Positions 1 to 64,000 of a stretch of 64,000 nt of DNA are shown in pieces. Each line of letters opens with the position of its first letter. Positions within the stretch are counted from its first letter, which is position 1. Position numbers and translations under genes: made by a program. The stretch is from an uncultured Thalassolituus sp. (GTDB lineage Bacteria > Pseudomonadota > Gammaproteobacteria > Pseudomonadales > Oceanobacteraceae). The stretch lies in contig NZ_CATMFB010000002.1 in the NCBI RefSeq assembly GCF_950066645.1, positions 248,001 to 312,000 on the forward strand. The letters are read 5' to 3'. Under the pieces are notes generated by a model, which was given only the letters and a program-made list of their open reading frames with translations, was not told where the DNA came from and did not search any database.

Positions 1-309
1 ATCGCGGTAACCGGTGACTTTCAGAATATTCTTGCCGGGGAAGATATAGTCGGCCAGCTCGTAGGCACTTGCGGTAGCGCCTTCTTTGTTAACCACAAAT
101 GAGCTTGTCACATCCACCGAGTTCAGCTCGATCAACAGATCCTCAGGACCCAGATCGGAAGTAACGAATGCGGTACCGGTGAATTCGATCGCGACATCAA
201 AGCTGGTGTCCGCGTGGACGCCTTCATCCATCGGCGAAACAATTTCAGGCTTACAGGCGGCGAGTACAATACCGGCGAGGATCACCAGTGACTGTTTGAG
301 AATGTTCAT
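1..309 (-). CDS. Putative lipoprotein, N-terminal part (cut by window edge)
   Basis: The reading frame opens with ATG at 309 on the minus strand and runs off the left edge, giving 103 residues. It starts with a short hydrophobic signal ending in a lipobox LAAC, with Cys at residue 19, so a lipid-anchored envelope protein is expected. The mature part is beta-rich and acidic (DEGVHADTSFDVAIEFTG) and resembles an Ig-like or cell-surface N-terminal region. I do not recognise the family. A lipase or other exported enzyme could follow beyond the edge. No strong ribosome binding site is visible. Confidence 0.75.
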   Translation of the reverse strand, partial: MNILKQSLVILAGIVLAACKPEIVSPMDEGVHADTSFDVAIEFTGTAFVTSDLGPEDLLIELNSVDVTSSFVVNKEGATASAYELADYIFPGKNILKVTGYRD

Positions 310-388
310 GATTTCTGGCCCCGGAGAGGATCATTTTTATTATTCTGGCCACTTCGGACCAGTTATCACTATACATGAACAAACGTTT

Positions 389-405
389 CTGGGAAGCGTT
401 CCCAG
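389..405. repeat. Perfect inverted repeat between rsmI and the lipoprotein gene
   Basis: CTGGGAA-GCG-TTCCCAG is a perfect 7-bp inverted repeat with a 3-bp centre, directly preceded by the 8-bp palindrome AAACGTTT (381-388). It lies downstream of the rsmI stop and upstream of the lipoprotein start. A TATAGT -10-like hexamer for the lipoprotein gene lies just beyond it. It may be an operator for that promoter. The 3-nt loop and poor T tract make it a weak rsmI terminator. Confidence 0.5.
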
Positions 406-426
406 TGGGCAGATGTGAACCGTTAC

Positions 427-1299
427 TCAAACTTTACCCTGAATCTCCAGAGCCTGCTGATAGAGAGCTTTCTTGTTTTCTCCGGTCAGGTCAGAAACAA
501 TCGCCGCCGCCTTTTTCGGTGGCAATTCCGCCAGAAGTAACCGGAACAGATGAGCAGTATCAAACGCACTGGCCGTCGCCGGCTCAGGATTCCCTGCCAC
601 CATCACCACAAACTCTCCTTTGGTCTGATCATCATCAGCCTGCAATTGCAGGGCAATGTCCCCCAGCGAACCGTGATAGAAGGTCTCAAAGGTTTTCGTC
701 AGCTCACGTGCCACACAGGCACCGCGCTCCGCACCGAACACTTCTGCCATGATGGCGAGTGTCTCGAGAATGCGATGTTTGGATTCGTAAAACACCATAG
801 TGGCGGTTTCATTTGCGAGGGGGTGCAGACGGTCGCGTCGCCCTCCCGCTTTGTGTGGCAGAAAGCCCTCAAACAGAAAGCGGTCTGTTGGCAGCCCTGC
901 GGCCGACAAGGCGGTAATCAGTGCGCTGGGGCCAGGAACGGGAACCACATTCAGCTGCTGCGCTCTTAAGGCCTGTACCAGAGGGTAGCCCGGATCAGAA
1001 ATCAGAGGCGTGCCGGCATCAGACACCAGAGCGATACTGCGGCCTTCGCGCAGGTGGCCAGCAATCTGATCTATACGGTCACGCTCGTTATGATCATGCA
1101 CCGACAGCAGTACTTTGCGCAGCCCCAGATGCTGGAGTAATTTCTGTGTATGTCTGGTATCCTCGCAGGCAACCAGATCGGCCTTCGTCAGCACCTGTAC
1201 AGCACGCTCACTTAGGTCGGCAAGATTACCGATAGGCGTGGCAACGACGTAAAGTACGCCACCCTGAATCGAAGATGCAGTATTCGGAACAGAAGTCAT
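427..1299 (-). CDS. rsmI: 16S rRNA (cytidine1402-2'-O)-methyltransferase RsmI
   Basis: RsmI uses SAM to 2'-O-methylate C1402 of 16S rRNA in the ribosomal P site. The protein has the tetrapyrrole-methylase fold signatures of the family: LYVVATPIGNLADLSERA at the N-terminus, the ACEDTRHT and LVSDAGTPLISDPGYPLV blocks, and the PGPSALITALSAAGLPTDRF block. Length (290 aa) matches E. coli RsmI. The chosen ATG at 1299 gives the usual short N-terminus. An in-frame TTG at 1308, better spaced from an AGGT, is possible. It is divergent from lpoA, as in E. coli, and the two start codons overlap. Confidence 0.95.
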   Translation of the reverse strand: MTSVPNTASSIQGGVLYVVATPIGNLADLSERAVQVLTKADLVACEDTRHTQKLLQHLGLRKVLLSVHDHNERDRIDQIAGHLREGRSIALVSDAGTPLISDPGYPLVQALRAQQLNVVPVPGPSALITALSAAGLPTDRFLFEGFLPHKAGGRRDRLHPLANETATMVFYESKHRILETLAIMAEVFGAERGACVARELTKTFETFYHGSLGDIALQLQADDDQTKGEFVVMVAGNPEPATASAFDTAHLFRLLLAELPPKKAAAIVSDLTGENKKALYQQALEIQGKV

Positions 1300-3124
1300 G
1301 CGGGACAAATTACCTGAAAGTGGTTTATCAATTTACTGGCCTCGCCGGCTAGCCTGGTTAGCGGCCGTCGCGGTCGGTTCGCTGGGTCTTGCTGGTCTGT
1401 CCGGATGCGCGACCCAGAATGGCAGCAGCGCCGAAGAGTACAACTTTACGGTACCCGATAATGCACCTCAGCTGACTCAGGCCAGACAATGGCTGGATGC
1501 GGGCGAGTTTGGCAATGCTGGCCTGCAATTGCAACAGCTGGACCCAACCTTACTTCAGCCTGCAGCGCGCGCAGAATGGCACCTGCTGTCTGCAGAAGTG
1601 GCACTTGATGCCGGTGTACCTGACGCCGCTGAAGCCCATCTCGAGCACTACCAGCGCCTGATTAACTCAGTGACCACCGAACAGGAGCACCGCGGTGCTC
1701 TGCTCGGAGCACGTCTGCTGGAACTCCGGGGTAATTACCTCGAAGCCGCTCGCGAACGTGATTTTATTTCCGGCGTCCTGACCGACGAAAACCGCAGCGA
1801 TAATGAGCGTCAGCTCTGGGAAGATCTGATGCAGATGCCTGAAGCTGAGCTGCAGGAATGGGCACAGAAAGTACCCGACTCACGCTTTGGTCAATGGCTG
1901 ACGCTGGCTGCAGTCAGCCGTTCTTATCACCTGACGCTGGATGAGCAGTTACAGGGAGTACGCGACTGGCGGGCGTCTCACCCCGGTCACCCTGCCGCAC
2001 AGAATCTTCCGGGCGCACTCAGCCTGCTTGAAAATATTGCCGCCAGCCGGCCCGACAGCGTCGCACTCCTGCTACCTCTGAGCGGACGCCTTGCGCGTAC
2101 CGGTGAAGCAATCCGGGATGGTTTTATGGCCGCCTATTTTGAGTCCCTGCAAAAAGGCTATCCGGTACCCCGTATCACAGTGATGGACAACGCTATGCTG
2201 GACAGCATGGATCAGGCCTATGCTCAGGCAATCCAGGCCGGTAGTCAGTGGCTGGTCGGTCCTGTAAGCAAAAACGATGTGCAGACGCTGACTCAGGCCA
2301 CCAGCCTGCCGCTGCCGACCCTTGCGCTCAATTATGGAGAGCGCACAGAAACAACTGAGCAGGCACCTCCGGAAGAACTCTTCCAGTTTGGTCTGGCCGC
2401 TGAAGACGAAGCTGCTCAGATTGCAGAAAAAGCCTGGCAGGATGGTCGCCGCCGGGCGCTCGTCATGGTGCCGGAAGGCAGCTGGGGCGAGCGGATCAAC
2501 AGCGCATTTGCTGCCCGCTGGCTGGAGCTGGGAGGCGAAATCGAAGAAACCCGTTTCTACCCGCGCGCCAAAGACTACAACCCCCAGATCAAGGCCCTGC
2601 TGAATGTCGATGACAGTCAGAACCGGTACCGGACAATCCGCGGCCTGATGCGTCAGACCATGGAATTCGAACCACGGCGCCGCCAGGACGCCGACTGGAT
2701 TTTCCTGGTCGCCTTACCCGACCAGGCCCGTCAGATAAAACCCACTCTGGCCTTCAACTTTGCCGGAGACCTGCCTGTATATGCCACGTCTCACGTCTAT
2801 TCCGGTGAGCGCGACCCGTCACGTGACCGGGACCTGAACGGCATTATGTTCTGCGATGCGCCCTGGTTACTGCGCAGCTCTGAGCTGAAATCCGAAATCG
2901 ATGCGGCGATCAGCGGTGGTGAAGGTGGCTATGCCCGCCTCTATGCCATGGGAGTAGATGCGTTCCGCCTGGTGGCACGGGTCAAGCAGCTGGAAGCATT
3001 CCCGGACAGCCGCATCTACGGCAGCACGGGGGCTCTGACTCTCGACAACCAGCGCCGGATTCACCGGGAAACCGAATGCACGCGCTTCCGCGCAGGGTCA
3101 CCGGTGCAGCTGGCGGCCGACTAG
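1298..3124 (+). CDS. lpoA: Penicillin-binding protein activator LpoA
   Basis: LpoA is an outer-membrane lipoprotein that reaches through the periplasm to stimulate the transpeptidase of PBP1A. The N-terminus has a basic stretch, a hydrophobic segment and the lipobox LSGC. Residues to about 250 are helical and TPR-like. The C-terminal half has the periplasmic-binding-protein-like fold typical of LpoA (SVALLLPLSGRLARTGEAIRDGFMA). At 608 aa it is somewhat shorter than the E. coli protein. The signal n-region is long (about 16 residues) and the ribosome binding site is weak, so the start is less certain than the identity. It begins the lpoA-yraN-diaA operon. Confidence 0.93.
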   Translation: MRDKLPESGLSIYWPRRLAWLAAVAVGSLGLAGLSGCATQNGSSAEEYNFTVPDNAPQLTQARQWLDAGEFGNAGLQLQQLDPTLLQPAARAEWHLLSAEVALDAGVPDAAEAHLEHYQRLINSVTTEQEHRGALLGARLLELRGNYLEAARERDFISGVLTDENRSDNERQLWEDLMQMPEAELQEWAQKVPDSRFGQWLTLAAVSRSYHLTLDEQLQGVRDWRASHPGHPAAQNLPGALSLLENIAASRPDSVALLLPLSGRLARTGEAIRDGFMAAYFESLQKGYPVPRITVMDNAMLDSMDQAYAQAIQAGSQWLVGPVSKNDVQTLTQATSLPLPTLALNYGERTETTEQAPPEELFQFGLAAEDEAAQIAEKAWQDGRRRALVMVPEGSWGERINSAFAARWLELGGEIEETRFYPRAKDYNPQIKALLNVDDSQNRYRTIRGLMRQTMEFEPRRRQDADWIFLVALPDQARQIKPTLAFNFAGDLPVYATSHVYSGERDPSRDRDLNGIMFCDAPWLLRSSELKSEIDAAISGGEGGYARLYAMGVDAFRLVARVKQLEAFPDSRIYGSTGALTLDNQRRIHRETECTRFRAGSPVQLAAD

Positions 3125-3151
3125 AAACACTCACATGGCCATGGAGGGCAT

Positions 3152-3520
3152 ATGTGGTTTTCATCTTCTGACAATGCCCCGCGGGCGCGAGGCGAGGCCG
3201 TAGAAAAACAGGCCGAGAAATGGCTGAAGCGTCAGGGCCTGAAGGCCATTACCCGCAACTATCTTATCCGCGGCGGTGAGATAGATCTCATCATGCAGCA
3301 TGGTAAAGTGCTGGTCTTTGTAGAAGTACGCTACCGCCGCTCAACAGAGCACGGCTCTGGTGCCGAAACCATCACGGCTGCCAAGCAACGTAAACTGCGA
3401 CGGGCGGCACAGCATTACCTGATAACAAACTTCGGTAATCATGAACCCGACTGCCGCTTCGATGTTTTGTCAGGCTCGGGGGAACCTGTGGCCTTCGAAT
3501 GGATTCAGAATGCTTTCTGA
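3152..3520 (+). CDS. yraN: UPF0102 family nuclease-like protein YraN
   Basis: This is a small protein (122 aa) with the Holliday-junction-resolvase-like core of UPF0102: RGEAVEKQAEKWLKRQGL, then RGGEIDLIM and VFVEVRYR, which carry the Glu, Asp and Glu-x-Arg residues expected of the PD-(D/E)xK nuclease site. The cellular role in this family is not established. A strong ribosome binding site (GGAGG) precedes the ATG. It sits 27 bp after lpoA and before diaA, the order seen in E. coli. Confidence 0.92.
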   Translation: MWFSSSDNAPRARGEAVEKQAEKWLKRQGLKAITRNYLIRGGEIDLIMQHGKVLVFVEVRYRRSTEHGSGAETITAAKQRKLRRAAQHYLITNFGNHEPDCRFDVLSGSGEPVAFEWIQNAF

Positions 3521-3555
3521 AACGCACTAATTTCTTTATGATGGCACTTCGCTGA

Positions 3556-5197
<1,642 letters not shown>

Positions 5198-5199
5198 CG

Positions 5200-6150
5200 T
5201 CAGGACACCAGACTCAAGCCATTGCCCAATGAGGCACGTGCCAATGCTTCGTGACCCCGCTCCATCAGACTGTCAGGCGAGTCTGCAGCCTGACGGACAG
5301 CAATCCCGACATCCAGACGCAACGGTATCCGCGCGCCGTCACCCGCCGCCCGGAAACTGAAATGCTCAACAGCCTGCTGCAGCTCGGATGCAATCGTAAA
5401 AGCAGTAGCCGGGGTCGTTTCCGGCAACAGAACGACCATACGGTCGCGGGCAAACCGACAGAGCATGTCCTGCTGCCGCAGATTCAACAGCAGCAACTCT
5501 CCTGTCTCTCTCAACATTTTCTCTGCCTCCCGGTCACCGTGGCGTCGCTCAAAATCTGCAAATCCTCTGAGCTCAGTCATTAGCAGGGCCTGGTACTGGC
5601 CCGGCCTGTGCCAATCGCGCCTCAGAGACGCCCGGACCTGATCGGCAAGAGAGACCTGCCCTAAACCGTCGAGCCAGAGATGCTCACGGAAACACTGCTC
5701 ACGTTTCTGCAACTGCATCCGGATACTTAACTGTTCTTTATGCCAGTGCCATACCCCGTATGTCAGCAGTCCCAGTCCAAGAGGCATAAGTATCGATTCG
5801 ATCATGCTTTCCCAGTACTGTCCGGCAGCCAGCCTGAAAAACTCATCCAGCGCGTCCTGCCACATCGCCAGAAACATAAACCCCAGACCCATAGTCAGCA
5901 GATTAGTGACCCTGCCCGCTGGGCGACTACGCAGGATCATCAGGAGCCAGACTCCCAGAGCCAGTGCCGTTGAACCCTCCCCGATAACATCCAGCCAGTC
6001 GATATCCGCTATTGGCTTCGTGTTGCCCAGGCAGGCGGACAATATCACAACGATTAACGCCAGGAGGGAAAGTAAAAGAAGCTTATGTATATGGAGTGAG
6101 AGAAGTGAAGTCATCAGAGTTTTCCAGGGAATACCTGACTCAATCATCAC
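5200..6150 (-). CDS. Membrane protein with degenerate GGDEF domain, RxxD site retained
   Basis: Four hydrophobic segments occupy roughly residues 22-42, 58-75, 84-105 and 115-135. A short linker leads into a GGDEF fold (about 180-316). The signature five residues are ARDRM (234-238) in place of GGDEF, and the upstream metal/substrate residues are also not conserved, so diguanylate cyclase activity is unlikely. RQQD (225-228) sits five residues before the signature, where the inhibitory c-di-GMP-binding RxxD site lies in active enzymes. This suggests a c-di-GMP receptor, by inference. The start is uncertain: GTG 6150, ATG 6147 or ATG 6114 are all in frame. The gene is first in an operon with the AraC regulator. 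Confidence 0.8.
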   Translation of the reverse strand: MMIESGIPWKTLMTSLLSLHIHKLLLLSLLALIVVILSACLGNTKPIADIDWLDVIGEGSTALALGVWLLMILRSRPAGRVTNLLTMGLGFMFLAMWQDALDEFFRLAAGQYWESMIESILMPLGLGLLTYGVWHWHKEQLSIRMQLQKREQCFREHLWLDGLGQVSLADQVRASLRRDWHRPGQYQALLMTELRGFADFERRHGDREAEKMLRETGELLLLNLRQQDMLCRFARDRMVVLLPETTPATAFTIASELQQAVEHFSFRAAGDGARIPLRLDVGIAVRQAADSPDSLMERGHEALARASLGNGLSLVS

Positions 6151-6340
6151 AAAATTTTATGACAGCTGTTCGGGGGTCATATCAGCTCAGGTAAACAACA
6201 AAAAGAGAGGAACATTTCCATAGCCGCGACCTTAACAGGCGCTATAACAGCGATTTCCAGTGCTTCCTTACCAGTCATCCAGGCTCAGAATTCCGATTGC
6301 GGGGGGCTGGAGTGCCTGAAATCCGCAGATCTGATTTCGG

Positions 6341-6358
6341 CTGTCACATAAACGTCAC
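6341..6358 (+). promoter_or_regulatory. Candidate Pho box (PhoB operator) with spaced -10
   Basis: CTGTCAC-ATAA-ACGTCAC is two 7-bp direct repeats around a 4-bp AT-rich spacer, the layout of PhoB-binding Pho boxes. Exactly 10 bp further on lies TACTTT (6369-6374), the position of the -10 box in Pho promoters where PhoB replaces the -35 contact. It is 58 bp upstream of the TonB-dependent receptor ATG. Control by phosphate starvation fits the downstream phytase. The match is by eye and the call is an inference. Confidence 0.7.
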
Positions 6359-6415
6359 AGGCCGTTTCTACTTTCTTCGCCCATCCAGTTACTCACCGCA
6401 TTTGAGGAAAACCCT

Positions 6416-9142
6416 ATGAATTTTCGCAGCACGCCACTGGTTGCCGCTATTAGCCTGCTCAGTGCAGGTCAGGTATTAGCCGATGGGCAGATCGCTGGTC
6501 GGGTAAGCACCACCAGCGAACAATCACTGAACGGTATGACCGTGAAGCTCGAACGGACAGGACAGCAGGTCCTGACCCAGGATGGCGGTCGCTTCCGTTT
6601 TAACCAGGTCGCACCGGGAGTCTATTCCCTGATCTTATCCCAGGGTGGCAGAGTCATCGCCACTGAAGAGGTCTCGGTCGTTGACGATGAGGTCACACGG
6701 GTGCGTATGGAGCTGGATGAGTCATCTTCCGCCGATGACGAGATCCTTGTGATCGGACAGGCCGCCCAGCTGCAGCGGGCACTGGACCGTGAGCGCTTTG
6801 CAGACAATTCGATCTCCGCGGTGGATGCAGATGCCATTGGTCAGCTCCCAGACGCCAACGCCGCAGAGGCACTGCAGAGGGTGCCGGGCCTGTCGATTGA
6901 ACGGGATCAGGGGGAAGGCCGTTTTGTCCGCATCAGGGGAATCGGTGCAGAACTCAACGCAGTCACTGTCAACGGCACACAGGTACCTGCCCCGGAAGCA
7001 GGCAGTCGCGCAGTCGCACTGGACGTGATTCCTGCTGCTCTTCTCAGCTCACTGACGGTGACCAAAACCCTGACACCCGATATGGATGCTAACGCTATTG
7101 GCGGTGCAGTCGACATCCGCAGTATTTCCGCCCTTGATCATGACGAGGGGTTTGTCTCGGCAGACGCAGAGGCGGCCTATGATAAACAGTCAGAACAGAC
7201 CAACCCATCCCTGTCAGTCTCTGGAGGAAAAGCATTCGAGCTGAGCCAGGATCAGCGCCTGGGCGTCGCCCTCGCATTGAGCTGGGAAAATCGTGACTTC
7301 GGCTCTGATAACGTCGAAACGGGCGGTGCCTGGGACCTCGAAGAAAGTCCGGCGTTGCTGGAAGAAGTCGAAATGCGGGAATACAGCATCAATCGTCAGC
7401 GTTCTGGTGCCGCTCTCAATCTCGAATACGAAATTAACCGCGATCATAAGCTCTGGCTGAATAACCTCTACAGCCGTTTCGCCGACGACGAACAGCGACA
7501 GGCCATCGTCGTTGAGTTTGAAGACGCAATTTCCAGTGGCGAGACAGGCAGCGGTGACGTCGCCCGTGAACTCAAAGACCGAAAAGAAACGCAGACGATT
7601 ATGTCCAGCACCTTTGGCGGAAAGCATGTCACTGACGACTGGACAATTACGTACCAGATCGGTGTCAGTAAAGCGGAAGAGGACGAACCTGACAGCATCG
7701 CCGGCGCTGTCTTTGAAGGCACTGACAGCCTGAACGATCTCAGTTTCTCCAGCAGTCGACGACCTGTCGTCAGCGGCCCTGCAGCCTTCTACGACACCGA
7801 TGGTTTTGAGCTTGCCGAGATTGAGGCTGGCCGGAGCCACACTCAGGATATTCAGCGTCAGGCTCAGCTGGATATCAGCCGGGATTTTCTTCTCGGTGAG
7901 AAGTTTGCAACCTTGAAAGCGGGCGCAAAAACCAGCCGCAGGCACAAATCACAGGACGCAGACGTCTGGGTCTACGAGGACTTCGGTGATGCACCACTCA
8001 GTCTCAGTGACTACCGGGGGGCCACACGAGACTATTCACTGGGCCGTTTCGGGCCGGGCATTCACGCCGGAGCCATACGCGACCTCATGGCCGGCCTGAA
8101 CAGTGACGAGGCCTTTGACGAGGAAGAATCTGCACTGGCTGACTACCGTATCCAGGAAAACATCAGCGCCACCTACCTGATGGGGACAATGGATATTACT
8201 CATCAACTCCATATGATCGCCGGAGTCCGACATGAAAAGACGGAAACAGATCTGGCCGGTAACGCACTCAACAGCGATGACGAACTTATCCGGACCGAGC
8301 GTGAAAATGACTATAGCCACACCCTCCCAGCCCTTCTCGCACGCTGGGACCTGAACAACACCACTGAGGTCCGGGCTGCCTGGACTCACGCAGTTGTCAG
8401 ACCAACCTTTGAGCAGATGAGCCCCAATTTTGTTGATGACGGCGCCGAAGCGGAAATGGGCAATCCAGATCTTAAACCTCTGGAATCAGCGAATCTTGAT
8501 CTCAGCGTCGCTCACTATCTGGGCGATGCCAGTGTGTTATCGGCGGCACTTTTTCATAAATCGATCGATCACTTTGTTTACGAAACCGATATTGCCGGCT
8601 CTGCAGACTACAGTGATTATGACGAAGTCATTACTTTCCGAAACGGTGACAACGCCAGACTGAGCGGAATTGAACTGGCGATCGCCCACCGCTTCAGCCA
8701 TCTTCCCGCACCGTTTAATGGTCTGTTGATTAATGCAAATGCGACCTTCACTGAGAGCGATGCAACCATCAGCGGCTACATAGACGGTGAAGTCGCCGAA
8801 CGTGATATTCCTCTGCCTGATCAATCAGATGTTTCCGGTAACTTCATCGTAGGTTATGAAAACGAACGCTTCTCCATCCGCCTGGCAACCAACTACAAAT
8901 CAGAGTATCTGGCCGAGGTAAACAGTCTCGAAACCAGCGATGCCGATGTCTGGCAAAGCAGTCAGACCCAGGTCGATTTCAACGCCGCATATCAGGCTGA
9001 CAAGGATCTGAAGATAACCTTCGGGATCGCAAATCTTACCGACGAATCCTATTACAGCTATCAGAAGACGGGGCGCTACAACGCTCAGTACGAAGACTAC
9101 GGTCCGACCTACAGCCTCGGTATCCGTTACACCAATTTCTGA
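6416..9142 (+). CDS. TonB-dependent outer-membrane receptor paired with phytase
   Basis: The 908-aa protein has a signal peptide ending near residue 22 (QVLA-DG), a small carboxypeptidase-regulatory-like beta domain (about 25-100), a TonB-box-like stretch DEILVIGQ (108-115), a plug domain, and a beta-barrel ending in a C-terminal Phe as expected for outer-membrane proteins. The plug block RVPGLSIERDQGEGRFVRIR is typical of the TIGR01782 type of receptors known from Xanthomonas and Caulobacter. The ribosome binding site GAGGAAAA is good. The phytase gene follows after 50 bp, so the likely cargo is phytate, a lower inositol phosphate or a metal complex of these. Substrate is inferred from context. 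Confidence 0.92.
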   Translation: MNFRSTPLVAAISLLSAGQVLADGQIAGRVSTTSEQSLNGMTVKLERTGQQVLTQDGGRFRFNQVAPGVYSLILSQGGRVIATEEVSVVDDEVTRVRMELDESSSADDEILVIGQAAQLQRALDRERFADNSISAVDADAIGQLPDANAAEALQRVPGLSIERDQGEGRFVRIRGIGAELNAVTVNGTQVPAPEAGSRAVALDVIPAALLSSLTVTKTLTPDMDANAIGGAVDIRSISALDHDEGFVSADAEAAYDKQSEQTNPSLSVSGGKAFELSQDQRLGVALALSWENRDFGSDNVETGGAWDLEESPALLEEVEMREYSINRQRSGAALNLEYEINRDHKLWLNNLYSRFADDEQRQAIVVEFEDAISSGETGSGDVARELKDRKETQTIMSSTFGGKHVTDDWTITYQIGVSKAEEDEPDSIAGAVFEGTDSLNDLSFSSSRRPVVSGPAAFYDTDGFELAEIEAGRSHTQDIQRQAQLDISRDFLLGEKFATLKAGAKTSRRHKSQDADVWVYEDFGDAPLSLSDYRGATRDYSLGRFGPGIHAGAIRDLMAGLNSDEAFDEEESALADYRIQENISATYLMGTMDITHQLHMIAGVRHEKTETDLAGNALNSDDELIRTERENDYSHTLPALLARWDLNNTTEVRAAWTHAVVRPTFEQMSPNFVDDGAEAEMGNPDLKPLESANLDLSVAHYLGDASVLSAALFHKSIDHFVYETDIAGSADYSDYDEVITFRNGDNARLSGIELAIAHRFSHLPAPFNGLLINANATFTESDATISGYIDGEVAERDIPLPDQSDVSGNFIVGYENERFSIRLATNYKSEYLAEVNSLETSDADVWQSSQTQVDFNAAYQADKDLKITFGIANLTDESYYSYQKTGRYNAQYEDYGPTYSLGIRYTNF

Positions 9143-9192
9143 TCACGACCGGGCCGGCACGACAGCCGGCCCTGACAAACGCAGGAAACTGA

Positions 9193-11055
9193 ATGAATAT
9201 CCGATCCATAGCACTGACATTACCGCTCGCCTTGATGACCAGTGGATGTGCCCAGAATTCAAACGACATTGCCAGTAAAGAACTCCCGCTGAATCCAGTT
9301 GCCGCGGGGCACGAAGCTGGCTGGGCTGTTGATAACGGCTGGCTGACACTGTCTCCCGATCACGGCCCGGTACTCAATGGCCAGGCTCTCACGACCTCCC
9401 TCCGGACTGAGTATGGAGATCTGCGCGGAGAATTTTTCGCCACCTTTGATGGCGCCAGCGACCGCATTGTGCTGATTCAACTCCGCCAGCAAAAGGCGTA
9501 TTACAGCGGTCCGCTGTCATTCGCACCTGAGGGCTTGTGCCTCTACCAACCCGTGAATGAAGGCCTGCAGCTATTTGTACTCGGTGATGATCATCTCGCC
9601 CGCCATTACCTAATCACCCCCGAACACCCGGCTCTGCTGACCGAAATCCGCAGCTTCCCACTTCCGCCTGACGCTGAATACTGCACCACCAGCGACCGGC
9701 TGCAGCAGCTCTTCGTCAATGAGGAAACTATGGGGATCTGGAGTTATCCGGCCAATGCAGAGAAACCGTATGAGCGGAGTGCTGTGGCACTCAGCGCACC
9801 TTTCGGGAATCTGCCCGGGAAAGCCGGGGGGCTGGCCATTCGCCAGAATCTGCTTGTCGCTACAGGCGCGGGAGAGCCCTGGCTGGCCACTTACGATCTG
9901 AGTAGCGGTCTCCCATCCCAGAGCGAAGTATTTTCCCTTCCTGCTGATGTTCAGCCGGAAGGACTGAGCCTGGCGCAGGAATCCGGATCTCCACTGGTAA
10001 CGGTATACGATGAACACAGTGGGCAGCTTCTCAGTACGATATTGCCCGGGCCAGTGTTCAGCAATCACCCGCCTGCAGTAGAGCAGGTTCCAACTGTCGT
10101 GGCGCAGCGCGAAACCGACAGCGTCCGTTCACCCGGCGATGCTGCAGACGACCCTGCGATATGGCTGAACCACCAGATGCCAGAAGCCTCGCGCATCCTC
10201 GGAACGAATAAGCAATGGGGTCTGGAAGTGTACAACCTGCAGGGCGAGCGTCTGCAGGCCATCGGTAAGGGCCGCCTGAACAATGTCGATCTGCGTTATG
10301 GCGTGAACCTCAAGGGCAACACCGTGGACATCGCAGCCGCCAGCCACAGAGACCTCAAAGCCATCAGCCTGTTTGCCATTGACCCAGCCAGCGGCAGTCT
10401 CAGCTGGATCAACGATGTCCCCACGACACTCGATGATGTGTATGGCTTGTGCATGGCGCAACACGAAGATGCAACCTACGTATTTATCAACGACCAGGAT
10501 GGCCGCTACGAGCAATACCGGATACTTACGGATGGTGAGTACTGGCATGGAAAACTCGTCCGTGCCTTCCGCCTGCCATCTCAACCGGAGGGCTGCGTCG
10601 CCAATGATCAGACTGGCGTACTGTTCATGGGCGAGGAGGCTGCTGGTATCTGGAGAACGACCGTCAGCCCCGATAAGGCTCAGACGCCCGAACTGGTCAT
10701 ACCCGTATCTGAGCATCTGGTCGCCGATGTAGAAGGCCTGGCGCTCTACCAGACTGCCCATGACTCTGTTCTGGTTGTGTCCAGTCAGGGCAACGACAGC
10801 TACACGCTGTTTGAAGGAGATACACCGTACCGTTTCCTGGGAAGGTTCCGGGTCGGTATGAACACTGAGAAACAGCTCGACGGAGCCTCAGAAACCGACG
10901 GTCTGGAGGTAACTTCTGCCCGTCTTGGCAGTGACTTCCCAGAGGGTATGCTGGTCGTTCAGGATGGGCGCAACCGTATGCCCACCAGCAATCAGAACTT
11001 CAAACTGATCAGTTGGAGTGACATCCGCACCGCCCTGTCACTTACCAGTGACTGA
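9193..11055 (+). CDS. Tandem beta-propeller phytase, lipoprotein
   Basis: Beta-propeller phytases hydrolyse phytate (inositol hexakisphosphate) with calcium in the active site. The C-terminal half (about 300-615) is a full propeller domain: DDPAIWLN, RILGTNKQWGLEVYNLQGE, FINDQDGRYEQYRI, VADVEGLALY, ASETDGLEV and MLVVQDGRN are family landmarks. The N-terminal half (about 40-290) repeats the same pattern in weaker form (EGLCLYQ, FVNEETMGIWSYP, VQPEGLSLAQ, TVYDEHSG), so this is a dual-domain enzyme with an incomplete first propeller. The signal ends in SGC (Cys19), an acceptable but not ideal lipobox. It forms a unit with the preceding receptor. Its end overlaps the convergent moeB by 18 bp. Confidence 0.9.
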   Translation: MNIRSIALTLPLALMTSGCAQNSNDIASKELPLNPVAAGHEAGWAVDNGWLTLSPDHGPVLNGQALTTSLRTEYGDLRGEFFATFDGASDRIVLIQLRQQKAYYSGPLSFAPEGLCLYQPVNEGLQLFVLGDDHLARHYLITPEHPALLTEIRSFPLPPDAEYCTTSDRLQQLFVNEETMGIWSYPANAEKPYERSAVALSAPFGNLPGKAGGLAIRQNLLVATGAGEPWLATYDLSSGLPSQSEVFSLPADVQPEGLSLAQESGSPLVTVYDEHSGQLLSTILPGPVFSNHPPAVEQVPTVVAQRETDSVRSPGDAADDPAIWLNHQMPEASRILGTNKQWGLEVYNLQGERLQAIGKGRLNNVDLRYGVNLKGNTVDIAAASHRDLKAISLFAIDPASGSLSWINDVPTTLDDVYGLCMAQHEDATYVFINDQDGRYEQYRILTDGEYWHGKLVRAFRLPSQPEGCVANDQTGVLFMGEEAAGIWRTTVSPDKAQTPELVIPVSEHLVADVEGLALYQTAHDSVLVVSSQGNDSYTLFEGDTPYRFLGRFRVGMNTEKQLDGASETDGLEVTSARLGSDFPEGMLVVQDGRNRMPTSNQNFKLISWSDIRTALSLTSD

Positions 11056-11799
11056 CTTCCGTCTCTGACAATCACATCCGGCACGCTGGTTTAAGCGCCA
11101 GCGTCGCCACTCACCACTGAGCCCGTCGTAAGTGTTCAGCCAACCCGTCTGGGAAGTGCCAAAGCCGGTAAGAAGCCGCAGAGTCTCAACCGCCTGAGTA
11201 CTCCCGATCAGGCCGGTGATGGGTGACAGAATGCCGCTCTCGGCACAGGAAAGCGCTTCATCACTGAGCGCAGGATAAAGGCAGCGGTAACAGGGACTGC
11301 CCGGCACGCGGGGATCAAACACGGCCACCTGTCCCGAAAACGCGATCGCAGCCCCCGAAACCCAGGGGATGTCATGATCCAGACAATGGTCATTGATGGC
11401 ATAGCGGACAGCAGCGTTGTCACTGCAATCCACAATCAGGCTCACATCAGCGGCAGTCGCCTTTAACCAGGCAGCATCAGCCCGGGCCTGAATGGCCTCA
11501 ACTGAGACCGCCGCGTTCATCTCAGCAATACGGGCAGCGGCAGATGCTACCTTGCTCTGCCCTACCCTGGTCTGGTCATGCGCAATCTGCCGCTGAAGGT
11601 TGGATACCTCGACCACATCGTCATCAACCAGGGTTAAGCGCCCGACACCTGAAGCCGCCAGATACAGCGCAACCGGGGAGCCAAGACCACCCAGGCCAAC
11701 AATCAGTACGTGCGCTCCGGCAATGGCTTCCTGCCCTTCTACATCTAACTGCGGCAGCAGAATATGGCGGCTATAACGCAACAATTCATCGTTGTTCAC
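11038..11799 (-). CDS. moeB: Molybdopterin-synthase adenylyltransferase MoeB (ThiF/HesA family)
   Basis: MoeB adenylates the C-terminal glycine of MoaD in molybdenum cofactor synthesis. The 253-aa sequence has the nucleotide-binding GLGGLGSP loop (35-42), the VDDDVVEVSNLQRQ block with the catalytic Arg and Asp region, and the zinc ligands PCYRC and CDC near the C-terminus. ThiF or another E1-like role is the alternative, since no moa genes are nearby. It ends the hemA-prfA-prmC-moeB run, as in Pseudomonas, 3 bp after prmC. Confidence 0.9.
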   Translation of the reverse strand: MNNDELLRYSRHILLPQLDVEGQEAIAGAHVLIVGLGGLGSPVALYLAASGVGRLTLVDDDVVEVSNLQRQIAHDQTRVGQSKVASAAARIAEMNAAVSVEAIQARADAAWLKATAADVSLIVDCSDNAAVRYAINDHCLDHDIPWVSGAAIAFSGQVAVFDPRVPGSPCYRCLYPALSDEALSCAESGILSPITGLIGSTQAVETLRLLTGFGTSQTGWLNTYDGLSGEWRRWRLNQRAGCDCQRRKSVTGK

Positions 11800-11802
11800 G
11801 GG

Positions 11803-12651
11803 TTACTCCTTACCGTCGTCGCTCTGCCATTTCCCACCACTGATCCTTGGGTTTCCACCCAGGTCCCGGCGGTTTTCTACCTCAAGGAAACCACGCATCC
11901 GTAAGTATTCACACACCTTCTCAGCCTGATCATATCCGTGCTCCAGCAATAACCAGCCGCCCGGCTCGAGATAATCCGGGGCCTGCTCAATGATCAGTTT
12001 CAGGTCCCCAAGGCCATGATCAGATGCCACGAGTGCAGACTCGGGTTCGAAGCGCACATCACCTTCACTCAGGTGCTTATCCTGCGGATCTATGTACGGA
12101 GGGTTGGAGACGATCAGGTCAAAGGTGCCCGCCACAGGCTCAAACCAACTCCCCTGCAGCACATTAAGGTCAAGCCCAAGATTGCTGGCATTGGTTCCGG
12201 CAAGGCGGGCTGCCTCCCGGTTCAGCTCGACCGCGCTGAGCGACCAGCGGGGTCGCTCGGAAGCCAGAGCCAGCGCAATGGCGCCCGTACCGGTCCCCAG
12301 GTCGAGTGCACGTGATCGCGCAGGAAGATCCAGTTCCAGCGCCCACTCAATCAGGGTTTCTGTATCAGCGCGGGGAATCAGAGTAGAAGGCGACACGGCG
12401 AGAGGCAATGACCAGAACTCTCTGACACCCGTGATATAAGCGATGGGCTCACCGGTTCTGCGGCGTTCCAGAAGAATCGTCAGTTCATTCAGCTGCGAAG
12501 CGCTCAGTTCGCGGTCTGGCCAGGTATACAACCAGGCGCGGTTTACCTGCAGTACAAAACGGATCAGTAACTCGGCGTCCAGTGCCGCCGACTCACTGTC
12601 AGCCAGCACCAGACGGGCATCCGTCAGCCACTGAGCGATGGACTGGCTCAC
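11803..12651 (-). CDS. prmC: Release factor glutamine methyltransferase PrmC (HemK)
   Basis: PrmC methylates the Gln of the GGQ motif in peptide-chain release factors. The 282-aa protein shows a helical N-terminal domain, the SAM-binding loop [11 protein letters not shown] (117-127) and the catalytic NPPY tetrapeptide (183-186). It overlaps the end of its substrate gene prfA by 4 bp, the usual arrangement. Confidence 0.96.
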
Positions 12652-13733
12652 TGACCCGCCATTTCCGCCAGGAGGTTAGCCTGGTGTTCGCGGATCAGCG
12701 GCTCGATGACCGGAGACAAGTCGCCCTGAACAATCTCTTCCAGTTTATAGAGCGTCAGATTGATACGATGATCTGTTACCCGCCCCTGAGGATAGTTATA
12801 GGTGCGGATGCGCTCAGAGCGGTCGCCGGAGCCCACCAGACTTTTACGGGTGGCTGCCTGTTCCGCCTGTGCAGCGCTGCGCTGTGCGTCGCGCAGGCGG
12901 GTCGCCAGCATCGCCATCGCTTTGGCCCGGTTTTTATGTTGCGAACGCTCATCCTGACATTCAACCACCAGACCGGTGGGCAGGTGCGTAATCCTGATCG
13001 CAGAGTCGGTTTTATTCACATGCTGACCACCGGCGCCCGACGCCCGGAAGGTATCTACCCGGAGATCGTTTTTGTTGATGTCGATTTCATCTTCACTTTC
13101 GACTTCGGGCATCACAGCTACCGTGCAGGCAGATGTATGAATACGCCCCTGACTTTCGGTTTCAGGGACACGCTGAACCCGGTGCGCCCCCGATTCAAAT
13201 TTCAGCCGGGAGTACACATCCGCACCACTGATGCGAACGATCACTTCCTTGAAGCCGCCGTGCTCACCTTCGTTGCAGCTGAGCATCTCGGTGCGCCAGC
13301 TCTGAGTTTCAGCGAAGCGGGTATACATGCGGTAAAGGTCACCGGAGAAAATGGCGGCCTCATCACCGCCGGTACCTGCACGGATTTCAACAATCACGTT
13401 ACGGCCGTCATCCGGATCTTTGGGAAGCAGCAGAATCTCAATCGCCTGCTCCAGCAGAGCGATATTTTCTTTGCTGCTCTGCAGCTCTTCCTCGCCCATC
13501 GCGCGCATGTCCGGATCACTGTCTGCGGCCAGAAGCTCTGCCTCTTCCCGGTCTGCCAACGCCTGCTCGTAGCGGGAAAAAGTCTCTGCAACTTCCTCCA
13601 GCTCGCTGTACTCCTTCGACAGTGCGCGGAATTTATCCTGATCACCAATAACGCCAGGATCAGACAGCAGGTGGCCTACCTCTTCGTGACGGTCACGCAG
13701 GCTTTCTAGCTTTTGCAGGATGGAAGGTTTCAT
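12648..13733 (-). CDS. prfA: Peptide chain release factor 1
   Basis: RF1 reads UAA and UAG stop codons and triggers peptide release. The 361-aa protein has the peptidyl-tRNA hydrolysis motif GGQ at 235-237 ([16 protein letters not shown]) and the stop-codon recognition tripeptide of the PxT type (PET, 190-192). It overlaps hemA by 4 bp upstream and prmC downstream, so the three are translationally coupled. Confidence 0.97.
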
Positions 13734-14992
13734 TCTGAGCGATTATCCAGATCAAACAGTTCACGGCTCCAGTCGAGGACTTCCAGACGTCCCTCTGAGC
13801 CGGCACGGCGAAGCGCCGTCATGGGTTTGTGCAGTACTTTATTGCTGAAGGTATGGGCGAAAGTCCTCAGTACCTTTTCAGGGTCTGTGCCGTTCTGAAG
13901 CTGCTTCAGAGCCTTCTCCAGCTGATCTTCGCGCAGTGTATCCACATGCTGGCGGATATCTGTCAGGGTGTTTACCGCATCCAGAGCGCGCAGCTCGCGC
14001 ATAAAGTGGTCCACGCCAGCCGAAATCAGCTCTTCTGCCTGTCTGGCAGCATCTTCACGGGAGCGCACGTTTTCTTCGATGATATCGCGCAGATCATCCA
14101 CCGTATAAAGGTACACGTCTGATAACTCCCCGACTTCTTCTTCAATATCCCGGGGGACGGCGATATCCACCATGAACATAGGTTTGTGACGACGCTTCTT
14201 CAGCGCCTTTTCGACCATGCCCTTACCAAGAATTGGCAGCGGACTGGCGGTTGAAGAAATCACGATATCAGCATCGGGCAGCGCCAGCGGAATATCCTCC
14301 AGCAGAACCGCTTCGGCATGAAACTCCTGCGCAAGATGCTGAGCACGCGCCAGAGTGCGGTTAGCAAGCGTCATGTGACGGACCCCAGCCTGCTGCAGGT
14401 GCCTTGCCACCAGCTCAATGGTCTCACCCGCACCAATCAGCAGCGCCCGGCTGTTTTTCATATCGGCAAAAATATGCTGTGCCATACGCACGGCGGCAAA
14501 AGCCACAGAGACGGGATTCTGGCCGATAGCGGTATCTGTTCTGACGCGCTTGGCAATGGAGAAAGTCTGGCGGAAAAGACGCCCGAGTTCGGATCCGACC
14601 GTGCCGGCTTCCTGGGCGACTGCGAACGCAGATTTCATCTGCCCCAGGATCTGCGGTTCACCAAGCACCAGTGAATCCAGACCACTGGCCACGCGCATGG
14701 TGTGAGCGACCGCGTCAGATTCTTCTAACGCGTAGAGTGATGCATCGAGGTCGGCAGACCCGATTTCCCGGTTGTGTACCAGCCAGTCAGCGACCAGAGA
14801 CGGTCCACGGTCATCGCCGGTACAGTAGATTTCAGTCCGGTTACAGGTAGAAAGAACAACCACTTCAGAAACACTGTCGAGTTCCTGCAGACGCTGGAGA
14901 ACCAAAGGCATGCCCGCAGGGTCGAACGCTACGCGCTCGCGCACCGCCACCGGAGCAGTCTTATGATTGATACCCAGAGCCCAAATAGTCAT
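13730..14992 (-). CDS. hemA: Glutamyl-tRNA reductase
   Basis: HemA reduces glutamyl-tRNA to glutamate-1-semialdehyde, the first step of tetrapyrrole synthesis by the C5 route. The chosen ATG at 14992 gives the family N-terminus [17 protein letters not shown] and places the catalytic Cys at residue 50 (LSTCNRTE). The NADPH loop [11 protein letters not shown] and the C-terminal dimerisation helix follow. The frame stays open upstream to 15100, but those 36 codons do not look like HemA. It heads the hemA-prfA-prmC-moeB unit. Confidence 0.96.
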
Positions 14993-15191
14993 TCTGCCGG
15001 ACGGAACTCCCCGTGAAAAAGCCGCGATTATAAACATCCGGGCGATTTTTTTCGCGTGAAATCTTCCAGCTAATCCCTTGTCTGACCCGGAGAACACCAT
15101 TATCGACCAGAGAAATGAGACTGCAAAGACACTCTTTCGGACGATTTCTGAGGAAATACCCTGAAAATCTGGGGTTTTTACTGCTTCTGCG

Positions 15192-15220
15192 TTGCCCGCG
15201 GGACATTTACACCGTTAAAT
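15192..15220 (+). promoter_or_regulatory. Candidate sigma-70 promoter for the TPR lipoprotein-lolB-ispE unit
   Basis: TTGCCC (15192-15197), a 17-bp spacer and TTAAAT (15215-15220) lie 64 bp upstream of the TPR lipoprotein start. The gap between hemA and this gene (14993-15283) holds no reading frame that looks coding. It should carry the promoters of both divergent units. Confidence 0.45.
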
Positions 15221-15283
15221 AACACCATCAGATCCGCAGAGCATCGCGAATCAGGAACAAGGACCACAGGTTTTACACCCGTC

Positions 15284-17026
15284 ATGCGAACACTATTTAC
15301 CGACCGCAGCCGCGTAGCCATCGCCCTGTTGATGTCAGCAGTCACAATGTCAGGATGCAGTACCCTGGGAGGCAGTAAAGCTGCGGAAGAAACCGCCCCC
15401 GAACGCCCTCCTGTCGTCACTGAATACCGCTCCATTCCTGCCCCGACGATGTATTCCCTGCTTGTTGCCGAACTGGCCGGTCAGCGTCAACGCTACGACA
15501 TTTCACTGTTTCACTACATGGACCAGGCCCGCAAAACGCGCGATCCGAACGTGGCAGAACGCGCCTTACGTATCGCCCAGTTTGTCGGTGCGAGCAAATT
15601 CGCCGCGGAAGCCAGTGCCATCTGGCTGGAAGTAGATCCTGACGATCCCGGAGCCGTCCAGGCCGCAGCTCAGGTTGCCCTCACCCAGCACACATTTGAA
15701 GACAGCCTGACCCTCTACACCCGGTTTTATGAGATGACCGGCGTTGCTCAGTTCGATTTCTTTGCCGTTGCCCTGACCACTCAGAGCCCTGACGATCAGT
15801 CTGTCGCTCTGGAACAACTGACCGCACTCTCCTCCGACTATCCGGAAGAAGGCAACCTGTACTACGCCCGGGCACTTCTTGAGCAGTCGCTGGACCAGCC
15901 CGACGAAGCCATCAGACACATCAATAAAGCACTCAGACTGGCACCCGGACTTCTGCCTGCCGCCATTCTGAAAGCAAGAATCCTGGCGGCCACCGACCGT
16001 CTGCCGAAGGCCATCGACTGGCTGGAAGACGTCCTGGATGATCATCCGGATAACAAACAGATTGCACTGCTGCGCGCCAAAATGCTGCTGCAGGCGGAGC
16101 GGATGGAAGACGCCCGCGATGCCTTCGCTCTCATTAATCACCGGTTCCCGGAAGATCCACAGATTATGCTGTCGCTGGCTCTGCTGGATTCTGAGCTTGG
16201 TTACTACGAAAGCGCCCGCGAAATACTTCGCAACCTGATCGGGATGGGCGCGCACGAAAACGAAAGCCACTATTACCTGGCCAAAATTGCAGCCGATCAG
16301 GGCGACAACGACCTGGCACTGCTGCATTACAGGCAGATAGGTGAAAGCCGCGAATTTCTTCCCGGACAACTGGCAGCGTCCCGCCTGTTGCGCGATGAAC
16401 AGGGCACCGACGCTGCGCTCGCCTATCTCGAAGAGCGGGTAGCGCAGTACCCCCAGTACGAAGCCGACATGCTGCGTCTGAGCACCGATTTACTGATACA
16501 CGACAAACGTTACGAGGAAGCAACTGATGCCCTGAACCGGGCACTGGATCAGGCCCCGGACGATGTCAGCCTGCTGTATACCCGCGCCATGTTATCTGAG
16601 CGTATGGGAGACCTGCAGGGGCTAGAAGACGATCTGAGAAAGCTGCTGAGTATCGAACCAGACCATCCCGAAGCGCTCAATGCACTCGGCTACAGCCTGG
16701 CGAACCGCACCGAGCGCTTTGCAGAAGCAGAACCCCTGATTGAAAAAGCCTTGTCACTGCAGCCGGAAAACCCAGCCATCATTGACAGTCTCGGCTGGCT
16801 CTACTTCCGTGAAGGCAAGATAAACGAGGCTGGTCCACTACTGATGGATGCCTGGAGCAAAATGCAGGACCACGAAATCGCCGCACATCTGGGTGAATGG
16901 TACTGGGTTACCGGCGCTGAAGATCAGGCCCGGGATGTCTGGAAGCAAGGGCTGGAGCTGACGCCCGACAGCGAAGTGATTATGGACACCCTGCAACGCC
17001 ATGGCCTGACGCCAGCGGAGCTCTGA
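15284..17026 (+). CDS. Tetratricopeptide-repeat lipoprotein
   Basis: The N-terminus is a lipoprotein signal with lipobox MSGC. The rest of the 580-aa protein is a long run of TPR-like helix pairs, for example PDEAIRHINKALRLAPGLLP, EEATDALNRALDQAPDDVSL and EAEPLIEKALSLQPENPAII. It should therefore be an envelope scaffold for protein contacts. A similar TPR protein precedes lolB in Pseudomonas. The stop is only 3 bp before lolB. Function in the lipoprotein-sorting or outer-membrane context is inferred from this linkage. Confidence 0.85.
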   Translation: MRTLFTDRSRVAIALLMSAVTMSGCSTLGGSKAAEETAPERPPVVTEYRSIPAPTMYSLLVAELAGQRQRYDISLFHYMDQARKTRDPNVAERALRIAQFVGASKFAAEASAIWLEVDPDDPGAVQAAAQVALTQHTFEDSLTLYTRFYEMTGVAQFDFFAVALTTQSPDDQSVALEQLTALSSDYPEEGNLYYARALLEQSLDQPDEAIRHINKALRLAPGLLPAAILKARILAATDRLPKAIDWLEDVLDDHPDNKQIALLRAKMLLQAERMEDARDAFALINHRFPEDPQIMLSLALLDSELGYYESAREILRNLIGMGAHENESHYYLAKIAADQGDNDLALLHYRQIGESREFLPGQLAASRLLRDEQGTDAALAYLEERVAQYPQYEADMLRLSTDLLIHDKRYEEATDALNRALDQAPDDVSLLYTRAMLSERMGDLQGLEDDLRKLLSIEPDHPEALNALGYSLANRTERFAEAEPLIEKALSLQPENPAIIDSLGWLYFREGKINEAGPLLMDAWSKMQDHEIAAHLGEWYWVTGAEDQARDVWKQGLELTPDSEVIMDTLQRHGLTPAEL

Positions 17027-17029
17027 TTC

Positions 17030-17620
17030 ATGACCAGACCACTGAAAACCCTGACGCTGATCAGCGTCGTTCTCCTGTTATCGGCCTGCGCAGCCTTCCG
17101 TCCACAAGGCGGGCAGGAACACCTCCAGGATCGCCTGTCAGAACTGGAGCATTGGCAGGTCCGTGGCAAGATGTCAGTGCGGACTCCCGACGACGGCGCT
17201 ACTGGTTACCTTGACTGGCAACAGCAACAACGCGAATTTGATATCTACATTGCCGGCCCATTAGGGCAAGGGGCCACCCGACTGAGCGGCGACGGTCATT
17301 CTGCAGAGCTGACCCTCCCGGGCTGGGACGAGCCCCGCAGTGCAGAATCGCCCGAAGAGCTCATGCTGCTTTATATGGGCTGGAACTTCCCGGTCTCAGA
17401 CATCCGTTACTGGGTCAAAGGCCAGCCCAGCCCGCGTGGCGACGCCGTGACAACCTATGATGAGTCGGGTCTACTCAGCAGCATGGAACAGTATGGCTGG
17501 GAGATCCGCTACAGTCGCTACTCGCAGCAGAATGGCTTCTGGGTGCCGGGTCTGGTGAAAGTCAGCGGCTACGACTTCCGTTTTACCTTCTCGATCCGTG
17601 AATGGACCCTCTATGACTGA
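17030..17620 (+). CDS. lolB: Outer-membrane lipoprotein insertion protein LolB
   Basis: LolB takes lipoproteins from periplasmic LolA and inserts them into the outer membrane. It is itself a lipoprotein: signal peptide with lipobox LSAC. The 196-aa sequence has the family features [22 protein letters not shown] and the exposed hydrophobic-loop region near [22 protein letters not shown]. Its stop overlaps the ispE start by 8 bp. Confidence 0.95.
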
Positions 17621-18482
17621 CTCCCCTGCCGACAACACGTGGCTGACGTTGCCAGCGCCGGCCAAACTCAATCTGTTTCTGCATATCACCGGGCGCAGGG
17701 CCGACGGCTACCACAATCTGCAGACCTTGTTTCAGTTCGTGGATTATGGCGACGAACTCGCATTCCGGGTCCGGACAGATAATGAACTGTCCCTGACCCC
17801 CGAAATTGAAGGCGTCGCAGCGGAAGATAATCTGATTATCCGCGCGGCCCGCCTGCTGCAGAAGACGTCTGACTCGCCTCTGGGGGCCGACATCCGGCTG
17901 ACCAAAATTCTGCCGATGGGCGGTGGTCTCGGCGGCGGAAGCTCAGACGCAGCGACGACGCTTCTCGCGCTCAATCATCTATGGAAGCTCGGCCTGAGCC
18001 TCGACGAACTGGCAGAGCTGGGGCTGAGTCTCGGTGCTGACGTTCCGGTCTTTGTCCGCGGGCAGGCGGCCTTCGCCGAGGGAGTTGGCGAACAATTAAC
18101 CCCTGTGCCGGAACTCGACGAACCCTGGTACCTGATAGTGTGTCCGCAAGTGCATGTTAATACAGGAAAAATTTTTCAGCATGAGGGGTTGACCCGGGAT
18201 ACGGACCCAATTAATATTCGCACCGCGTTGAGGCAAGGGGGCAGAAATGACTGCCAGCAAGTTGTCACAATGCTTTACCCAGAAGTTGGTAACGCATTGA
18301 ATTTGCTAAATAAATTTTCCCTTGCTAAGATGACGGGCACTGGAGCTTGCATATTTTCAAGCTTCGGTTCTGAGAAAGAAGCCCTCCGGGTTTCTGACCA
18401 GTTACCGGCTGAATATGTGGCCTTCGTCGCGAAAGGTTCTAACCTTTCAATGACTCATAAGGTATTATTCAGACCGTCTTGA
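17613..18482 (+). CDS. ispE: 4-diphosphocytidyl-2-C-methyl-D-erythritol kinase IspE
   Basis: IspE phosphorylates CDP-methylerythritol in the MEP pathway to isoprenoids. The chosen ATG 17613 (289 aa) overlaps the lolB stop. The [21 protein letters not shown] start and the GHMP kinase loop [14 protein letters not shown] (101-114) are diagnostic. The last third, from about 18150, is visibly more AT-rich than the rest of the gene and its neighbours, although the GHMP C-terminal block ([15 protein letters not shown]) is intact. The tRNA-Gln gene begins 4 bp after the stop. Confidence 0.95.
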
Positions 18483-18485
18483 TGC

Positions 18486-18560
18486 TGGGGTGTCGCCAAG
18501 CGGTAAGGCAACGGGTTTTGATCCCGTCATGCGCAGGTTCGAATCCTGCCACCTCAGCCA
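18486..18560 (+). tRNA. tRNA-Gln (anticodon TTG)
   Basis: A 75-nt cloverleaf including encoded CCA. The acceptor stem TGGGGTG pairs with CACCTCA (one G-T), the discriminator is G, and the anticodon stem ACGGG/CCCGT holds loop TTTTGAT with anticodon TTG at 18518-18520, reading CAA. The T arm contains GGTTCGAATCC. It lies between ispE and prs, the position known from Pseudomonas. Confidence 0.97.
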
Positions 18561-18608
18561 ACTTTCTGTTTCCTTCCATTATTGAATTGCAACATCAAGG
18601 GGCAGCCT

Positions 18609-19550
18609 GTGTCTAAATTGATGGTATTTACCGGTAACGCTAACCCGGAACTGGCGAAACTCGTCGTTGAACGTCTGGACATCCCCCTCGGTGAAGCCAC
18701 CGTCGGCAAATTCAGTGATGGCGAAATTACGGTTGAGATCAATGAGAACGTCCGTGGTAAGGACGTATTTATCATTCAGCCGACCTGCGCTCCGACCAAC
18801 GACAACCTGATGGAAATTCTCCTGATGGCTGACGGTCTGCGTCGCGCCTCTGCTCACCGCATTACTGCGGTAGTCCCTTATTTTGGTTATGCCCGTCAGG
18901 ACCGCCGTCCACGCAGTGCCCGTGTGCCTATTTCTGCACGCGCCGTTGCAGACATGATGTCCGGCGCTGGTATTGACCGTGTTCTGACTGTTGACCTGCA
19001 CGCCGACCAGATTCAGGGCTTCTTCGATATCCCGGTGGATAACGTTTACGGCTCCCCTATTCTGCTCGACGACATTGAGCGTCAGGCGTTCGAAGATCTG
19101 ATCGTTGTATCCCCCGACATCGGCGGTGTTGTCCGCGCCCGTGCAATCGCTAAGCAGCTTGATGTAGATCTGGCGATCATCGACAAACGTCGCCCAAAAG
19201 CGAACGTGTCTGAAGTCATGCACATCATCGGCGACGTCAGTGGACGTACCTGTGTACTGGTTGACGATATGGTCGATACGGCAGGCACCCTGTGCCAGGC
19301 AGCCAAAGCTCTGAAAGAGTTCGGTGCGAAAAAGGTTGTCGCCTACTGTACACATCCTGTACTATCCGGCCCCGCGATTGAGCGCCTGGCTAATGCAGAG
19401 CTCGACGAGCTGGTAGTGACTGACACTATCCCTCTGTCTGAAGCCGCAAAAGCAACGGGCACCATCCGTCAGCTGACCATCGCTGGTCTTCTGGCTGAGT
19501 CGATCCGTCGCGTCAATAACGAAGAATCCATCAGCGCGATGTTCCGCTAA
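18609..19550 (+). CDS. prs: Ribose-phosphate pyrophosphokinase
   Basis: Prs makes PRPP from ribose 5-phosphate and ATP, the donor for nucleotide, His and Trp synthesis. The start is GTG 18609 behind AAGGGG, giving [16 protein letters not shown] and 313 aa, close to the E. coli length; the open frame extends a few codons upstream to a TTG. The PRPP-binding loop [12 protein letters not shown] and the ATP-contacting block YARQDRRPR are present. A terminator-like hairpin follows. Confidence 0.97.
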
Positions 19551-19598
19551 GGCACATCGTCTGGTCACGGTCTGACGGAAATCGTCAGATCACCAATG

Positions 19599-19635
19599 AC
19601 CGCCGGGGTTGGTCGCAAACTCCGGCGGTTTTTAT
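19599..19635 (+). terminator. Rho-independent terminator after prs
   Basis: The stem ACCGCCGG (19599-19606) pairs perfectly with CCGGCGGT (19622-19629) and is followed by a T-rich run. A second small hairpin, TCTGACG/CGTCAGA (19571-19589), lies just upstream. Together they separate prs from rplY. Confidence 0.8.
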
Positions 19636-19657
19636 ATTTGAAAATGAGGAAGACACA

Positions 19658-20299
19658 ATGTCTCAAGATTTTACTCTGTCTGCTGTAGCACGTTCTGACG
19701 AGGGGAAAGGTGCGAGCCGCCGCCTGCGTCGTGAAAATGGTGTTCCTGCAGTTGTTTACGGTGGTAAAGCTGGCGGTAACGACCGTAAGCCTGTTTCCAT
19801 CACTCTGAAAGCCAACGAGCTGAACAAAGCTCTGGAAAACGAAGCCTTCTACAGCTCCGTGATCAACCTGAGCATCGATGGCAAAGAAGAACAGGTCATC
19901 CTGAAAGATCTTCAGCGTCACCCTGCAAAAGCTCTGATCTGGCACGCTGACTTCCTGCGTGTTAACAAAAACACCAAGATCAAAGCACACGTTCCACTGC
20001 ACTTCCTGAACGAAGACAGCTGCAAGGGCGTTAAGATCGGTGGTGGTAAGATCATGCACCAGCTGACCAGCCTGGACATCATCTGTACTGCTGGCGATCT
20101 GCCAGAGTTCATCGAAATCGATATGGCTGACGTTGAAGTTGGCGGTGTAGTACACCTGTCTGACCTGAAACTGCCTAAAGGTGTTGAATCACTGGCTCTG
20201 TCACACGGCCCAGAGCACGACACCTCTGTAGTAAGCGTAATCGCTCCTAAAGGTGGCGACGCTGAAGAAGAAGCAGCAGAAGAAGACGCTGGCGAATAA
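19658..20299 (+). CDS. rplY: 50S ribosomal protein L25 (long form, with CTC domain)
   Basis: L25 binds 5S rRNA in the large subunit. At 213 aa this is the long form: the N-terminal L25 domain (about 1-95, with RSDEGKGASRRLRREN) is followed by the C-terminal beta domain of Ctc proteins and an acidic Glu/Ala-rich tail (EEEAAEEDAGE). Codon choice is strongly biased, as in highly expressed genes. The ribosome binding site GAGGAAG is strong. A terminator follows. Confidence 0.96.
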   Translation: MSQDFTLSAVARSDEGKGASRRLRRENGVPAVVYGGKAGGNDRKPVSITLKANELNKALENEAFYSSVINLSIDGKEEQVILKDLQRHPAKALIWHADFLRVNKNTKIKAHVPLHFLNEDSCKGVKIGGGKIMHQLTSLDIICTAGDLPEFIEIDMADVEVGGVVHLSDLKLPKGVESLALSHGPEHDTSVVSVIAPKGGDAEEEAAEEDAGE

Positions 20300-20313
20300 T
20301 CGCTACGTGTCGG

Positions 20314-20341
20314 AAAAAGCGGGGCTGGTCCCCGCTTTTTT
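20314..20341 (+). terminator. Rho-independent terminator after rplY
   Basis: Stem AAGCGGGG/CCCCGCTT with a 5-nt loop, A-rich before and T-rich after. It lies between rplY and pth and looks able to act on the plus strand. Confidence 0.88.
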
Positions 20342-20382
20342 ATTGTCTGTAATAAGTAGATTTTTCTGTTCAGGATATCTGT

Positions 20383-20970
20383 ATGGCTGATTCCATCCGA
20401 CTGATTGTCGGCCTCGGAAACCCGGGTGCCGAATACGAACAGACCCGCCACAATGCGGGTGCCTGGGTGATCGAACGTCTTGCCCGACTGGAAGGCATCA
20501 CACTCTCCCCAGATAAAAAATTTTCAGGCCTTGCCGGCAAGGGCCGGATCGGCGGACAGGAATGTTACCTGCTTCTTCCGACCACGTTTATGAACCGGAG
20601 CGGTCAGGCGGTCTCAGCCCTGGCTAACTTCTATAAGATACTCCCCTCTGAAATTCTGGTTGTTCACGACGAACTTGATCTGCCTCCCGGCGTTGCCAGA
20701 TTTAAGACCGGCGGAGGACACGGCGGCCAGAATGGCCTGCGGGATATCATCTCCCGCCTCGGTAACAATAACGGTTTTCACCGCCTGCGGATTGGCATCG
20801 GACATCCGGGTGACAAAAGCCAGGTGACTGGCCATGTGCTTGGACGGGCAAGCAAAGCCGACCAACAAAGCATAGATGCTGCAATTGATGAGGCCATGAG
20901 GGTACTGCCTGACGCAGTCAATGGTGATTTAGCGAAGGCGATGAATCGACTTCACAGCTTTAAAGGGTAA
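20383..20970 (+). CDS. pth: Peptidyl-tRNA hydrolase
   Basis: Pth cleaves the ester bond of peptidyl-tRNAs that drop off the ribosome. The 195-aa protein has [20 protein letters not shown] with the catalytic His at residue 23, the Asn of FMNRSGQAV, and the [11 protein letters not shown] and [13 protein letters not shown] blocks. It is followed 41 bp later by ychF, the common bacterial order. Confidence 0.97.
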
Positions 20971-21011
20971 AATACCCGCAATTTTTTCAGATCTGAATTC
21001 AGGACACAGAC

Positions 21012-22103
21012 ATGGGCTTTAAATGCGGAATCGTTGGTCTGCCCAACGTTGGCAAATCCACTCTATTCAACGCACTGACCAAATCAGGCATCGCTGCAGA
21101 AAACTTCCCTTTCTGTACCATTGAGCCGAATACCGGCATGGTCTCTATGCCAGACCCGCGTCTGGATGCTCTGGCAGCGATCGTTAATCCTGAGAAAGTC
21201 ATTCCTACGTCCATGGAATTTGTCGACATCGCAGGCCTGGTGGCGGGTGCTTCCAAAGGTGAAGGCTTGGGCAACCAGTTTCTCGCCAACATCCGCGAAA
21301 CCGATGCGATTGCTCATGTCGTCCGCTGCTTCGAAGACGACAACGTGATTCACGTTGCCAACCACGTCGATCCGGCAGCAGACATTGACATCATCAACAC
21401 CGAGCTCGTTCTGGCTGACCTCGAATCCTGTGAGAAGCAGCTGCAGCGTGTCACACGAACTGCCAAAGGTGGAGACAAAGATGCGATCGCGCAGAAAGCT
21501 CTGCTGGAGCGTCTGATTCCGCATTTCGAGGAAGGTAAAACCGCCCGGATGCTGGACATGAATGATGATGAAAAGCGTCTGTCGCGCATGTTCCACCTGC
21601 TGACCACTAAACCTACGATGTACATTGCCAACGTATCGGAAGAAGGTTTCGAAGATAATCCGTATCTCGATACCGTTCGCGATATCGCGGCCTCCGAAGG
21701 CGCATCTGTCGTCGTCGTCTGTAACAAGATTGAAGCTGAAATTTCGGAACTGGAAGACGAAGAGAAAACCGAATTCCTCGAAATGATGGGAATGGAAGAA
21801 CCGGGCCTGGATCGCGTGATCCGTGCAGGTTATGAACTTCTCGGTCTGCAGACCTACTTCACCGCTGGCGTGAAGGAAGTACGCGCCTGGACCATCAAGG
21901 TAGGGGCCACCGCTCCACGAGCTGCAGCCGCCATCCACACCGACTTTGAACGCGGCTTTATCCGCGCCGAAGTCGTGGGGTACGACGATTTTATTCAGTA
22001 CAAAGGTGAGAACGGCGCGAAAGACGCTGGTAAATGGCGCCTGGAAGGCAAGGAATACATCGTTAAAGACGGTGATGTTATCCACTTCCGCTTTAACGTC
22101 TGA
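21012..22103 (+). CDS. ychF: Redox-regulated P-loop NTPase YchF (OLA1 family)
   Basis: YchF is a ribosome-associated, Obg-like NTPase that prefers ATP. The 363-aa protein has the P-loop GLPNVGKST (residues 8-16), the DIAGLV switch, NKIE instead of the GTP-specific NKxD (the family hallmark), and a C-terminal TGS domain ([13 protein letters not shown] to [14 protein letters not shown]). It ends at a UUCG-loop terminator. Confidence 0.97.
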
Positions 22104-22118
22104 TTCCGGACTCACAGA

Positions 22119-22141
22119 ACGGGCCCTTCGGGGCCTTTTTT
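22119..22141 (+). terminator. Rho-independent terminator after ychF
   Basis: GGCCC-TTCG-GGGCC, a UUCG tetraloop hairpin (22122-22135), is followed by seven T residues. Confidence 0.9.
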
Positions 22142-22194
22142 GTTCCCACCGCCAGTTCCAGATAAATATGGAACAATACGTTCTTTTTTATCAA

Positions 22195-22211
22195 CTCTTA
22201 TAAAATAAGAG
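22195..22211 (+). promoter_or_regulatory. AT-rich inverted repeat in the MFS gene upstream region
   Basis: CTCTTA-TAAAA-TAAGAG is a perfect 6-bp inverted repeat containing a TATAAAAT-like -10 sequence, 42 bp before the MFS start. The spacer also holds GAAC-N5-GTTC (22171-22183), loosely like the palindrome in front of the TetR gene. It may be the efflux-gene promoter/operator region, but the evidence is modest. Confidence 0.35.
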
Positions 22212-22252
22212 AAACAATTATACTGGGGGCCTGTGAATCCTCCGGGGGCGTT

Positions 22253-23446
22253 ATGCCAACATCTCTGAAACTCCCGCTACCACTTCTCCTTGCTATGTTG
22301 ACTGCTATCGCGCCTCTGGCGATTGATATGTATCTGCCGGCCATGGGGCAGATGGCGGCCACGCTTAACAGTGATATTCATCACGTCGAGCTGTCGGTCA
22401 GTACTTTCCTGCTCGGCTTTGCTCTTGGCCAGATTACGGGTGGACCTGTGTCCGACCGTCTGGGCCGTAAACCCGTGATTCTTACGGGACTGACGATTTT
22501 TGCTGTCGCCAGCGCTCTGCTGACATTCAGTACCAGCCTGGACAGCCTGCTGATTTTCCGGGCCCTTCAGGCCTTTGGCGGCGGTCTCGCCGTTGTAAAT
22601 GCCACGGCCATCGTCCGCGATATGTTCGACGGCAGGGACATTGCTAAAGTACTGTCCATGGTGGCCATGATTATGATGGCCGCTCCTCTGTTTGCCCCGA
22701 TGCTCGGGTCTCTGATTCTGCATATGGCTCACTGGCAGGCAATTTTCGCCGTACTCGGTATTTACTGTATTCTGGTGACTGCCCTGCTGGTCTGGCAGCT
22801 CCCTGAGAGCCACCCAAAGCATCAGAGAGTGAAACGCCACCCACTCGCGGGGTATCTTCAGGTGATCCGTCATCGTCCGGCACGCAGGTACATCCTGACT
22901 CTGGCGAGCGCCTACAGCGGCATGTTTGTGTTTATTACTGCCTCCCCCTATCTCTACCTGGAATACTTCGGGGCCTCAGAAGCGACTTTCCCCTGGCTGT
23001 TCGGGGCAAATGTGATCGTGCTGATGGTTATGAACCGCTGCAATATGCTGTTGCTGAACCGGTTCAGCCCGGTGCAGATTCTGACGGCGGGCATCGCACT
23101 GCATGTGCTCTCAGCACTTGCTCTGCTCAGCATCAGTATGGTGCCTTCACTGTTTGTCCTGCCTGTCGTATTGCCGCTGATGATGGTGTTCGTCGGAGCG
23201 CTGGGCCTGATTACAGCCAACACCATGGGCACCGTGATGCAACACTTCCGGGACGTTGCCGGTTCAGCAACGGCTCTGATGGGCGTCATACAGTTTTCAG
23301 GCGGCGCTCTGGCGGGTCTGCTGTGGGCACACCTTCACGATAATACGCCCGTGCCTATGATGGCAGTCATGGTACTGACGTCAGGCCTGTCTGCGCTGGC
23401 GTTGTTCAGTGCACGCCACGCAGACAGAGAATACGCAACAGACTGA
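22253..23446 (+). CDS. MFS drug-resistance transporter, Bcr/CflA subfamily
   Basis: The 397-aa protein has the twelve-helix pattern of a major facilitator. It carries the DHA1 signature around IDMYLPAMGQMA in helix 1, motif A GPVSDRLGRKPV between helices 2 and 3, and RALQAFGGGLAVVNATAIVRD in helix 4, all typical of Bcr/CflA drug:H+ antiporters. Expected role: export of drugs or small metabolites across the inner membrane. A TetR gene follows on the same strand after 89 bp and is the likely regulator. Substrate cannot be deduced. Confidence 0.88.
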   Translation: MPTSLKLPLPLLLAMLTAIAPLAIDMYLPAMGQMAATLNSDIHHVELSVSTFLLGFALGQITGGPVSDRLGRKPVILTGLTIFAVASALLTFSTSLDSLLIFRALQAFGGGLAVVNATAIVRDMFDGRDIAKVLSMVAMIMMAAPLFAPMLGSLILHMAHWQAIFAVLGIYCILVTALLVWQLPESHPKHQRVKRHPLAGYLQVIRHRPARRYILTLASAYSGMFVFITASPYLYLEYFGASEATFPWLFGANVIVLMVMNRCNMLLLNRFSPVQILTAGIALHVLSALALLSISMVPSLFVLPVVLPLMMVFVGALGLITANTMGTVMQHFRDVAGSATALMGVIQFSGGALAGLLWAHLHDNTPVPMMAVMVLTSGLSALALFSARHADREYATD

Positions 23447-23482
23447 TCCACAATCAGCACCAATGATCGCAAATATTACCTT

Positions 23483-23521
23483 GAGTAATTTACTCGGGTA
23501 AAACAGAATGAACGTTCATTC
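23483..23521 (+). promoter_or_regulatory. Palindromic operator region upstream of the TetR gene
   Basis: Two palindromes lie in front of the TetR start: GAGTAA-T-TTACTC (23483-23495) and a perfect 16-bp GAATGAACGTTCATTC (23506-23521), ending 14 bp before the ATG. Palindromes with a GAACGTTC core are common TetR-family operators, so autorepression is likely. The position would also block a promoter or translation start. Confidence 0.6.
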
Positions 23522-23535
23522 CGGTTAATAGCAGT

Positions 23536-24105
23536 ATGGATAAATCAGAACAGATTATCGAAGCCGCCGCGGAACTGATCGCCCTTAACGGGCTGCAGGC
23601 ATCGCCGGTTTCTATGGTAGCTAAACACGCGTGCTGCGGTGCAGGCACCATCTACCGTTACTTCGACACCAAAGAAGAACTGGTCGAGGCAGTGTATCTG
23701 CAACTGATGCAGCGTATCACCCGGGCAACACTCGCCGGTGATGATCCTTCGGGAGATATACGCAGCCGTCTGAGCAATATGTGGCTCAACCTGTTTCGCT
23801 ATCTGTCTGATAACCCAAGAGATGCGGCCTTGATTGATCAGTTAAGTGTCGCGCCGGCCATCTGTGAACTGAAACAGCGGATGGCAGAGAATGAACTTCA
23901 GTCAGGCGTACACAGTCTGTTTGAAGAAGGCCGTCAGCAGGGTCTGATCAAAGACCTGCCGAACGAAGTTCTGGGCATCTACGTCTACGGGGGGATTTCC
24001 ACCCTGGTGCGTCTGGCCCACAAAGTTCCCGGCCTGAAAGAAAATACTATTACCGATGACATGGTACTCGGCCTCTGCTGGGACGCGATCCGGATTCATC
24101 ACTGA
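23536..24105 (+). CDS. TetR/AcrR-family transcriptional regulator
   Basis: The 189-aa protein has an N-terminal TetR helix-turn-helix (residues about 5-50: IIEAAAELIALNG, then VSMVAKHACCGAGTIYRYFDTKEEL) and a helical ligand-binding C-terminal domain. It follows the Bcr/CflA efflux gene, which suggests a drug- or metabolite-responsive repressor. A 16-bp palindrome directly precedes it. A 53-codon gene with its own ribosome binding site follows 19 bp downstream. Confidence 0.9.
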   Translation: MDKSEQIIEAAAELIALNGLQASPVSMVAKHACCGAGTIYRYFDTKEELVEAVYLQLMQRITRATLAGDDPSGDIRSRLSNMWLNLFRYLSDNPRDAALIDQLSVAPAICELKQRMAENELQSGVHSLFEEGRQQGLIKDLPNEVLGIYVYGGISTLVRLAHKVPGLKENTITDDMVLGLCWDAIRIHH

Positions 24106-24124
24106 CTGCAACAAGGAGAAGACT

Positions 24125-24286
24125 ATGGCAACTGCACTGAACACTCCGGACACCACTGCGGCAGACAACCGTAACCCGGTGACGGCTCAGCCCCGTACGA
24201 CAGCGAATACAGGCTTTTTTGACGTGATCGGCGACCTGGCTCTGAGCCGCAAGCGCCAACGCGAACAGAGCACGTCTGATAAGTAA
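24125..24286 (+). CDS. Small protein, 53 aa, unknown function
   Basis: ATG 24125 is preceded by a strong AAGGAG ribosome binding site and the frame ends in tandem TAA TAA. The first 29 residues are Thr/Ala/Asn-rich and probably disordered. The end is amphipathic then basic (TGFFDVIGDLALSRKRQREQ). There is no signal peptide or membrane helix. The spacing from tetR and the terminator 11 bp beyond the stop suggest it is the last gene of the tetR transcript. I do not recognise the family. A role with the regulator or as a DNA- or RNA-contacting peptide is only a guess. Confidence 0.65.
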   Translation: MATALNTPDTTAADNRNPVTAQPRTTANTGFFDVIGDLALSRKRQREQSTSDK

Positions 24287-24296
24287 TAAGACGAGC

Positions 24297-24327
24297 TGAA
24301 AAAAGGCGGCCAATGGCCGCCTTTTGC
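24297..24327. terminator. Bidirectional terminator between convergent genes
   Basis: Stem AAGGCGGCC (24303-24311) pairs with GGCCGCCTT (24315-24323) around a 3-nt loop, with A-rich sequence on one side and T-rich on the other. It can terminate the small gene on the plus strand and the hypothetical gene on the minus strand. Confidence 0.88.
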
Positions 24328-24329
24328 GT

Positions 24330-24926
24330 TTAATGGAAGGTAGCCCCCTCTCCCGTATCGGTATCGGCAAACGCGATGGGCAGCACGTTTGTCCGGTCAA
24401 AGACCAGAACACTGTGATCGGGCACCAGGCAGACATCACCGTCGCTGATGTCTTCCAGCAGGATGCAGGTCATATCGATGGAGTCCATCCCCACCACGAT
24501 TCCCATCACGAATCCATACCGGGTATTCAATGCAACCAGATCTCCGATCTCGGTTTCATCGCGCTCGGTATTAATGTCATCGCCAACCAGTTCGTCGGAT
24601 GGCCAGGGGGTTTTAAAGCGGGTCAGAGCGACCAGCTGAACAATGCCCTGTACGATGCCATCATTGATATCGAGGACAATGCTATCGTCTTCGGCATCTT
24701 CGCTGGACACGCGTTCGAGCAGACTGAGAAAGAGATCAGAATCATCATCAGACCAACGGACATCTACGGCCTGATTACCTGAGCGACGGGAGCAGAAGCT
24801 GACATCCGTCGGAACGACTGTGGCTGGTTCGCCTTCATTGGCGGGCATTAGCAGGCTGACAGCATCAAGGCCTGAGTTATCAGTATCCTGGATACGCCAG
24901 TAAAGCGGTTGCATCTCTGCGATCAT
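24330..24926 (-). CDS. Acidic hypothetical protein, 198 aa
   Basis: This soluble protein has no signal or membrane segment and is strongly acidic (WSDDDSDLFLSLLERVSSEDAEDDSIVLDINDG). The second half looks beta-rich (IGDLVALNTRYGFVMGIVVGMDSIDMTCILLEDISDGDVCLVPDHSVLVFD). A GGGAG lies 9-10 bases before the ATG at 24926, and ATG at residue 5 is an alternative. I do not recognise the family. It stands alone, bounded by the shared terminator and by a 243-bp gap carrying a tandem 13-bp repeat. Confidence 0.7.
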   Translation of the reverse strand: MIAEMQPLYWRIQDTDNSGLDAVSLLMPANEGEPATVVPTDVSFCSRRSGNQAVDVRWSDDDSDLFLSLLERVSSEDAEDDSIVLDINDGIVQGIVQLVALTRFKTPWPSDELVGDDINTERDETEIGDLVALNTRYGFVMGIVVGMDSIDMTCILLEDISDGDVCLVPDHSVLVFDRTNVLPIAFADTDTGEGATFH

Positions 24927-24939
24927 AAGGGGTACTCCC

Positions 24940-24965
24940 TAGTCACCTGAGTTAGTCACCTGAGT
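24940..24965. repeat. Tandem 13-bp direct repeat
   Basis: TAGTCACCTGAGT occurs twice head to tail (24940-24952 and 24953-24965), 14 bp upstream of the acidic hypothetical gene start. It may be a duplicated regulator site for that minus-strand gene or a replication-slippage duplication. The rest of the gap to 25168 shows nothing I can assign. Confidence 0.6.
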
Positions 24966-25168
24966 CGGCTGTTGCCTCTCGGCAGTTCTGGTCTCTGGTC
25001 CTCCACATAAACAAGCGTATACCTGATATATAGCAACGCGGGAGATGCGACACAAGTCCTGCGTTTTACAAAAGCGGGATCTCATCACAGTCATAAAGGC
25101 AAAGCGGCCACTGCCAGTGTGTGGTAAAACACATGACCGGTATACACGTCACCGACTGGAAACAGACT

Positions 25169-26110
25169 ATGCAATACAGAGTACTACTTACATTGATCAG
25201 CGCGGCTGCTTTAGTCAGCGGCTGCGCCAGCCAGCCGAAAGGACTGGATCAGATACGCGAGGAAGCGGACCGCGCCGCTCTGGTCACCGCCAGTTCAGGG
25301 GCTACCCTGATTAAAGACGCAGAGAGCCGTGCGGCGGACGCCAGCGCTCAGGAAACATACCGCTTTGCCCCTGTCCTGACCCGTGAAGCGATGGCATCGC
25401 TGGAAGAAGCCCGCGAGGTACAGAGCAAAGGGAAAGCAGATGACGCTGTCCGCAGTCAGGCACTGGCCGCTATTGCCACCTTTGACCGCGCGATTGCTCA
25501 TACCAGCATTGCCCGTGAAACACTGGCTCCTGCGCTGGCTCACCTCGAAGTGCTGAATGCCATCGGCAGTCCGGCATACTTTCCAACCGGATATCAGAAA
25601 GTGTCTGAGAGTTTCGACGGGATTATCAGGGTACTGGAACAGACGGGCGCACCTGCAAGTACTGCCCAGAGCCAGCATCAGCTTCTGACTGCCATGCATG
25701 ACCTCGAAGTCGAGACCATTGGCTTTATCAACCTGCAGGAAATCCGCACCACACTGGATAATCTGCAGGAGGCCGGGGCACAGAAGCTCATTCCTCAGAG
25801 CTACGCCGTCGCCCGTACCGCCCTGGCGGCTGCGGAAGATCTGATTGCCACCTCACCACGCGCTGAAGGAGGGATAGCCACTCTGCGGGAGCGTGCACTC
25901 AACTCGGCGTCACATGCTCAGGTCATTATGGCAATGGTGAACGAAATCCTGAATGCCAGCCCGGACTCGGCCGAAAGCCTGGTGCTGCGCACTGAGCGCT
26001 GGCTTTATAACATTGGCACCGCTCTGAAATTCCCCGATATCCGCCATTTACCGATGGATGAGCAGTCCCGGCAGCTGGCAGATGGCGTCGAAGAGCTGTT
26101 GCAACGGTGA
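25169..26110 (+). CDS. Helical lipoprotein of unknown function (DUF4398-like)
   Basis: The ATG at 25169 gives a clean lipoprotein signal with lipobox LVSGC, while the longer frame from 25121 would put 16 extra polar residues before it. The 313-aa product is mostly alpha-helical with Ala/Glu-rich repeats such as YRFAPVLTREAMASLEEARE and PQSYAVARTALAAAEDLIAT. These resemble the helical-hairpin units of DUF4398 envelope lipoproteins. A structural or stress role in the periplasm is inferred. It stands alone before miaB. Confidence 0.75.
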   Translation: MQYRVLLTLISAAALVSGCASQPKGLDQIREEADRAALVTASSGATLIKDAESRAADASAQETYRFAPVLTREAMASLEEAREVQSKGKADDAVRSQALAAIATFDRAIAHTSIARETLAPALAHLEVLNAIGSPAYFPTGYQKVSESFDGIIRVLEQTGAPASTAQSQHQLLTAMHDLEVETIGFINLQEIRTTLDNLQEAGAQKLIPQSYAVARTALAAAEDLIATSPRAEGGIATLRERALNSASHAQVIMAMVNEILNASPDSAESLVLRTERWLYNIGTALKFPDIRHLPMDEQSRQLADGVEELLQR

Positions 26111-26151
26111 TTCTGCATCAAGGTGGCTGGCGAAGAAGTGAGCAGGCGCTG

Positions 26152-26157
26152 TATAAT
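26152..26157 (+). promoter_or_regulatory. Candidate -10 box for the miaB operon
   Basis: A perfect TATAAT lies 44 bp upstream of the chosen miaB ATG. The matching -35 is poor (TGGCGA with an 18-bp gap). The box lies inside the upstream in-frame extension of miaB, which argues for the later start. Confidence 0.45.
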
Positions 26158-26200
26158 GCCGCCCTTTTTCAACAGCCACACTGAGGCCAGCAGCAGCACA

Positions 26201-27550
26201 ATGACCGATCAGGTGAAAAAGCTTTACATCAAAACCCACGGTTGCCAGATGAACGAGTACGACTCATCACGTATGGCTGACATGCTGGGCGAAAGTCACC
26301 AGATGGTTCTGACGGACAATCCGGAGGACGCCGACGTCATTCTGCTGAACACCTGCTCCATCCGCGAGAAGGCGCAGGAAAAGGTATTTCATGAGCTTGG
26401 CCGCTGGAAGAACCTGAAAAACGGGAAACCGGATCTGAAAATCGGTGTCGGCGGCTGTGTGGCTTCTCAGGAAGGTGACGCGATCATGAAGCGCGCGCCT
26501 TTCGTTGATATGGTGTTTGGCCCTCAGACACTGCATCGCCTGCCTGAAATGGTTAACAAAGCCAGTAACTCGATTCAGGTGGTCGATGTGACCTTCCCAG
26601 AAATCGAGAAATTTGACCATCTGCCAGCACCCAAAGTAGAAGGCTGCTCGGCGTTTGTATCGATTATGGAAGGCTGCTCGAAATACTGTACGTTCTGTGT
26701 CGTTCCCTACACCCGCGGTGAGGAAGTCAGCCGTCCGCTTGCCGATGTACTGAAAGAAGTTCAGGTGCTGGCCGATCAGGGAGTACGTGAAGTAAACCTG
26801 CTTGGCCAGAACGTTAACGCTTATCAGGGTACAACCGCAGACGGTGACATCGCCGATCTTGCCGAGCTGATCACACTGGTCGCTGAAATCGAAGGCATTG
26901 ACCGTATCCGTTACACCACTTCGCATCCGGTGGAGTTCAGCGACAGCCTGATTAACGTCTATGCGGAAGTGCCTGAACTTGTCAGTCACATTCATCTGCC
27001 GGTGCAGAGTGGCTCAAACCGCATTCTGGCAGCGATGAAACGTGGCCACGAAATCGATATGTACATTGAGAAAATCGAGCGGCTGCAGCGGCTGCGCCCG
27101 GATATCTCGATCTCCTCTGATTTCATCATTGGCTTCCCGGGCGAAACCGAAGAAGACTTTCTCGACACCATGAATCTGATTGAGAGAATCGGCTTCGATA
27201 CCTCATTCAGCTTTGTCTACAGCGCACGTCCGGGTACTCCGGCCGCGCAGCTTGATGACGATACCCCGGAAGACGTGAAGAAGCAGCGTCTCCATATTCT
27301 GCAGACACGCATCACTCAGAACGCACAGCAGATCAGCCGCCGTATGGTGGGTCGCGAAGAAGTCATTCTGGTGACGGGCGTATCCCGCAAAGACCCGGGC
27401 GAACTCTCCGGGCGGACTGAAAACAACCGGGTTGTGAACTTTAAGTCACTTGATCATAGCCTGATCGGTAAGTTCGTTAAGGTACGCATCGAAGATGCCT
27501 ATCCGAACAGTCTGCGTGGTGTCATTCTCGACGCCGCTATGGCTTACTGA
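26201..27550 (+). CDS. miaB: tRNA-2-methylthio-N6-dimethylallyladenosine synthase MiaB
   Basis: MiaB is a radical-SAM methylthiotransferase acting on i6A37 of tRNAs. The chosen ATG gives [16 protein letters not shown] (the first cluster-binding Cys), further Cys in [11 protein letters not shown] and GVGGCVASQ, and the radical-SAM CxxxCxxC in [22 protein letters not shown] domain ends the 449-aa protein ([20 protein letters not shown]). The open frame reaches back to 26123, but those residues do not fit the family. It leads the miaB-ybeZ-ybeY-corC-lnt operon. Confidence 0.96.
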
Positions 27551-27582
27551 AATCTGTCAGTCGCTAACTTCAGAGGCAACTT

Positions 27583-28665
27583 TTGACCACAGAGAACATG
27601 ACCGACTCCCAGGCGCCGGAAGATTCCGGACACGAAGATAACGGCGCCAGACAGCACGTTATTTCTTTTATTCTTGAACCGGACGATGCCCCCCGGCTGG
27701 CTAACCTGTGTGGCCACCTGGATGCCCATCTGAAGCAGATTTCTGAGCATTACGACCTGGAGATCTACAACCGCGGAGCCCGCTTTCAGGTAGAAGGCAG
27801 CGTCCGCCAGGCCAAGCGCGCCGCCGCACTGATTCAGCAGCTGTACCGGGAAACCAACAAGGGAACCCAGATCAGTCCGGACCTGATTCACCTCTTCCTT
27901 CAGGAAGACGGTGCCCGCGTAAGCCAACGTGGTAAACGCAGTTACGACGCCAGTAAGGGCATCATCAAAACGCCTCAGGCGGTGATCAAACCACGGGGTG
28001 ACAACCAGCTGGAATACCTGCAGCGGGTACGCGAGTACGATATCAACTTCGGTATCGGCCCGGCAGGTACCGGCAAGACCTTTCTGGCGGTAGCCGCGGG
28101 CGTTGAAGCGCTGATGCGTGATGAAGTAAAACGTATTCTGCTGGTTCGTCCGGCGGTGGAAGCCGGTGAGAAACTGGGCTTCCTGCCCGGTGATCTGGCG
28201 CAGAAGATCGACCCTTACCTGCGCCCTCTCTACGATGCTCTCTATGAGATGCTGGGCTTTGAACAGGTGGGTAAAATGATTGAGCGCAATCAGATTGAGA
28301 TTGCTCCACTCGCCTATATGCGGGGCCGCACGCTGTCGCATTCCTTTGTGATTCTCGACGAAAGTCAGAACACCACCAAAGAACAGATGAAGATGTTCCT
28401 GACGCGGGTAGGTTTTGGTTCTAAAGCGGTCATCACGGGTGACGTAACTCAGGTCGACCTCCCCCGCGGCGTATACTCGGGCCTCAAACATGGCCTTGAA
28501 GTGCTGGACGGTGTCGATGGCATCGGGATTACGCGCTTTAATAACCGCGATGTTGTGCGTCACCCTCTCGTTCAGCGCATCGTCGATGCCTACGACCGTT
28601 TTGACGAACGTGAAGAGAAGCGCCGCAAAGAGCAGAAAGAAAACCCGTCAGGGAATGCCGAATGA
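27583..28665 (+). CDS. ybeZ: PhoH-like ATPase YbeZ
   Basis: YbeZ is a PhoH-family P-loop ATPase that partners with the YbeY endoribonuclease. The 360-aa protein has Walker [10 protein letters not shown] and Walker [11 protein letters not shown], with [15 protein letters not shown] further on. The start is TTG 27583 behind AGAGG; an ATG at 27598 is the alternative. It overlaps ybeY by 4 bp (ATGA). Despite the family name, no phosphate regulation is visible here. Confidence 0.93.
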
Positions 28666-29138
28666 ATCTGATGCTGGATGTGCAGCTCGCGGATGATGTC
28701 GAAGACAGCCCGGAGCTGCCCGATGATGAGCAGTTCGGACGCTGGGCCACTGCCGCCCTGCTGAACCGCACAGAGTTCGCTGAGCCCGAGCTGACGATAC
28801 GTCTGGTGAACGAAGATGAAAGCCAGAGCCTGAATCATGAGTATCGCGGCAAGGATAAACCGACCAACGTACTCTCGTTTCCTTTCGAAGCTCCCCCTCA
28901 GGTGCCACTTGAACTGCTGGGTGATCTGATCATCTGCATACAGGTTGTGGCCCGTGAGGCAAAAGAACAGAACAAAACCTGCGAAGCGCACTGGGCCCAC
29001 ATGGTGGTGCACGGCTGCTTGCATTTGCTGGGTTACGACCATATAAAGGACGATGAAGCCGAAGAGATGGAAGATCTGGAACGTCAGATACTCGCGTCTC
29101 TTGGCTACCCCGATCCGTACGCGAACGAGGCCCCATGA
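28662..29138 (+). CDS. ybeY: Endoribonuclease YbeY, rRNA maturation
   Basis: YbeY is a zinc-dependent RNase needed for 16S rRNA 3'-end maturation and ribosome quality control. The 158-aa protein has the metal motif [11 protein letters not shown], with the three His of H-x3-H-x5-H, and the conserved [15 protein letters not shown] block. It overlaps ybeZ and corC by 4 bp each, so translation is coupled. Confidence 0.96.
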
Positions 29139-29977
29139 GCGACGACCGAACGAGCAGCCAACCCCGAAGTTGGCTGGAAAAACTAAGCGATCTGTTTTCT
29201 GACGACCCACGCACCCGTCAGGACATCAAAGATATTGTCCGCGAAGCTGCCGACCGCAGCATCGTTGATACCGAAACCCTCACCATCATTGAAGGTGCCC
29301 TGCAGGTTTCGGATATGCAGGTGCGGGACATCATGATCCCCCGTTCGCAGATGATCTACATTCAGGAAAACGAGCACCTGAAAGACTATCTGCCTCGCAT
29401 TATTGAGTCCGCTCACTCCCGCTTCCCTGTGATTGCCGAGGGCCAGAATGAGGTATCAGGCATCCTTCTGGCGAAAGATCTTCTGCCCCTTGTACTCAAG
29501 AGCAATGCCGACGACTTCCGTCTAAAAGACATTCTGCGTCCGGCGAATTTTGTGCCGGAAAGTAAGCGCCTGAACGTCCTGTTGCGTGAATTTCGCTCGA
29601 ACCGCAACCATATGGCAATTGTGGTTGACGAGTTCGGCGGCGTAGCAGGCCTGGTGACCATTGAAGACGTGCTGGAGCAGATTGTCGGTGACATCGAAGA
29701 CGAACACGATTTCGATGAGGAAGAAAACAACATCAAGGAAGTCGAAGACGGCATCTTTACAGTTAAAGCTCTGACTCCGCTCGCAGACTTCAACACCACC
29801 TTCAATACCCGACTAGCAACGGAAGATTTCGATACCATTGGCGGCATTGTGACGCACCATTTCGGCCGTGTGCCGGAGTGTAATGAAAGCATCCGCATTG
29901 AAGGACTACGCTTCCGGGTAATTAACGGCACCAGCCGTCAGATTAACCTGCTTGAAGTACAGACCGACGAACACTGA
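29135..29977 (+). CDS. corC: CorC/YbeX, CBS-domain protein
   Basis: The 280-aa protein has two CBS domains (about 68-190: [14 protein letters not shown] to [19 protein letters not shown]) and a C-terminal CorC/HlyC domain. There is no membrane segment, so it is the short soluble form linked to magnesium/cobalt efflux and, with YbeY and YbeZ, to ribosome metabolism. It lies between ybeY (4-bp overlap) and lnt (2-bp gap), as in E. coli. Confidence 0.94.
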
Positions 29978-29979
29978 GT

Positions 29980-31482
29980 ATGATCAAACGCGCTGCCCTC
30001 ACGCCCTGGCTCGCTCTGAGTGGCGGCGCTCTGTTTCCTCTCGCACTGGCCCCTTTTTACTGGTGGCCGGTGGGCCTGCTCAGCCTGGGCCTGCTCTACC
30101 TGACCCTGCAGTCTGCCAACAATACCCGCCGGGCATTTCTGATCAGCTGGTGCTACGCGTTCGGACAGTTTGGCGCCGGTGTCTCCTGGATCTACGTCAG
30201 CGTACATGATCACGGCGGTACACCGGCCTTTCTTGCCGTCCCACTGGTGGGAGTATTTGCTGCCTTTCTTGCGCTTATCCCGGCCAGCTGGTTTGCCTTA
30301 CGTCAGAGACTGTGTGGGCAACACCTGAGCGTGATTACCTTTGCGTCATTCTGGCTACTCCAGGAATGGTGCAGGTCCTGGTTCCTGACCGGCTTTCCCT
30401 GGTTGTTCGCAGGTGATGCGCACCTGAATACCTGGCTGTCAGGCTGGGCGCCCGTGAGCGGTGCATACAGTATCTCCGTGATTCTGGCGCTGACAGCCGC
30501 TGGCATCATTGCCTTTATGCAGACCCGCCGCTGGGTCGCTCTGCTACCGCTGTTGCTGTGGCCCGCAGGCGAGGCCTTACGGGCAACAGACTGGACGGAC
30601 AGAACCGGAGAGATCACAGTCGGCATTGTTCAGGGTAACGTAGAGCAGGAGCGAAAATGGCTGACGGAAGAAATCTTTCCCACCATGGAACGCTATCAGA
30701 GCGACAGTGAGGCGCTGTTCGGAACTGACCTGATACTCTGGCCAGAAACAGCCATTACTATGCTGTACCAGCGCTATGAGCCGTATATGAACCGCTTCGC
30801 CCGACAGGCGCGCGCAGCAGGCAGTACGATAGTCACAGGCATCCCCTTCCGCTGGCCGCAGGGCACAGAACTGGCTGGCGAATATCACAACAGCATCGTT
30901 GCCTTTGGTGACGGCGAAGGGCTCTACCACAAGCAACGCCTGGTCCCGTTCGGAGAATACATCCCACTGGAGCGGGCAATCCGTGGGTTGATTCCGTTTT
31001 TTGCCCTGCCAATGTCGAGCTTTCTTTCCGGCGACAGCGAACAGGCACCATTGCGGGTCAACCTGCATGGTGAAGAGCAACGCAGTGCGCGGATCATGCC
31101 TTATATCTGTTATGAGATTGCATACCCGGATCTGGTGCTCCGTGGGGCAAAAGAAGCTGGCCTGCTCGTCACTATCAGTAACGATGCCTGGTTCGGGGAT
31201 TCACTGGGGCCAAAACAACATATGGCACTGGCTCAGATGCGCGCGCTGGAAACCGGACGCTGGGTATTAAGATCTACCAATACCGGCATTTCCGCTCTCG
31301 TCGATCACAGGGGCAGAATTGTTGAACGGGCGCCGGTCGCAATAAGAACCCACTTTACGGGAACCGCAGAACTTCGCAGCGGTAATACGCTTTATATGCA
31401 GTTGGGGGTAATTCCCCTGCTGTGTCTGATGACTGCTCCTCTGATCCTTGCGGGTTACCGGCAAAGAAAAGGAACAGCATAG
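29980..31482 (+). CDS. lnt: Apolipoprotein N-acyltransferase Lnt
   Basis: Lnt adds the third acyl chain to the N-terminal Cys of lipoproteins in the inner membrane. The first 200 residues are membrane helices and the nitrilase domain follows. The catalytic Glu256 (LWPETAI), Lys318 (YHKQRLVPFGEYIP) and Cys377 (PYICYE) are all present, and a last membrane helix closes the 500-aa protein. It ends the miaB-lnt run and is followed within 1 bp by the DUF6164 gene. Confidence 0.96.
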   Translation: MIKRAALTPWLALSGGALFPLALAPFYWWPVGLLSLGLLYLTLQSANNTRRAFLISWCYAFGQFGAGVSWIYVSVHDHGGTPAFLAVPLVGVFAAFLALIPASWFALRQRLCGQHLSVITFASFWLLQEWCRSWFLTGFPWLFAGDAHLNTWLSGWAPVSGAYSISVILALTAAGIIAFMQTRRWVALLPLLLWPAGEALRATDWTDRTGEITVGIVQGNVEQERKWLTEEIFPTMERYQSDSEALFGTDLILWPETAITMLYQRYEPYMNRFARQARAAGSTIVTGIPFRWPQGTELAGEYHNSIVAFGDGEGLYHKQRLVPFGEYIPLERAIRGLIPFFALPMSSFLSGDSEQAPLRVNLHGEEQRSARIMPYICYEIAYPDLVLRGAKEAGLLVTISNDAWFGDSLGPKQHMALAQMRALETGRWVLRSTNTGISALVDHRGRIVERAPVAIRTHFTGTAELRSGNTLYMQLGVIPLLCLMTAPLILAGYRQRKGTA

Positions 31483-31483
31483 C

Positions 31484-31825
31484 GTGGCAAAGTTACTTTT
31501 CCGCCTGAACGGCGTCACCGATGAAGAAGCCGATTATGTTCGCCAGGGGCTGGACGATGCGGGGGTTCATTACTACGAAACAAGCCAGGGGCGCTGGGGT
31601 ATTTCACTGGCGGCCATCTGGTTGCGTGATGAGTCTGACTATCCGGAAGCGCGGGAAGTACTGGACAGGATACAGGCGCAATGGTCAGAACTGATGAAAG
31701 ACCAGCCGGTACCTACCATGGTACAGCGCATCCGCGAGCGCCCCGCCAGTGTGCTGATGGCATTGATCGCGATCGCAGGCATCCTCGGACTTACCCTGCT
31801 TCCCTTTATCGGTGTCTTCCGCTGA
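31484..31825 (+). CDS. DUF6164 family protein
   Basis: The start is GTG 31484, behind GGAAC, which removes 12 unlikely residues from the longer open frame. The 113-aa protein has an N-terminal soluble domain (KLLFRLNGVTDEEADYVRQG, YYETSQGRWGISLAAIWL) like that of DUF6164 proteins and a single C-terminal membrane helix (ASVLMALIAIAGILGLTLLPF). It is probably a small inner-membrane protein of unknown role, translated from the lnt transcript. Confidence 0.82.
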   Translation: MAKLLFRLNGVTDEEADYVRQGLDDAGVHYYETSQGRWGISLAAIWLRDESDYPEAREVLDRIQAQWSELMKDQPVPTMVQRIRERPASVLMALIAIAGILGLTLLPFIGVFR

Positions 31826-31834
31826 TCGCCCGAA

Positions 31835-32167
31835 TTATTGTTGGGCGAGACGCAGTATCTCGCTTGCGTTGAAGCCTTTTACCACTTCGCCATTAATCAG
31901 AAGCACCGGAACGCCACGACCACCGAGCGAGCGATACTGGCGACGGCCTTCTTCGGACTTCTCAATATCATATTCGTAGTAGTCGATATTGTGTTCGGAC
32001 AGCAGACGTCGTGTCGCCTTGCAGTAGCCACACCACTCTGTGGCATAAAGCACGACTGGCTCAACCTGGAGCTTAGCGTAGTCCGGGGTCGGAAGCATAA
32101 AATCCTGAAGCAGGTCCCACTTCAGAAAGATCACCAGGGCCACACCAGCAAGCAGCAGCTTTTTCAC
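31835..32167 (-). CDS. Membrane-anchored glutaredoxin-family protein
   Basis: A hydrophobic N-terminal anchor (LLLAGVALVIFL) is followed by a glutaredoxin fold with the dithiol site CGYC (Cys46 and Cys49), the cis-Pro loop GVPVLLI and the C-terminal helix. At 110 aa it matches small anchored glutaredoxins. The catalytic domain may face either side of the membrane; two positive residues before the helix suggest a cytoplasmic N-terminus and periplasmic domain. It is convergent with the lnt-DUF6164 run, 9 bp apart. Confidence 0.85.
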   Translation of the reverse strand: MKKLLLAGVALVIFLKWDLLQDFMLPTPDYAKLQVEPVVLYATEWCGYCKATRRLLSEHNIDYYEYDIEKSEEGRRQYRSLGGRGVPVLLINGEVVKGFNASEILRLAQQ

Positions 32168-32248
32168 GTTTCTGTTCTCCGTCTGCGAATTCCATTTCCC
32201 AAGGCATCACTTGCCTCTTTCAGACCCACTCTAGCGCAGCACAGCAGA

Positions 32249-32278
32249 TAAAAAAATACCCTGCATTGCAGGGTATTG
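32249..32278 (-). terminator. Rho-independent terminator after the alcohol dehydrogenase gene
   Basis: Stem AATACCCTGC/GCAGGGTATT with a 3-nt loop. On the minus strand it is followed by a T run, so it terminates the dehydrogenase transcript before the glutaredoxin gene. Confidence 0.88.
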
Positions 32279-32286
32279 TGATCGCT

Positions 32287-33333
32287 TCAGACGGACAGCG
32301 ACGACATATCCATGACAAAGCGATGCGCAATATCGCCCTGACTCATGACGGCAAATGCCCGGTTAACTTCATCTGGACGGATAACTTCACACACCGGATG
32401 AATATCGTGTTCGGCACAGAAATCCAGCACTTCCTGAGTCTCTTTGATGCCCCCGATCAGAGAACCCGCCACACGGCGACGGCCAAAAATCATCGGCACG
32501 GTCATAAAGCCTTTCATCGGACCCACCTGCCCGACTATGACCAGCGTACCGTCAATATCAAGCAAGGGAGCATAAGGAGTAACGTCATGTTCCACCGGCA
32601 CCGTATCGATAATCAGATCAAACGTTGCTGTGGCGCCCGCCATTGCAGCCTTATCAGACGACACAAGAATGCCACCCGCTCCCAGCTCTTTTGCTTCATC
32701 CGCTTTCCGGTCTGAACGACTGAGGACAGTCACATCGGCGCCCATAGCAACCGCAAGTTTTACCGCCATATGGCCAAGGCCTCCGAGACCGATCACTCCG
32801 ACGCGACTGCCCTTTCCAACGTTCCAGGTACGCAGCGGAGAAAAGGTCGTGATTCCGGCACAGAGAATGGGCGCTGCCCGCGACATATCCAGGGCATCCG
32901 GGATACGCAGAACAAACTCTTCCCGCACCACGATATGTTTGGAATAACCGCCTTGCGTAATTTCGCCCGAAATTCGGTCAGGCGCCCCATAGGTTGGTGT
33001 CATACCGTGACGGCAATACTGTTCTTCGTGATTGTGGCACTGATCACACTCCTGACAGCTGTCGACCATGCAGCCAACACCGACCCGGTCGCCTTCAGAA
33101 AAGCGGGTCACTGCAGTACCGACTTCAATTACCCGGCCAACAATTTCGTGCCCGGGCACGAGCGGATAGGGCTGAGGGCCCCAGTCACCATTAACGGTGT
33201 GAAGATCTGAATGACACAGACCACTGAACAGAATTTCGATGGCGACATCACCAGGGCGCAGAGCACGCCGTTCAAAGTGATAAGGCACCATTTCAGCATC
33301 TGAGGAATGCGCTGCATAACCGACCGTTTTCAT
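32287..33333 (-). CDS. Zinc-dependent NAD(P) alcohol dehydrogenase (YahK/cinnamyl-alcohol type)
   Basis: This is a medium-chain dehydrogenase of 348 aa. Catalytic zinc ligands are Cys40, His62 and Glu63 (GLCHSDLH, PGHEIVG). Structural zinc cysteines are at 93, 96, 99 and 107 (CQECDQCHNHEEQYC). The Rossmann loop GLGGLGHMAVKLA follows. The sequence resembles the broad-specificity aldehyde reductases YahK/YjgB, which favour NADPH. It is alone in its transcript, bounded by a terminator. Confidence 0.92.
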   Translation of the reverse strand: MKTVGYAAHSSDAEMVPYHFERRALRPGDVAIEILFSGLCHSDLHTVNGDWGPQPYPLVPGHEIVGRVIEVGTAVTRFSEGDRVGVGCMVDSCQECDQCHNHEEQYCRHGMTPTYGAPDRISGEITQGGYSKHIVVREEFVLRIPDALDMSRAAPILCAGITTFSPLRTWNVGKGSRVGVIGLGGLGHMAVKLAVAMGADVTVLSRSDRKADEAKELGAGGILVSSDKAAMAGATATFDLIIDTVPVEHDVTPYAPLLDIDGTLVIVGQVGPMKGFMTVPMIFGRRRVAGSLIGGIKETQEVLDFCAEHDIHPVCEVIRPDEVNRAFAVMSQGDIAHRFVMDMSSLSV

Positions 33334-33451
33334 ACTCTCTCCTGGACATAAAACTATTCAGTCAGACTTCATAGTAATCAGTGCCCGGAGAGATTTCGTG
33401 CCGGATAGTGTCAGTTGATTGCCTGATCCTACAAACCGTGAGAAAGGCCGA

Positions 33452-33859
33452 TCAGCTCAGACGAGCGACGACCGCGTCAAGGATAGCGACATTCGCTTCA
33501 GGAAACTGAAAGTCCGCCAGTTTAGTGTAATGTACCCAGCGAACTTCCTGCCCTTCTGCACCGTGGGCAAGAAGCGCGTTATTCATTGGCACATCCACCC
33601 AGATCACATCAAGCAGAACCGATTTGTCCGGGTAATTGAAGGGAATCTGCATCAGCGGCGACATATGCTCCGCCGCCACGGGCAATGCGACTTCTTCGTC
33701 GAGTTCGCGGACCAGAGCAGCCGCCGTGGTTTCGCCGGGCTCGACTTTGCCTCCGGGAAACTCCCAGAGGCCCCCCTGATGCTTATCATCCGGGCGCCGG
33801 GCAATGAGGATATCCTCATTCACCACCGCCACGGCGACGGCAACGTGTACCTGTTTCAT
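33452..33859 (-). CDS. mutT: 8-oxo-dGTP diphosphatase MutT (Nudix)
   Basis: MutT removes oxidised dGTP from the nucleotide pool. The 135-aa protein has the Nudix box GGKVEPGETTAAALVREL-DEEVAL (residues about 36-59) and VHVAVAVAVVNEDILIARRP at the N-terminus. The box ends EEVAL where most members have a Gly before the final hydrophobic residue. It overlaps argJ by 1 bp (TGATG). The dcw-secA-mutT linkage is as in E. coli and Pseudomonas. No ThiE-like domain is fused, unlike the Pseudomonas protein. Confidence 0.92.
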   Translation of the reverse strand: MKQVHVAVAVAVVNEDILIARRPDDKHQGGLWEFPGGKVEPGETTAAALVRELDEEVALPVAAEHMSPLMQIPFNYPDKSVLLDVIWVDVPMNNALLAHGAEGQEVRWVHYTKLADFQFPEANVAILDAVVARLS

Positions 33860-35073
33860 CAGGAACGGTAGTCAGCGTTAATAGATACGTAATCGTGAGA
33901 GAGGTCACAGGTCCAGAGACGTTCGTTTACGTCGCCGCGTCCCAGTTCGATACGGATAGTAAACTCCGAATGAGCCAGCACACCCGCCCCTTTCTCTTCG
34001 GTATAAGAGTCACAACGACCACCGTCTTCGACGATCTGCACGTCATCGAGATAAATCTGTACTTTTTCCAGATCAAAATCTTTGACGCCGGAGCGGCCAA
34101 CCGCAGCCAGAATACGACCCCAGTTCGCATCAGAAGCGTACAGCGCTGTTTTCACCAGAGGCGAATGCGCTACGGTGTACGCGACATCCAGAGCCTCACG
34201 GACAGACGCGGCATGTTCTACGTCGATCGTGACAAACTTGGTCGCACCTTCACCATCACGGACAATCGCCTGAGCCAGCACGCGGAACACTTCCTCCAGC
34301 GCAGCAAACACAGCGTCAGCCGTCTCAGTTCCTTCTTCAACCGACACTCCGGCCTGACCTGTCGCAATCAACATACAGGAGTCATTGGTCGAGGTGTCGC
34401 CGTCGATGGTAATGCGGTTGAACGACTTATCTGCGAGCTTGCGCGCCCAGCCCTGCATTACAGCCGCAGGAATCGCTGCATCCGTTGCGATAAAGCCGAG
34501 CATGGTTGCCATATTCGGCATGATCATTCCGGCGCCTTTCGACAGGCCGGTGATCGTCACGGTTTTCCCTTCAACCTCAATCTGCTTACTGAAGCCTTTT
34601 GGCAGGGTATCCGTGGTCATAATGCCCCGGCCGGCCCTTGCCCAGTTATCTTCAGCCAGGTTGCCGAGCGCAGCTGGAATTCCACGCTCAAACGCTTCCA
34701 TATTGAGCGGCTCACCAATCACACCCGTTGAAAATGGCAGCACCTGTTCCGGAGCAACCCCCGCAGCTTTGGCCAGCATCTCACAGGTGGTTTCAGCATT
34801 TCTGAAGCCTTTCGGACCCGTACCCGCGTTTGCGTTACCGGTGTTGATCAGCAGAAAACGGGGTTCTGCTTTTTCCAGGTTACGACGACAGATATGAACC
34901 GGTGCAGCACAGAACGCATTCGTAGTAAAAACACCAGCGACCTGAGTGCCCTCGGCCAATTCAAAGATCACCATGTCATCGCGATCTTTCTTGCGGACGC
35001 CCGCCTGTGCGACGCCAACGCGTACGCCTTTTACTACTGCGAAATCTTCAAAAACTGTGAAATTAACGGCCAT
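33859..35073 (-). CDS. argJ: Bifunctional ornithine acetyltransferase/N-acetylglutamate synthase ArgJ
   Basis: ArgJ moves the acetyl group from N-acetylornithine to glutamate, closing the cyclic arginine pathway. The 404-aa precursor shows the self-cleavage site in KGAGMIMPNMATMLGF, cut before the Thr that becomes the nucleophile of the beta chain. KFVTIDVEHAASVREA and ANWGRILAAVGRSG are further conserved blocks. It lies 16 bp after secA and before mutT. Confidence 0.96.
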   Translation of the reverse strand: MAVNFTVFEDFAVVKGVRVGVAQAGVRKKDRDDMVIFELAEGTQVAGVFTTNAFCAAPVHICRRNLEKAEPRFLLINTGNANAGTGPKGFRNAETTCEMLAKAAGVAPEQVLPFSTGVIGEPLNMEAFERGIPAALGNLAEDNWARAGRGIMTTDTLPKGFSKQIEVEGKTVTITGLSKGAGMIMPNMATMLGFIATDAAIPAAVMQGWARKLADKSFNRITIDGDTSTNDSCMLIATGQAGVSVEEGTETADAVFAALEEVFRVLAQAIVRDGEGATKFVTIDVEHAASVREALDVAYTVAHSPLVKTALYASDANWGRILAAVGRSGVKDFDLEKVQIYLDDVQIVEDGGRCDSYTEEKGAGVLAHSEFTIRIELGRGDVNERLWTCDLSHDYVSINADYRS

Positions 35074-35089
35074 TTGAGCTCAATTTTCC

Positions 35090-37819
35090 TCAGGACAGTT
35101 TGCCGTGGCAATGTTTGTATTTTTTACCGGAACCACATGGGCACGGATCATTACGACCTACCTTCTGCTCATCACGAACGTAAGGTCGGGCTGCATCTTC
35201 TTCCGCTGACGCTTCGTCGTCGCCAGACATAGCGCCGGCAGATTCGTGTTCAAACTTAGCGCGTGCCAGCTGCGCTTCTGCCTCAAGACGACGACGCTCT
35301 TCTTCTTCGCGGATCTCTTCTTCACGACGGACACGGATATGACTCAGCACCCGGATAGTATCGTGTTTGATATTGCGCAGAAGCTCCTGGAACAGACCGA
35401 AAGATTCACGCTTATATTCCTGCTTAGGATTTTTCTGACCATAGCCGCGCAGATGAATCCCCTGACGCAGGTGATCCATAGTCGCGAGGTGCTCTTTCCA
35501 GAGATTATCCAGTACCTGCAGCATCATCTGCTTTTCAACGAGACGCATGGTCTTCTCACCGACCGACGCTTCTTTTTCTGCGTAGGCTTTATCAATTTCT
35601 GCCAGTACGCGCTCGCGGATCGTCTCTTCGTATAACTTGCTGTCTTCATCCAGCCACTGCTGAACCGGCAGTTCGACTGCAAATTCCGATTTCAGATGTG
35701 CTTCCAGCCCCGGAATATCCCACTGCTCCGCAAGACTCTGCGGCGGAATGTAATCATCTATGGCTTCGTTCACCACATCGGCGCGGATGTTGGCGATCAC
35801 ACCAGAAATGTCATCCATTTCCATCAGGTCATTACGCTGTCCGTAGATTACGCGACGCTGATCGTTTGCAACATCATCGTACTCAAGCAGCTGCTTACGC
35901 ATGTCGAAGTTTCGCCCTTCTACTTTGCGTTGTGCTTTCTCAACGGCATTGGTCACCATGCGGTGCTCAATCGATTCACCGTCTTTCATTCCCAGAGCCT
36001 GCATCATGCCGCGCATACGCTCAGACATGAATAAGCGCATCAGGTTATCTTCAAGCGACAGGAAGAATCGTGTTGAACCTTTGTCGCCCTGACGGCCTGC
36101 ACGGCCACGGAGCTGATTATCAATACGACGCGACTCATGACGCTCGGTACCAATGATATGCAGACCACCGGCTTCCAGAACGGCGTCATGACGTTCTTTC
36201 CATTCGGCTTTAATACGTTCAACCGTTGCTGGGTCTTCAGTAGTAAGCGCTGCGACTTCAGATTCCCAGTTACCGCCCAGCATGATATCCGTACCACGGC
36301 CCGCCATGTTAGTCGCGATGGTCACCGCACCCGGACGCCCGGCTTCGGCAATAATCTGAGCTTCACGCTCGTTCTCTTTCGCATTGAGAACGTTGTGTGC
36401 GACTTTCGCTTTCTTAAGTACACCAGAAATATATTCTGAAGACTCAATCGAGGCCGTACCTACCAGTACCGGACGCCCCTGAGCAGTCACTTCACGGATT
36501 TCTTCAACAACCGCGTCGTACTTCTCGCGTTGCGTGGCGTAAATCACATCGTTGAAATCAATACGCTGTACCGGCTTGTTCGTCGGAATAACAACAACGT
36601 CCAGTCCATAAATCTGATGAAACTCAAACGCTTCGGTATCCGCGGTACCCGTCATACCGGACAGTTTTTCGTACAGACGGAAGTAATTCTGGAAGGTGGT
36701 AGAGGCCAGAGTCTGGCTCTCTGCCTGAATCTTGAGACCTTCTTTCGCCTCGACAGCCTGATGCAGACCTTCACTCCAGCGACGGCCAGGCATAGTACGG
36801 CCTGTGTGCTCGTCAACAATCACGACCTGACCGTTCTGAACGATGTAGTCAACGTTCTTCTGGAAAACTGCGTGCGCCTTGAGTGCTGAATGAACGTGGT
36901 GCAACAGGCTGAGGTTGCCCGCCGAATAGAGGCTCTCACCTTCGTTGAGGACACCTTCCTTCGTCAGCATCTCTTCAACGAACTCATGCCCTTCTTCGGT
37001 TAACTCAATAGACCGGCTCTTTTCATCAACAACATAATGACCGTCGACAGGCTTATCGTCTTCGCTGAATTCGCCACGCTTCAGTTGCGGCGCCAGCAGA
37101 TTGATACGACGGTAAAGCTCAGAGTGATCTTCTGCCGGCCCGGAGATGATCAGCGGCGTACGAGCCTCATCAATCAGGATCGAGTCGACTTCATCGACAA
37201 TAGCGAAGGCGAGCTTGCGCTGAACTTTCTGTTCCAGCGAAAACGCCATGTTATCTCTGAGATAATCGAAGCCAAACTCGTTGTTTGTGCCGTACACCAC
37301 ATCACAGGAATAAGATGCGCGCTTCTCTTCAGCGGTCATGCCCGGAACAACAACACCCACCGTCATACCCAGAAATTCAAACAGTGCGCGGTTCCATTCG
37401 GCATCACGACGTGCAAGATAGTCGTTCACAGTAACAACATGAACGCTGTCACCCGTCAGAGCATTCAGGTAGGAAGGCAGCGTCGCGACCAGAGTCTTAC
37501 CTTCACCCGTACGCATTTCCGCGATGCGCCCTTCATGCAGGGTAATACCACCAATCAGCTGTACATCGAAGTGACGCAGACCGGTTACCCGGACACTGGC
37601 TTCACGACAGACCGCAAAGGCTTCAGGAAGGATATCTGCGACTGTCTTGCCATTCGCGAGGAGTTCGCGAAGCTCTGCAGTCTTAGCTTTCAGCTGCTCA
37701 TCCGACAGCGCCTGCAGGCCTTCTTCGAGAGCATTGATGCGGGCAACGATTTTGCCCATACGTTTGAGTTCCCGGCTATTTTTACTGCCGAAAATCGTGC
37801 GAAAGAGGTTACCGATCAT
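35090..37819 (-). CDS. secA: Preprotein translocase ATPase SecA
   Basis: SecA drives export of unfolded preproteins through SecYEG. The 909-aa protein has Walker [14 protein letters not shown], Walker [17 protein letters not shown], the [13 protein letters not shown] block of the second nucleotide-binding fold, and a C-terminal zinc-binding tail with [14 protein letters not shown] that contacts SecB. Length is normal for proteobacteria. The 99-bp gap to the M23 gene should hold its promoter, but I see no convincing -35/-10 pair and no secM. Confidence 0.98.
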
Positions 37820-37918
37820 GAGGTTCTTATTGTCCGTAAAATAAAACAGAGGCGCCGGGGCAAAGTGCTAAAGGCTACTTATAACCCCGGTCAATGACAA
37901 GACGATGAGAGAGGAAAA

Positions 37919-38848
37919 TCAGCGTGGACGGCGATGTATATAGGCCGCAGGGTCGACACTGCGTCCGTTTTTGTACACTTCGAAGTGAACATGAGGTCCG
38001 GTGGAGCGACCGGTGCTGCCCATCAACGCAATCAGATCGCCTTTGCGGACAACATCCCCTACGCTGACTTTGATTTCTTTACAGTGTGCGTAACGGGTTT
38101 TGTACCCATTACCGTGGTTGATCTCAACCAGATTGCCGTATCCGTAACGATCCGTTGCCCAGGTCACAACGCCTGATGCTACCGCTACGATGTCTGAACC
38201 ATCCTTACCGGCAAAATCGACACCCGCATGCCAGGTGGAGCGTCCGGTGAAAGGATCTGCACGATAACCAAAGCGGGACGACATCCAGCCTTTAGTAATA
38301 GGCGTGCCCGCAACAAAGGTGGTTTCGCTTAGCTTATTTGCAGCCATCAGATCATCAAGGACGGCGAGCTGCTGTTCGCGGCTGTCGATACGGTCCGACA
38401 GCTCACGCAATGCAGAAGTGATCTCTGGCACCTGATAGATGCTGTCAGAGATGGTCGCCGGGCCACCCATCGCAGGGGGCGCAGCAAAATCGAATTCGTC
38501 AGAAGCAAGGCCTGCAGAATCTACCAGGCGTTCGCCGACAGCATCCAGGCGCAGAACACGCCCCTGAAGCTCCGCAAGCCGCACTGTCAGGGCCGCCATC
38601 TCGCGATCAGTCTGTTCGCGCAACAGTTCAAGCTCCTGGCGCTGATCGACCAGATCCCGTTCCCAGGCTCGGGCAGCGTTCGAGTCCAGTGCCGCTTCAG
38701 CCGTAAAACGCTCGGCCAGCCAATAGCCTGCCGCACCCATTGCCATAGGCAGAGCAAACAACAGGCCCAGCAGCATATGTTTGGCTGCTGAGCTGAGGCG
38801 GATACTTCTGGATTCGCCGTGGCGTTTACCGACAATAATGATGTTCAT
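37919..38848 (-). CDS. M23-family (LytM-type) metallopeptidase with membrane anchor
   Basis: A cytoplasmic N-terminus (HGESRSIRLSS), one membrane helix (MLLGLLFALPMAMGAAGYWL) and a predicted coiled coil (about 60-110) precede a LytM domain. The zinc motif H-x3-D (HAGVDFAG) and HVH (GPHVHFEV) are intact, so it should be an active peptidoglycan endopeptidase in the periplasm. It lies between the dcw cluster and secA, as in Pseudomonas relatives, and is cut off from lpxC by a strong hairpin. Confidence 0.9.
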   Translation of the reverse strand: MNIIIVGKRHGESRSIRLSSAAKHMLLGLLFALPMAMGAAGYWLAERFTAEAALDSNAARAWERDLVDQRQELELLREQTDREMAALTVRLAELQGRVLRLDAVGERLVDSAGLASDEFDFAAPPAMGGPATISDSIYQVPEITSALRELSDRIDSREQQLAVLDDLMAANKLSETTFVAGTPITKGWMSSRFGYRADPFTGRSTWHAGVDFAGKDGSDIVAVASGVVTWATDRYGYGNLVEINHGNGYKTRYAHCKEIKVSVGDVVRKGDLIALMGSTGRSTGPHVHFEVYKNGRSVDPAAYIHRRPR

Positions 38849-38925
38849 TAGCTGGTTACTGCGATTGCTTCCTGTTTACCCAGTACGGTCGTGGCCACGT
38901 TTTACATTTATTAAAGCTCAGATGC

Positions 38926-38958
38926 AACAAAGGCCATAGTCGAAGTATGGCCTTTGTT
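38926..38958 (-). terminator. Strong hairpin downstream of lpxC
   Basis: AACAAAGGCCATA pairs perfectly over 13 bp with TATGGCCTTTGTT around a 7-nt loop. It lies 34 bp after the lpxC stop. The T tract after it is short, so it may act as a terminator or as an RNA-stabilising 3' end. Confidence 0.75.
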
Positions 38959-38991
38959 CACAACTACACAACACAGAATTGTATCAATGCG

Positions 38992-39900
38992 TTAACCGGC
39001 AGCCGGTCGCATGTACGTGATAGGTGCAGCTTCAGATTCAGTGAACTCTACAAACTCCCAGGCATCTTCATGCTTAAGCAGTTCGCGGAGCAAGCGGTTA
39101 TTCAGGCCATGACCTGATTTATAACCAACAAACTCACCAATGAGGCTGTGACCCAGGAGATAAAGGTCACCCACCGCATCAAGAATCTTGTGTTTCACAA
39201 ACTCATCGTCATAACGCAGACCGTCTTCGTTGAGTACACGGTAGTCGTCAACAACGATTGCGTTCTTAACACTGCCTCCCAGAGCCAGGTTCTTAGAACG
39301 CATGTACTCAAGGTCTTTGGTAAAACCAAAGGTACGCGCACGGCTGACTTCTTTTACATAAGAGGTAGAAGAGAAGTCGAGACTGGCTTTCTGAACACTC
39401 TGGCGGAAAACAGGGTGATCAAAATCAATCTCAAACGACACTTTAAAGCCGTTATAAGGTACGAAAGACGCAATCTTGTCGCCCTCACGGACTTCAATTT
39501 TGCGCTTGATCCGGATGAACTTCTTAGGCGCATCCTGCTCTGCGATACCCGCAGACTGGAGCAGGAAGACAAACGGGCCGGAAGAGCCATCCATGATAGG
39601 CACTTCCTGAGCGCTCAGTTCGACGATGGCGTTATCAATGCCAAGACCCGCCATTGCAGACAGCAGATGTTCTACGGTATCTACTTTGGCGTGCTCTTTA
39701 ACCAGCGTGGTAGAGAGTGTGGTCTCACCCACCTGCAGCGCATTTGCCGGAATGTCGACAACCGGTTCAAGATCAACGCGACGGAAGATAATGCCACTAT
39801 CCACCGGAGCGGGCTTAAGCGTCAGGTAGACTTTCTCTCCTGAGTGCAGGCCCACGCCGGTCGCGCGGATGGTGTTATTGAGCGTACGCTGTCGAATCAT
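38992..39900 (-). CDS. lpxC: UDP-3-O-acyl-N-acetylglucosamine deacetylase LpxC
   Basis: LpxC performs the committed step of lipid A synthesis. The 302-aa protein has the zinc ligands in [15 protein letters not shown] and [14 protein letters not shown] and the catalytic Glu and His of the family. It lies after ftsZ as in other gammaproteobacteria but has its own extended -10 promoter in the gap, plus a hairpin on each side. Confidence 0.97.
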
Positions 39901-39947
39901 CGGACATTCCTGCCATTACTGAGCATAATATATACAATCTGGCGCGC

Positions 39948-39956
39948 ATTATAACA
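39948..39956 (-). promoter_or_regulatory. Extended -10 promoter for lpxC
   Basis: Read on the minus strand, TGT-TATAAT (TGnTATAAT) lies 47 bp before the lpxC ATG. A perfect extended -10 needs little from a -35 element, and none is obvious. It would let lpxC be expressed independently of the dcw cluster. Confidence 0.6.
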
Positions 39957-39965
39957 GCAAATGAG

Positions 39966-39985
39966 GAGTGCGCCAGTGCGCACTC
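39966..39985 (-). terminator. Hairpin directly after ftsZ
   Basis: GAGTGCGC/GCGCACTC, 8 perfect bp with a 4-nt loop, begins 1 bp after the ftsZ stop. It lacks a long T tract, so it is a weak terminator or attenuator between ftsZ and lpxC. Confidence 0.6.
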
Positions 39986-39986
39986 A

Positions 39987-41174
39987 TCAGTCAGCCTGAC
40001 GACGGAGGAAAGCCGGGATATCGAGATAATCCATATCCGGGTTCGCACCAGAGTCAAGTTGACGAGCTGCATTACCTGCCTGACGGGTTACCGCCGGACG
40101 GTCAAGCTGACGATAGTCGGTACTGCCATCAGCATTACGCGGTTGAGCTGTATTATCGACAACCTTTGTCGGCTTTGGTTCCTCAACTACTTTCTCCTGG
40201 CCCAGACCAGTCGCAACAACGGTCACCCGCAGTTCGTCTGTCAGTTCAGGATCAATCACGGTACCCACAACAACGGTCGCGTTTTCAGAGGCAAACTCTT
40301 CAACAACTTCACCGACTTCACTGAACTCACCCAGAGACAGATCGAAACCAGCAGTCACGTTAACCAGAATACCTTTAGCACCACGAAGATCGACATCTTC
40401 CAGCAGCGGGCTACCAATCGCCTTTTCGGCGGCTTCGCGCGCACGGTTTTCACCAGTCGCGGTGCCTGTGCCCATCATCGCCTGTCCCATTTCGGACATC
40501 ACGGTGCGAACGTCTGCAAAGTCAACGTTGATCATACCCGGACGGGTAATCAGATCAGCAATCCCCTGAACCGCGCCCTGGAGTACATCGTTAGCTGCCT
40601 TAAACGCGTCAAGCAGGGATGTACCTTTACCAAGAACGGTAAGGAGTTTTTCATTAGGGATAGTAATCAGGGAATCCACATGCTGGGACAGGTGATCCAG
40701 ACCCTGATTAGCAATGGCCATACGCTTCTTGCCTTCAAACGGGAACGGCTTAGTCACAACCGCTACTGTCAGAATGCCCAGCTCTTTCGCCACTTCAGCT
40801 ACCACAGGTGCACCACCGGTACCGGTACCGCCACCCATGCCTGCAGTAATAAATACCATATCTGCGCCGCGCAGTGATTCTGCGATGCGCTCGCGATCTT
40901 CCATGGCAGCCTCACGACCGACATTAGGATTCGCACCAGCACCCAGACCTTTGGTCAGTCCGTTGCCTAATTGAATAACTGATCGTGCACCCACATTACG
41001 CAGAGCCTGCGCATCTGTGTTTGCACAAATAAAGTCGACGCCTTCAATCTGACCTTCGACCATGTGTTGTACTGCGTTACCGCCGCCACCGCCAACACCA
41101 ATGACTTTAATAACTGCGTTCTGTTGCAGGTCATCTGCTAACTCGAACATATCGCCTTCTCTGTTATGAGACAT
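39987..41174 (-). CDS. ftsZ: Cell division protein FtsZ
   Basis: FtsZ is the tubulin-like GTPase of the division ring. It has [17 protein letters not shown], the GTP loop [15 protein letters not shown], a disordered linker and the C-terminal FtsA/ZipA-binding peptide [14 protein letters not shown]. The start at 41174 follows a perfect AAAGGAG at 8 bp and gives 395 aa, but MFELADDLQ at 41150 is the usual family start and has AGAAGG before it. The longer open frame to 41234 overlaps ftsA and is unlikely. Confidence 0.97.
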
Positions 41175-41212
41175 AGCATTATCTCCTTTTTCCGCGCGAG
41201 TAATATTTAATA

Positions 41213-42448
41213 TTAAAAATTCTCTTTTAGCCAATCTTTTATACGGCCAAGTGGACTTTTTTTATCGTCCTGGACACGCTTATTTAATGACTTTCTGTTT
41301 TCCTGGCCAGCGGCATACAAAAGCAAGCCGACTGCCGTTGAATAAATCGGATTATTTATTACATCCGTAAGGCCACTGACACCCACCGGACGAGCAAGAC
41401 GCACTGGCATATGGAATATTTCTTCAGCGAGCTCAACAACACCTTCCATCTTAGATGTTCCGCCCGTCAGTACGATCCCGGCGGCAATAAGATCTTCGAA
41501 TCCACTGCGACGTAGTTCAGACTGAATCAGAGTAAATAATTCGTCGTATCTTGGCTCAACAACTTCGGCCAGAGCCTGCCTCGACAGGTCGCGCGGCGGA
41601 CGGTCACCCACACTTGGTACTTTGATTTTTTCGTCCGCTTTGGCGAGCTGAGTCAAGGCACAGGCGTACTTCACTTTAATTTTTTCAGCATGCTGAGTCG
41701 GGGTACGTAATGCCATCGCGATATCGTTCGTTACCTGATCACCCGCAATAGGAATGACTGCGGTATGACGGATGGCCCCTTCGGTAAAAATTGCTATGTC
41801 CGTTGTGCCACCACCGATATCAACCATGCACACGCCAAGCTCACGTTCATCATCAGTTAACACGGCATAACTTGAAGCCAGCTGCTCAAGAATAATATCG
41901 TCGGTTTCGAGGTTGCAGCGCTGCACACAACGCTCGATATTCTGAATGGCATTGACGGAGCCCGTCACCAGGTGCACCTTAGCTTCAAGGCGCACACCCG
42001 CCATCCCGACCGGTTCTTTTATTCCTTCCTGAGAGTCGACAACATACTCCTGTGGCAGCACGTGCAGAATCGCCTGATCCTGCGGGATCGCCACGGCCTG
42101 CGCAGCATCTATCACACGCTCAATATCGGTCTGGGTGACTTCCCGGTCCTTCACAGCAACGATGCCATTAGAGTTCATTGAATGGACATGACTACCTGCG
42201 ATTCCCGCATACACAGAATGGATAGTGCAGCCGGCCATTAACTCAGCTTCTTCGACTGCCCGACGAATTGAATGAACGGTGGATTCGATATTAACCACGA
42301 CGCCTTTTTTCAGGCCGCGGCTCGGACTGGTGCCCAGACCAACAACTTCAATATTGCCATCGGAATCGACCTCACCAACAATCGCTACAATTTTGGATGT
42401 GCCAATATCAAGGCCCACCATCATGCGCTTCTGCTGTACCGGACTCAT
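41213..42448 (-). CDS. ftsA: Cell division protein FtsA
   Basis: FtsA is the actin-like protein that tethers FtsZ to the membrane. The ATG at 42448 overlaps the ftsQ TAA (TAATG) behind AGGAGAAGG, giving 411 aa. It shows [17 protein letters not shown], the phosphate loops [13 protein letters not shown] and [11 protein letters not shown], and a C-terminal amphipathic targeting helix ([11 protein letters not shown]). Confidence 0.97.
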
Positions 42449-43221
42449 TAACCCTTCTCCTGCTGCGGCTGCCAACGAATGGCAGCACCTTTTCCGTATC
42501 TCAGATCGACCTCTGCTACCTGATCGGCAGGCAGACGCTTCATCACTTTAAGCAGGCGACGTGCCCGCGCTTCTATATTTTTCCGGCCCAGTGCAACGCG
42601 CCAGTTATTACTCAGATCCAGCTCAACCGAACCTGTTTCGGTAAGGCTGAGTGTGCGGACATTTACCTGCACAGGCGCCAGCGCCTGCTGTATCAGTCGA
42701 TAATCTTTTACGGCTTTATCCATATATTCGATATCGCCTTGTATAAGTGTCAGTTTATCGACATTTAAATGAGCTGGTATCGCCATTAAATCGCCACTTA
42801 TACCGATTAATTTATTACTGTTCCAAACCGCCATAGGAATATCTTCTCTGACGGTGATTTCGACATATCCGGGCCAACGCTTCTTTACCCGCACTTCCTT
42901 AATCAGGGGCATCGACAATACGTTCTCATAAACACCCTGAAGATCTGCCGAAAAGAACCCCTGACCTTTAATCCAGCCCACCTGAGAAGTAATATCCGCG
43001 GCATTCCAGACAGTTAAATCACCGGTCACCCGCACATCCTGAATCGCCCAGCGGTCAACCATTTCCCTTCCTCCGAGAAACAGACCGACCAACAGCACCG
43101 GAGCAACGACCCAACTCCAGTGAACCGACCTGATCCAGGCTGGCACATGCCATTCCCGACGGGCCGCTTTTTCAGGACGACGTGTCGCGCCCCGCTGCGC
43201 CGCACGCTTTTTACTGGCCAT
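42448..43221 (-). CDS. ftsQ: Cell division protein FtsQ
   Basis: FtsQ is a bitopic divisome protein that binds FtsL and FtsB. A basic cytoplasmic tail ([19 protein letters not shown]) precedes one membrane helix (WSWVVAPVLLVGLFLGG) and a periplasmic POTRA domain (VRVTGDLTVWNAADITSQV). The ATG at 43221 behind AGGG gives 257 aa; an upstream TTG frame is not used in the family. It overlaps ddlB by 11 bp. Confidence 0.94.
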   Translation of the reverse strand: MASKKRAAQRGATRRPEKAARREWHVPAWIRSVHWSWVVAPVLLVGLFLGGREMVDRWAIQDVRVTGDLTVWNAADITSQVGWIKGQGFFSADLQGVYENVLSMPLIKEVRVKKRWPGYVEITVREDIPMAVWNSNKLIGISGDLMAIPAHLNVDKLTLIQGDIEYMDKAVKDYRLIQQALAPVQVNVRTLSLTETGSVELDLSNNWRVALGRKNIEARARRLLKVMKRLPADQVAEVDLRYGKGAAIRWQPQQEKG

Positions 43222-44137
43222 AACGCCCTGCAGCTTCTTCAAGCAGGCGGACCACCAGAGCCTGGAATGTCATTCCCGCCGCTTTTGCCGCCATCGGCAC
43301 CAGACTATGATCGGTCATACCGGGACTGGTATTGGCTTCGAGCAACCAGAAATCTCCTGCTTCATCCTGCATCACATCAATACGACCCCAACCCTGTACC
43401 CCGAGGACATTGAACGCTTTTACCGCAAGTGCCTGCAGAGCAGCTTCTTCATCTGCATCCAGACCACAGGGCAACAGATACTGCGTGTCATTTGACTGAT
43501 ATTTTGCGTCGTAGTCGTAGAATTCATGACTGGTCTTGAGCTGAATAACCGGTAGCGCTTCACCATCAATCACTGCCACGGTAAATTCACGTCCCTGCAC
43601 CCAACGTTCTGCCAGAACCAGGCCATCGTACTGACAGGCGAATTCATAACTGGCACTTAACTCATCCGGATTGTGCACCCGACGCATTCCAATACTTGAG
43701 CCTTCGCGCGCCGGTTTCACAATGGCGTTTGATCCCAGGGCAATATCGATCGCTTTCCAGTCAGAAGACTGATCCAACAGAAATGCCGGCGGTGTCGGGA
43801 GCCCAGCCGCCTGCCAGATAAGTTTGGTCCGCCACTTATCCATAGCCAGCGCTGACGCCATAACGCCACTGCCGGTATATGGCTTATTCAACCACTCGAG
43901 TACTCCCTGAATGGTGCCGTCTTCACCACCCCTGCCGTGCAGGGCAATAAAAGCAATATCAAATTCAGCATCCGTCAGTTGCGAAATCGCATGGTCACGG
44001 ATGTCAATGGAAATAACATCTGCACCGGCGCCTTTCAGAGCGTTAAATACAGCTGCGCCACTGCGCAATGAAACTTCGCGCTCCGCAGAGGTTCCGCCCA
44101 TCAGTACTGCTATTTTTCCCAGAGACGCGACTGTCAT
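43211..44137 (-). CDS. ddlB: D-alanine-D-alanine ligase B
   Basis: Ddl joins two D-Ala for the peptidoglycan stem peptide. This ATP-grasp enzyme (308 aa from ATG 44137, ATGA overlap with murC) has [47 protein letters not shown] and the C-terminal ENTS-like metal site [12 protein letters not shown]. Position between murC and ftsQ is conserved. Confidence 0.96.
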
Positions 44138-45588
44138 TTCTTCATCTCCCCGAGCCACTCAGGTAATTCCTGCGTCAGTTTTGTCGCAATGCCACCGATA
44201 TCTCCTGCGCCTTGTGTGAGCAGAAGGTCGCCGGCTTTGAGTACACTGGTGAGTGGTCCCTGCAGGGATTCATCCCGCTCGATAAAAATCGGATCGAGAT
44301 TGCCTCGCTGACGAATGCTTCCACACAGTGAGCGACCGTCAGCTCCAGCGATCGGCTTTTCTCCGGCGGGGTACACATCCATAAGAATCAGAACGTCTGC
44401 GTCATTGAGAACCCGGACGAAATCCTCGTAAAGATCACGGGTGCGTGTGTAGCGATGCGGCTGAAATACCATGACCAGGCGACGCTCAGGAAAACCTTTA
44501 CGGATAGCATCAATGGTGACTTCGAGCTCGCGGGGATGATGGCCATAATCATCAACCAGCATGACATCACCACCAGCGACCGGAAATTCTCCACAGACGG
44601 TGAAACGACGTCCGACGCCCGCGAAGTTTTCGAGCGCAGTGACAATGGCTTTCTCGTCGACACCTTCGTCTTCTGCGACAGCAATCGATGCCAGCGCGTT
44701 AAGCACATTGTGACGACCAGGCATACGCATACGGATCGCGAGTGCCTGTTCTTTTCCGGGGCGATGCACATTGAAGTAAGTAAACATACCTTCCTGGCGC
44801 AGGTCAGTCGCACGGTAATCGGCATCGTCTGAAAAACCATATGTCACGATCTGACGACCAATACGCGGAAGAATGCTGCGCACATGCTCGTCATCAATAC
44901 AGACAACGGCCAGACCGTAAAATGGCAGGTTATGCAGAAATTCAACAAAGGTATTTTTCAGCTGCTCAAAATCGCCGCCGTACGTACTCATGTGATCGGC
45001 ATCGATATTTGTCACAATCGAAACCATAGGTTGCAGATGCAGGAAGCTCGCATCACTCTCATCGGCTTCAGCAACCAGATAGCGGCTCAATCCAAGACGC
45101 GCATTCGTGCCTGCACTGTTCAGTTTTCCGCCGATCACAAACGTCGGATCAAGCTGCGCCTCAGCCAGTACTGATGTCACCAGACTGGTGGTCGTTGTTT
45201 TGCCATGTGTTCCGGCAACAGCGATGCCGTGGCGGAAACGCATCAGTTCAGCAAGCATTTCTGCACGGCGGACAACAGGAACGCGGCGCTCAATTGCCGC
45301 GCTCACTTCAGGATTTTCGTGATCAATTGCCGTAGACACGACCAGCACATCGGCTTCTTCAATGTTTGCTTCAGAGTGCCCGATCATAACCGTGGCACCG
45401 AGTGTACGAAGACGCTCGGTCACCACAGATTCTTTCAGGTCAGAGCCCGTAATACGGTAACCCTGATTCAGCAGCACTTCGGCAATACCACACATACCGG
45501 CTCCGCCTATGCCGACAAAATGAATGACGCGGATACGGCGCATTTCTGGAATCATATTCACTAACTTTGGTGTACGTTTATTGCTCAC
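44134..45588 (-). CDS. murC: UDP-N-acetylmuramate-L-alanine ligase MurC
   Basis: MurC adds L-Ala to UDP-MurNAc. The 484-aa protein has the nucleotide-sugar loop [17 protein letters not shown] and the ATP loop [13 protein letters not shown] 45588 is chosen because a perfect AGGAGG ends 7 bp before it; the TTG two codons upstream would abut that site. It overlaps the murG stop by 11 bp. Confidence 0.96.
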
Positions 45589-46648
45589 GGGCAAACCTCC
45601 TCACCTGTGCCACTACCTGATCAGTCGCATCGGTCATTGCCAGTCCCCGTGCCCGGGCGGCCATGTCACGCAGTAACGCCCGGTCGTTATTCAATTGCTG
45701 CCACTGCTCTGCCAGCCATTCGGAAGTCAGCTCACTCTGCTGACGGATCATTGCTGCGCCATCACGTTGCAGGTACTGAGCATTCGCGGTCTGGTGATCA
45801 TCAACGGCATGTGGAAAAGGAACAAAAATCGCAGCACATCCCGCCGCTGCAATTTCCGACACCGTGAGAGCGCCAGAACGACATACGATAAGGTCTGCCC
45901 ACTGATAAGCGGCCGCCATATCATCAATAAATGCAGTAACGTCAGCGCTGACGCCCGCTGATTTATAGTCTTCAGACATCTGCCCGATATTGCGTTTGCC
46001 AACCTGATGACGAAGTTCCGGACGCAGGGGCTCCGGAATTAATTTCATGGCACCCAGCACCGCTTCATTCAGTGCAACTGCACCGAGACTTCCACCCACG
46101 ACGAGCACCCTGAGGCGCCCGTCGTTCATCTCGCGATGTTCAGGTGCCGGAATAGAAAGCACTTCTTTACGCACCGGGTTGCCCGTCACGAGTGCGTTAT
46201 CAAGTGCGCCCGGGAAGGCCTGCATAGTGACGTCTGATATTTTTTGCAAAAGCCTGTTGGTCATACCCGCTCTGGCATTCTGCTCATGAATCAGAAGTGG
46301 AATTCCTTTCAGCCAGGCGGCCACACCACCCGGCCCGGTTGCATACCCACCGAGTCCGACGACTGCCAGTGGTTTAAGTTCGCGCATTATTTTTGCTGCT
46401 GCGCGGACTGCACGGGATATTCTCAGAGGGGATTTAAGAATGCCGAGCTTACCTTTACCCCGCAATCCGGCGATATCAATGGTATGAAGTGGAAAGCCAT
46501 TGACCGGAACGAGATCGGCCTCTATACCAGCGGCAGTACCAAGCCAGTGAATTTCGTACCCCTGCTCAGCCAGAGCATGTGCGACTGCGAGCGCCGGGAA
46601 CACATGACCACCCGTTCCACCGGCCATCATCAGTACGACCTTACTCAT
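45578..46648 (-). CDS. murG: UDP-GlcNAc:lipid I N-acetylglucosaminyltransferase MurG
   Basis: MurG converts lipid I to lipid II on the cytoplasmic face. The 356-aa protein shows the N-terminal [15 protein letters not shown] loop, [15 protein letters not shown], the UDP-GlcNAc site around [16 protein letters not shown] and the [15 protein letters not shown] block. Its ATG overlaps the ftsW stop by 8 bp. Confidence 0.97.
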
Positions 46649-47822
46649 CGTCAGCCTCCCCGGATTTTTCTTCGCCGGTGATTACTTCCCCGGCGTGTTC
46701 AGCAACCTGAGTTTCATAGGCTATGCGCATAACAATACCGACCATAGCGCAGCACATCATCAGGCTACTGCCGCCATAACTATAAAAAGGAAGAGTCAGA
46801 CCTTTTGTCGGTAACAGACCGGTATTTACGCCCAGATTAATCACCACCTGCAGACCCAGCAGTGAAGCAATTCCTACCGCAACATAGGAGGCATACATCA
46901 TGCCCTGACGCTGTGCCGCCCATGAAATCTGCCATATTTTTCCAATCAGAAATGCGAGCAGCCCAAGAGCAGCAGCCGCACCCAACAGACCGGTTTCTTC
47001 CGCCCAGATCGCGAATACAAAATCCGTATGTGCTTCAGGCAGATAGAAAAGTTTCTGAACACTTTCACCAAAACCAACACCGAACAGCTCACCCCGGCCG
47101 AACGCAATCAGAGACTGAGTAAGCTGGTAACCTGTGCCATAAACGTGCTCCGGAGACCATGGATCCATATAGGCGAGAAGGCGCTGCATCCGGTAGTCTT
47201 CGCCGGTCACCACGATACTGCTCAGGATCAGCGTCGCGAATGTCAGCAGGAAGAACTGCCCCGCTTTTACCCCACCAAGAAACAGCATGATCATGGCAGA
47301 GCCCATCAGTACAACAACGGCTCCGAAATCAGGTTCGAGAAGGAGAAGAACAACCATAGCCGCCAGAATACCCAGAGGCTTAAGGAAGCCTGACCACTGG
47401 CTTTTTACTTCTGCTTCACGTCTGACCAGGTAGCCTGCGACATAAAAAACCGCGCCGAGTTTAGCGATCTCAGACGCCTGAATTTTAATCAGACCGAGGT
47501 TGAGCCAACGCTGGCTGCCATTCACTTCATGACCAATGCCAGGGACAAACACCAGAATCAACCCGATAAACCCGCCGATCAGCAGCAGCACATCAAATTT
47601 CGCCCAACGCGCCAGTGAAATCTGCGATACCAGAAACATCACACTCACACCAAGAATCAGATAGACCGCATGACGGATCGTAAAATAGAAAGAATTCCCC
47701 GTCAGGTATTCCCCAACACCCGTTGACGCTGATGCAACCATCATCCAGCCCAGTACCAGCAGAGCCAGCCAGGGGTAAAAAACGGAGCTGTTATGTTGCC
47801 AGCTGACAGGAGCGAAATTCAT
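46641..47822 (-). CDS. ftsW: Septal peptidoglycan polymerase FtsW
   Basis: FtsW is the SEDS-family glycosyltransferase of the divisome, acting with FtsI. The ATG at 47822 (ATGA overlap with murD) gives 393 aa with about ten membrane helices, including the SEDS blocks GINGSQRWLNLG-like HEVNGSQRWLNLGLIKIQASE and FVFAIWAEETGLLGA, and the C-terminal GLTLPFYSYGGSS. The TTG frame reported further upstream lies inside murD. Confidence 0.96.
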   Translation of the reverse strand: MNFAPVSWQHNSSVFYPWLALLVLGWMMVASASTGVGEYLTGNSFYFTIRHAVYLILGVSVMFLVSQISLARWAKFDVLLLIGGFIGLILVFVPGIGHEVNGSQRWLNLGLIKIQASEIAKLGAVFYVAGYLVRREAEVKSQWSGFLKPLGILAAMVVLLLLEPDFGAVVVLMGSAMIMLFLGGVKAGQFFLLTFATLILSSIVVTGEDYRMQRLLAYMDPWSPEHVYGTGYQLTQSLIAFGRGELFGVGFGESVQKLFYLPEAHTDFVFAIWAEETGLLGAAAALGLLAFLIGKIWQISWAAQRQGMMYASYVAVGIASLLGLQVVINLGVNTGLLPTKGLTLPFYSYGGSSLMMCCAMVGIVMRIAYETQVAEHAGEVITGEEKSGEADDE

Positions 47823-49177
47823 TCCAGCCCCCCCACGCACTGGCAATAGTGCTCACCACGATGAACGTAATTGCGGAACTGATCAAAACTGGCACAGGCA
47901 GGCGACAGAAGCACAATATCTCCGGCGACTGAGTGTTCAGCTGCATATTCAACCGCTTCATCCAGGGTTTCGTACAGACTGGTTTCTGCCCGCCCTGCAA
48001 GGTCGCCCTGTATTTTTTTTCTGTCAGCACCAAACAGCAGCACTTCGGCCACAGGATGTTTTTCGCACACCTCAGCCAGTTCTACGAAGTCCTGCCCTTT
48101 ACCTTCGCCGCCAGCAATCAGCCAGATACGTCCTGCCAGACCATGACTCAGCCCTTTCACGGCTGCAACGGTCGACCCGACGTTGGTTCCTTTCGAGTCG
48201 TTAAAATAATCCACTCCGGAAATACGGCTGATCCACTGACAGCGATGAGCCAGACCGGGATAGTTCACCAGTGCTGACAGACAGCGACGGACGTCCATCC
48301 CAAGCGCATCAATAATCGCAAGGGCCGCCAGCGCATTGGCAATATTATGCCCACCACGTATTTTCAGATCCGAGGCAGGTAGCAGTGCGTCCTCGCCTCG
48401 TGCCAGCCAGAGTGCACCGTCTTTTTCGAGCGTACCGAAATCACTTTCCGCCGCGGCATCCAGACCAAAAGAACGTTGAGGGGCAGACGCACTCTGCTGT
48501 GGCAGGCTCTGCTCATCGTCCCGGTTCACAACAATGGTTTGCGCTCCCTGAAAAATACGTTGCTTCGCGGCCTGATATCCATCCATTCCCTCATAGCGAT
48601 CCATATGATCGGGAGAGACATTCAGAATCACTGCAACCTGTGCTCCCAGGTTCCGTGTGGTTTCAAGCTGAAAACTGGACAGTTCAAGCACGTAAAAGTC
48701 AGTATTTTTTTCCTGTTCGAGAAGTTCCAGAGCTGGAGTACCGAGATTGCCTCCAGCAACCGCCTGCTTTCCTGATGCATTAATCAGCTCATTAACCAGC
48801 GTGGTGACTGTACTTTTTCCATTCGAACCTGTGATAGCAATCACGGGACGCTCTGCCACTTCGTGGAACAGCTGGATATCACCCGACACAGTGACTCCCC
48901 GCGCCTCAGCTTCGCGGAATACCTGCGTCTGAACTGAAATACCCGGAGAGACCAGAAGTTCATCGTACTGACAGAGAAGATCCGTTGTTAATTCGCCCAG
49001 ATGAATATCATTGGCAGGAAACTCTGTGCGGATGGCTGTCAGTCCCGGCAACTCACTTCGCGTATCGCAGAGAGTGAAATCGAGACCATGTTTCTTGCAG
49101 AAACGAGCGCACGACAGACCCGTCAGGCCCAGCCCGATGATCAGATAACGTTTATTTCTGTGCGCTTCAGTCAACAT
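47819..49177 (-). CDS. murD: UDP-N-acetylmuramoylalanine-D-glutamate ligase MurD
   Basis: MurD adds D-Glu to the UDP-MurNAc-L-Ala intermediate. The 452-aa protein has the N-terminal loop YLIIGLGLTGLSCARF, ATP loop ITGSNGKSTVTTLV, and the C-terminal domain with GGEGKGQDF and LLSPACASFDQF. The start codon has only a weak ribosome binding site, 7 bp after mraY. Confidence 0.96.
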   Translation of the reverse strand: MLTEAHRNKRYLIIGLGLTGLSCARFCKKHGLDFTLCDTRSELPGLTAIRTEFPANDIHLGELTTDLLCQYDELLVSPGISVQTQVFREAEARGVTVSGDIQLFHEVAERPVIAITGSNGKSTVTTLVNELINASGKQAVAGGNLGTPALELLEQEKNTDFYVLELSSFQLETTRNLGAQVAVILNVSPDHMDRYEGMDGYQAAKQRIFQGAQTIVVNRDDEQSLPQQSASAPQRSFGLDAAAESDFGTLEKDGALWLARGEDALLPASDLKIRGGHNIANALAALAIIDALGMDVRRCLSALVNYPGLAHRCQWISRISGVDYFNDSKGTNVGSTVAAVKGLSHGLAGRIWLIAGGEGKGQDFVELAEVCEKHPVAEVLLFGADRKKIQGDLAGRAETSLYETLDEAVEYAAEHSVAGDIVLLSPACASFDQFRNYVHRGEHYCQCVGGLE

Positions 49178-49184
49178 ATTTTTC

Positions 49185-50267
49185 TCAACGGATCTTAAGA
49201 GTTGCCAGACCGATCAACACCAGGATGATGGTAATAATCCAGAACCGGACAATGACACGCGGCTCTGGCCAGCCTTTCAGTTCAAAGTGATGGTGCAGCG
49301 GTGCCATACGGAAAATCCGGCGCCCCGTCATCTTGAATGACGCCACCTGCAGGATGACGGAAACCGTTTCGGCGACAAAAATCCCGCCCATGATAAAAAG
49401 TACAATTTCCTGACGGACCACCACAGCGACAATCCCCAGTGCAGCACCCAATGCCAGTGAACCGACGTCACCCATAAATACCTGAGCGGGATACGTGTTA
49501 AACCAGAGAAACCCTATCCCTGCGCCCACCATAGCTGCGCAGAACACAACCAATTCACCTGCGCCGGCGATATAGGGAATGTGCAGATAGCTGGCAAAAT
49601 TCACGTTACCTGCCAGGTAAGCGCAGACCCCAAGAGCTGCCGACACCATAACCGTTGGCATAATCGCCAGACCATCAAGACCATCCGTCAGGTTAACGGC
49701 GTTGCTCGATCCGACGACAACGAAATACGTAAGCACAACAAACATCACCCCAAGCTGTGGCATGACGTCTTTAAGGAATGGCACAACCAGTTGTGTTTCC
49801 TGCGGGCTCTGGGCTGAATAAAACAGGTAAGCACCTGCAATCAGAGCCAGTACGGATTGCCAGAAATACTTCCAGCGTGCTGGCAGACCCCGGGAATTTT
49901 TCTCAACAACCTTGCGGTAATCATCAACCCAGCCAATAGCACCGAATGCCAGGGTGACGAGTAACACCAGCCAGACGAAACGATTTTCCAGATCACCCCA
50001 GAGGAGTGTGCTCACTGCAATTGACAGCAGAATCAGAGCACCGCCCATCGTCGGTGTTCCGGCCTTGCTCAGATGAGATTTCGGGCCAACTTCGCGGATC
50101 GCCTGACCAATCTGATATTCACGCAACTTCCGGATAACAACAGGACCAAGTACCAATGCGACAATCAGTGCGGTCACCACTGAAAATATTGCTCTCAGCG
50201 TCAGATAGTTCACCACTCCGAATCCGGAATGAAACTGTGCCAACCATTCTCCAAGCCAAAGCAGCAT
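49185..50267 (-). CDS. mraY: Phospho-N-acetylmuramoyl-pentapeptide transferase MraY
   Basis: MraY attaches phospho-MurNAc-pentapeptide to undecaprenyl phosphate, forming lipid I. The 360-aa protein has about ten membrane helices, the aspartate motif GWVDDYRKV, the [10 protein letters not shown] loop and the C-terminal [14 protein letters not shown] block. It follows murF by 2 bp. Confidence 0.97.
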
Positions 50268-50269
50268 AA

Positions 50270-51631
50270 TCAGTTTTCCTCTTTGTCAGCGCACAGTGCC
50301 GTCACTACTTTATCCATCCCGGCACTACGCGATCCCTTAATCAGCAGCGTATCGCCACTGCGGGTATTGTTATTCAGAAAGGCCTGCAGCTGGTCTCTGT
50401 CGGAGAACCAGTGCGCCTCATCACCAAAGGCCGTAGCGGCTGCCTTGCTCAAAGGTCCACAAGCCACGAAATGCTTGATGCCCTGATGTCGGGCATACTC
50501 ACCGACACTGGCATGCATCGCTTCGGCATCCTGTCCAAGTTCTGCCATATCGCCCATCACCAACCAGCTTTCTGACGCCATAGAAAGAACATCCACAGCG
50601 GCAAAAAATGAGGAAGGATTCGCGTTATATGCATCGTTAATAATTTTCTGTCCGCCAGCTCCCTGACAGGACTGCATACGACCACCCACGGCCTGAGCAC
50701 TTGCCAGACCAGCGATAATTTCATCCCAACTCAGGCCAACTGCACGGGTAGCAGCGATCACGGCCAGGGCATTGCGTACGTTATGTTCACCCATCAAGTG
50801 CAGAGAAATCTTTCTGGTCCCGCCTTCAGCAATCAGATCAAATTCACTGCCTTCAAGTGTGCTACGGATATTTTCTGCACGCACATCTGCGCCAGAGTTA
50901 ACACCGAAAGTCACAATATTCAGATGTGCTGCGCGAGCACGCCACGCATCGATAAATACATCGTCTGCATTCAGTACTGCGGTTCCGCCCGGCTGAATAA
51001 AATCAATCAGTTCACCCTTCGCTTCTGCAATTCCGGGAACCGAACCAAAACCTTCGAGGTGTGCCGTGCCGACGTTAGTAATGATGCCGACGTGCGGGCG
51101 TACGAAGGCTGCGGTATAAGCAATTTCACCACCTGCACTCGCACCCAGCTCAATCATTGCCGCTTCATGCTGCGGCTCCAGGCTGAGCAGTGTCAGAGGT
51201 GCACCAATATGATTGTTCAGATTTCCCTGCGTCATCAGGGTGCAGAATTTCTGCGCTAAAACATCCGCAGTTAACTGCTTAACACTGGTTTTTCCGGCAC
51301 TGCCGGTGACGGCCACAACCGGGCCTTCAAACTGATTCCGGTGCCAGGCAGACAGCTGCCCCAGTGCTTTCAGTGTGTCGTTAACACGGATAACGGGCAG
51401 CGAAGTGTCTGTCTCTTCTGAGGCCAGCATCGCAACGGCACCATTCTCTTCAGCAACACCTGCAAACTGATGTCCGTTAAAACGCTCTCCGGTAAGAGGC
51501 ACATATAAGGATCCCGCTTCCAGAGTCCGGGTGTCGGTAGAAACACTGTGGCAGACGATTTCCTCATCATTGCGAGTAAGAACACCGCCGGTAATCCCGG
51601 CGATCAGCGCAAGCGGAAGATCACGCAGCAT
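50270..51631 (-). CDS. murF: UDP-MurNAc-tripeptide-D-Ala-D-Ala ligase MurF
   Basis: MurF adds the D-Ala-D-Ala dipeptide. The ATG at 51631 is preceded by GGGAGGTG and gives 453 aa beginning [15 protein letters not shown]; 36 upstream in-frame codons lie within murE and do not fit the family. The ATP loop [13 protein letters not shown] and [15 protein letters not shown] are diagnostic. It overlaps murE by 11 bp. Confidence 0.95.
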
Positions 51632-53084
51632 AGTCACCTCCCGCCCGTCGGTAACCAAGGGAGTACACGGTCTGTGCATCACTGTAGCTGTGTCGGATAC
51701 CTGCAATTTCCTGATACGTTTCGTGGCCTTTTCCGGCAATCAGCACCAGACCGGTCGTCGGAGTTGCTGCAATTGCTGAACGTATTGCAACAGCACGATC
51801 ATGCTCAAACTTATAATGCTCAGACGCGGCGGACTGACGGATATCGGCAAATATCTGATCGGAATTTTCGCCGCGGGGATTATCATCCGTTACCCAGACA
51901 GCATCAGCGGTTGCAACAGCATCGGCCATCAGAGGTCGTTTTTTACGATCGCGCTCACCGCCACAGCCAAACACCACGCTCAGATAAGCGCCGCTATTTT
52001 TCAGTGCGCCAACGACGTTCACCAGGGCGTCCGGGGTATGGGCAAAATCAATGACGACCGCAGGCTGGCCTTCTGCCAGATAGAGTTCCATACGACCATC
52101 CACCGGGCGTAATTTTCCGGCGCTTTCCGCCAATGATGAAAACTCGTACCCAAGCGCTGACAGAGCCGCCAGTGCTGACGTTACATTAGCGATATTAAAC
52201 TCGCCCATAAGCGCGAGATTTAGTTCAGATTCACCCCATGGGGAACGTACATTGGCCTTCATGCCCAGCCCGGTAAATTCTACAGACGAGTACTGCACCT
52301 GCGCTGCAGGAGAACTGCCGGTGCTGATCTTCGATCCGGTCAGTGCGGACTGCAACAATTTTTCGCCATATTCATCATCAGTATTAATGACGGCGATATT
52401 ACTTAGCTCAGGGTCAAACAGGCGCGACTTGGCAGCAACATAGGTCGCCATATCGCCGTGATAATCGAGATGATCCTGGGAGATATTGGTCAATACAGAC
52501 ACGCTGAATTTCAGCCCTTCAACCCGGCCCTGATCCAGACCATGCGATGAGACTTCAATCGCCGCGATGTCAGCCCCAGCCTGCGCTACTTCATTCAGCA
52601 GCCGGTAGGTCAGGCAGATATCCGGCGTGGTATTCCGGGTTGGCTGAAGGTGTGGCCAGAGGCCATTTCCCAGTGTACCGATGACGCCACATTGAATACC
52701 CTTCAGCTCAAGCAACTGAGCGCAGTACTGAGTCACAGAGCTTTTGCCATTTGTACCGGTAACACCAATCAGACGGACATCGCCTGCCGCACAATAACGA
52801 CGGTTCAGCCAGACAGGTAATTGCTGACGCAGCTGCGGGAGATAAAACACAGGAACACCATTCTCTGCGCAACGGAAACCCTGTTCGCCTTCCGCAAGTA
52901 CGGCAGCGGCCCCACCGGCAATGGCATCTTCAATAAATTTCTCACCGTGGCCTGCAGTACCTGAACGGGCAATAAAAAGATCGCCTTTATTGACATCACG
53001 ACTGTCAGATACCAGATGATTAAATTCACGATCCCACTCGGGAGGCAGGTACATATCCTGACTGAGTAGCTGCGACAATTTCAT
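51621..53084 (-). CDS. murE: UDP-MurNAc-L-Ala-D-Glu:meso-diaminopimelate ligase MurE
   Basis: MurE adds the third residue of the stem peptide. The ATP loop GVTGTNGKSSVTQYC and the DNPR motif (TDDNPRGENSDQI), specific for meso-diaminopimelate, are present in the 487-aa protein. It overlaps ftsI by 4 bp and murF by 11 bp. Confidence 0.97.
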   Translation of the reverse strand: MKLSQLLSQDMYLPPEWDREFNHLVSDSRDVNKGDLFIARSGTAGHGEKFIEDAIAGGAAAVLAEGEQGFRCAENGVPVFYLPQLRQQLPVWLNRRYCAAGDVRLIGVTGTNGKSSVTQYCAQLLELKGIQCGVIGTLGNGLWPHLQPTRNTTPDICLTYRLLNEVAQAGADIAAIEVSSHGLDQGRVEGLKFSVSVLTNISQDHLDYHGDMATYVAAKSRLFDPELSNIAVINTDDEYGEKLLQSALTGSKISTGSSPAAQVQYSSVEFTGLGMKANVRSPWGESELNLALMGEFNIANVTSALAALSALGYEFSSLAESAGKLRPVDGRMELYLAEGQPAVVIDFAHTPDALVNVVGALKNSGAYLSVVFGCGGERDRKKRPLMADAVATADAVWVTDDNPRGENSDQIFADIRQSAASEHYKFEHDRAVAIRSAIAATPTTGLVLIAGKGHETYQEIAGIRHSYSDAQTVYSLGYRRAGGDYAA

Positions 53085-54799
53085 CGGCTGCCCCCCGCCA
53101 CCTGAAGCATCTGCGCTTCACCTGGCTGGTCAGGAATCACCTGACGTAATCTCAACGCCTGTTCCATAATCCGCGAGAAAACGGGAGCCGCAACCTCACC
53201 GCCGTAGTATTCCTGTCCCTGAGGCGCATCCACTACCACGACCAGAACCAGATCCGGATCACTCAGTGGAGCGAGACCTGCGAAAAATGCTGTGTACTCA
53301 GAATCTTCATATCCCGAACGACCCACCTTGTGCGCCGTCCCGGTTTTTCCGCCAACACGATAGCCTTCTACCGCAGCGCGTTTACCCGTACCATTTTTTC
53401 CGACTACAGTTTCCAGCATATCGAGAATCTGATGCGCCGTGCGCTCAGACATCACCCGCTCACATGGCTGAGTACCTGTCTGCACCATCAACAGCGAAAC
53501 ATGCTTACGGCAACCATCAACAAAACTGGTGTAAGCCTCAGCAAGCTGCAGCGGAGAAATGGAAAGACCGTATCCATAAGATACGGTCGCAAGGCGGAGT
53601 TCATCGAGCTGTTCAGGGTACGGCATACTGCCTGTTGCCTCGCCCGGAAACCCGAGCGTTCCGGGCTGGCCAATGCCCGCTTTTGTATATAATTCCCAGA
53701 TGGCTTCAGGGCCGACATCATGCGCCAGAAGGCTGACGCCTATATTGCTCGATTTCGTAATAATTCCGGTCAGATCCAGCACACCATAATCGCGGTGATC
53801 GCGGATGGTTTTATTTTTTATACGCTTATATCCGGGCGACGTATTCACCGGTGTAGACGGAGAGTAGCGGCCTGATTCAAGTGCTGCGGCAACCGTGAAA
53901 GGTTTCATGGTTGATCCGGGTTCAATCAGATCAGCAACAGCGCGGTTACGCATATGTTCAGGGCGCAGAGTGGCACGGTTGTTCGGGTTATATGACGGCT
54001 GCCCCACCAGCGCGAGAATTTCTCCGGTTTTTGCATTGAGCATAACCGCACTGCCAGCATGCGCTTTATGCGCCTGCACTACAGCCTTTAATTCACGATA
54101 TGCGAGGTATTGCAGGCGAAGATCAATCGTTAGTGGAAGACTTTCACCAGCCTGCGGAACAGCATCAACTCCCAGCTGTTTTATCACGTTACCCATAAGG
54201 TCTTTTACGACTTTACGCGAGCCATCCTGCCCCTGAAGGTACTGATCAAATGCCAGCTCAAGGCCTTCCTGCCCCTTCCCGTCAATATTGACGATACCAA
54301 GGGTATGGGCGGTCACTTCTGCCGCAGGATAATAACGACGGAAATCATCATCACCATACAGGCCGGCAATGCGGCGTTTCAGAATGCGCCCTGCAAGTTC
54401 AGGCTCAACCTGACGCTTCACATAATGAAAAGAGCGGCCCTGACGAGCCGCTTTTTCTACACTGCGCACCAGGTCTCTGGCGTTCATTCCGAGGTCTTTT
54501 GCAACCTCTGACATTTTCTGGGGGTCGACCTGCTGTGGATTCACCCATAAAGTCACAACCGGCGTACTGACGGCCATAGGCTCACCGTGACGATCAGTAA
54601 TCATGCCGCGACTGGCCGGCTGCAATTCACTGCGTACCGTGCGTTTTTCACCCTGCTCAAACAGAAATGGCTGTTCGATGGTGTGCAGCATAATCAGGCG
54701 CCCCAATAGCAGCAGTAACAGCGACGCAAAAGCCACCAGCACCAGCGTCATACGCCAGCGCTGCATTCCAGCTTCTGTCTGTTTCTGTTCTGTTGCCAT
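53081..54799 (-). CDS. ftsI: Septal transpeptidase FtsI (PBP3)
   Basis: FtsI crosslinks septal peptidoglycan. A single membrane anchor (LVLVAFASLLLLLLGRLIML) precedes the dimerisation domain and a penicillin-binding domain with SxxK (EPGSTMKPF), SSN (ITKSSNIGVS) and KTG (VGGKTGTAHK). At 572 aa it is of typical length. It overlaps ftsL by 1 bp (TAATG). Confidence 0.97.
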   Translation of the reverse strand: MATEQKQTEAGMQRWRMTLVLVAFASLLLLLLGRLIMLHTIEQPFLFEQGEKRTVRSELQPASRGMITDRHGEPMAVSTPVVTLWVNPQQVDPQKMSEVAKDLGMNARDLVRSVEKAARQGRSFHYVKRQVEPELAGRILKRRIAGLYGDDDFRRYYPAAEVTAHTLGIVNIDGKGQEGLELAFDQYLQGQDGSRKVVKDLMGNVIKQLGVDAVPQAGESLPLTIDLRLQYLAYRELKAVVQAHKAHAGSAVMLNAKTGEILALVGQPSYNPNNRATLRPEHMRNRAVADLIEPGSTMKPFTVAAALESGRYSPSTPVNTSPGYKRIKNKTIRDHRDYGVLDLTGIITKSSNIGVSLLAHDVGPEAIWELYTKAGIGQPGTLGFPGEATGSMPYPEQLDELRLATVSYGYGLSISPLQLAEAYTSFVDGCRKHVSLLMVQTGTQPCERVMSERTAHQILDMLETVVGKNGTGKRAAVEGYRVGGKTGTAHKVGRSGYEDSEYTAFFAGLAPLSDPDLVLVVVVDAPQGQEYYGGEVAAPVFSRIMEQALRLRQVIPDQPGEAQMLQVAGGSR

Positions 54800-55050
54800 T
54801 AGCGGAAAACCTGTGTGTGATCCGGATCTTTCATACCCAGACGCTTACGCGCCAGAGTGTCGATTCTTCCATGCGCGGTCAGTGTGCTTTTTTCCAACAC
54901 CAGTCGCGTCTGTTCCTGTAATAATTCCTGGCGAAGGCGATCCGCCTTCTGCCATTCCTGCAATAAATCCCGGTGCCAGCTGACAATGCTTACCTGCGCC
55001 ACCGCGCTGATAATGACCAGGCTCCAGAGAAGCCCCTGCAGGACACTCAT
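54799..55050 (-). CDS. ftsL: Cell division protein FtsL
   Basis: A short bitopic protein (83 aa) with one N-terminal membrane helix ([21 protein letters not shown]) and a periplasmic coiled coil (about 35-70) that pairs with FtsB. Sequence conservation in this family is low; identity rests on topology and the position between rsmH and ftsI. Confidence 0.9.
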
Positions 55051-55982
55051 GCCAGGCGCTCTGCAATTCTTAATACAGCACTGCGTGAACGCGGATTACG
55101 GGAGATTTCTTCTTGCCCTGGCATAATTGCTTTGCCAATTTTCTTCATCGTGCGTCCCAGCTGATCTTCCATCACTGGCAGACCTGGTGGCAGATCACGA
55201 CCCTTTTCCTGAGCACGGATAAAGCGCTTCACAATCCGGTCTTCCAGCGAGTGAAAACTGATCACCGCGAGGCGCCCCTGTGCCTGCAGAAGATCAACAC
55301 TGTCAGCGAGTACCGTTTCCAGGTCGCCCAGTTCGTTGTTCACCGCAATACGGATCGCCTGAAAAGCACGGGTCGCCGGGTGCTTATGTTTTTCCCAGGC
55401 AGGGTTCGCTTCTTTAATAATTTCAGCCAGTTCACTGGTGCGCGTAATGTCGCGATTTTTGCGTTCACGGATCAGAGCTCCGGCCATACGACGGGCAAAC
55501 CGTTCTTCGCCATATTCTTTTAATACGCGGGCAATTTCTTTTTCTTCGGTCGTTGCAACCCATTCGGCCGCACTGATCCCGGCGTCCGGATTCATCCGCA
55601 TATCCAGCGGTCCGTCTTTCAGAAAACTGAATCCACGCTCCGGGTCATCCAACTGAGGTGATGACACACCGAGGTCAAGCAGAATACCGGTGACTTTTTC
55701 GATACCCAGGTTCGCCAGCTCGTCTTTCATATCGGCAAAGCTCGACTGCACAATCTGAAAGCGCGCATCTTCCTGCGCCAGCGCCTGGCCGCTGGCAATC
55801 GCCAGTGGATCTTTATCAAAACCGATCAGACGCCCTTTTTCTGACAGACGACTGAGCAACAGACGGCTGTGACCACCCCGCCCGAACGTGCCATCAACAT
55901 ACACACCATCCGGATCGGTAACGCAGCCATCGACTGTCTCGTCCAGCAGAACGGTGGTGTGATAGAAATCGGCAAGGCTCAT
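55047..55982 (-). CDS. rsmH: 16S rRNA (cytosine1402-N4)-methyltransferase RsmH
   Basis: RsmH (MraW) N4-methylates C1402 of 16S rRNA, the same base 2'-O-methylated by RsmI at the other end of the window. The 311-aa protein has [36 protein letters not shown] and [16 protein letters not shown]. It overlaps mraZ and ftsL by 4 bp each. Confidence 0.97.
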
Positions 55983-56434
55983 AGTGAAATACTCATAATC
56001 TGTTCTGACAGCTCGGATTCGTCGTTAACCACGCTCAGGTATTCATCGCGGGTTTCTTCCCACGCTTCTTTACTCCAGAGCTCCAGCTTTTTGCCCTGAC
56101 CAATCAGTACGGTTTCTTTCTCCAGGCCCGCGTAGTCGCGTAGCGCCTGAGAAAGAAGAATCCGGCCACTGCTGTCGATTTCGACATCGGTGGCATGCCC
56201 CAGCAACAGACGCTGAATACGTCGCGCCGCTTTATTAAAGGAAGGAAGAGCGGTGATCTGAGCTTCAATCTGCTCCCACTCATTTGCCGGGTACACAAGC
56301 AACGAACGTTCTTCGGTGTCTATGGTCACGACCAGATGGCCACCACAAAGCTCCGCCAGGCGTTCCCGATACTTGGTCGGGATCGCCAGGCGCCCTTTGG
56401 CGTCCAGATTGATCGTGTTAAGCCCCCGAAACAT
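55979..56434 (-). CDS. mraZ: Transcriptional regulator MraZ
   Basis: MraZ is the SpoVT/AbrB-fold repressor of its own dcw operon. The two swapped-hairpin repeats carry the conserved D-x3-R units [15 protein letters not shown] and [15 protein letters not shown]. At 151 aa it is normal. Its cognate boxes lie directly upstream, at 56479-56503. Confidence 0.97.
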
Positions 56435-56478
56435 ATGTTCGTCCCTAGTTGTGTGAGTGAGTCAGACAACAAATCTTT

Positions 56479-56503
56479 CCCACAATTACCCACTATCTTC
56501 CAC
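56479..56503 (-). promoter_or_regulatory. MraZ operator: three GTGGR boxes at 10-bp spacing
   Basis: On the minus strand, GTGGA (56503-56499), GTGGG (56493-56489) and GTGGG (56483-56479) recur exactly every 10 bp, the known layout of MraZ-binding repeats. They start 8 bp after the -10 box, so MraZ bound here would block initiation. Confidence 0.85.
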
Positions 56504-56511
56504 TTTTTGAC

Positions 56512-56540
56512 ACTATAGAAACGGTATTGGCTATTTGCAA
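56512..56540 (-). promoter_or_regulatory. Main dcw promoter upstream of mraZ
   Basis: TTGCAA (56540-56535), a 17-bp spacer and TATAGT (56517-56512) on the minus strand form a good sigma-70 promoter, 77 bp before the mraZ ATG. The intergenic stretch 56435-56890 otherwise holds a second pair of MraZ-like boxes and the DUF502 upstream region. Confidence 0.75.
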
Positions 56541-56610
56541 GCCTGAATGGGGGCTGCTTCAGGGGAATTTTGTTAACAAACACAAGGACTTAGAGGAAAA
56601 TTTCAAGGAG

Positions 56611-56630
56611 GTGGGGAAAAGTGGGTGACA
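56611..56630 (+). promoter_or_regulatory. Second pair of MraZ-like boxes, opposite strand
   Basis: GTGGG at 56611-56615 and again at 56621-56625 on the plus strand, 10 bp apart, match the MraZ box pattern. A third, isolated GTGGGG lies at 56685. They sit between the dcw promoter and the DUF502 gene. No clear -35/-10 pair is visible next to them; a TATTAT at 56771-56776 is the nearest -10-like sequence for the plus strand. Confidence 0.45.
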
Positions 56631-56890
56631 AAACCCAATCAGAGTGACCAACCTGCGTGCGATACTTAAAGTAAGTTGTTAAGAGTGGGGAAATCTGACC
56701 GCCTTTTAGACGTTTTTTGCATATGAAGTGACCACTAACAAACTTCTGGTCTTATGATGTTGCGTGTGGCGTATTATGCCCGAAAGGGATCACCGGGTCT
56801 GCACAAGTACGTCATTCACCGGTAACCTGAACCATACACTCTGTTTTACACTCCAATCCAGATATTCAGACAGGCTTCTGAGGCTTATTA

Positions 56891-57583
56891 ATGAAACGAC
56901 TCCTGCTCCGCCCCTTCATCAAAGGCTCAATGGTATTGCTGCCACTACTGGTAACCACCTGGCTCGTCTGGTCTGCCCTTGCCTGGCTGAATGAGCTGGG
57001 CGTATCAGCGCTGCACCTGGTGCATCCTGATCTGGTTCTGTTTCCCGGGGTCGGCCTGCTGGTAATGCTGGTCACACTGCTCAGTGTCGGCCTGCTGTTT
57101 CAGTTCAACCCGATCAGCTGGGTCTATCAGTATGTTGAGGACGCGTTTCTGCGCTTACCTCTCGTCAAAACCCTCTATGGCGCGGTCAAAGACTTTGCGG
57201 CCATGTTCGACGGCGAAAAACCGAAAGCCCAGCAGGTAGTTCTGGTGGAAATGCCGGAAATAGGACAACTGATCGGCTTCGTCACATCAGATCATGTCCC
57301 GGAGCAGGTCATGCGAACCAACGAAGGCCAGAACCTTTACGCCATTTACCTGCCCATGAGCTATATGGTTGGCGGTTACACGCTCTTCCTTCCGAAAGAG
57401 CGGCTGACCTTTGTCGACTGGTCGGTAGAGGATGCAATGCGCTTCGCACTGACGGCGGGTATTTCCCAGAGTCAGGCCCGCGCACGGCATGAGCCGGGCA
57501 AGCCCGCCACGCCATCTTCCACCAGCGAAGTACAGGCGCCGGCCGCGCCCGGATCAGCGTCCGGATCTGAGGGTACTGCGTAA
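56891..57583 (+). CDS. DUF502 family membrane protein
   Basis: Two N-terminal membrane helices ([20 protein letters not shown] and [18 protein letters not shown]) are followed by a soluble domain with the family block [24 protein letters not shown] and later [17 protein letters not shown]. The last 40 residues are Pro/Ala/Ser-rich and probably disordered. Function is unknown in bacteria. It is divergent from mraZ across 456 bp and converges on bioA with a 30-bp overlap. Confidence 0.88.
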
Positions 57584-58858
57584 CGCGGCGACCATATTCC
57601 CGGTCAGGAAGGCAAGGTCTTCCTGATCCATCACAAACGGCGGCATAACGTAGAAGTTGTGCGCGAAAGGTCTGACCCAGATACCGCGTGCAACGCACTC
57701 TGGCTGGAGCTTTGCCATATCAACGGGCTGCTCCAGCTCAATAACCCCAATCGCGCCCAGCACCCGGACATCCGCCACACCGTCGATGGCTCTGGCGGGT
57801 GCCAGCCCCTCGTTCAACCCTGTTTCTATCGCGGCCACCTGCGATTGCCAGTCGTTGCTGACCAACAGATCCAGACTTGCACAGGCAACGCGGCAGGCCA
57901 GCGGATTCCCCATAAACGTCGGACCGTGCATAAAGCAGCCGGCCTCTCCATTGCTGATGGTGTCCGCGACGTTACCCGTGGCCAGAGTGGCGGCCAGCGT
58001 CATATAGCCCCCCGTCAGCGCCTTCCCTACGCACATGATATCCGGGCTGATTCCGGCATGTTCGCACGCGAAGAGTCTGCCCGAACGGCCGAAGCCGGTC
58101 GCGATTTCATCCGCGATCAGCAGAACCCCGTATTCATCGCAGAGTCGCCGCGCCTGACGCAAGTATTCCGGATGATAAAAACGCATCCCACCAGCCCCCT
58201 GAACCACAGGTTCAAGAATCAGGGCGGCGATGCTTTTATGGTTGTCTGCCAACATCTTTTTCAGAGGGGCGATATCGTCATCTGACCATTCTTCATCAAA
58301 GCGTGTCTGCGGCGCGGGCACGAAAAACTGCTCAGGCAGGATACCGCTGAACAGATGGTGCATTCCCCGGGTAGGATCACAGAGCGACATAGCACCGAGC
58401 GTATCTCCGTGATACCCACGTTCCAGTGCCAGTAACCGGGTGCGTCCTGTTTCCCCTCTGGCCTGCTGGTACTGGATGGCCATTTTAATGGCGACCTCTA
58501 CAGACACAGAACCCGAATCAGCAATAAAGACCTTATCCAGCCCCGGCGGAGACAGCTCTACCAGCCGGCGCCCCAGCTCGACTGCCGGCCCATGGGTCAG
58601 CCCCCCGAACATCACGTGACTCATACGCTCCGCCTGCTCGGTCAGGGCGGCGTTGAGCACAGGATGATTGTAGCCATGCACCGCACACCACCAGCTCGAC
58701 ATGCCATCGACCAGCTCACGTCCATCGGCAAGACGCAGGCGCACGCCGCTGGCGCTTTCAACTGGCCAGATATTGCCGGGCTGAGTCATAGAGCTGTAGG
58801 GATGCCAGAGGTGTTCCCGGTCGTAGTCCAGATCCGGAGTAACAAACGGCGATGTCAT
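57554..58858 (-). CDS. bioA: Adenosylmethionine-8-amino-7-oxononanoate aminotransferase BioA
   Basis: BioA converts KAPA to DAPA with SAM as amino donor. This class III PLP enzyme (434 aa) shows [48 protein letters not shown] and the PLP lysine in [16 protein letters not shown]. It is divergent from bioFHCD with 110 bp between them, an arrangement known from E. coli bioA/bioBFCD. Confidence 0.96.
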
Positions 58859-58889
58859 AACGACTCCTGCTGCTGATTCTTTGCTGAGT

Positions 58890-58921
58890 AGTAAACCACA
58901 TCATCGCCATGAAGTTGACCA
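58890..58921. promoter_or_regulatory. Candidate BirA operator between bioA and bioF
   Basis: TAGTAAACC and, after 15 bp, AGTTGACCA form an imperfect inverted repeat. The left half fits the BirA half-site TTGTAAACC at eight of nine positions and the right half matches GGTTTACAA at six of nine. Spacing and position between divergent biotin genes fit. The sequence match alone is modest. Confidence 0.45.
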
Positions 58922-58968
58922 CTCAGGCGCGCAGCTTAAGATGATGGCATCGGATATTGGATACTTTC

Positions 58969-60135
58969 ATGGCCTGGAACGAGCGCATCCACAACGCCCT
59001 GCAAACCCGCCGCGACCAACATTTATGGCGCCAGCGTCAGACTCTGGAGTCCGCCCAGGGGACGCGCGTGTTCTGCGACGGGAAAGAGTATATAAACTTC
59101 TGCTCGAATGACTATCTGGGACTCGCCAGCACTGGCACCGATGAACTCTCCGCAGCCGCACTCCGCTGGGGAACAGGCAGCGGCGCCTCTCACCTGGTCT
59201 GCGGTCACAGTCAGGCGCATCACGACCTGGAGCAGGCGCTGGCGGACTATACAGGCTACCCCCGCGCGCTCCTGTTTTCGACGGGCTATATGGCCAACGT
59301 CGGTGTCATCAGCGCACTGGCCCAGCGTGGCGATCTGATTCTGCAGGACAAACTGAACCACGCCTCGCTGCTGGATGGCGCCCAGTTGAGTCGGGCCCGG
59401 ATGCTGCGGTATCGCCATACCGACGTCGGGCACCTCAACGAGCTGCTGAGTGAGCGCGAGGGTCATTCTGGTGAAACTCTGATCGTCAGTGACAGTATTT
59501 TCAGCATGGATGGTGATCTTGCCGATATTGCCGCCCTGGCAGATGTCAGCAGACAGCATCAGGCACTGCTGATGATTGATGATGCCCACGGGCTGGGAAT
59601 TCTCGGCCCCCAGGGCCAGGGAGCACGTGCACACTTCGGACTCTCAACAGCCGATCTGCCCGTCTACATAGGCACGCTAGGCAAAGCCTTTGGTGGATAC
59701 GGCGCCTTCGTCGCCGGCTCCGATGACCTCATCGACTACCTGATCCAGTTTGCGCGCTCCTACATTTATACGACCGCTATGCCACCCGCTCTGGCCGATG
59801 CAATGCAGGGTAACCTGCAGCGGATGAAGGATGATTCACTGCGCAGTCGCCTGCAGGCGCGCATTCTCCAGTTCAGACAAGGTGCGCAGGACAGCGGGCT
59901 CCCCCTGATGCCATCACTCAGCCCCATTCAGCCCCTGCTGATCGGTAGCAGCGATAAGGCTCTGCAATTAAGTAGCAGGCTACGGGAGGCGGGACTCTGG
60001 GTCAGTGCAATCCGTCCTCCGACTGTGCCACAGAACGAAGCCCGCCTGCGCGTGACGTTATCCGCCGCACATACTGCCGCAGACGTTGATCTCCTGCTGA
60101 GCGTATTGTCCGACTGCTGGCAGGCAGAATCATGA
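58969..60135 (+). CDS. bioF: 8-amino-7-oxononanoate synthase BioF
   Basis: BioF condenses pimeloyl-ACP (or CoA) with alanine to give KAPA. The ATG at 58969 (388 aa) is preferred to an upstream TTG. PLP-enzyme blocks include FCSNDYLGLA, GSGASHLVCGHSQAHHDLE, MIDDAHGLGILGPQG and the PLP lysine in GTLGKAFGGYGAFVAG. It overlaps bioH by 4 bp. Confidence 0.96.
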   Translation: MAWNERIHNALQTRRDQHLWRQRQTLESAQGTRVFCDGKEYINFCSNDYLGLASTGTDELSAAALRWGTGSGASHLVCGHSQAHHDLEQALADYTGYPRALLFSTGYMANVGVISALAQRGDLILQDKLNHASLLDGAQLSRARMLRYRHTDVGHLNELLSEREGHSGETLIVSDSIFSMDGDLADIAALADVSRQHQALLMIDDAHGLGILGPQGQGARAHFGLSTADLPVYIGTLGKAFGGYGAFVAGSDDLIDYLIQFARSYIYTTAMPPALADAMQGNLQRMKDDSLRSRLQARILQFRQGAQDSGLPLMPSLSPIQPLLIGSSDKALQLSSRLREAGLWVSAIRPPTVPQNEARLRVTLSAAHTAADVDLLLSVLSDCWQAES

Positions 60136-60860
60136 ATCTGTTAACGCCGTACCTGCAGAACCCAACTCACCCGGCGACAGGCAGCCTCGACTGGATCTGG
60201 CTGCCTGGCTGGAGTTATCAGGCAAGCCTGTTTACCCCCATCATGGACGCCTTACCCGGACAACACTGGGCGGTGGATTATCGTGGCGAAGCGAGCCTGC
60301 ATGCAGCAGCCAGCGCACTCGCCGACCGCGCCCCCCGCAACGCCATCTGGTGTGGCTGGTCTCTGGGAGGCGCATTAGCGCATCTGGCTTACGCGGCCGC
60401 AGACGGCCGGGCCCTCATCACACTTGCCACTGGCGCTTCGTTTCTGCAACAAGCTGGTCAGTCAGCGGGCATGCCGATGGACACCTTCCGTGCATTCGCC
60501 ACCAGCTTCAGCAATCAGCCGGACAAGACCCTCAAGCGTTTCACAGCCCTGACGACCCAGGGCAGCCAGACCGCGAGAGCGCTCAGCAGACACCTGAATG
60601 GCCATCAATGCACACCAGATGCCCACCTGACAAAGACGCTCGACTGGCTCAGCTACAGTCCGCTGCCAGACATTAACAGCGGACAGGTACACCACCTCTA
60701 CAGCCAGTCTGATGCGCTGAATCCTGCGCGCTTTGCCAATGGTCATATCAGCCCCGCTGGCAGTCATGCCTTCTTTCTCGAAGATGCCGGTCAGAAACAC
60801 CTGCTGAATGTGCTGCGCAGCGTTTGCCAAAACACAGGAGCGACGTATGACCGCACGTAA
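60132..60860 (+). CDS. bioH: Pimeloyl-ACP methyl ester esterase BioH
   Basis: BioH removes the methyl group from pimeloyl-ACP methyl ester, ending the BioC-started acyl phase. This alpha/beta hydrolase (242 aa) has the oxyanion region LPGWSYQ, the nucleophile elbow GWSLGG with Ser77, and the catalytic His in SPAGSHAFFLED. It is divergent in sequence from E. coli BioH, and identity is strengthened by its place between bioF and bioC. Confidence 0.9.
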   Translation: MNLLTPYLQNPTHPATGSLDWIWLPGWSYQASLFTPIMDALPGQHWAVDYRGEASLHAAASALADRAPRNAIWCGWSLGGALAHLAYAAADGRALITLATGASFLQQAGQSAGMPMDTFRAFATSFSNQPDKTLKRFTALTTQGSQTARALSRHLNGHQCTPDAHLTKTLDWLSYSPLPDINSGQVHHLYSQSDALNPARFANGHISPAGSHAFFLEDAGQKHLLNVLRSVCQNTGATYDRT

Positions 60861-61638
60861 CAAGCAACAGGTGGCACGTCAGTTCAGCCGCGCTGCGGCC
60901 AGCTATGACAAGGCTGCGGGTATCCAGCAGCAGGTCGTTACCGCCCTGCTCAACGACCTGCCACCTCTGCACGGCCACTGGCTCGACATAGGTTGCGGGA
61001 CCGGTGTTGCCCTGCCCCACCTGCGCAACCGTGGCGCGGCCAGCGTAACCGGGATCGATCTTTCCGAAGGGATGCTGGCCAGCGCCGCCGCCCATGCCGA
61101 TAGCCAGACTCAGCTCGTCCTTGCGGATGCTGATGACCTGCCGGTTGCCGATGCGGGCGCCGACGGGATTTTCTCCAGCCTGATGCTGCAATGGAGTGAA
61201 GCTCCTGAACTAACGCTGGCGGAATGGCGCAGAACTCTGAACAACGACGGGCAGCTGGTTCTGGCGACATTGCTTCCCGGTACGCAACGTGAACTTGAAC
61301 AGGCCTGGCAGGCCATCGATAGCCACCGCCATGTGAACGATTTTGTACCGCTTCCCAGACTGGAGCAGCTGCTGCGACAGGCAGGCTTCACTCAGCTCAG
61401 CATCCGCCAGGCCTGCCTGCAGGAACAGCACCCTGACCTCAGCCAGTTACTGCGCACGCTGAAACAGATAGGTGCAACCAACGTTAATCCTGATCGCCGT
61501 CAGGGGCTGGGGGGGCGCAGAGCATTGCAGCAGTTACAGCATCATTACCCAACCGTCTGCTCAGACGGTCAGACCGTCTACCCGCTCAGCTACGAAGTCG
61601 CCTGGATCACCGCGAAAGCAGGATCGGTGCAGGCCTGA
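60847..61638 (+). CDS. bioC: Malonyl-ACP O-methyltransferase BioC
   Basis: BioC methylates malonyl-ACP so that fatty-acid synthesis can build the pimeloyl chain. ATG 60847 behind AGGAG gives 263 aa. It has the BioC N-terminal block VARQFSRAAASYDKAAGIQQ, the SAM loop LDIGCGTGVALPHLR and SSLMLQWSEAPELTL. It overlaps bioH by 14 bp and its stop abuts bioD (TGATG). Confidence 0.95.
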   Translation: MTARNKQQVARQFSRAAASYDKAAGIQQQVVTALLNDLPPLHGHWLDIGCGTGVALPHLRNRGAASVTGIDLSEGMLASAAAHADSQTQLVLADADDLPVADAGADGIFSSLMLQWSEAPELTLAEWRRTLNNDGQLVLATLLPGTQRELEQAWQAIDSHRHVNDFVPLPRLEQLLRQAGFTQLSIRQACLQEQHPDLSQLLRTLKQIGATNVNPDRRQGLGGRRALQQLQHHYPTVCSDGQTVYPLSYEVAWITAKAGSVQA

Positions 61639-62372
61639 TGACCAATGCAACCCGTACCGGAATGACCACCACCATGAAACGCTTCTTCCTCACCGGAACA
61701 GACACTGATGCCGGAAAAACTCTGATCAGTGCCGCTCTGCTCAAACGCGCAACCATGGACAACCTCAGCGCCTTCGGCCTTAAGCCGATTGCCTCCGGTT
61801 CGGAGCAGACCAGCGAGGGCCTGCGCAACCGCGATGCTCTGCTTCATCAGCAATATTCATCGCCGCGCTGCGAATATCAGATTCACAATCCGATCACGCT
61901 GGAACCAGCAATCGCACCCCATATTGCGGCACAACAGGCGGGCGTTAATCTCACCGTACAGTCGTTGACTCAGGCCTGCGCCAGTGGTCTGCAGCAACCC
62001 CATGAACGCCAGCTGATTGAAGGTGCTGGTGGCTGGCTCGTGCCTCTGAACGATGACCAGACCCTCGCAGATTTTGCCGTGGCGCAGGGGGCCGGTGTGA
62101 TACTGGTTGTCGGTCTCCGGCTCGGCTGTATTAACCATGCCTGCCTGACAGTTCAGGCGATTGAGCAGGCGGGATTAGCCGTCGCTGGCTGGGTGGCCAA
62201 TGGCATCGACCCCGATATGGACGCCCAGGAAGAAAACCTGCGTTACCTGCACCAGTGGTTTGCACGCAAAGGCATTCAGCATTGCGGCACAGTTCCTCAC
62301 ATCCCGGACATACAGGCGGAAGATGACCAACAACTTGCGAAAGTGGCCGCTCTGCTGCGCTGGCCGGAGTGA
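61638..62372 (+). CDS. bioD: Dethiobiotin synthetase BioD
   Basis: BioD carboxylates DAPA to dethiobiotin using ATP and CO2. The P-loop GTDTDAGKTLIS, FGLKPIASGSEQT and EGAGGWLVPL are characteristic. At 244 aa it is normal. ATG 61638 is coupled to bioC; ATG 61674 is possible and would remove a 12-residue polar leader. No bioB is present in the window. Confidence 0.95.
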   Translation: MTNATRTGMTTTMKRFFLTGTDTDAGKTLISAALLKRATMDNLSAFGLKPIASGSEQTSEGLRNRDALLHQQYSSPRCEYQIHNPITLEPAIAPHIAAQQAGVNLTVQSLTQACASGLQQPHERQLIEGAGGWLVPLNDDQTLADFAVAQGAGVILVVGLRLGCINHACLTVQAIEQAGLAVAGWVANGIDPDMDAQEENLRYLHQWFARKGIQHCGTVPHIPDIQAEDDQQLAKVAALLRWPE

Positions 62373-62431
62373 CGGAAGTACTTTCAATTGCTATATTTCA
62401 AACACACTCCGCCGAAAGTTATCGCACATTC

Positions 62432-63442
62432 ATGGAAAACACGCTGAGTAAGCAACTGCAGCGCTTCATCCCGTTCGACGAATGGTCTGAGGACATCATC
62501 AACGAACTTATCCCTCACTTCAGGGTGTATGAGTCTGAACCCCGCAAAATCCTCTTCAAACGTGGAGAAGAAGATAAAGAATGCCACTTCCTTCTTTCTG
62601 GCAGTGTTGACCTTGCGGATGAAGACTTTGGCATTACCCCGGTTCAGGGCGATGATGACGATAACTTTATGGCGCTCGACAGCACGCACAGCACGCACAG
62701 CGTGCACCGCTACACTGCCATTACAACGACGCAGTGTGAAATTGTGTCGGTGCGCAGCAGCTACCTCGAGCTGATTTCAACCTGGGCAGAAGTCCGCCAG
62801 TCTCTCAATGAGAGTGGTGAAGATGACGCTGACTGGCTGGAACGATTGATTACCACCGAACTCTTTGCCCGGGTTCCGCCGGCCAACATTCAGAAATTGC
62901 TGTCACGCTTTGAAGAAATGCCGGCAGAATTCGGCGACGCCGTTGTCCGTGAAGGGGAAACCGGCGCACATTGTTATGTTATTAAAGAAGGCAAGGCGCT
63001 GGTATCACGCGGCGCAGGCGATCAGAGCGAAACACTGGCAGCGCTGACGCACGGCGATCTTTTCGGAGAAGATGCACTGGTCAGTGACATGCCCCGCAAC
63101 GCAACGGTCACCATGACATCAGCCGGTACACTGATGCGACTGAGCAAAGAAGACTTTGATCAGCTGCTGCGTAAACCTGTGCTGAATTACATCAGCCGCA
63201 AAGAACTCGACACTATGACCGAAGAAGCGGACACCGGCATCGTCGTACTGGATGTCCGTCAGCCACAGGAAGCAGATACCGACCCGCTGCTGCGGGCACG
63301 GAATATTCCACTCTCGCAGATCCGTCAGGAACTCCGCAGTCTGGAGCGCGATTTTATTTATGTAATCTGCGGAGGTGGTCGGGCGGAAGCCGCGGCATAC
63401 ATTCTATCTGAGGCCGGGTTTGAAGCACGGGTGCTGAAGTAA
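62432..63442 (+). CDS. Tandem cyclic-nucleotide-binding and rhodanese domain protein
   Basis: Three domains can be read. A first cNBD (about 20-125) is degenerate and interrupted by an acidic run and by STHSTHSVH (84-92). The second cNBD (about 145-250) keeps the pocket signature FGEDAL (211-216) and PRNATV (221-226), so it may bind cAMP or cGMP. A rhodanese-like domain (about 258-336) has LDVRQPQE and the active-site loop with Cys313 (VICGGGRAEAAAY). There is no DNA-binding domain, so it is not a Crp-type regulator. An in-frame GTG at 62369 overlaps bioD, but ATG 62432 gives a better N-terminus. Function unknown. Confidence 0.85.
   Translation: MENTLSKQLQRFIPFDEWSEDIINELIPHFRVYESEPRKILFKRGEEDKECHFLLSGSVDLADEDFGITPVQGDDDDNFMALDSTHSTHSVHRYTAITTTQCEIVSVRSSYLELISTWAEVRQSLNESGEDDADWLERLITTELFARVPPANIQKLLSRFEEMPAEFGDAVVREGETGAHCYVIKEGKALVSRGAGDQSETLAALTHGDLFGEDALVSDMPRNATVTMTSAGTLMRLSKEDFDQLLRKPVLNYISRKELDTMTEEADTGIVVLDVRQPQEADTDPLLRARNIPLSQIRQELRSLERDFIYVICGGGRAEAAAYILSEAGFEARVLK
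62681..62707 (+). repeat. In-frame 9-nt tandem repeat in the cNBD-rhodanese gene
   Basis: AGCACGCAC occurs twice head to tail (62681-62689, 62690-62698), followed by the variant AGCGTGCAC (62699-62707), encoding STH-STH-SVH. It lies in the loop where a canonical cNBD has its phosphate-binding cassette. Slippage would change length without breaking the frame. Confidence 0.75.
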
Positions 63443-63458
63443 CCTTCAGGGATAAACC

Positions 63459-64000
63459 ATGCCCTACCGCAGCGACATATCACAACGTCCGCCCCGCAGA
63501 ATCCGCAAACGACTCATCGCGGCCATCCTGCTGTCTGTCGGACTGCACGTGGTCATCTTCAGCGAGCTGGATATTCTGCCAACATCGGATCAGGCGGTGA
63601 CCCTCAGGGCCGTCCTGAACACACAACATACGCAAGGGATGGACAACGAAGACAGCACCGGCGTGAGTGAATCACAGCCCATGCCTGATACACCGGAGGT
63701 TCCTCCCCAGCCCGAAAAAGTGACGCAGATACCACCGGCGGAAGCACCCCCGCAACCGCCTGAGCCGCCGGCTTCCATTGCCGCGCCCGTCACGGAAACA
63801 GCGCTCGCCCCTGCACTGCCACCTGCCGTGCCCGTTCCTCCTTCGCCACCGGTACCCACACCACCCGCACCGGCGCCAGAACCGGATCCTGCCGAAACGA
63901 TAACGCCCGTTGCCCCTCCGAAAAAGGAGTTGGCTGGGGATATCGAGGTGTTTGGTACCCCCGAAGAGGCGGAATACTTCCGCGTACTGACGGCCCACCT
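63459..64000 (+). CDS. TonB-like proline-rich membrane protein, N-terminal part (cut by window edge)
   Basis: ATG 63459 behind AGGG opens a frame that runs off the right edge with 180 codons. A basic N-terminus (RPPRRIRKR) and one membrane helix (LIAAILLSVGLHVVIF) are followed by about 110 residues rich in Pro, Ala and Glu, then the start of a folded region (AGDIEVFGTPEEAEYFRVLT). This topology is that of TonB/TolA-like energy transducers or DUF3108-linked proteins. The decisive C-terminal domain is outside the window. It lies 16 bp after the cNBD-rhodanese gene and is probably co-transcribed. Confidence 0.75.
   Translation, partial: MPYRSDISQRPPRRIRKRLIAAILLSVGLHVVIFSELDILPTSDQAVTLRAVLNTQHTQGMDNEDSTGVSESQPMPDTPEVPPQPEKVTQIPPAEAPPQPPEPPASIAAPVTETALAPALPPAVPVPPSPPVPTPPAPAPEPDPAETITPVAPPKKELAGDIEVFGTPEEAEYFRVLTAH

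Follow-up and report, generated by a model that had tools for sequence, protein, structure and literature searches.

Genes of the phytase locus and their products

We analysed a 64-kb stretch of Thalassolituus DNA (the window), in which four genes are arranged divergently around a shared control region. On the forward strand, the gene for a TonB-dependent receptor of 908 residues (6416-9142) is followed by the gene for a β-propeller phytase of 620 residues (9193-11055), whose open reading frame begins 50 bp past the receptor stop codon. The reverse strand carries the genes for a membrane protein with an apparently inactive GGDEF domain (5200-6114) and for an AraC-family regulator of 375 residues (4070-5197). 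The frame of the GGDEF protein is open to 6150, and its start at 6114 was inferred from aligned homologues. The AraC regulator contains an N-terminal PF12625 domain and an HTH_18 helix-turn-helix domain (PF12833), and its profile matches include 5chh.

The receptor was recognized as an open reading frame with matches to PF00593, PF07715 and TIGR01782, and the profile search identified both the plug and the barrel domain. Models for siderophore and heme receptors also match, all of them below their cut-offs, and phytate is a strong metal chelator. Both points would be in keeping with a receptor whose cargo is not an inositol phosphate but iron or a different metal bound to phytate, with the phytase stripping off the chelator. 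The best-matching receptor model, TonB-Xanth-Caul, and the Pho box in the promoter (see below) speak against such a cargo, which we consider quite unlikely. This alternative concerns the cargo alone and can be reconciled with the mode of control proposed below.

For the phytase, the PF02333 domain (E = 1.1e-83) and the β-propeller fold were both recognized by profile search, alignment and structure prediction. The predicted structure comprises an N-terminal β-strand domain (residues ~42-283) and the catalytic propeller (301-612), the latter being ~37% identical to the Bacillus β-propeller phytases 1poo and 3amr. Compared to these enzymes, the window phytase additionally possesses the N-terminal domain and a lipobox-like TSGC sequence. 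Of 30 aligned homologues, 21 conform to a loose lipobox pattern, and the phytase is probably a lipoprotein as judged from its sequence. As seen by eye, the acidic and basic positions aligned with 1poo, among them putative phosphate- and calcium-binding residues, are mostly kept. A further difference is the lysine of the TGKEG motif of 1poo, which is retained in many Pseudomonas-type homologues, is replaced by glutamine in the window phytase and is glutamine or glutamate in several of its close relatives.

Between the receptor and phytase genes, a GC-rich hairpin (9151-9172, +) with an 8-bp stem and no T run on its 3' side was found, and the 50-base intergenic gap folds at -22.3 kcal/mol. This hairpin may set the ratio of receptor to phytase products. 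In a relative of the same genus (L034), the receptor frame is broken, the open frame comprising 500 codons compared to homology over ~800.

Of 390 genomes of the order that were searched, 88 contain the phytase. We compared 76 of the 87 phytase loci outside the window's own genome, first 60 and later 16. Within the first 60, the receptor gene is located directly upstream of the phytase gene in 55 (with a weak match in two, L064 and L075); in the other five, it lies downstream in four and was not found in one. Receptor-phytase neighbourhoods, as well as Pho boxes, are known kinds of arrangement. In the accessible part of a report on Citromicrobium bathyomarinum JL354, a phytase gene likewise adjoins a TonB-dependent receptor gene (PMC3400609); neither a divergent AraC/GGDEF pair nor a promoter analysis is mentioned in that part.

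A conserved Pho box in the control region

The control region harbors a Pho box (CTGTCAC ATAA ACGTCAC, 6341-6358, +) and, exactly 10 bp past it, the -10 element TACTTT (6369-6374, +). The positions given by the initial annotation for these elements, the receptor gene and the phytase gene 50 bp further on were all reproduced. PhoB-activated promoters of the E. coli phoA/pstS type contain two 7-bp repeats placed 11 bp apart and a -10 element at a distance of 10 bp, and the promoter in the window shares this layout of direct repeats and spacing.

By a loose consensus alone (up to three mismatches), the Pho box is no rarer than chance, as the window contains seven matches versus 6.6 expected. When TAnnnT is required at 10 bp, the site at 6341 is the sole one scoring at least 12/14 in the 64-kb window, compared to four boxes of this score without the -10 requirement. 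In the window's own genome, the composite pattern of box and -10 element yielded 19 matches with up to two mismatches, versus six for a control pattern, and the window site is among the six matches with a single mismatch. Composite sites precede phoB, two PstS-like genes (PF12849), a gene for a GNAT acyltransferase (PF13444) and a DUF3450 gene, and one more precedes a receptor gene recognized by eye. The genome encodes PhoB itself, the phoB gene scoring over its profile cut-off, and the same type of site stands before the phytase unit, phoB and PstS-like genes. Of 17 other sites examined, leaving out the window site (L185) and one that overlaps L183 (L187), 11 are located outside and six inside open reading frames of at least 80 residues. 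The sites L183, L184 and L187 lie together in one region (G000:C2:218526-223308), where Pho-type sites precede the DUF3450 gene and a TonB-dependent receptor gene ~5 kb apart; this region is possibly a phosphate-controlled TonB system.

We regard the Pho box as more than a chance match because it is conserved among relatives, a check that the initial annotation had proposed for regions upstream of orthologous receptor-phytase pairs. Our first set consisted of 55 upstream regions (54 loci and the window; L073, L085-L088 and L091 were excluded because of a contig edge or another gene order), 48 of which contain a Pho box with -10 element at P ≤ 0.02, as judged from 100 Markov shuffles each. For the second set, named genomes were scanned with an alignment of the GGDEF protein; a scan with the window phytase alone as query retrieved no relative. 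The alignment gave 266 relatives, of which 80 loci were kept, from Thalassolituus, Oceanobacter, Oleispira, Alcanivorax, Cellvibrio, Halopseudomonas, Stutzerimonas, Pseudomonas and others. Removing three loci without a receptor match, ten already seen and five near-duplicates left 62 non-redundant loci, which lie outside the discovery set, share ancestry and include many from Pseudomonas.

In all 62 loci, TAnnnT occurs exactly 10 bp past the best Pho box, the box having been chosen regardless of the -10 element. Among spacings of 2 to 21 bp, only 3 and 21 occur besides 10, once each; in one locus (L118), the box picked may be in the wrong register. The information content amounts to 1.52 and 1.35 bits per base for the two half-boxes and 1.45 for the -10 element, versus 0.38 for the 10-bp gap between box and -10 element. 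On the opposite strand, facing the GGDEF-AraC operon, a Pho box of at least 12/14 is found in 36/62 loci compared to ~0.2/62 in shuffles of the region. The corresponding site in the window (6148-6165, -) is weaker than in these relatives, scoring 9/14 with only its first half being good.

A second motif and the divergent regulator pair

Upstream of the Pho box we identified a further motif, M2 (GGGTCAnATCAGCTCA), whose consensus was derived from relatives of the window. Its half-sites are 10 bp apart, the spacing expected for one AraC-type monomer reaching over two major grooves. The window carries a perfect distal copy (GGGTCATATCAGCTCA, 15/15) at 6174-6189 (+) and a degenerate M2-like site (9/15) at 6272-6287 (+), 69 bp before the Pho box. 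The latter was named by its position, which is that seen in relatives, as its score is no better than that of a chance match at 6314. M2 was found at P ≤ 0.02 in 38/55 regions of the first set (again 100 Markov shuffles each). In the second set, it scores at least 12/15 on the coding strand in 62/62 loci, compared to 4/62 on the other strand and 0.8/62 in shuffles. Taking the best copy within 20-125 bp, which scores just 10/15 in five loci, the distance to the Pho box is 69-70 bp in 42 loci, 58-59 bp in nine, 79-80 bp in four, 41-42 bp in five, and 92 bp and 30 bp in one each. Moreover, the DNA separating M2 from the Pho box shows, by eye, A/T-rich positions with a period of ~10-11 bp, and such phasing may bend it. 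Compared to promoters of the E. coli phoA/pstS type, the phytase promoter thus adds M2, mostly ~70 bp upstream and tied to the neighbouring AraC gene.

This tie became apparent in the first set, where 36 of 41 loci with an AraC gene contain M2, versus one of 13 without the gene (Fisher p = 2e-7, a value inflated by shared ancestry). It also holds within family f16, in which four AraC-bearing loci (L065, L071, L072, L084) have M2 and nine loci lacking the AraC gene (L074-L080, L082, L090) do not. Locus L057 has the AraC gene and keeps M2 while no GGDEF gene was detected, which suggests that M2 is read by the AraC protein. Five loci (L055, L060, L061, L064, L068) possess the AraC gene and no significant M2, three of which (L055, L061, L068) show a weak copy located 59-70 bp upstream of the box.

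Alternatively, a protein different from the AraC regulator could read M2, or M2 could represent a variant PhoB site, with the AraC gene acting elsewhere. L054, which has M2 and no AraC gene in its stretch, and L064, with its AraC gene and no M2, would agree with another reader, and the sequence GTCA occurs in M2 as it does in the Pho half-site. However, M2 tracks the AraC gene, also inside a single family, its half-sites repeat at 10 bp instead of 11, and the window's own genome contains a single exact copy (6174-6189), unlike the Pho site. We thus consider this alternative very unlikely, and the half-site spacing makes it unlikely that M2 is a second Pho box. M2 was also discarded as a genome-wide site, given its single exact copy and the five copies with two mismatches, four of which are inside open reading frames of at least 80 residues.

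The second member of the divergent pair, the GGDEF protein, reads ARDRM at its GGDEF site, where most homologues have AGDRF. Among 110 homologues (near-duplicates included), the fourth residue is arginine in 108, serine in one and lysine in one, so that the catalytic glutamate of GG(D/E)EF is kept in 0/110. An active cyclase was consequently rejected. In the accessible part of a study of VCA0965, in which the first glycine of GGDEF is likewise alanine, an AGDEF cyclase was active and an AGDAF variant inactive (PMC3974145). VCA0965 thus retains the glutamate and activity, in contrast to the proteins described here, which for this reason are very probably not cyclases, as far as can be told from their sequences. 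The RxxD motif is kept in 109/110 homologues, including the window protein, and the combination of a lost active site and a kept RxxD is that of a degenerate GGDEF receptor at the level of sequence. Since many active cyclases likewise contain RxxD, its retention is no proof of c-di-GMP binding. The membrane half contains many invariant positions in the alignment, and the 50 matches listed in a structure comparison were GGDEF proteins, which gave no lead on the membrane half. By analogy, the protein may be compared to PelD, for which c-di-GMP binding through a fold like the cyclase inhibitory site was proposed, according to the part of the paper available (PMC2170427). Both may serve as c-di-GMP receptors through such a fold; the protein of the phytase unit differs in its membrane half and in having an AraC regulator as partner rather than a polysaccharide machine.

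The occurrence of the GGDEF protein follows that of the phytase. At E-values up to 1e-45, it was found in 52/390 genomes of the order, in 52/52 of them on the same contig as the phytase gene, divergent from it and 0.8-4.2 kb apart, and in none of the 302 genomes without phytase (0/302). Conversely, 36/88 phytase genomes have no match at this threshold, two of which (G213, G233) carry a weaker-scoring copy. Allowing for a third, from a distant class, that may also carry one, at least 33/88 phytase genomes are without a detected GGDEF protein, and phytase control without this protein therefore exists. An AraC homologue accompanies the GGDEF protein in 80/80 loci of the named genomes. All four genes are present in 72/80; the other eight have no phytase match, three of those also no receptor, and in each of the eight the contig ends close by.

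The receptor is the more variable member of the unit. In five loci (L200-L204), the AraC and GGDEF genes are directly divergent from the phytase gene and no receptor was found in the stretch. In nine more (L205-L213), the receptor is only distant, the matched piece being 25-33% identical, and the phytase matches mainly over its catalytic domain. L214 and L215 have neither the regulator pair nor the receptor. Across the 14 loci with the pair, TAnnnT lies 10 bp past the best box in 12, while in L200 and L213 it stands at 10 bp after a weaker box. M2 is located 59-79 bp upstream in 13 of the 14, and no clear copy is near the box of L201. The constant part is therefore the phytase with its control region and not the receptor, and viewing the receptor as the partner of the phytase, as the initial annotation did, was too narrow.

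Proposed control of the phytase unit by two inputs

We propose that the four genes form a unit for the use of phytate (inositol hexakisphosphate), in which PhoB and a dedicated AraC regulator act as a two-input gate on the shared divergent control region. We hold this reading to be moderately probable. It starts from the gene order, the conservation and spacing of the sites, the association of M2 with the AraC gene and the loss of catalytic residues; from these we infer the binding events, the two-input logic, the signal sensed and a joint action of the AraC and GGDEF proteins. When phosphate is scarce, active PhoB would bind the Pho box, which would replace the -35 element of the receptor-phytase promoter. 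The AraC regulator encoded by the divergent gene would bind M2 ~70 bp upstream and would also be required, so that transcription would depend on two inputs. The GGDEF protein, an inner-membrane protein whose domain is dead and whose RxxD is kept, might be a receptor for c-di-GMP or for a signal reaching its membrane half, and might control the state of the AraC regulator. The products would be an outer-membrane receptor and a phytase, the latter probably as a lipoprotein.

Only tentatively, and with more doubt than confidence, we extend this proposal to a general switch. Here, the dead membrane GGDEF protein would be the receptor for c-di-GMP or a phytate signal in an AraC switch dedicated to the phytase alone, making expression dependent on PhoB and a second signal in Pseudomonas and marine relatives. 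The promoter would be the conserved feature of this switch, also in genomes whose receptor gene is distant or missing. An input through c-di-GMP would be plausible by analogy, since low phosphate lowers c-di-GMP through RapA in P. fluorescens Pf0-1, according to the accessible part of PMC3032545.

Some phytase or receptor-phytase loci (L074-L083, L089, L090) have neither the regulator pair nor M2. Within this natural comparison group, the Pho box with a -10 element at 10 bp is kept in L077, L079, L089 and L090.

A simpler explanation would be a plain Pho-regulon operon, in which PhoB alone drives the receptor and phytase genes while M2 and the divergent genes serve, for instance, the divergent operon only. 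The strong, conserved Pho box with its correct -10 spacing would be expected from such an operon, and L077, L079 and L090 show that the box and -10 element can stand without the regulator pair. Against this, the distances between M2 and the Pho box on the receptor side follow a helical spacing, and the regulator pair was never found apart from the phytase. Furthermore, the accessible part of PMC5082522 reports no evidence that PhoBR regulates phytase upon phosphate depletion in P. fluorescens SBW25 or P. stutzeri DSM4166. Taken together, we consider control by PhoB alone unlikely.

The same study put forward phytate as the only signal to which Pseudomonas phytases respond, outside the PHO regulon, and in the part available left open why they seem to be so placed. 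The two-input gate would fit its observations, provided that SBW25 and DSM4166 carry the cluster. If they do, the conserved Pho box argues from sequence for a role of PhoB in Pseudomonas phytase control, together with a second input. As a further point in favor of the gate, provided that the strain carries the cluster, a phytase gene of P. syringae pv. phaseolicola was up 3.2-fold with bean leaf extract, while a value for apoplastic fluid is not listed in the accessible part of the data (PMC2803797). The initial annotation had interpreted the locus as a response to phosphate limitation. This part stands insofar as the Pho box is conserved and shared with phoB and PstS-like genes; given M2, the AraC/GGDEF pair and the accessible text of PMC5082522, phosphate limitation is probably not the sole input.

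Phytate is a major organic phosphorus store in some soils, as stated in the available part of PMC5082522. A promoter with a Pho box, a phytase-specific site and a named regulator pair makes the question of PHO-regulon membership testable by reporters. Such a two-site promoter could explain why relatives apparently do not make phytase on phosphate hunger alone, and a whole family of inactive GGDEF proteins gains a likely partner and output. Among titles and the beginnings of abstracts, with few subscription papers covered, we found no description of the regulator pair, M2 or the two-input control. The consulted parts of PMC9403785, PMC9414882 and PMC6355987 contain nothing on the cluster, and the terms phytate and PhoB are absent from PMC1790865.

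Finally, the control region contains an open frame (6163-6353, +) with a signal-peptide-like stretch, 62 codons before its stop and no in-frame ATG, GTG or TTG start. It resembled a leader peptide and was set aside because the two M2 copies and the Pho box lie within its bounds.
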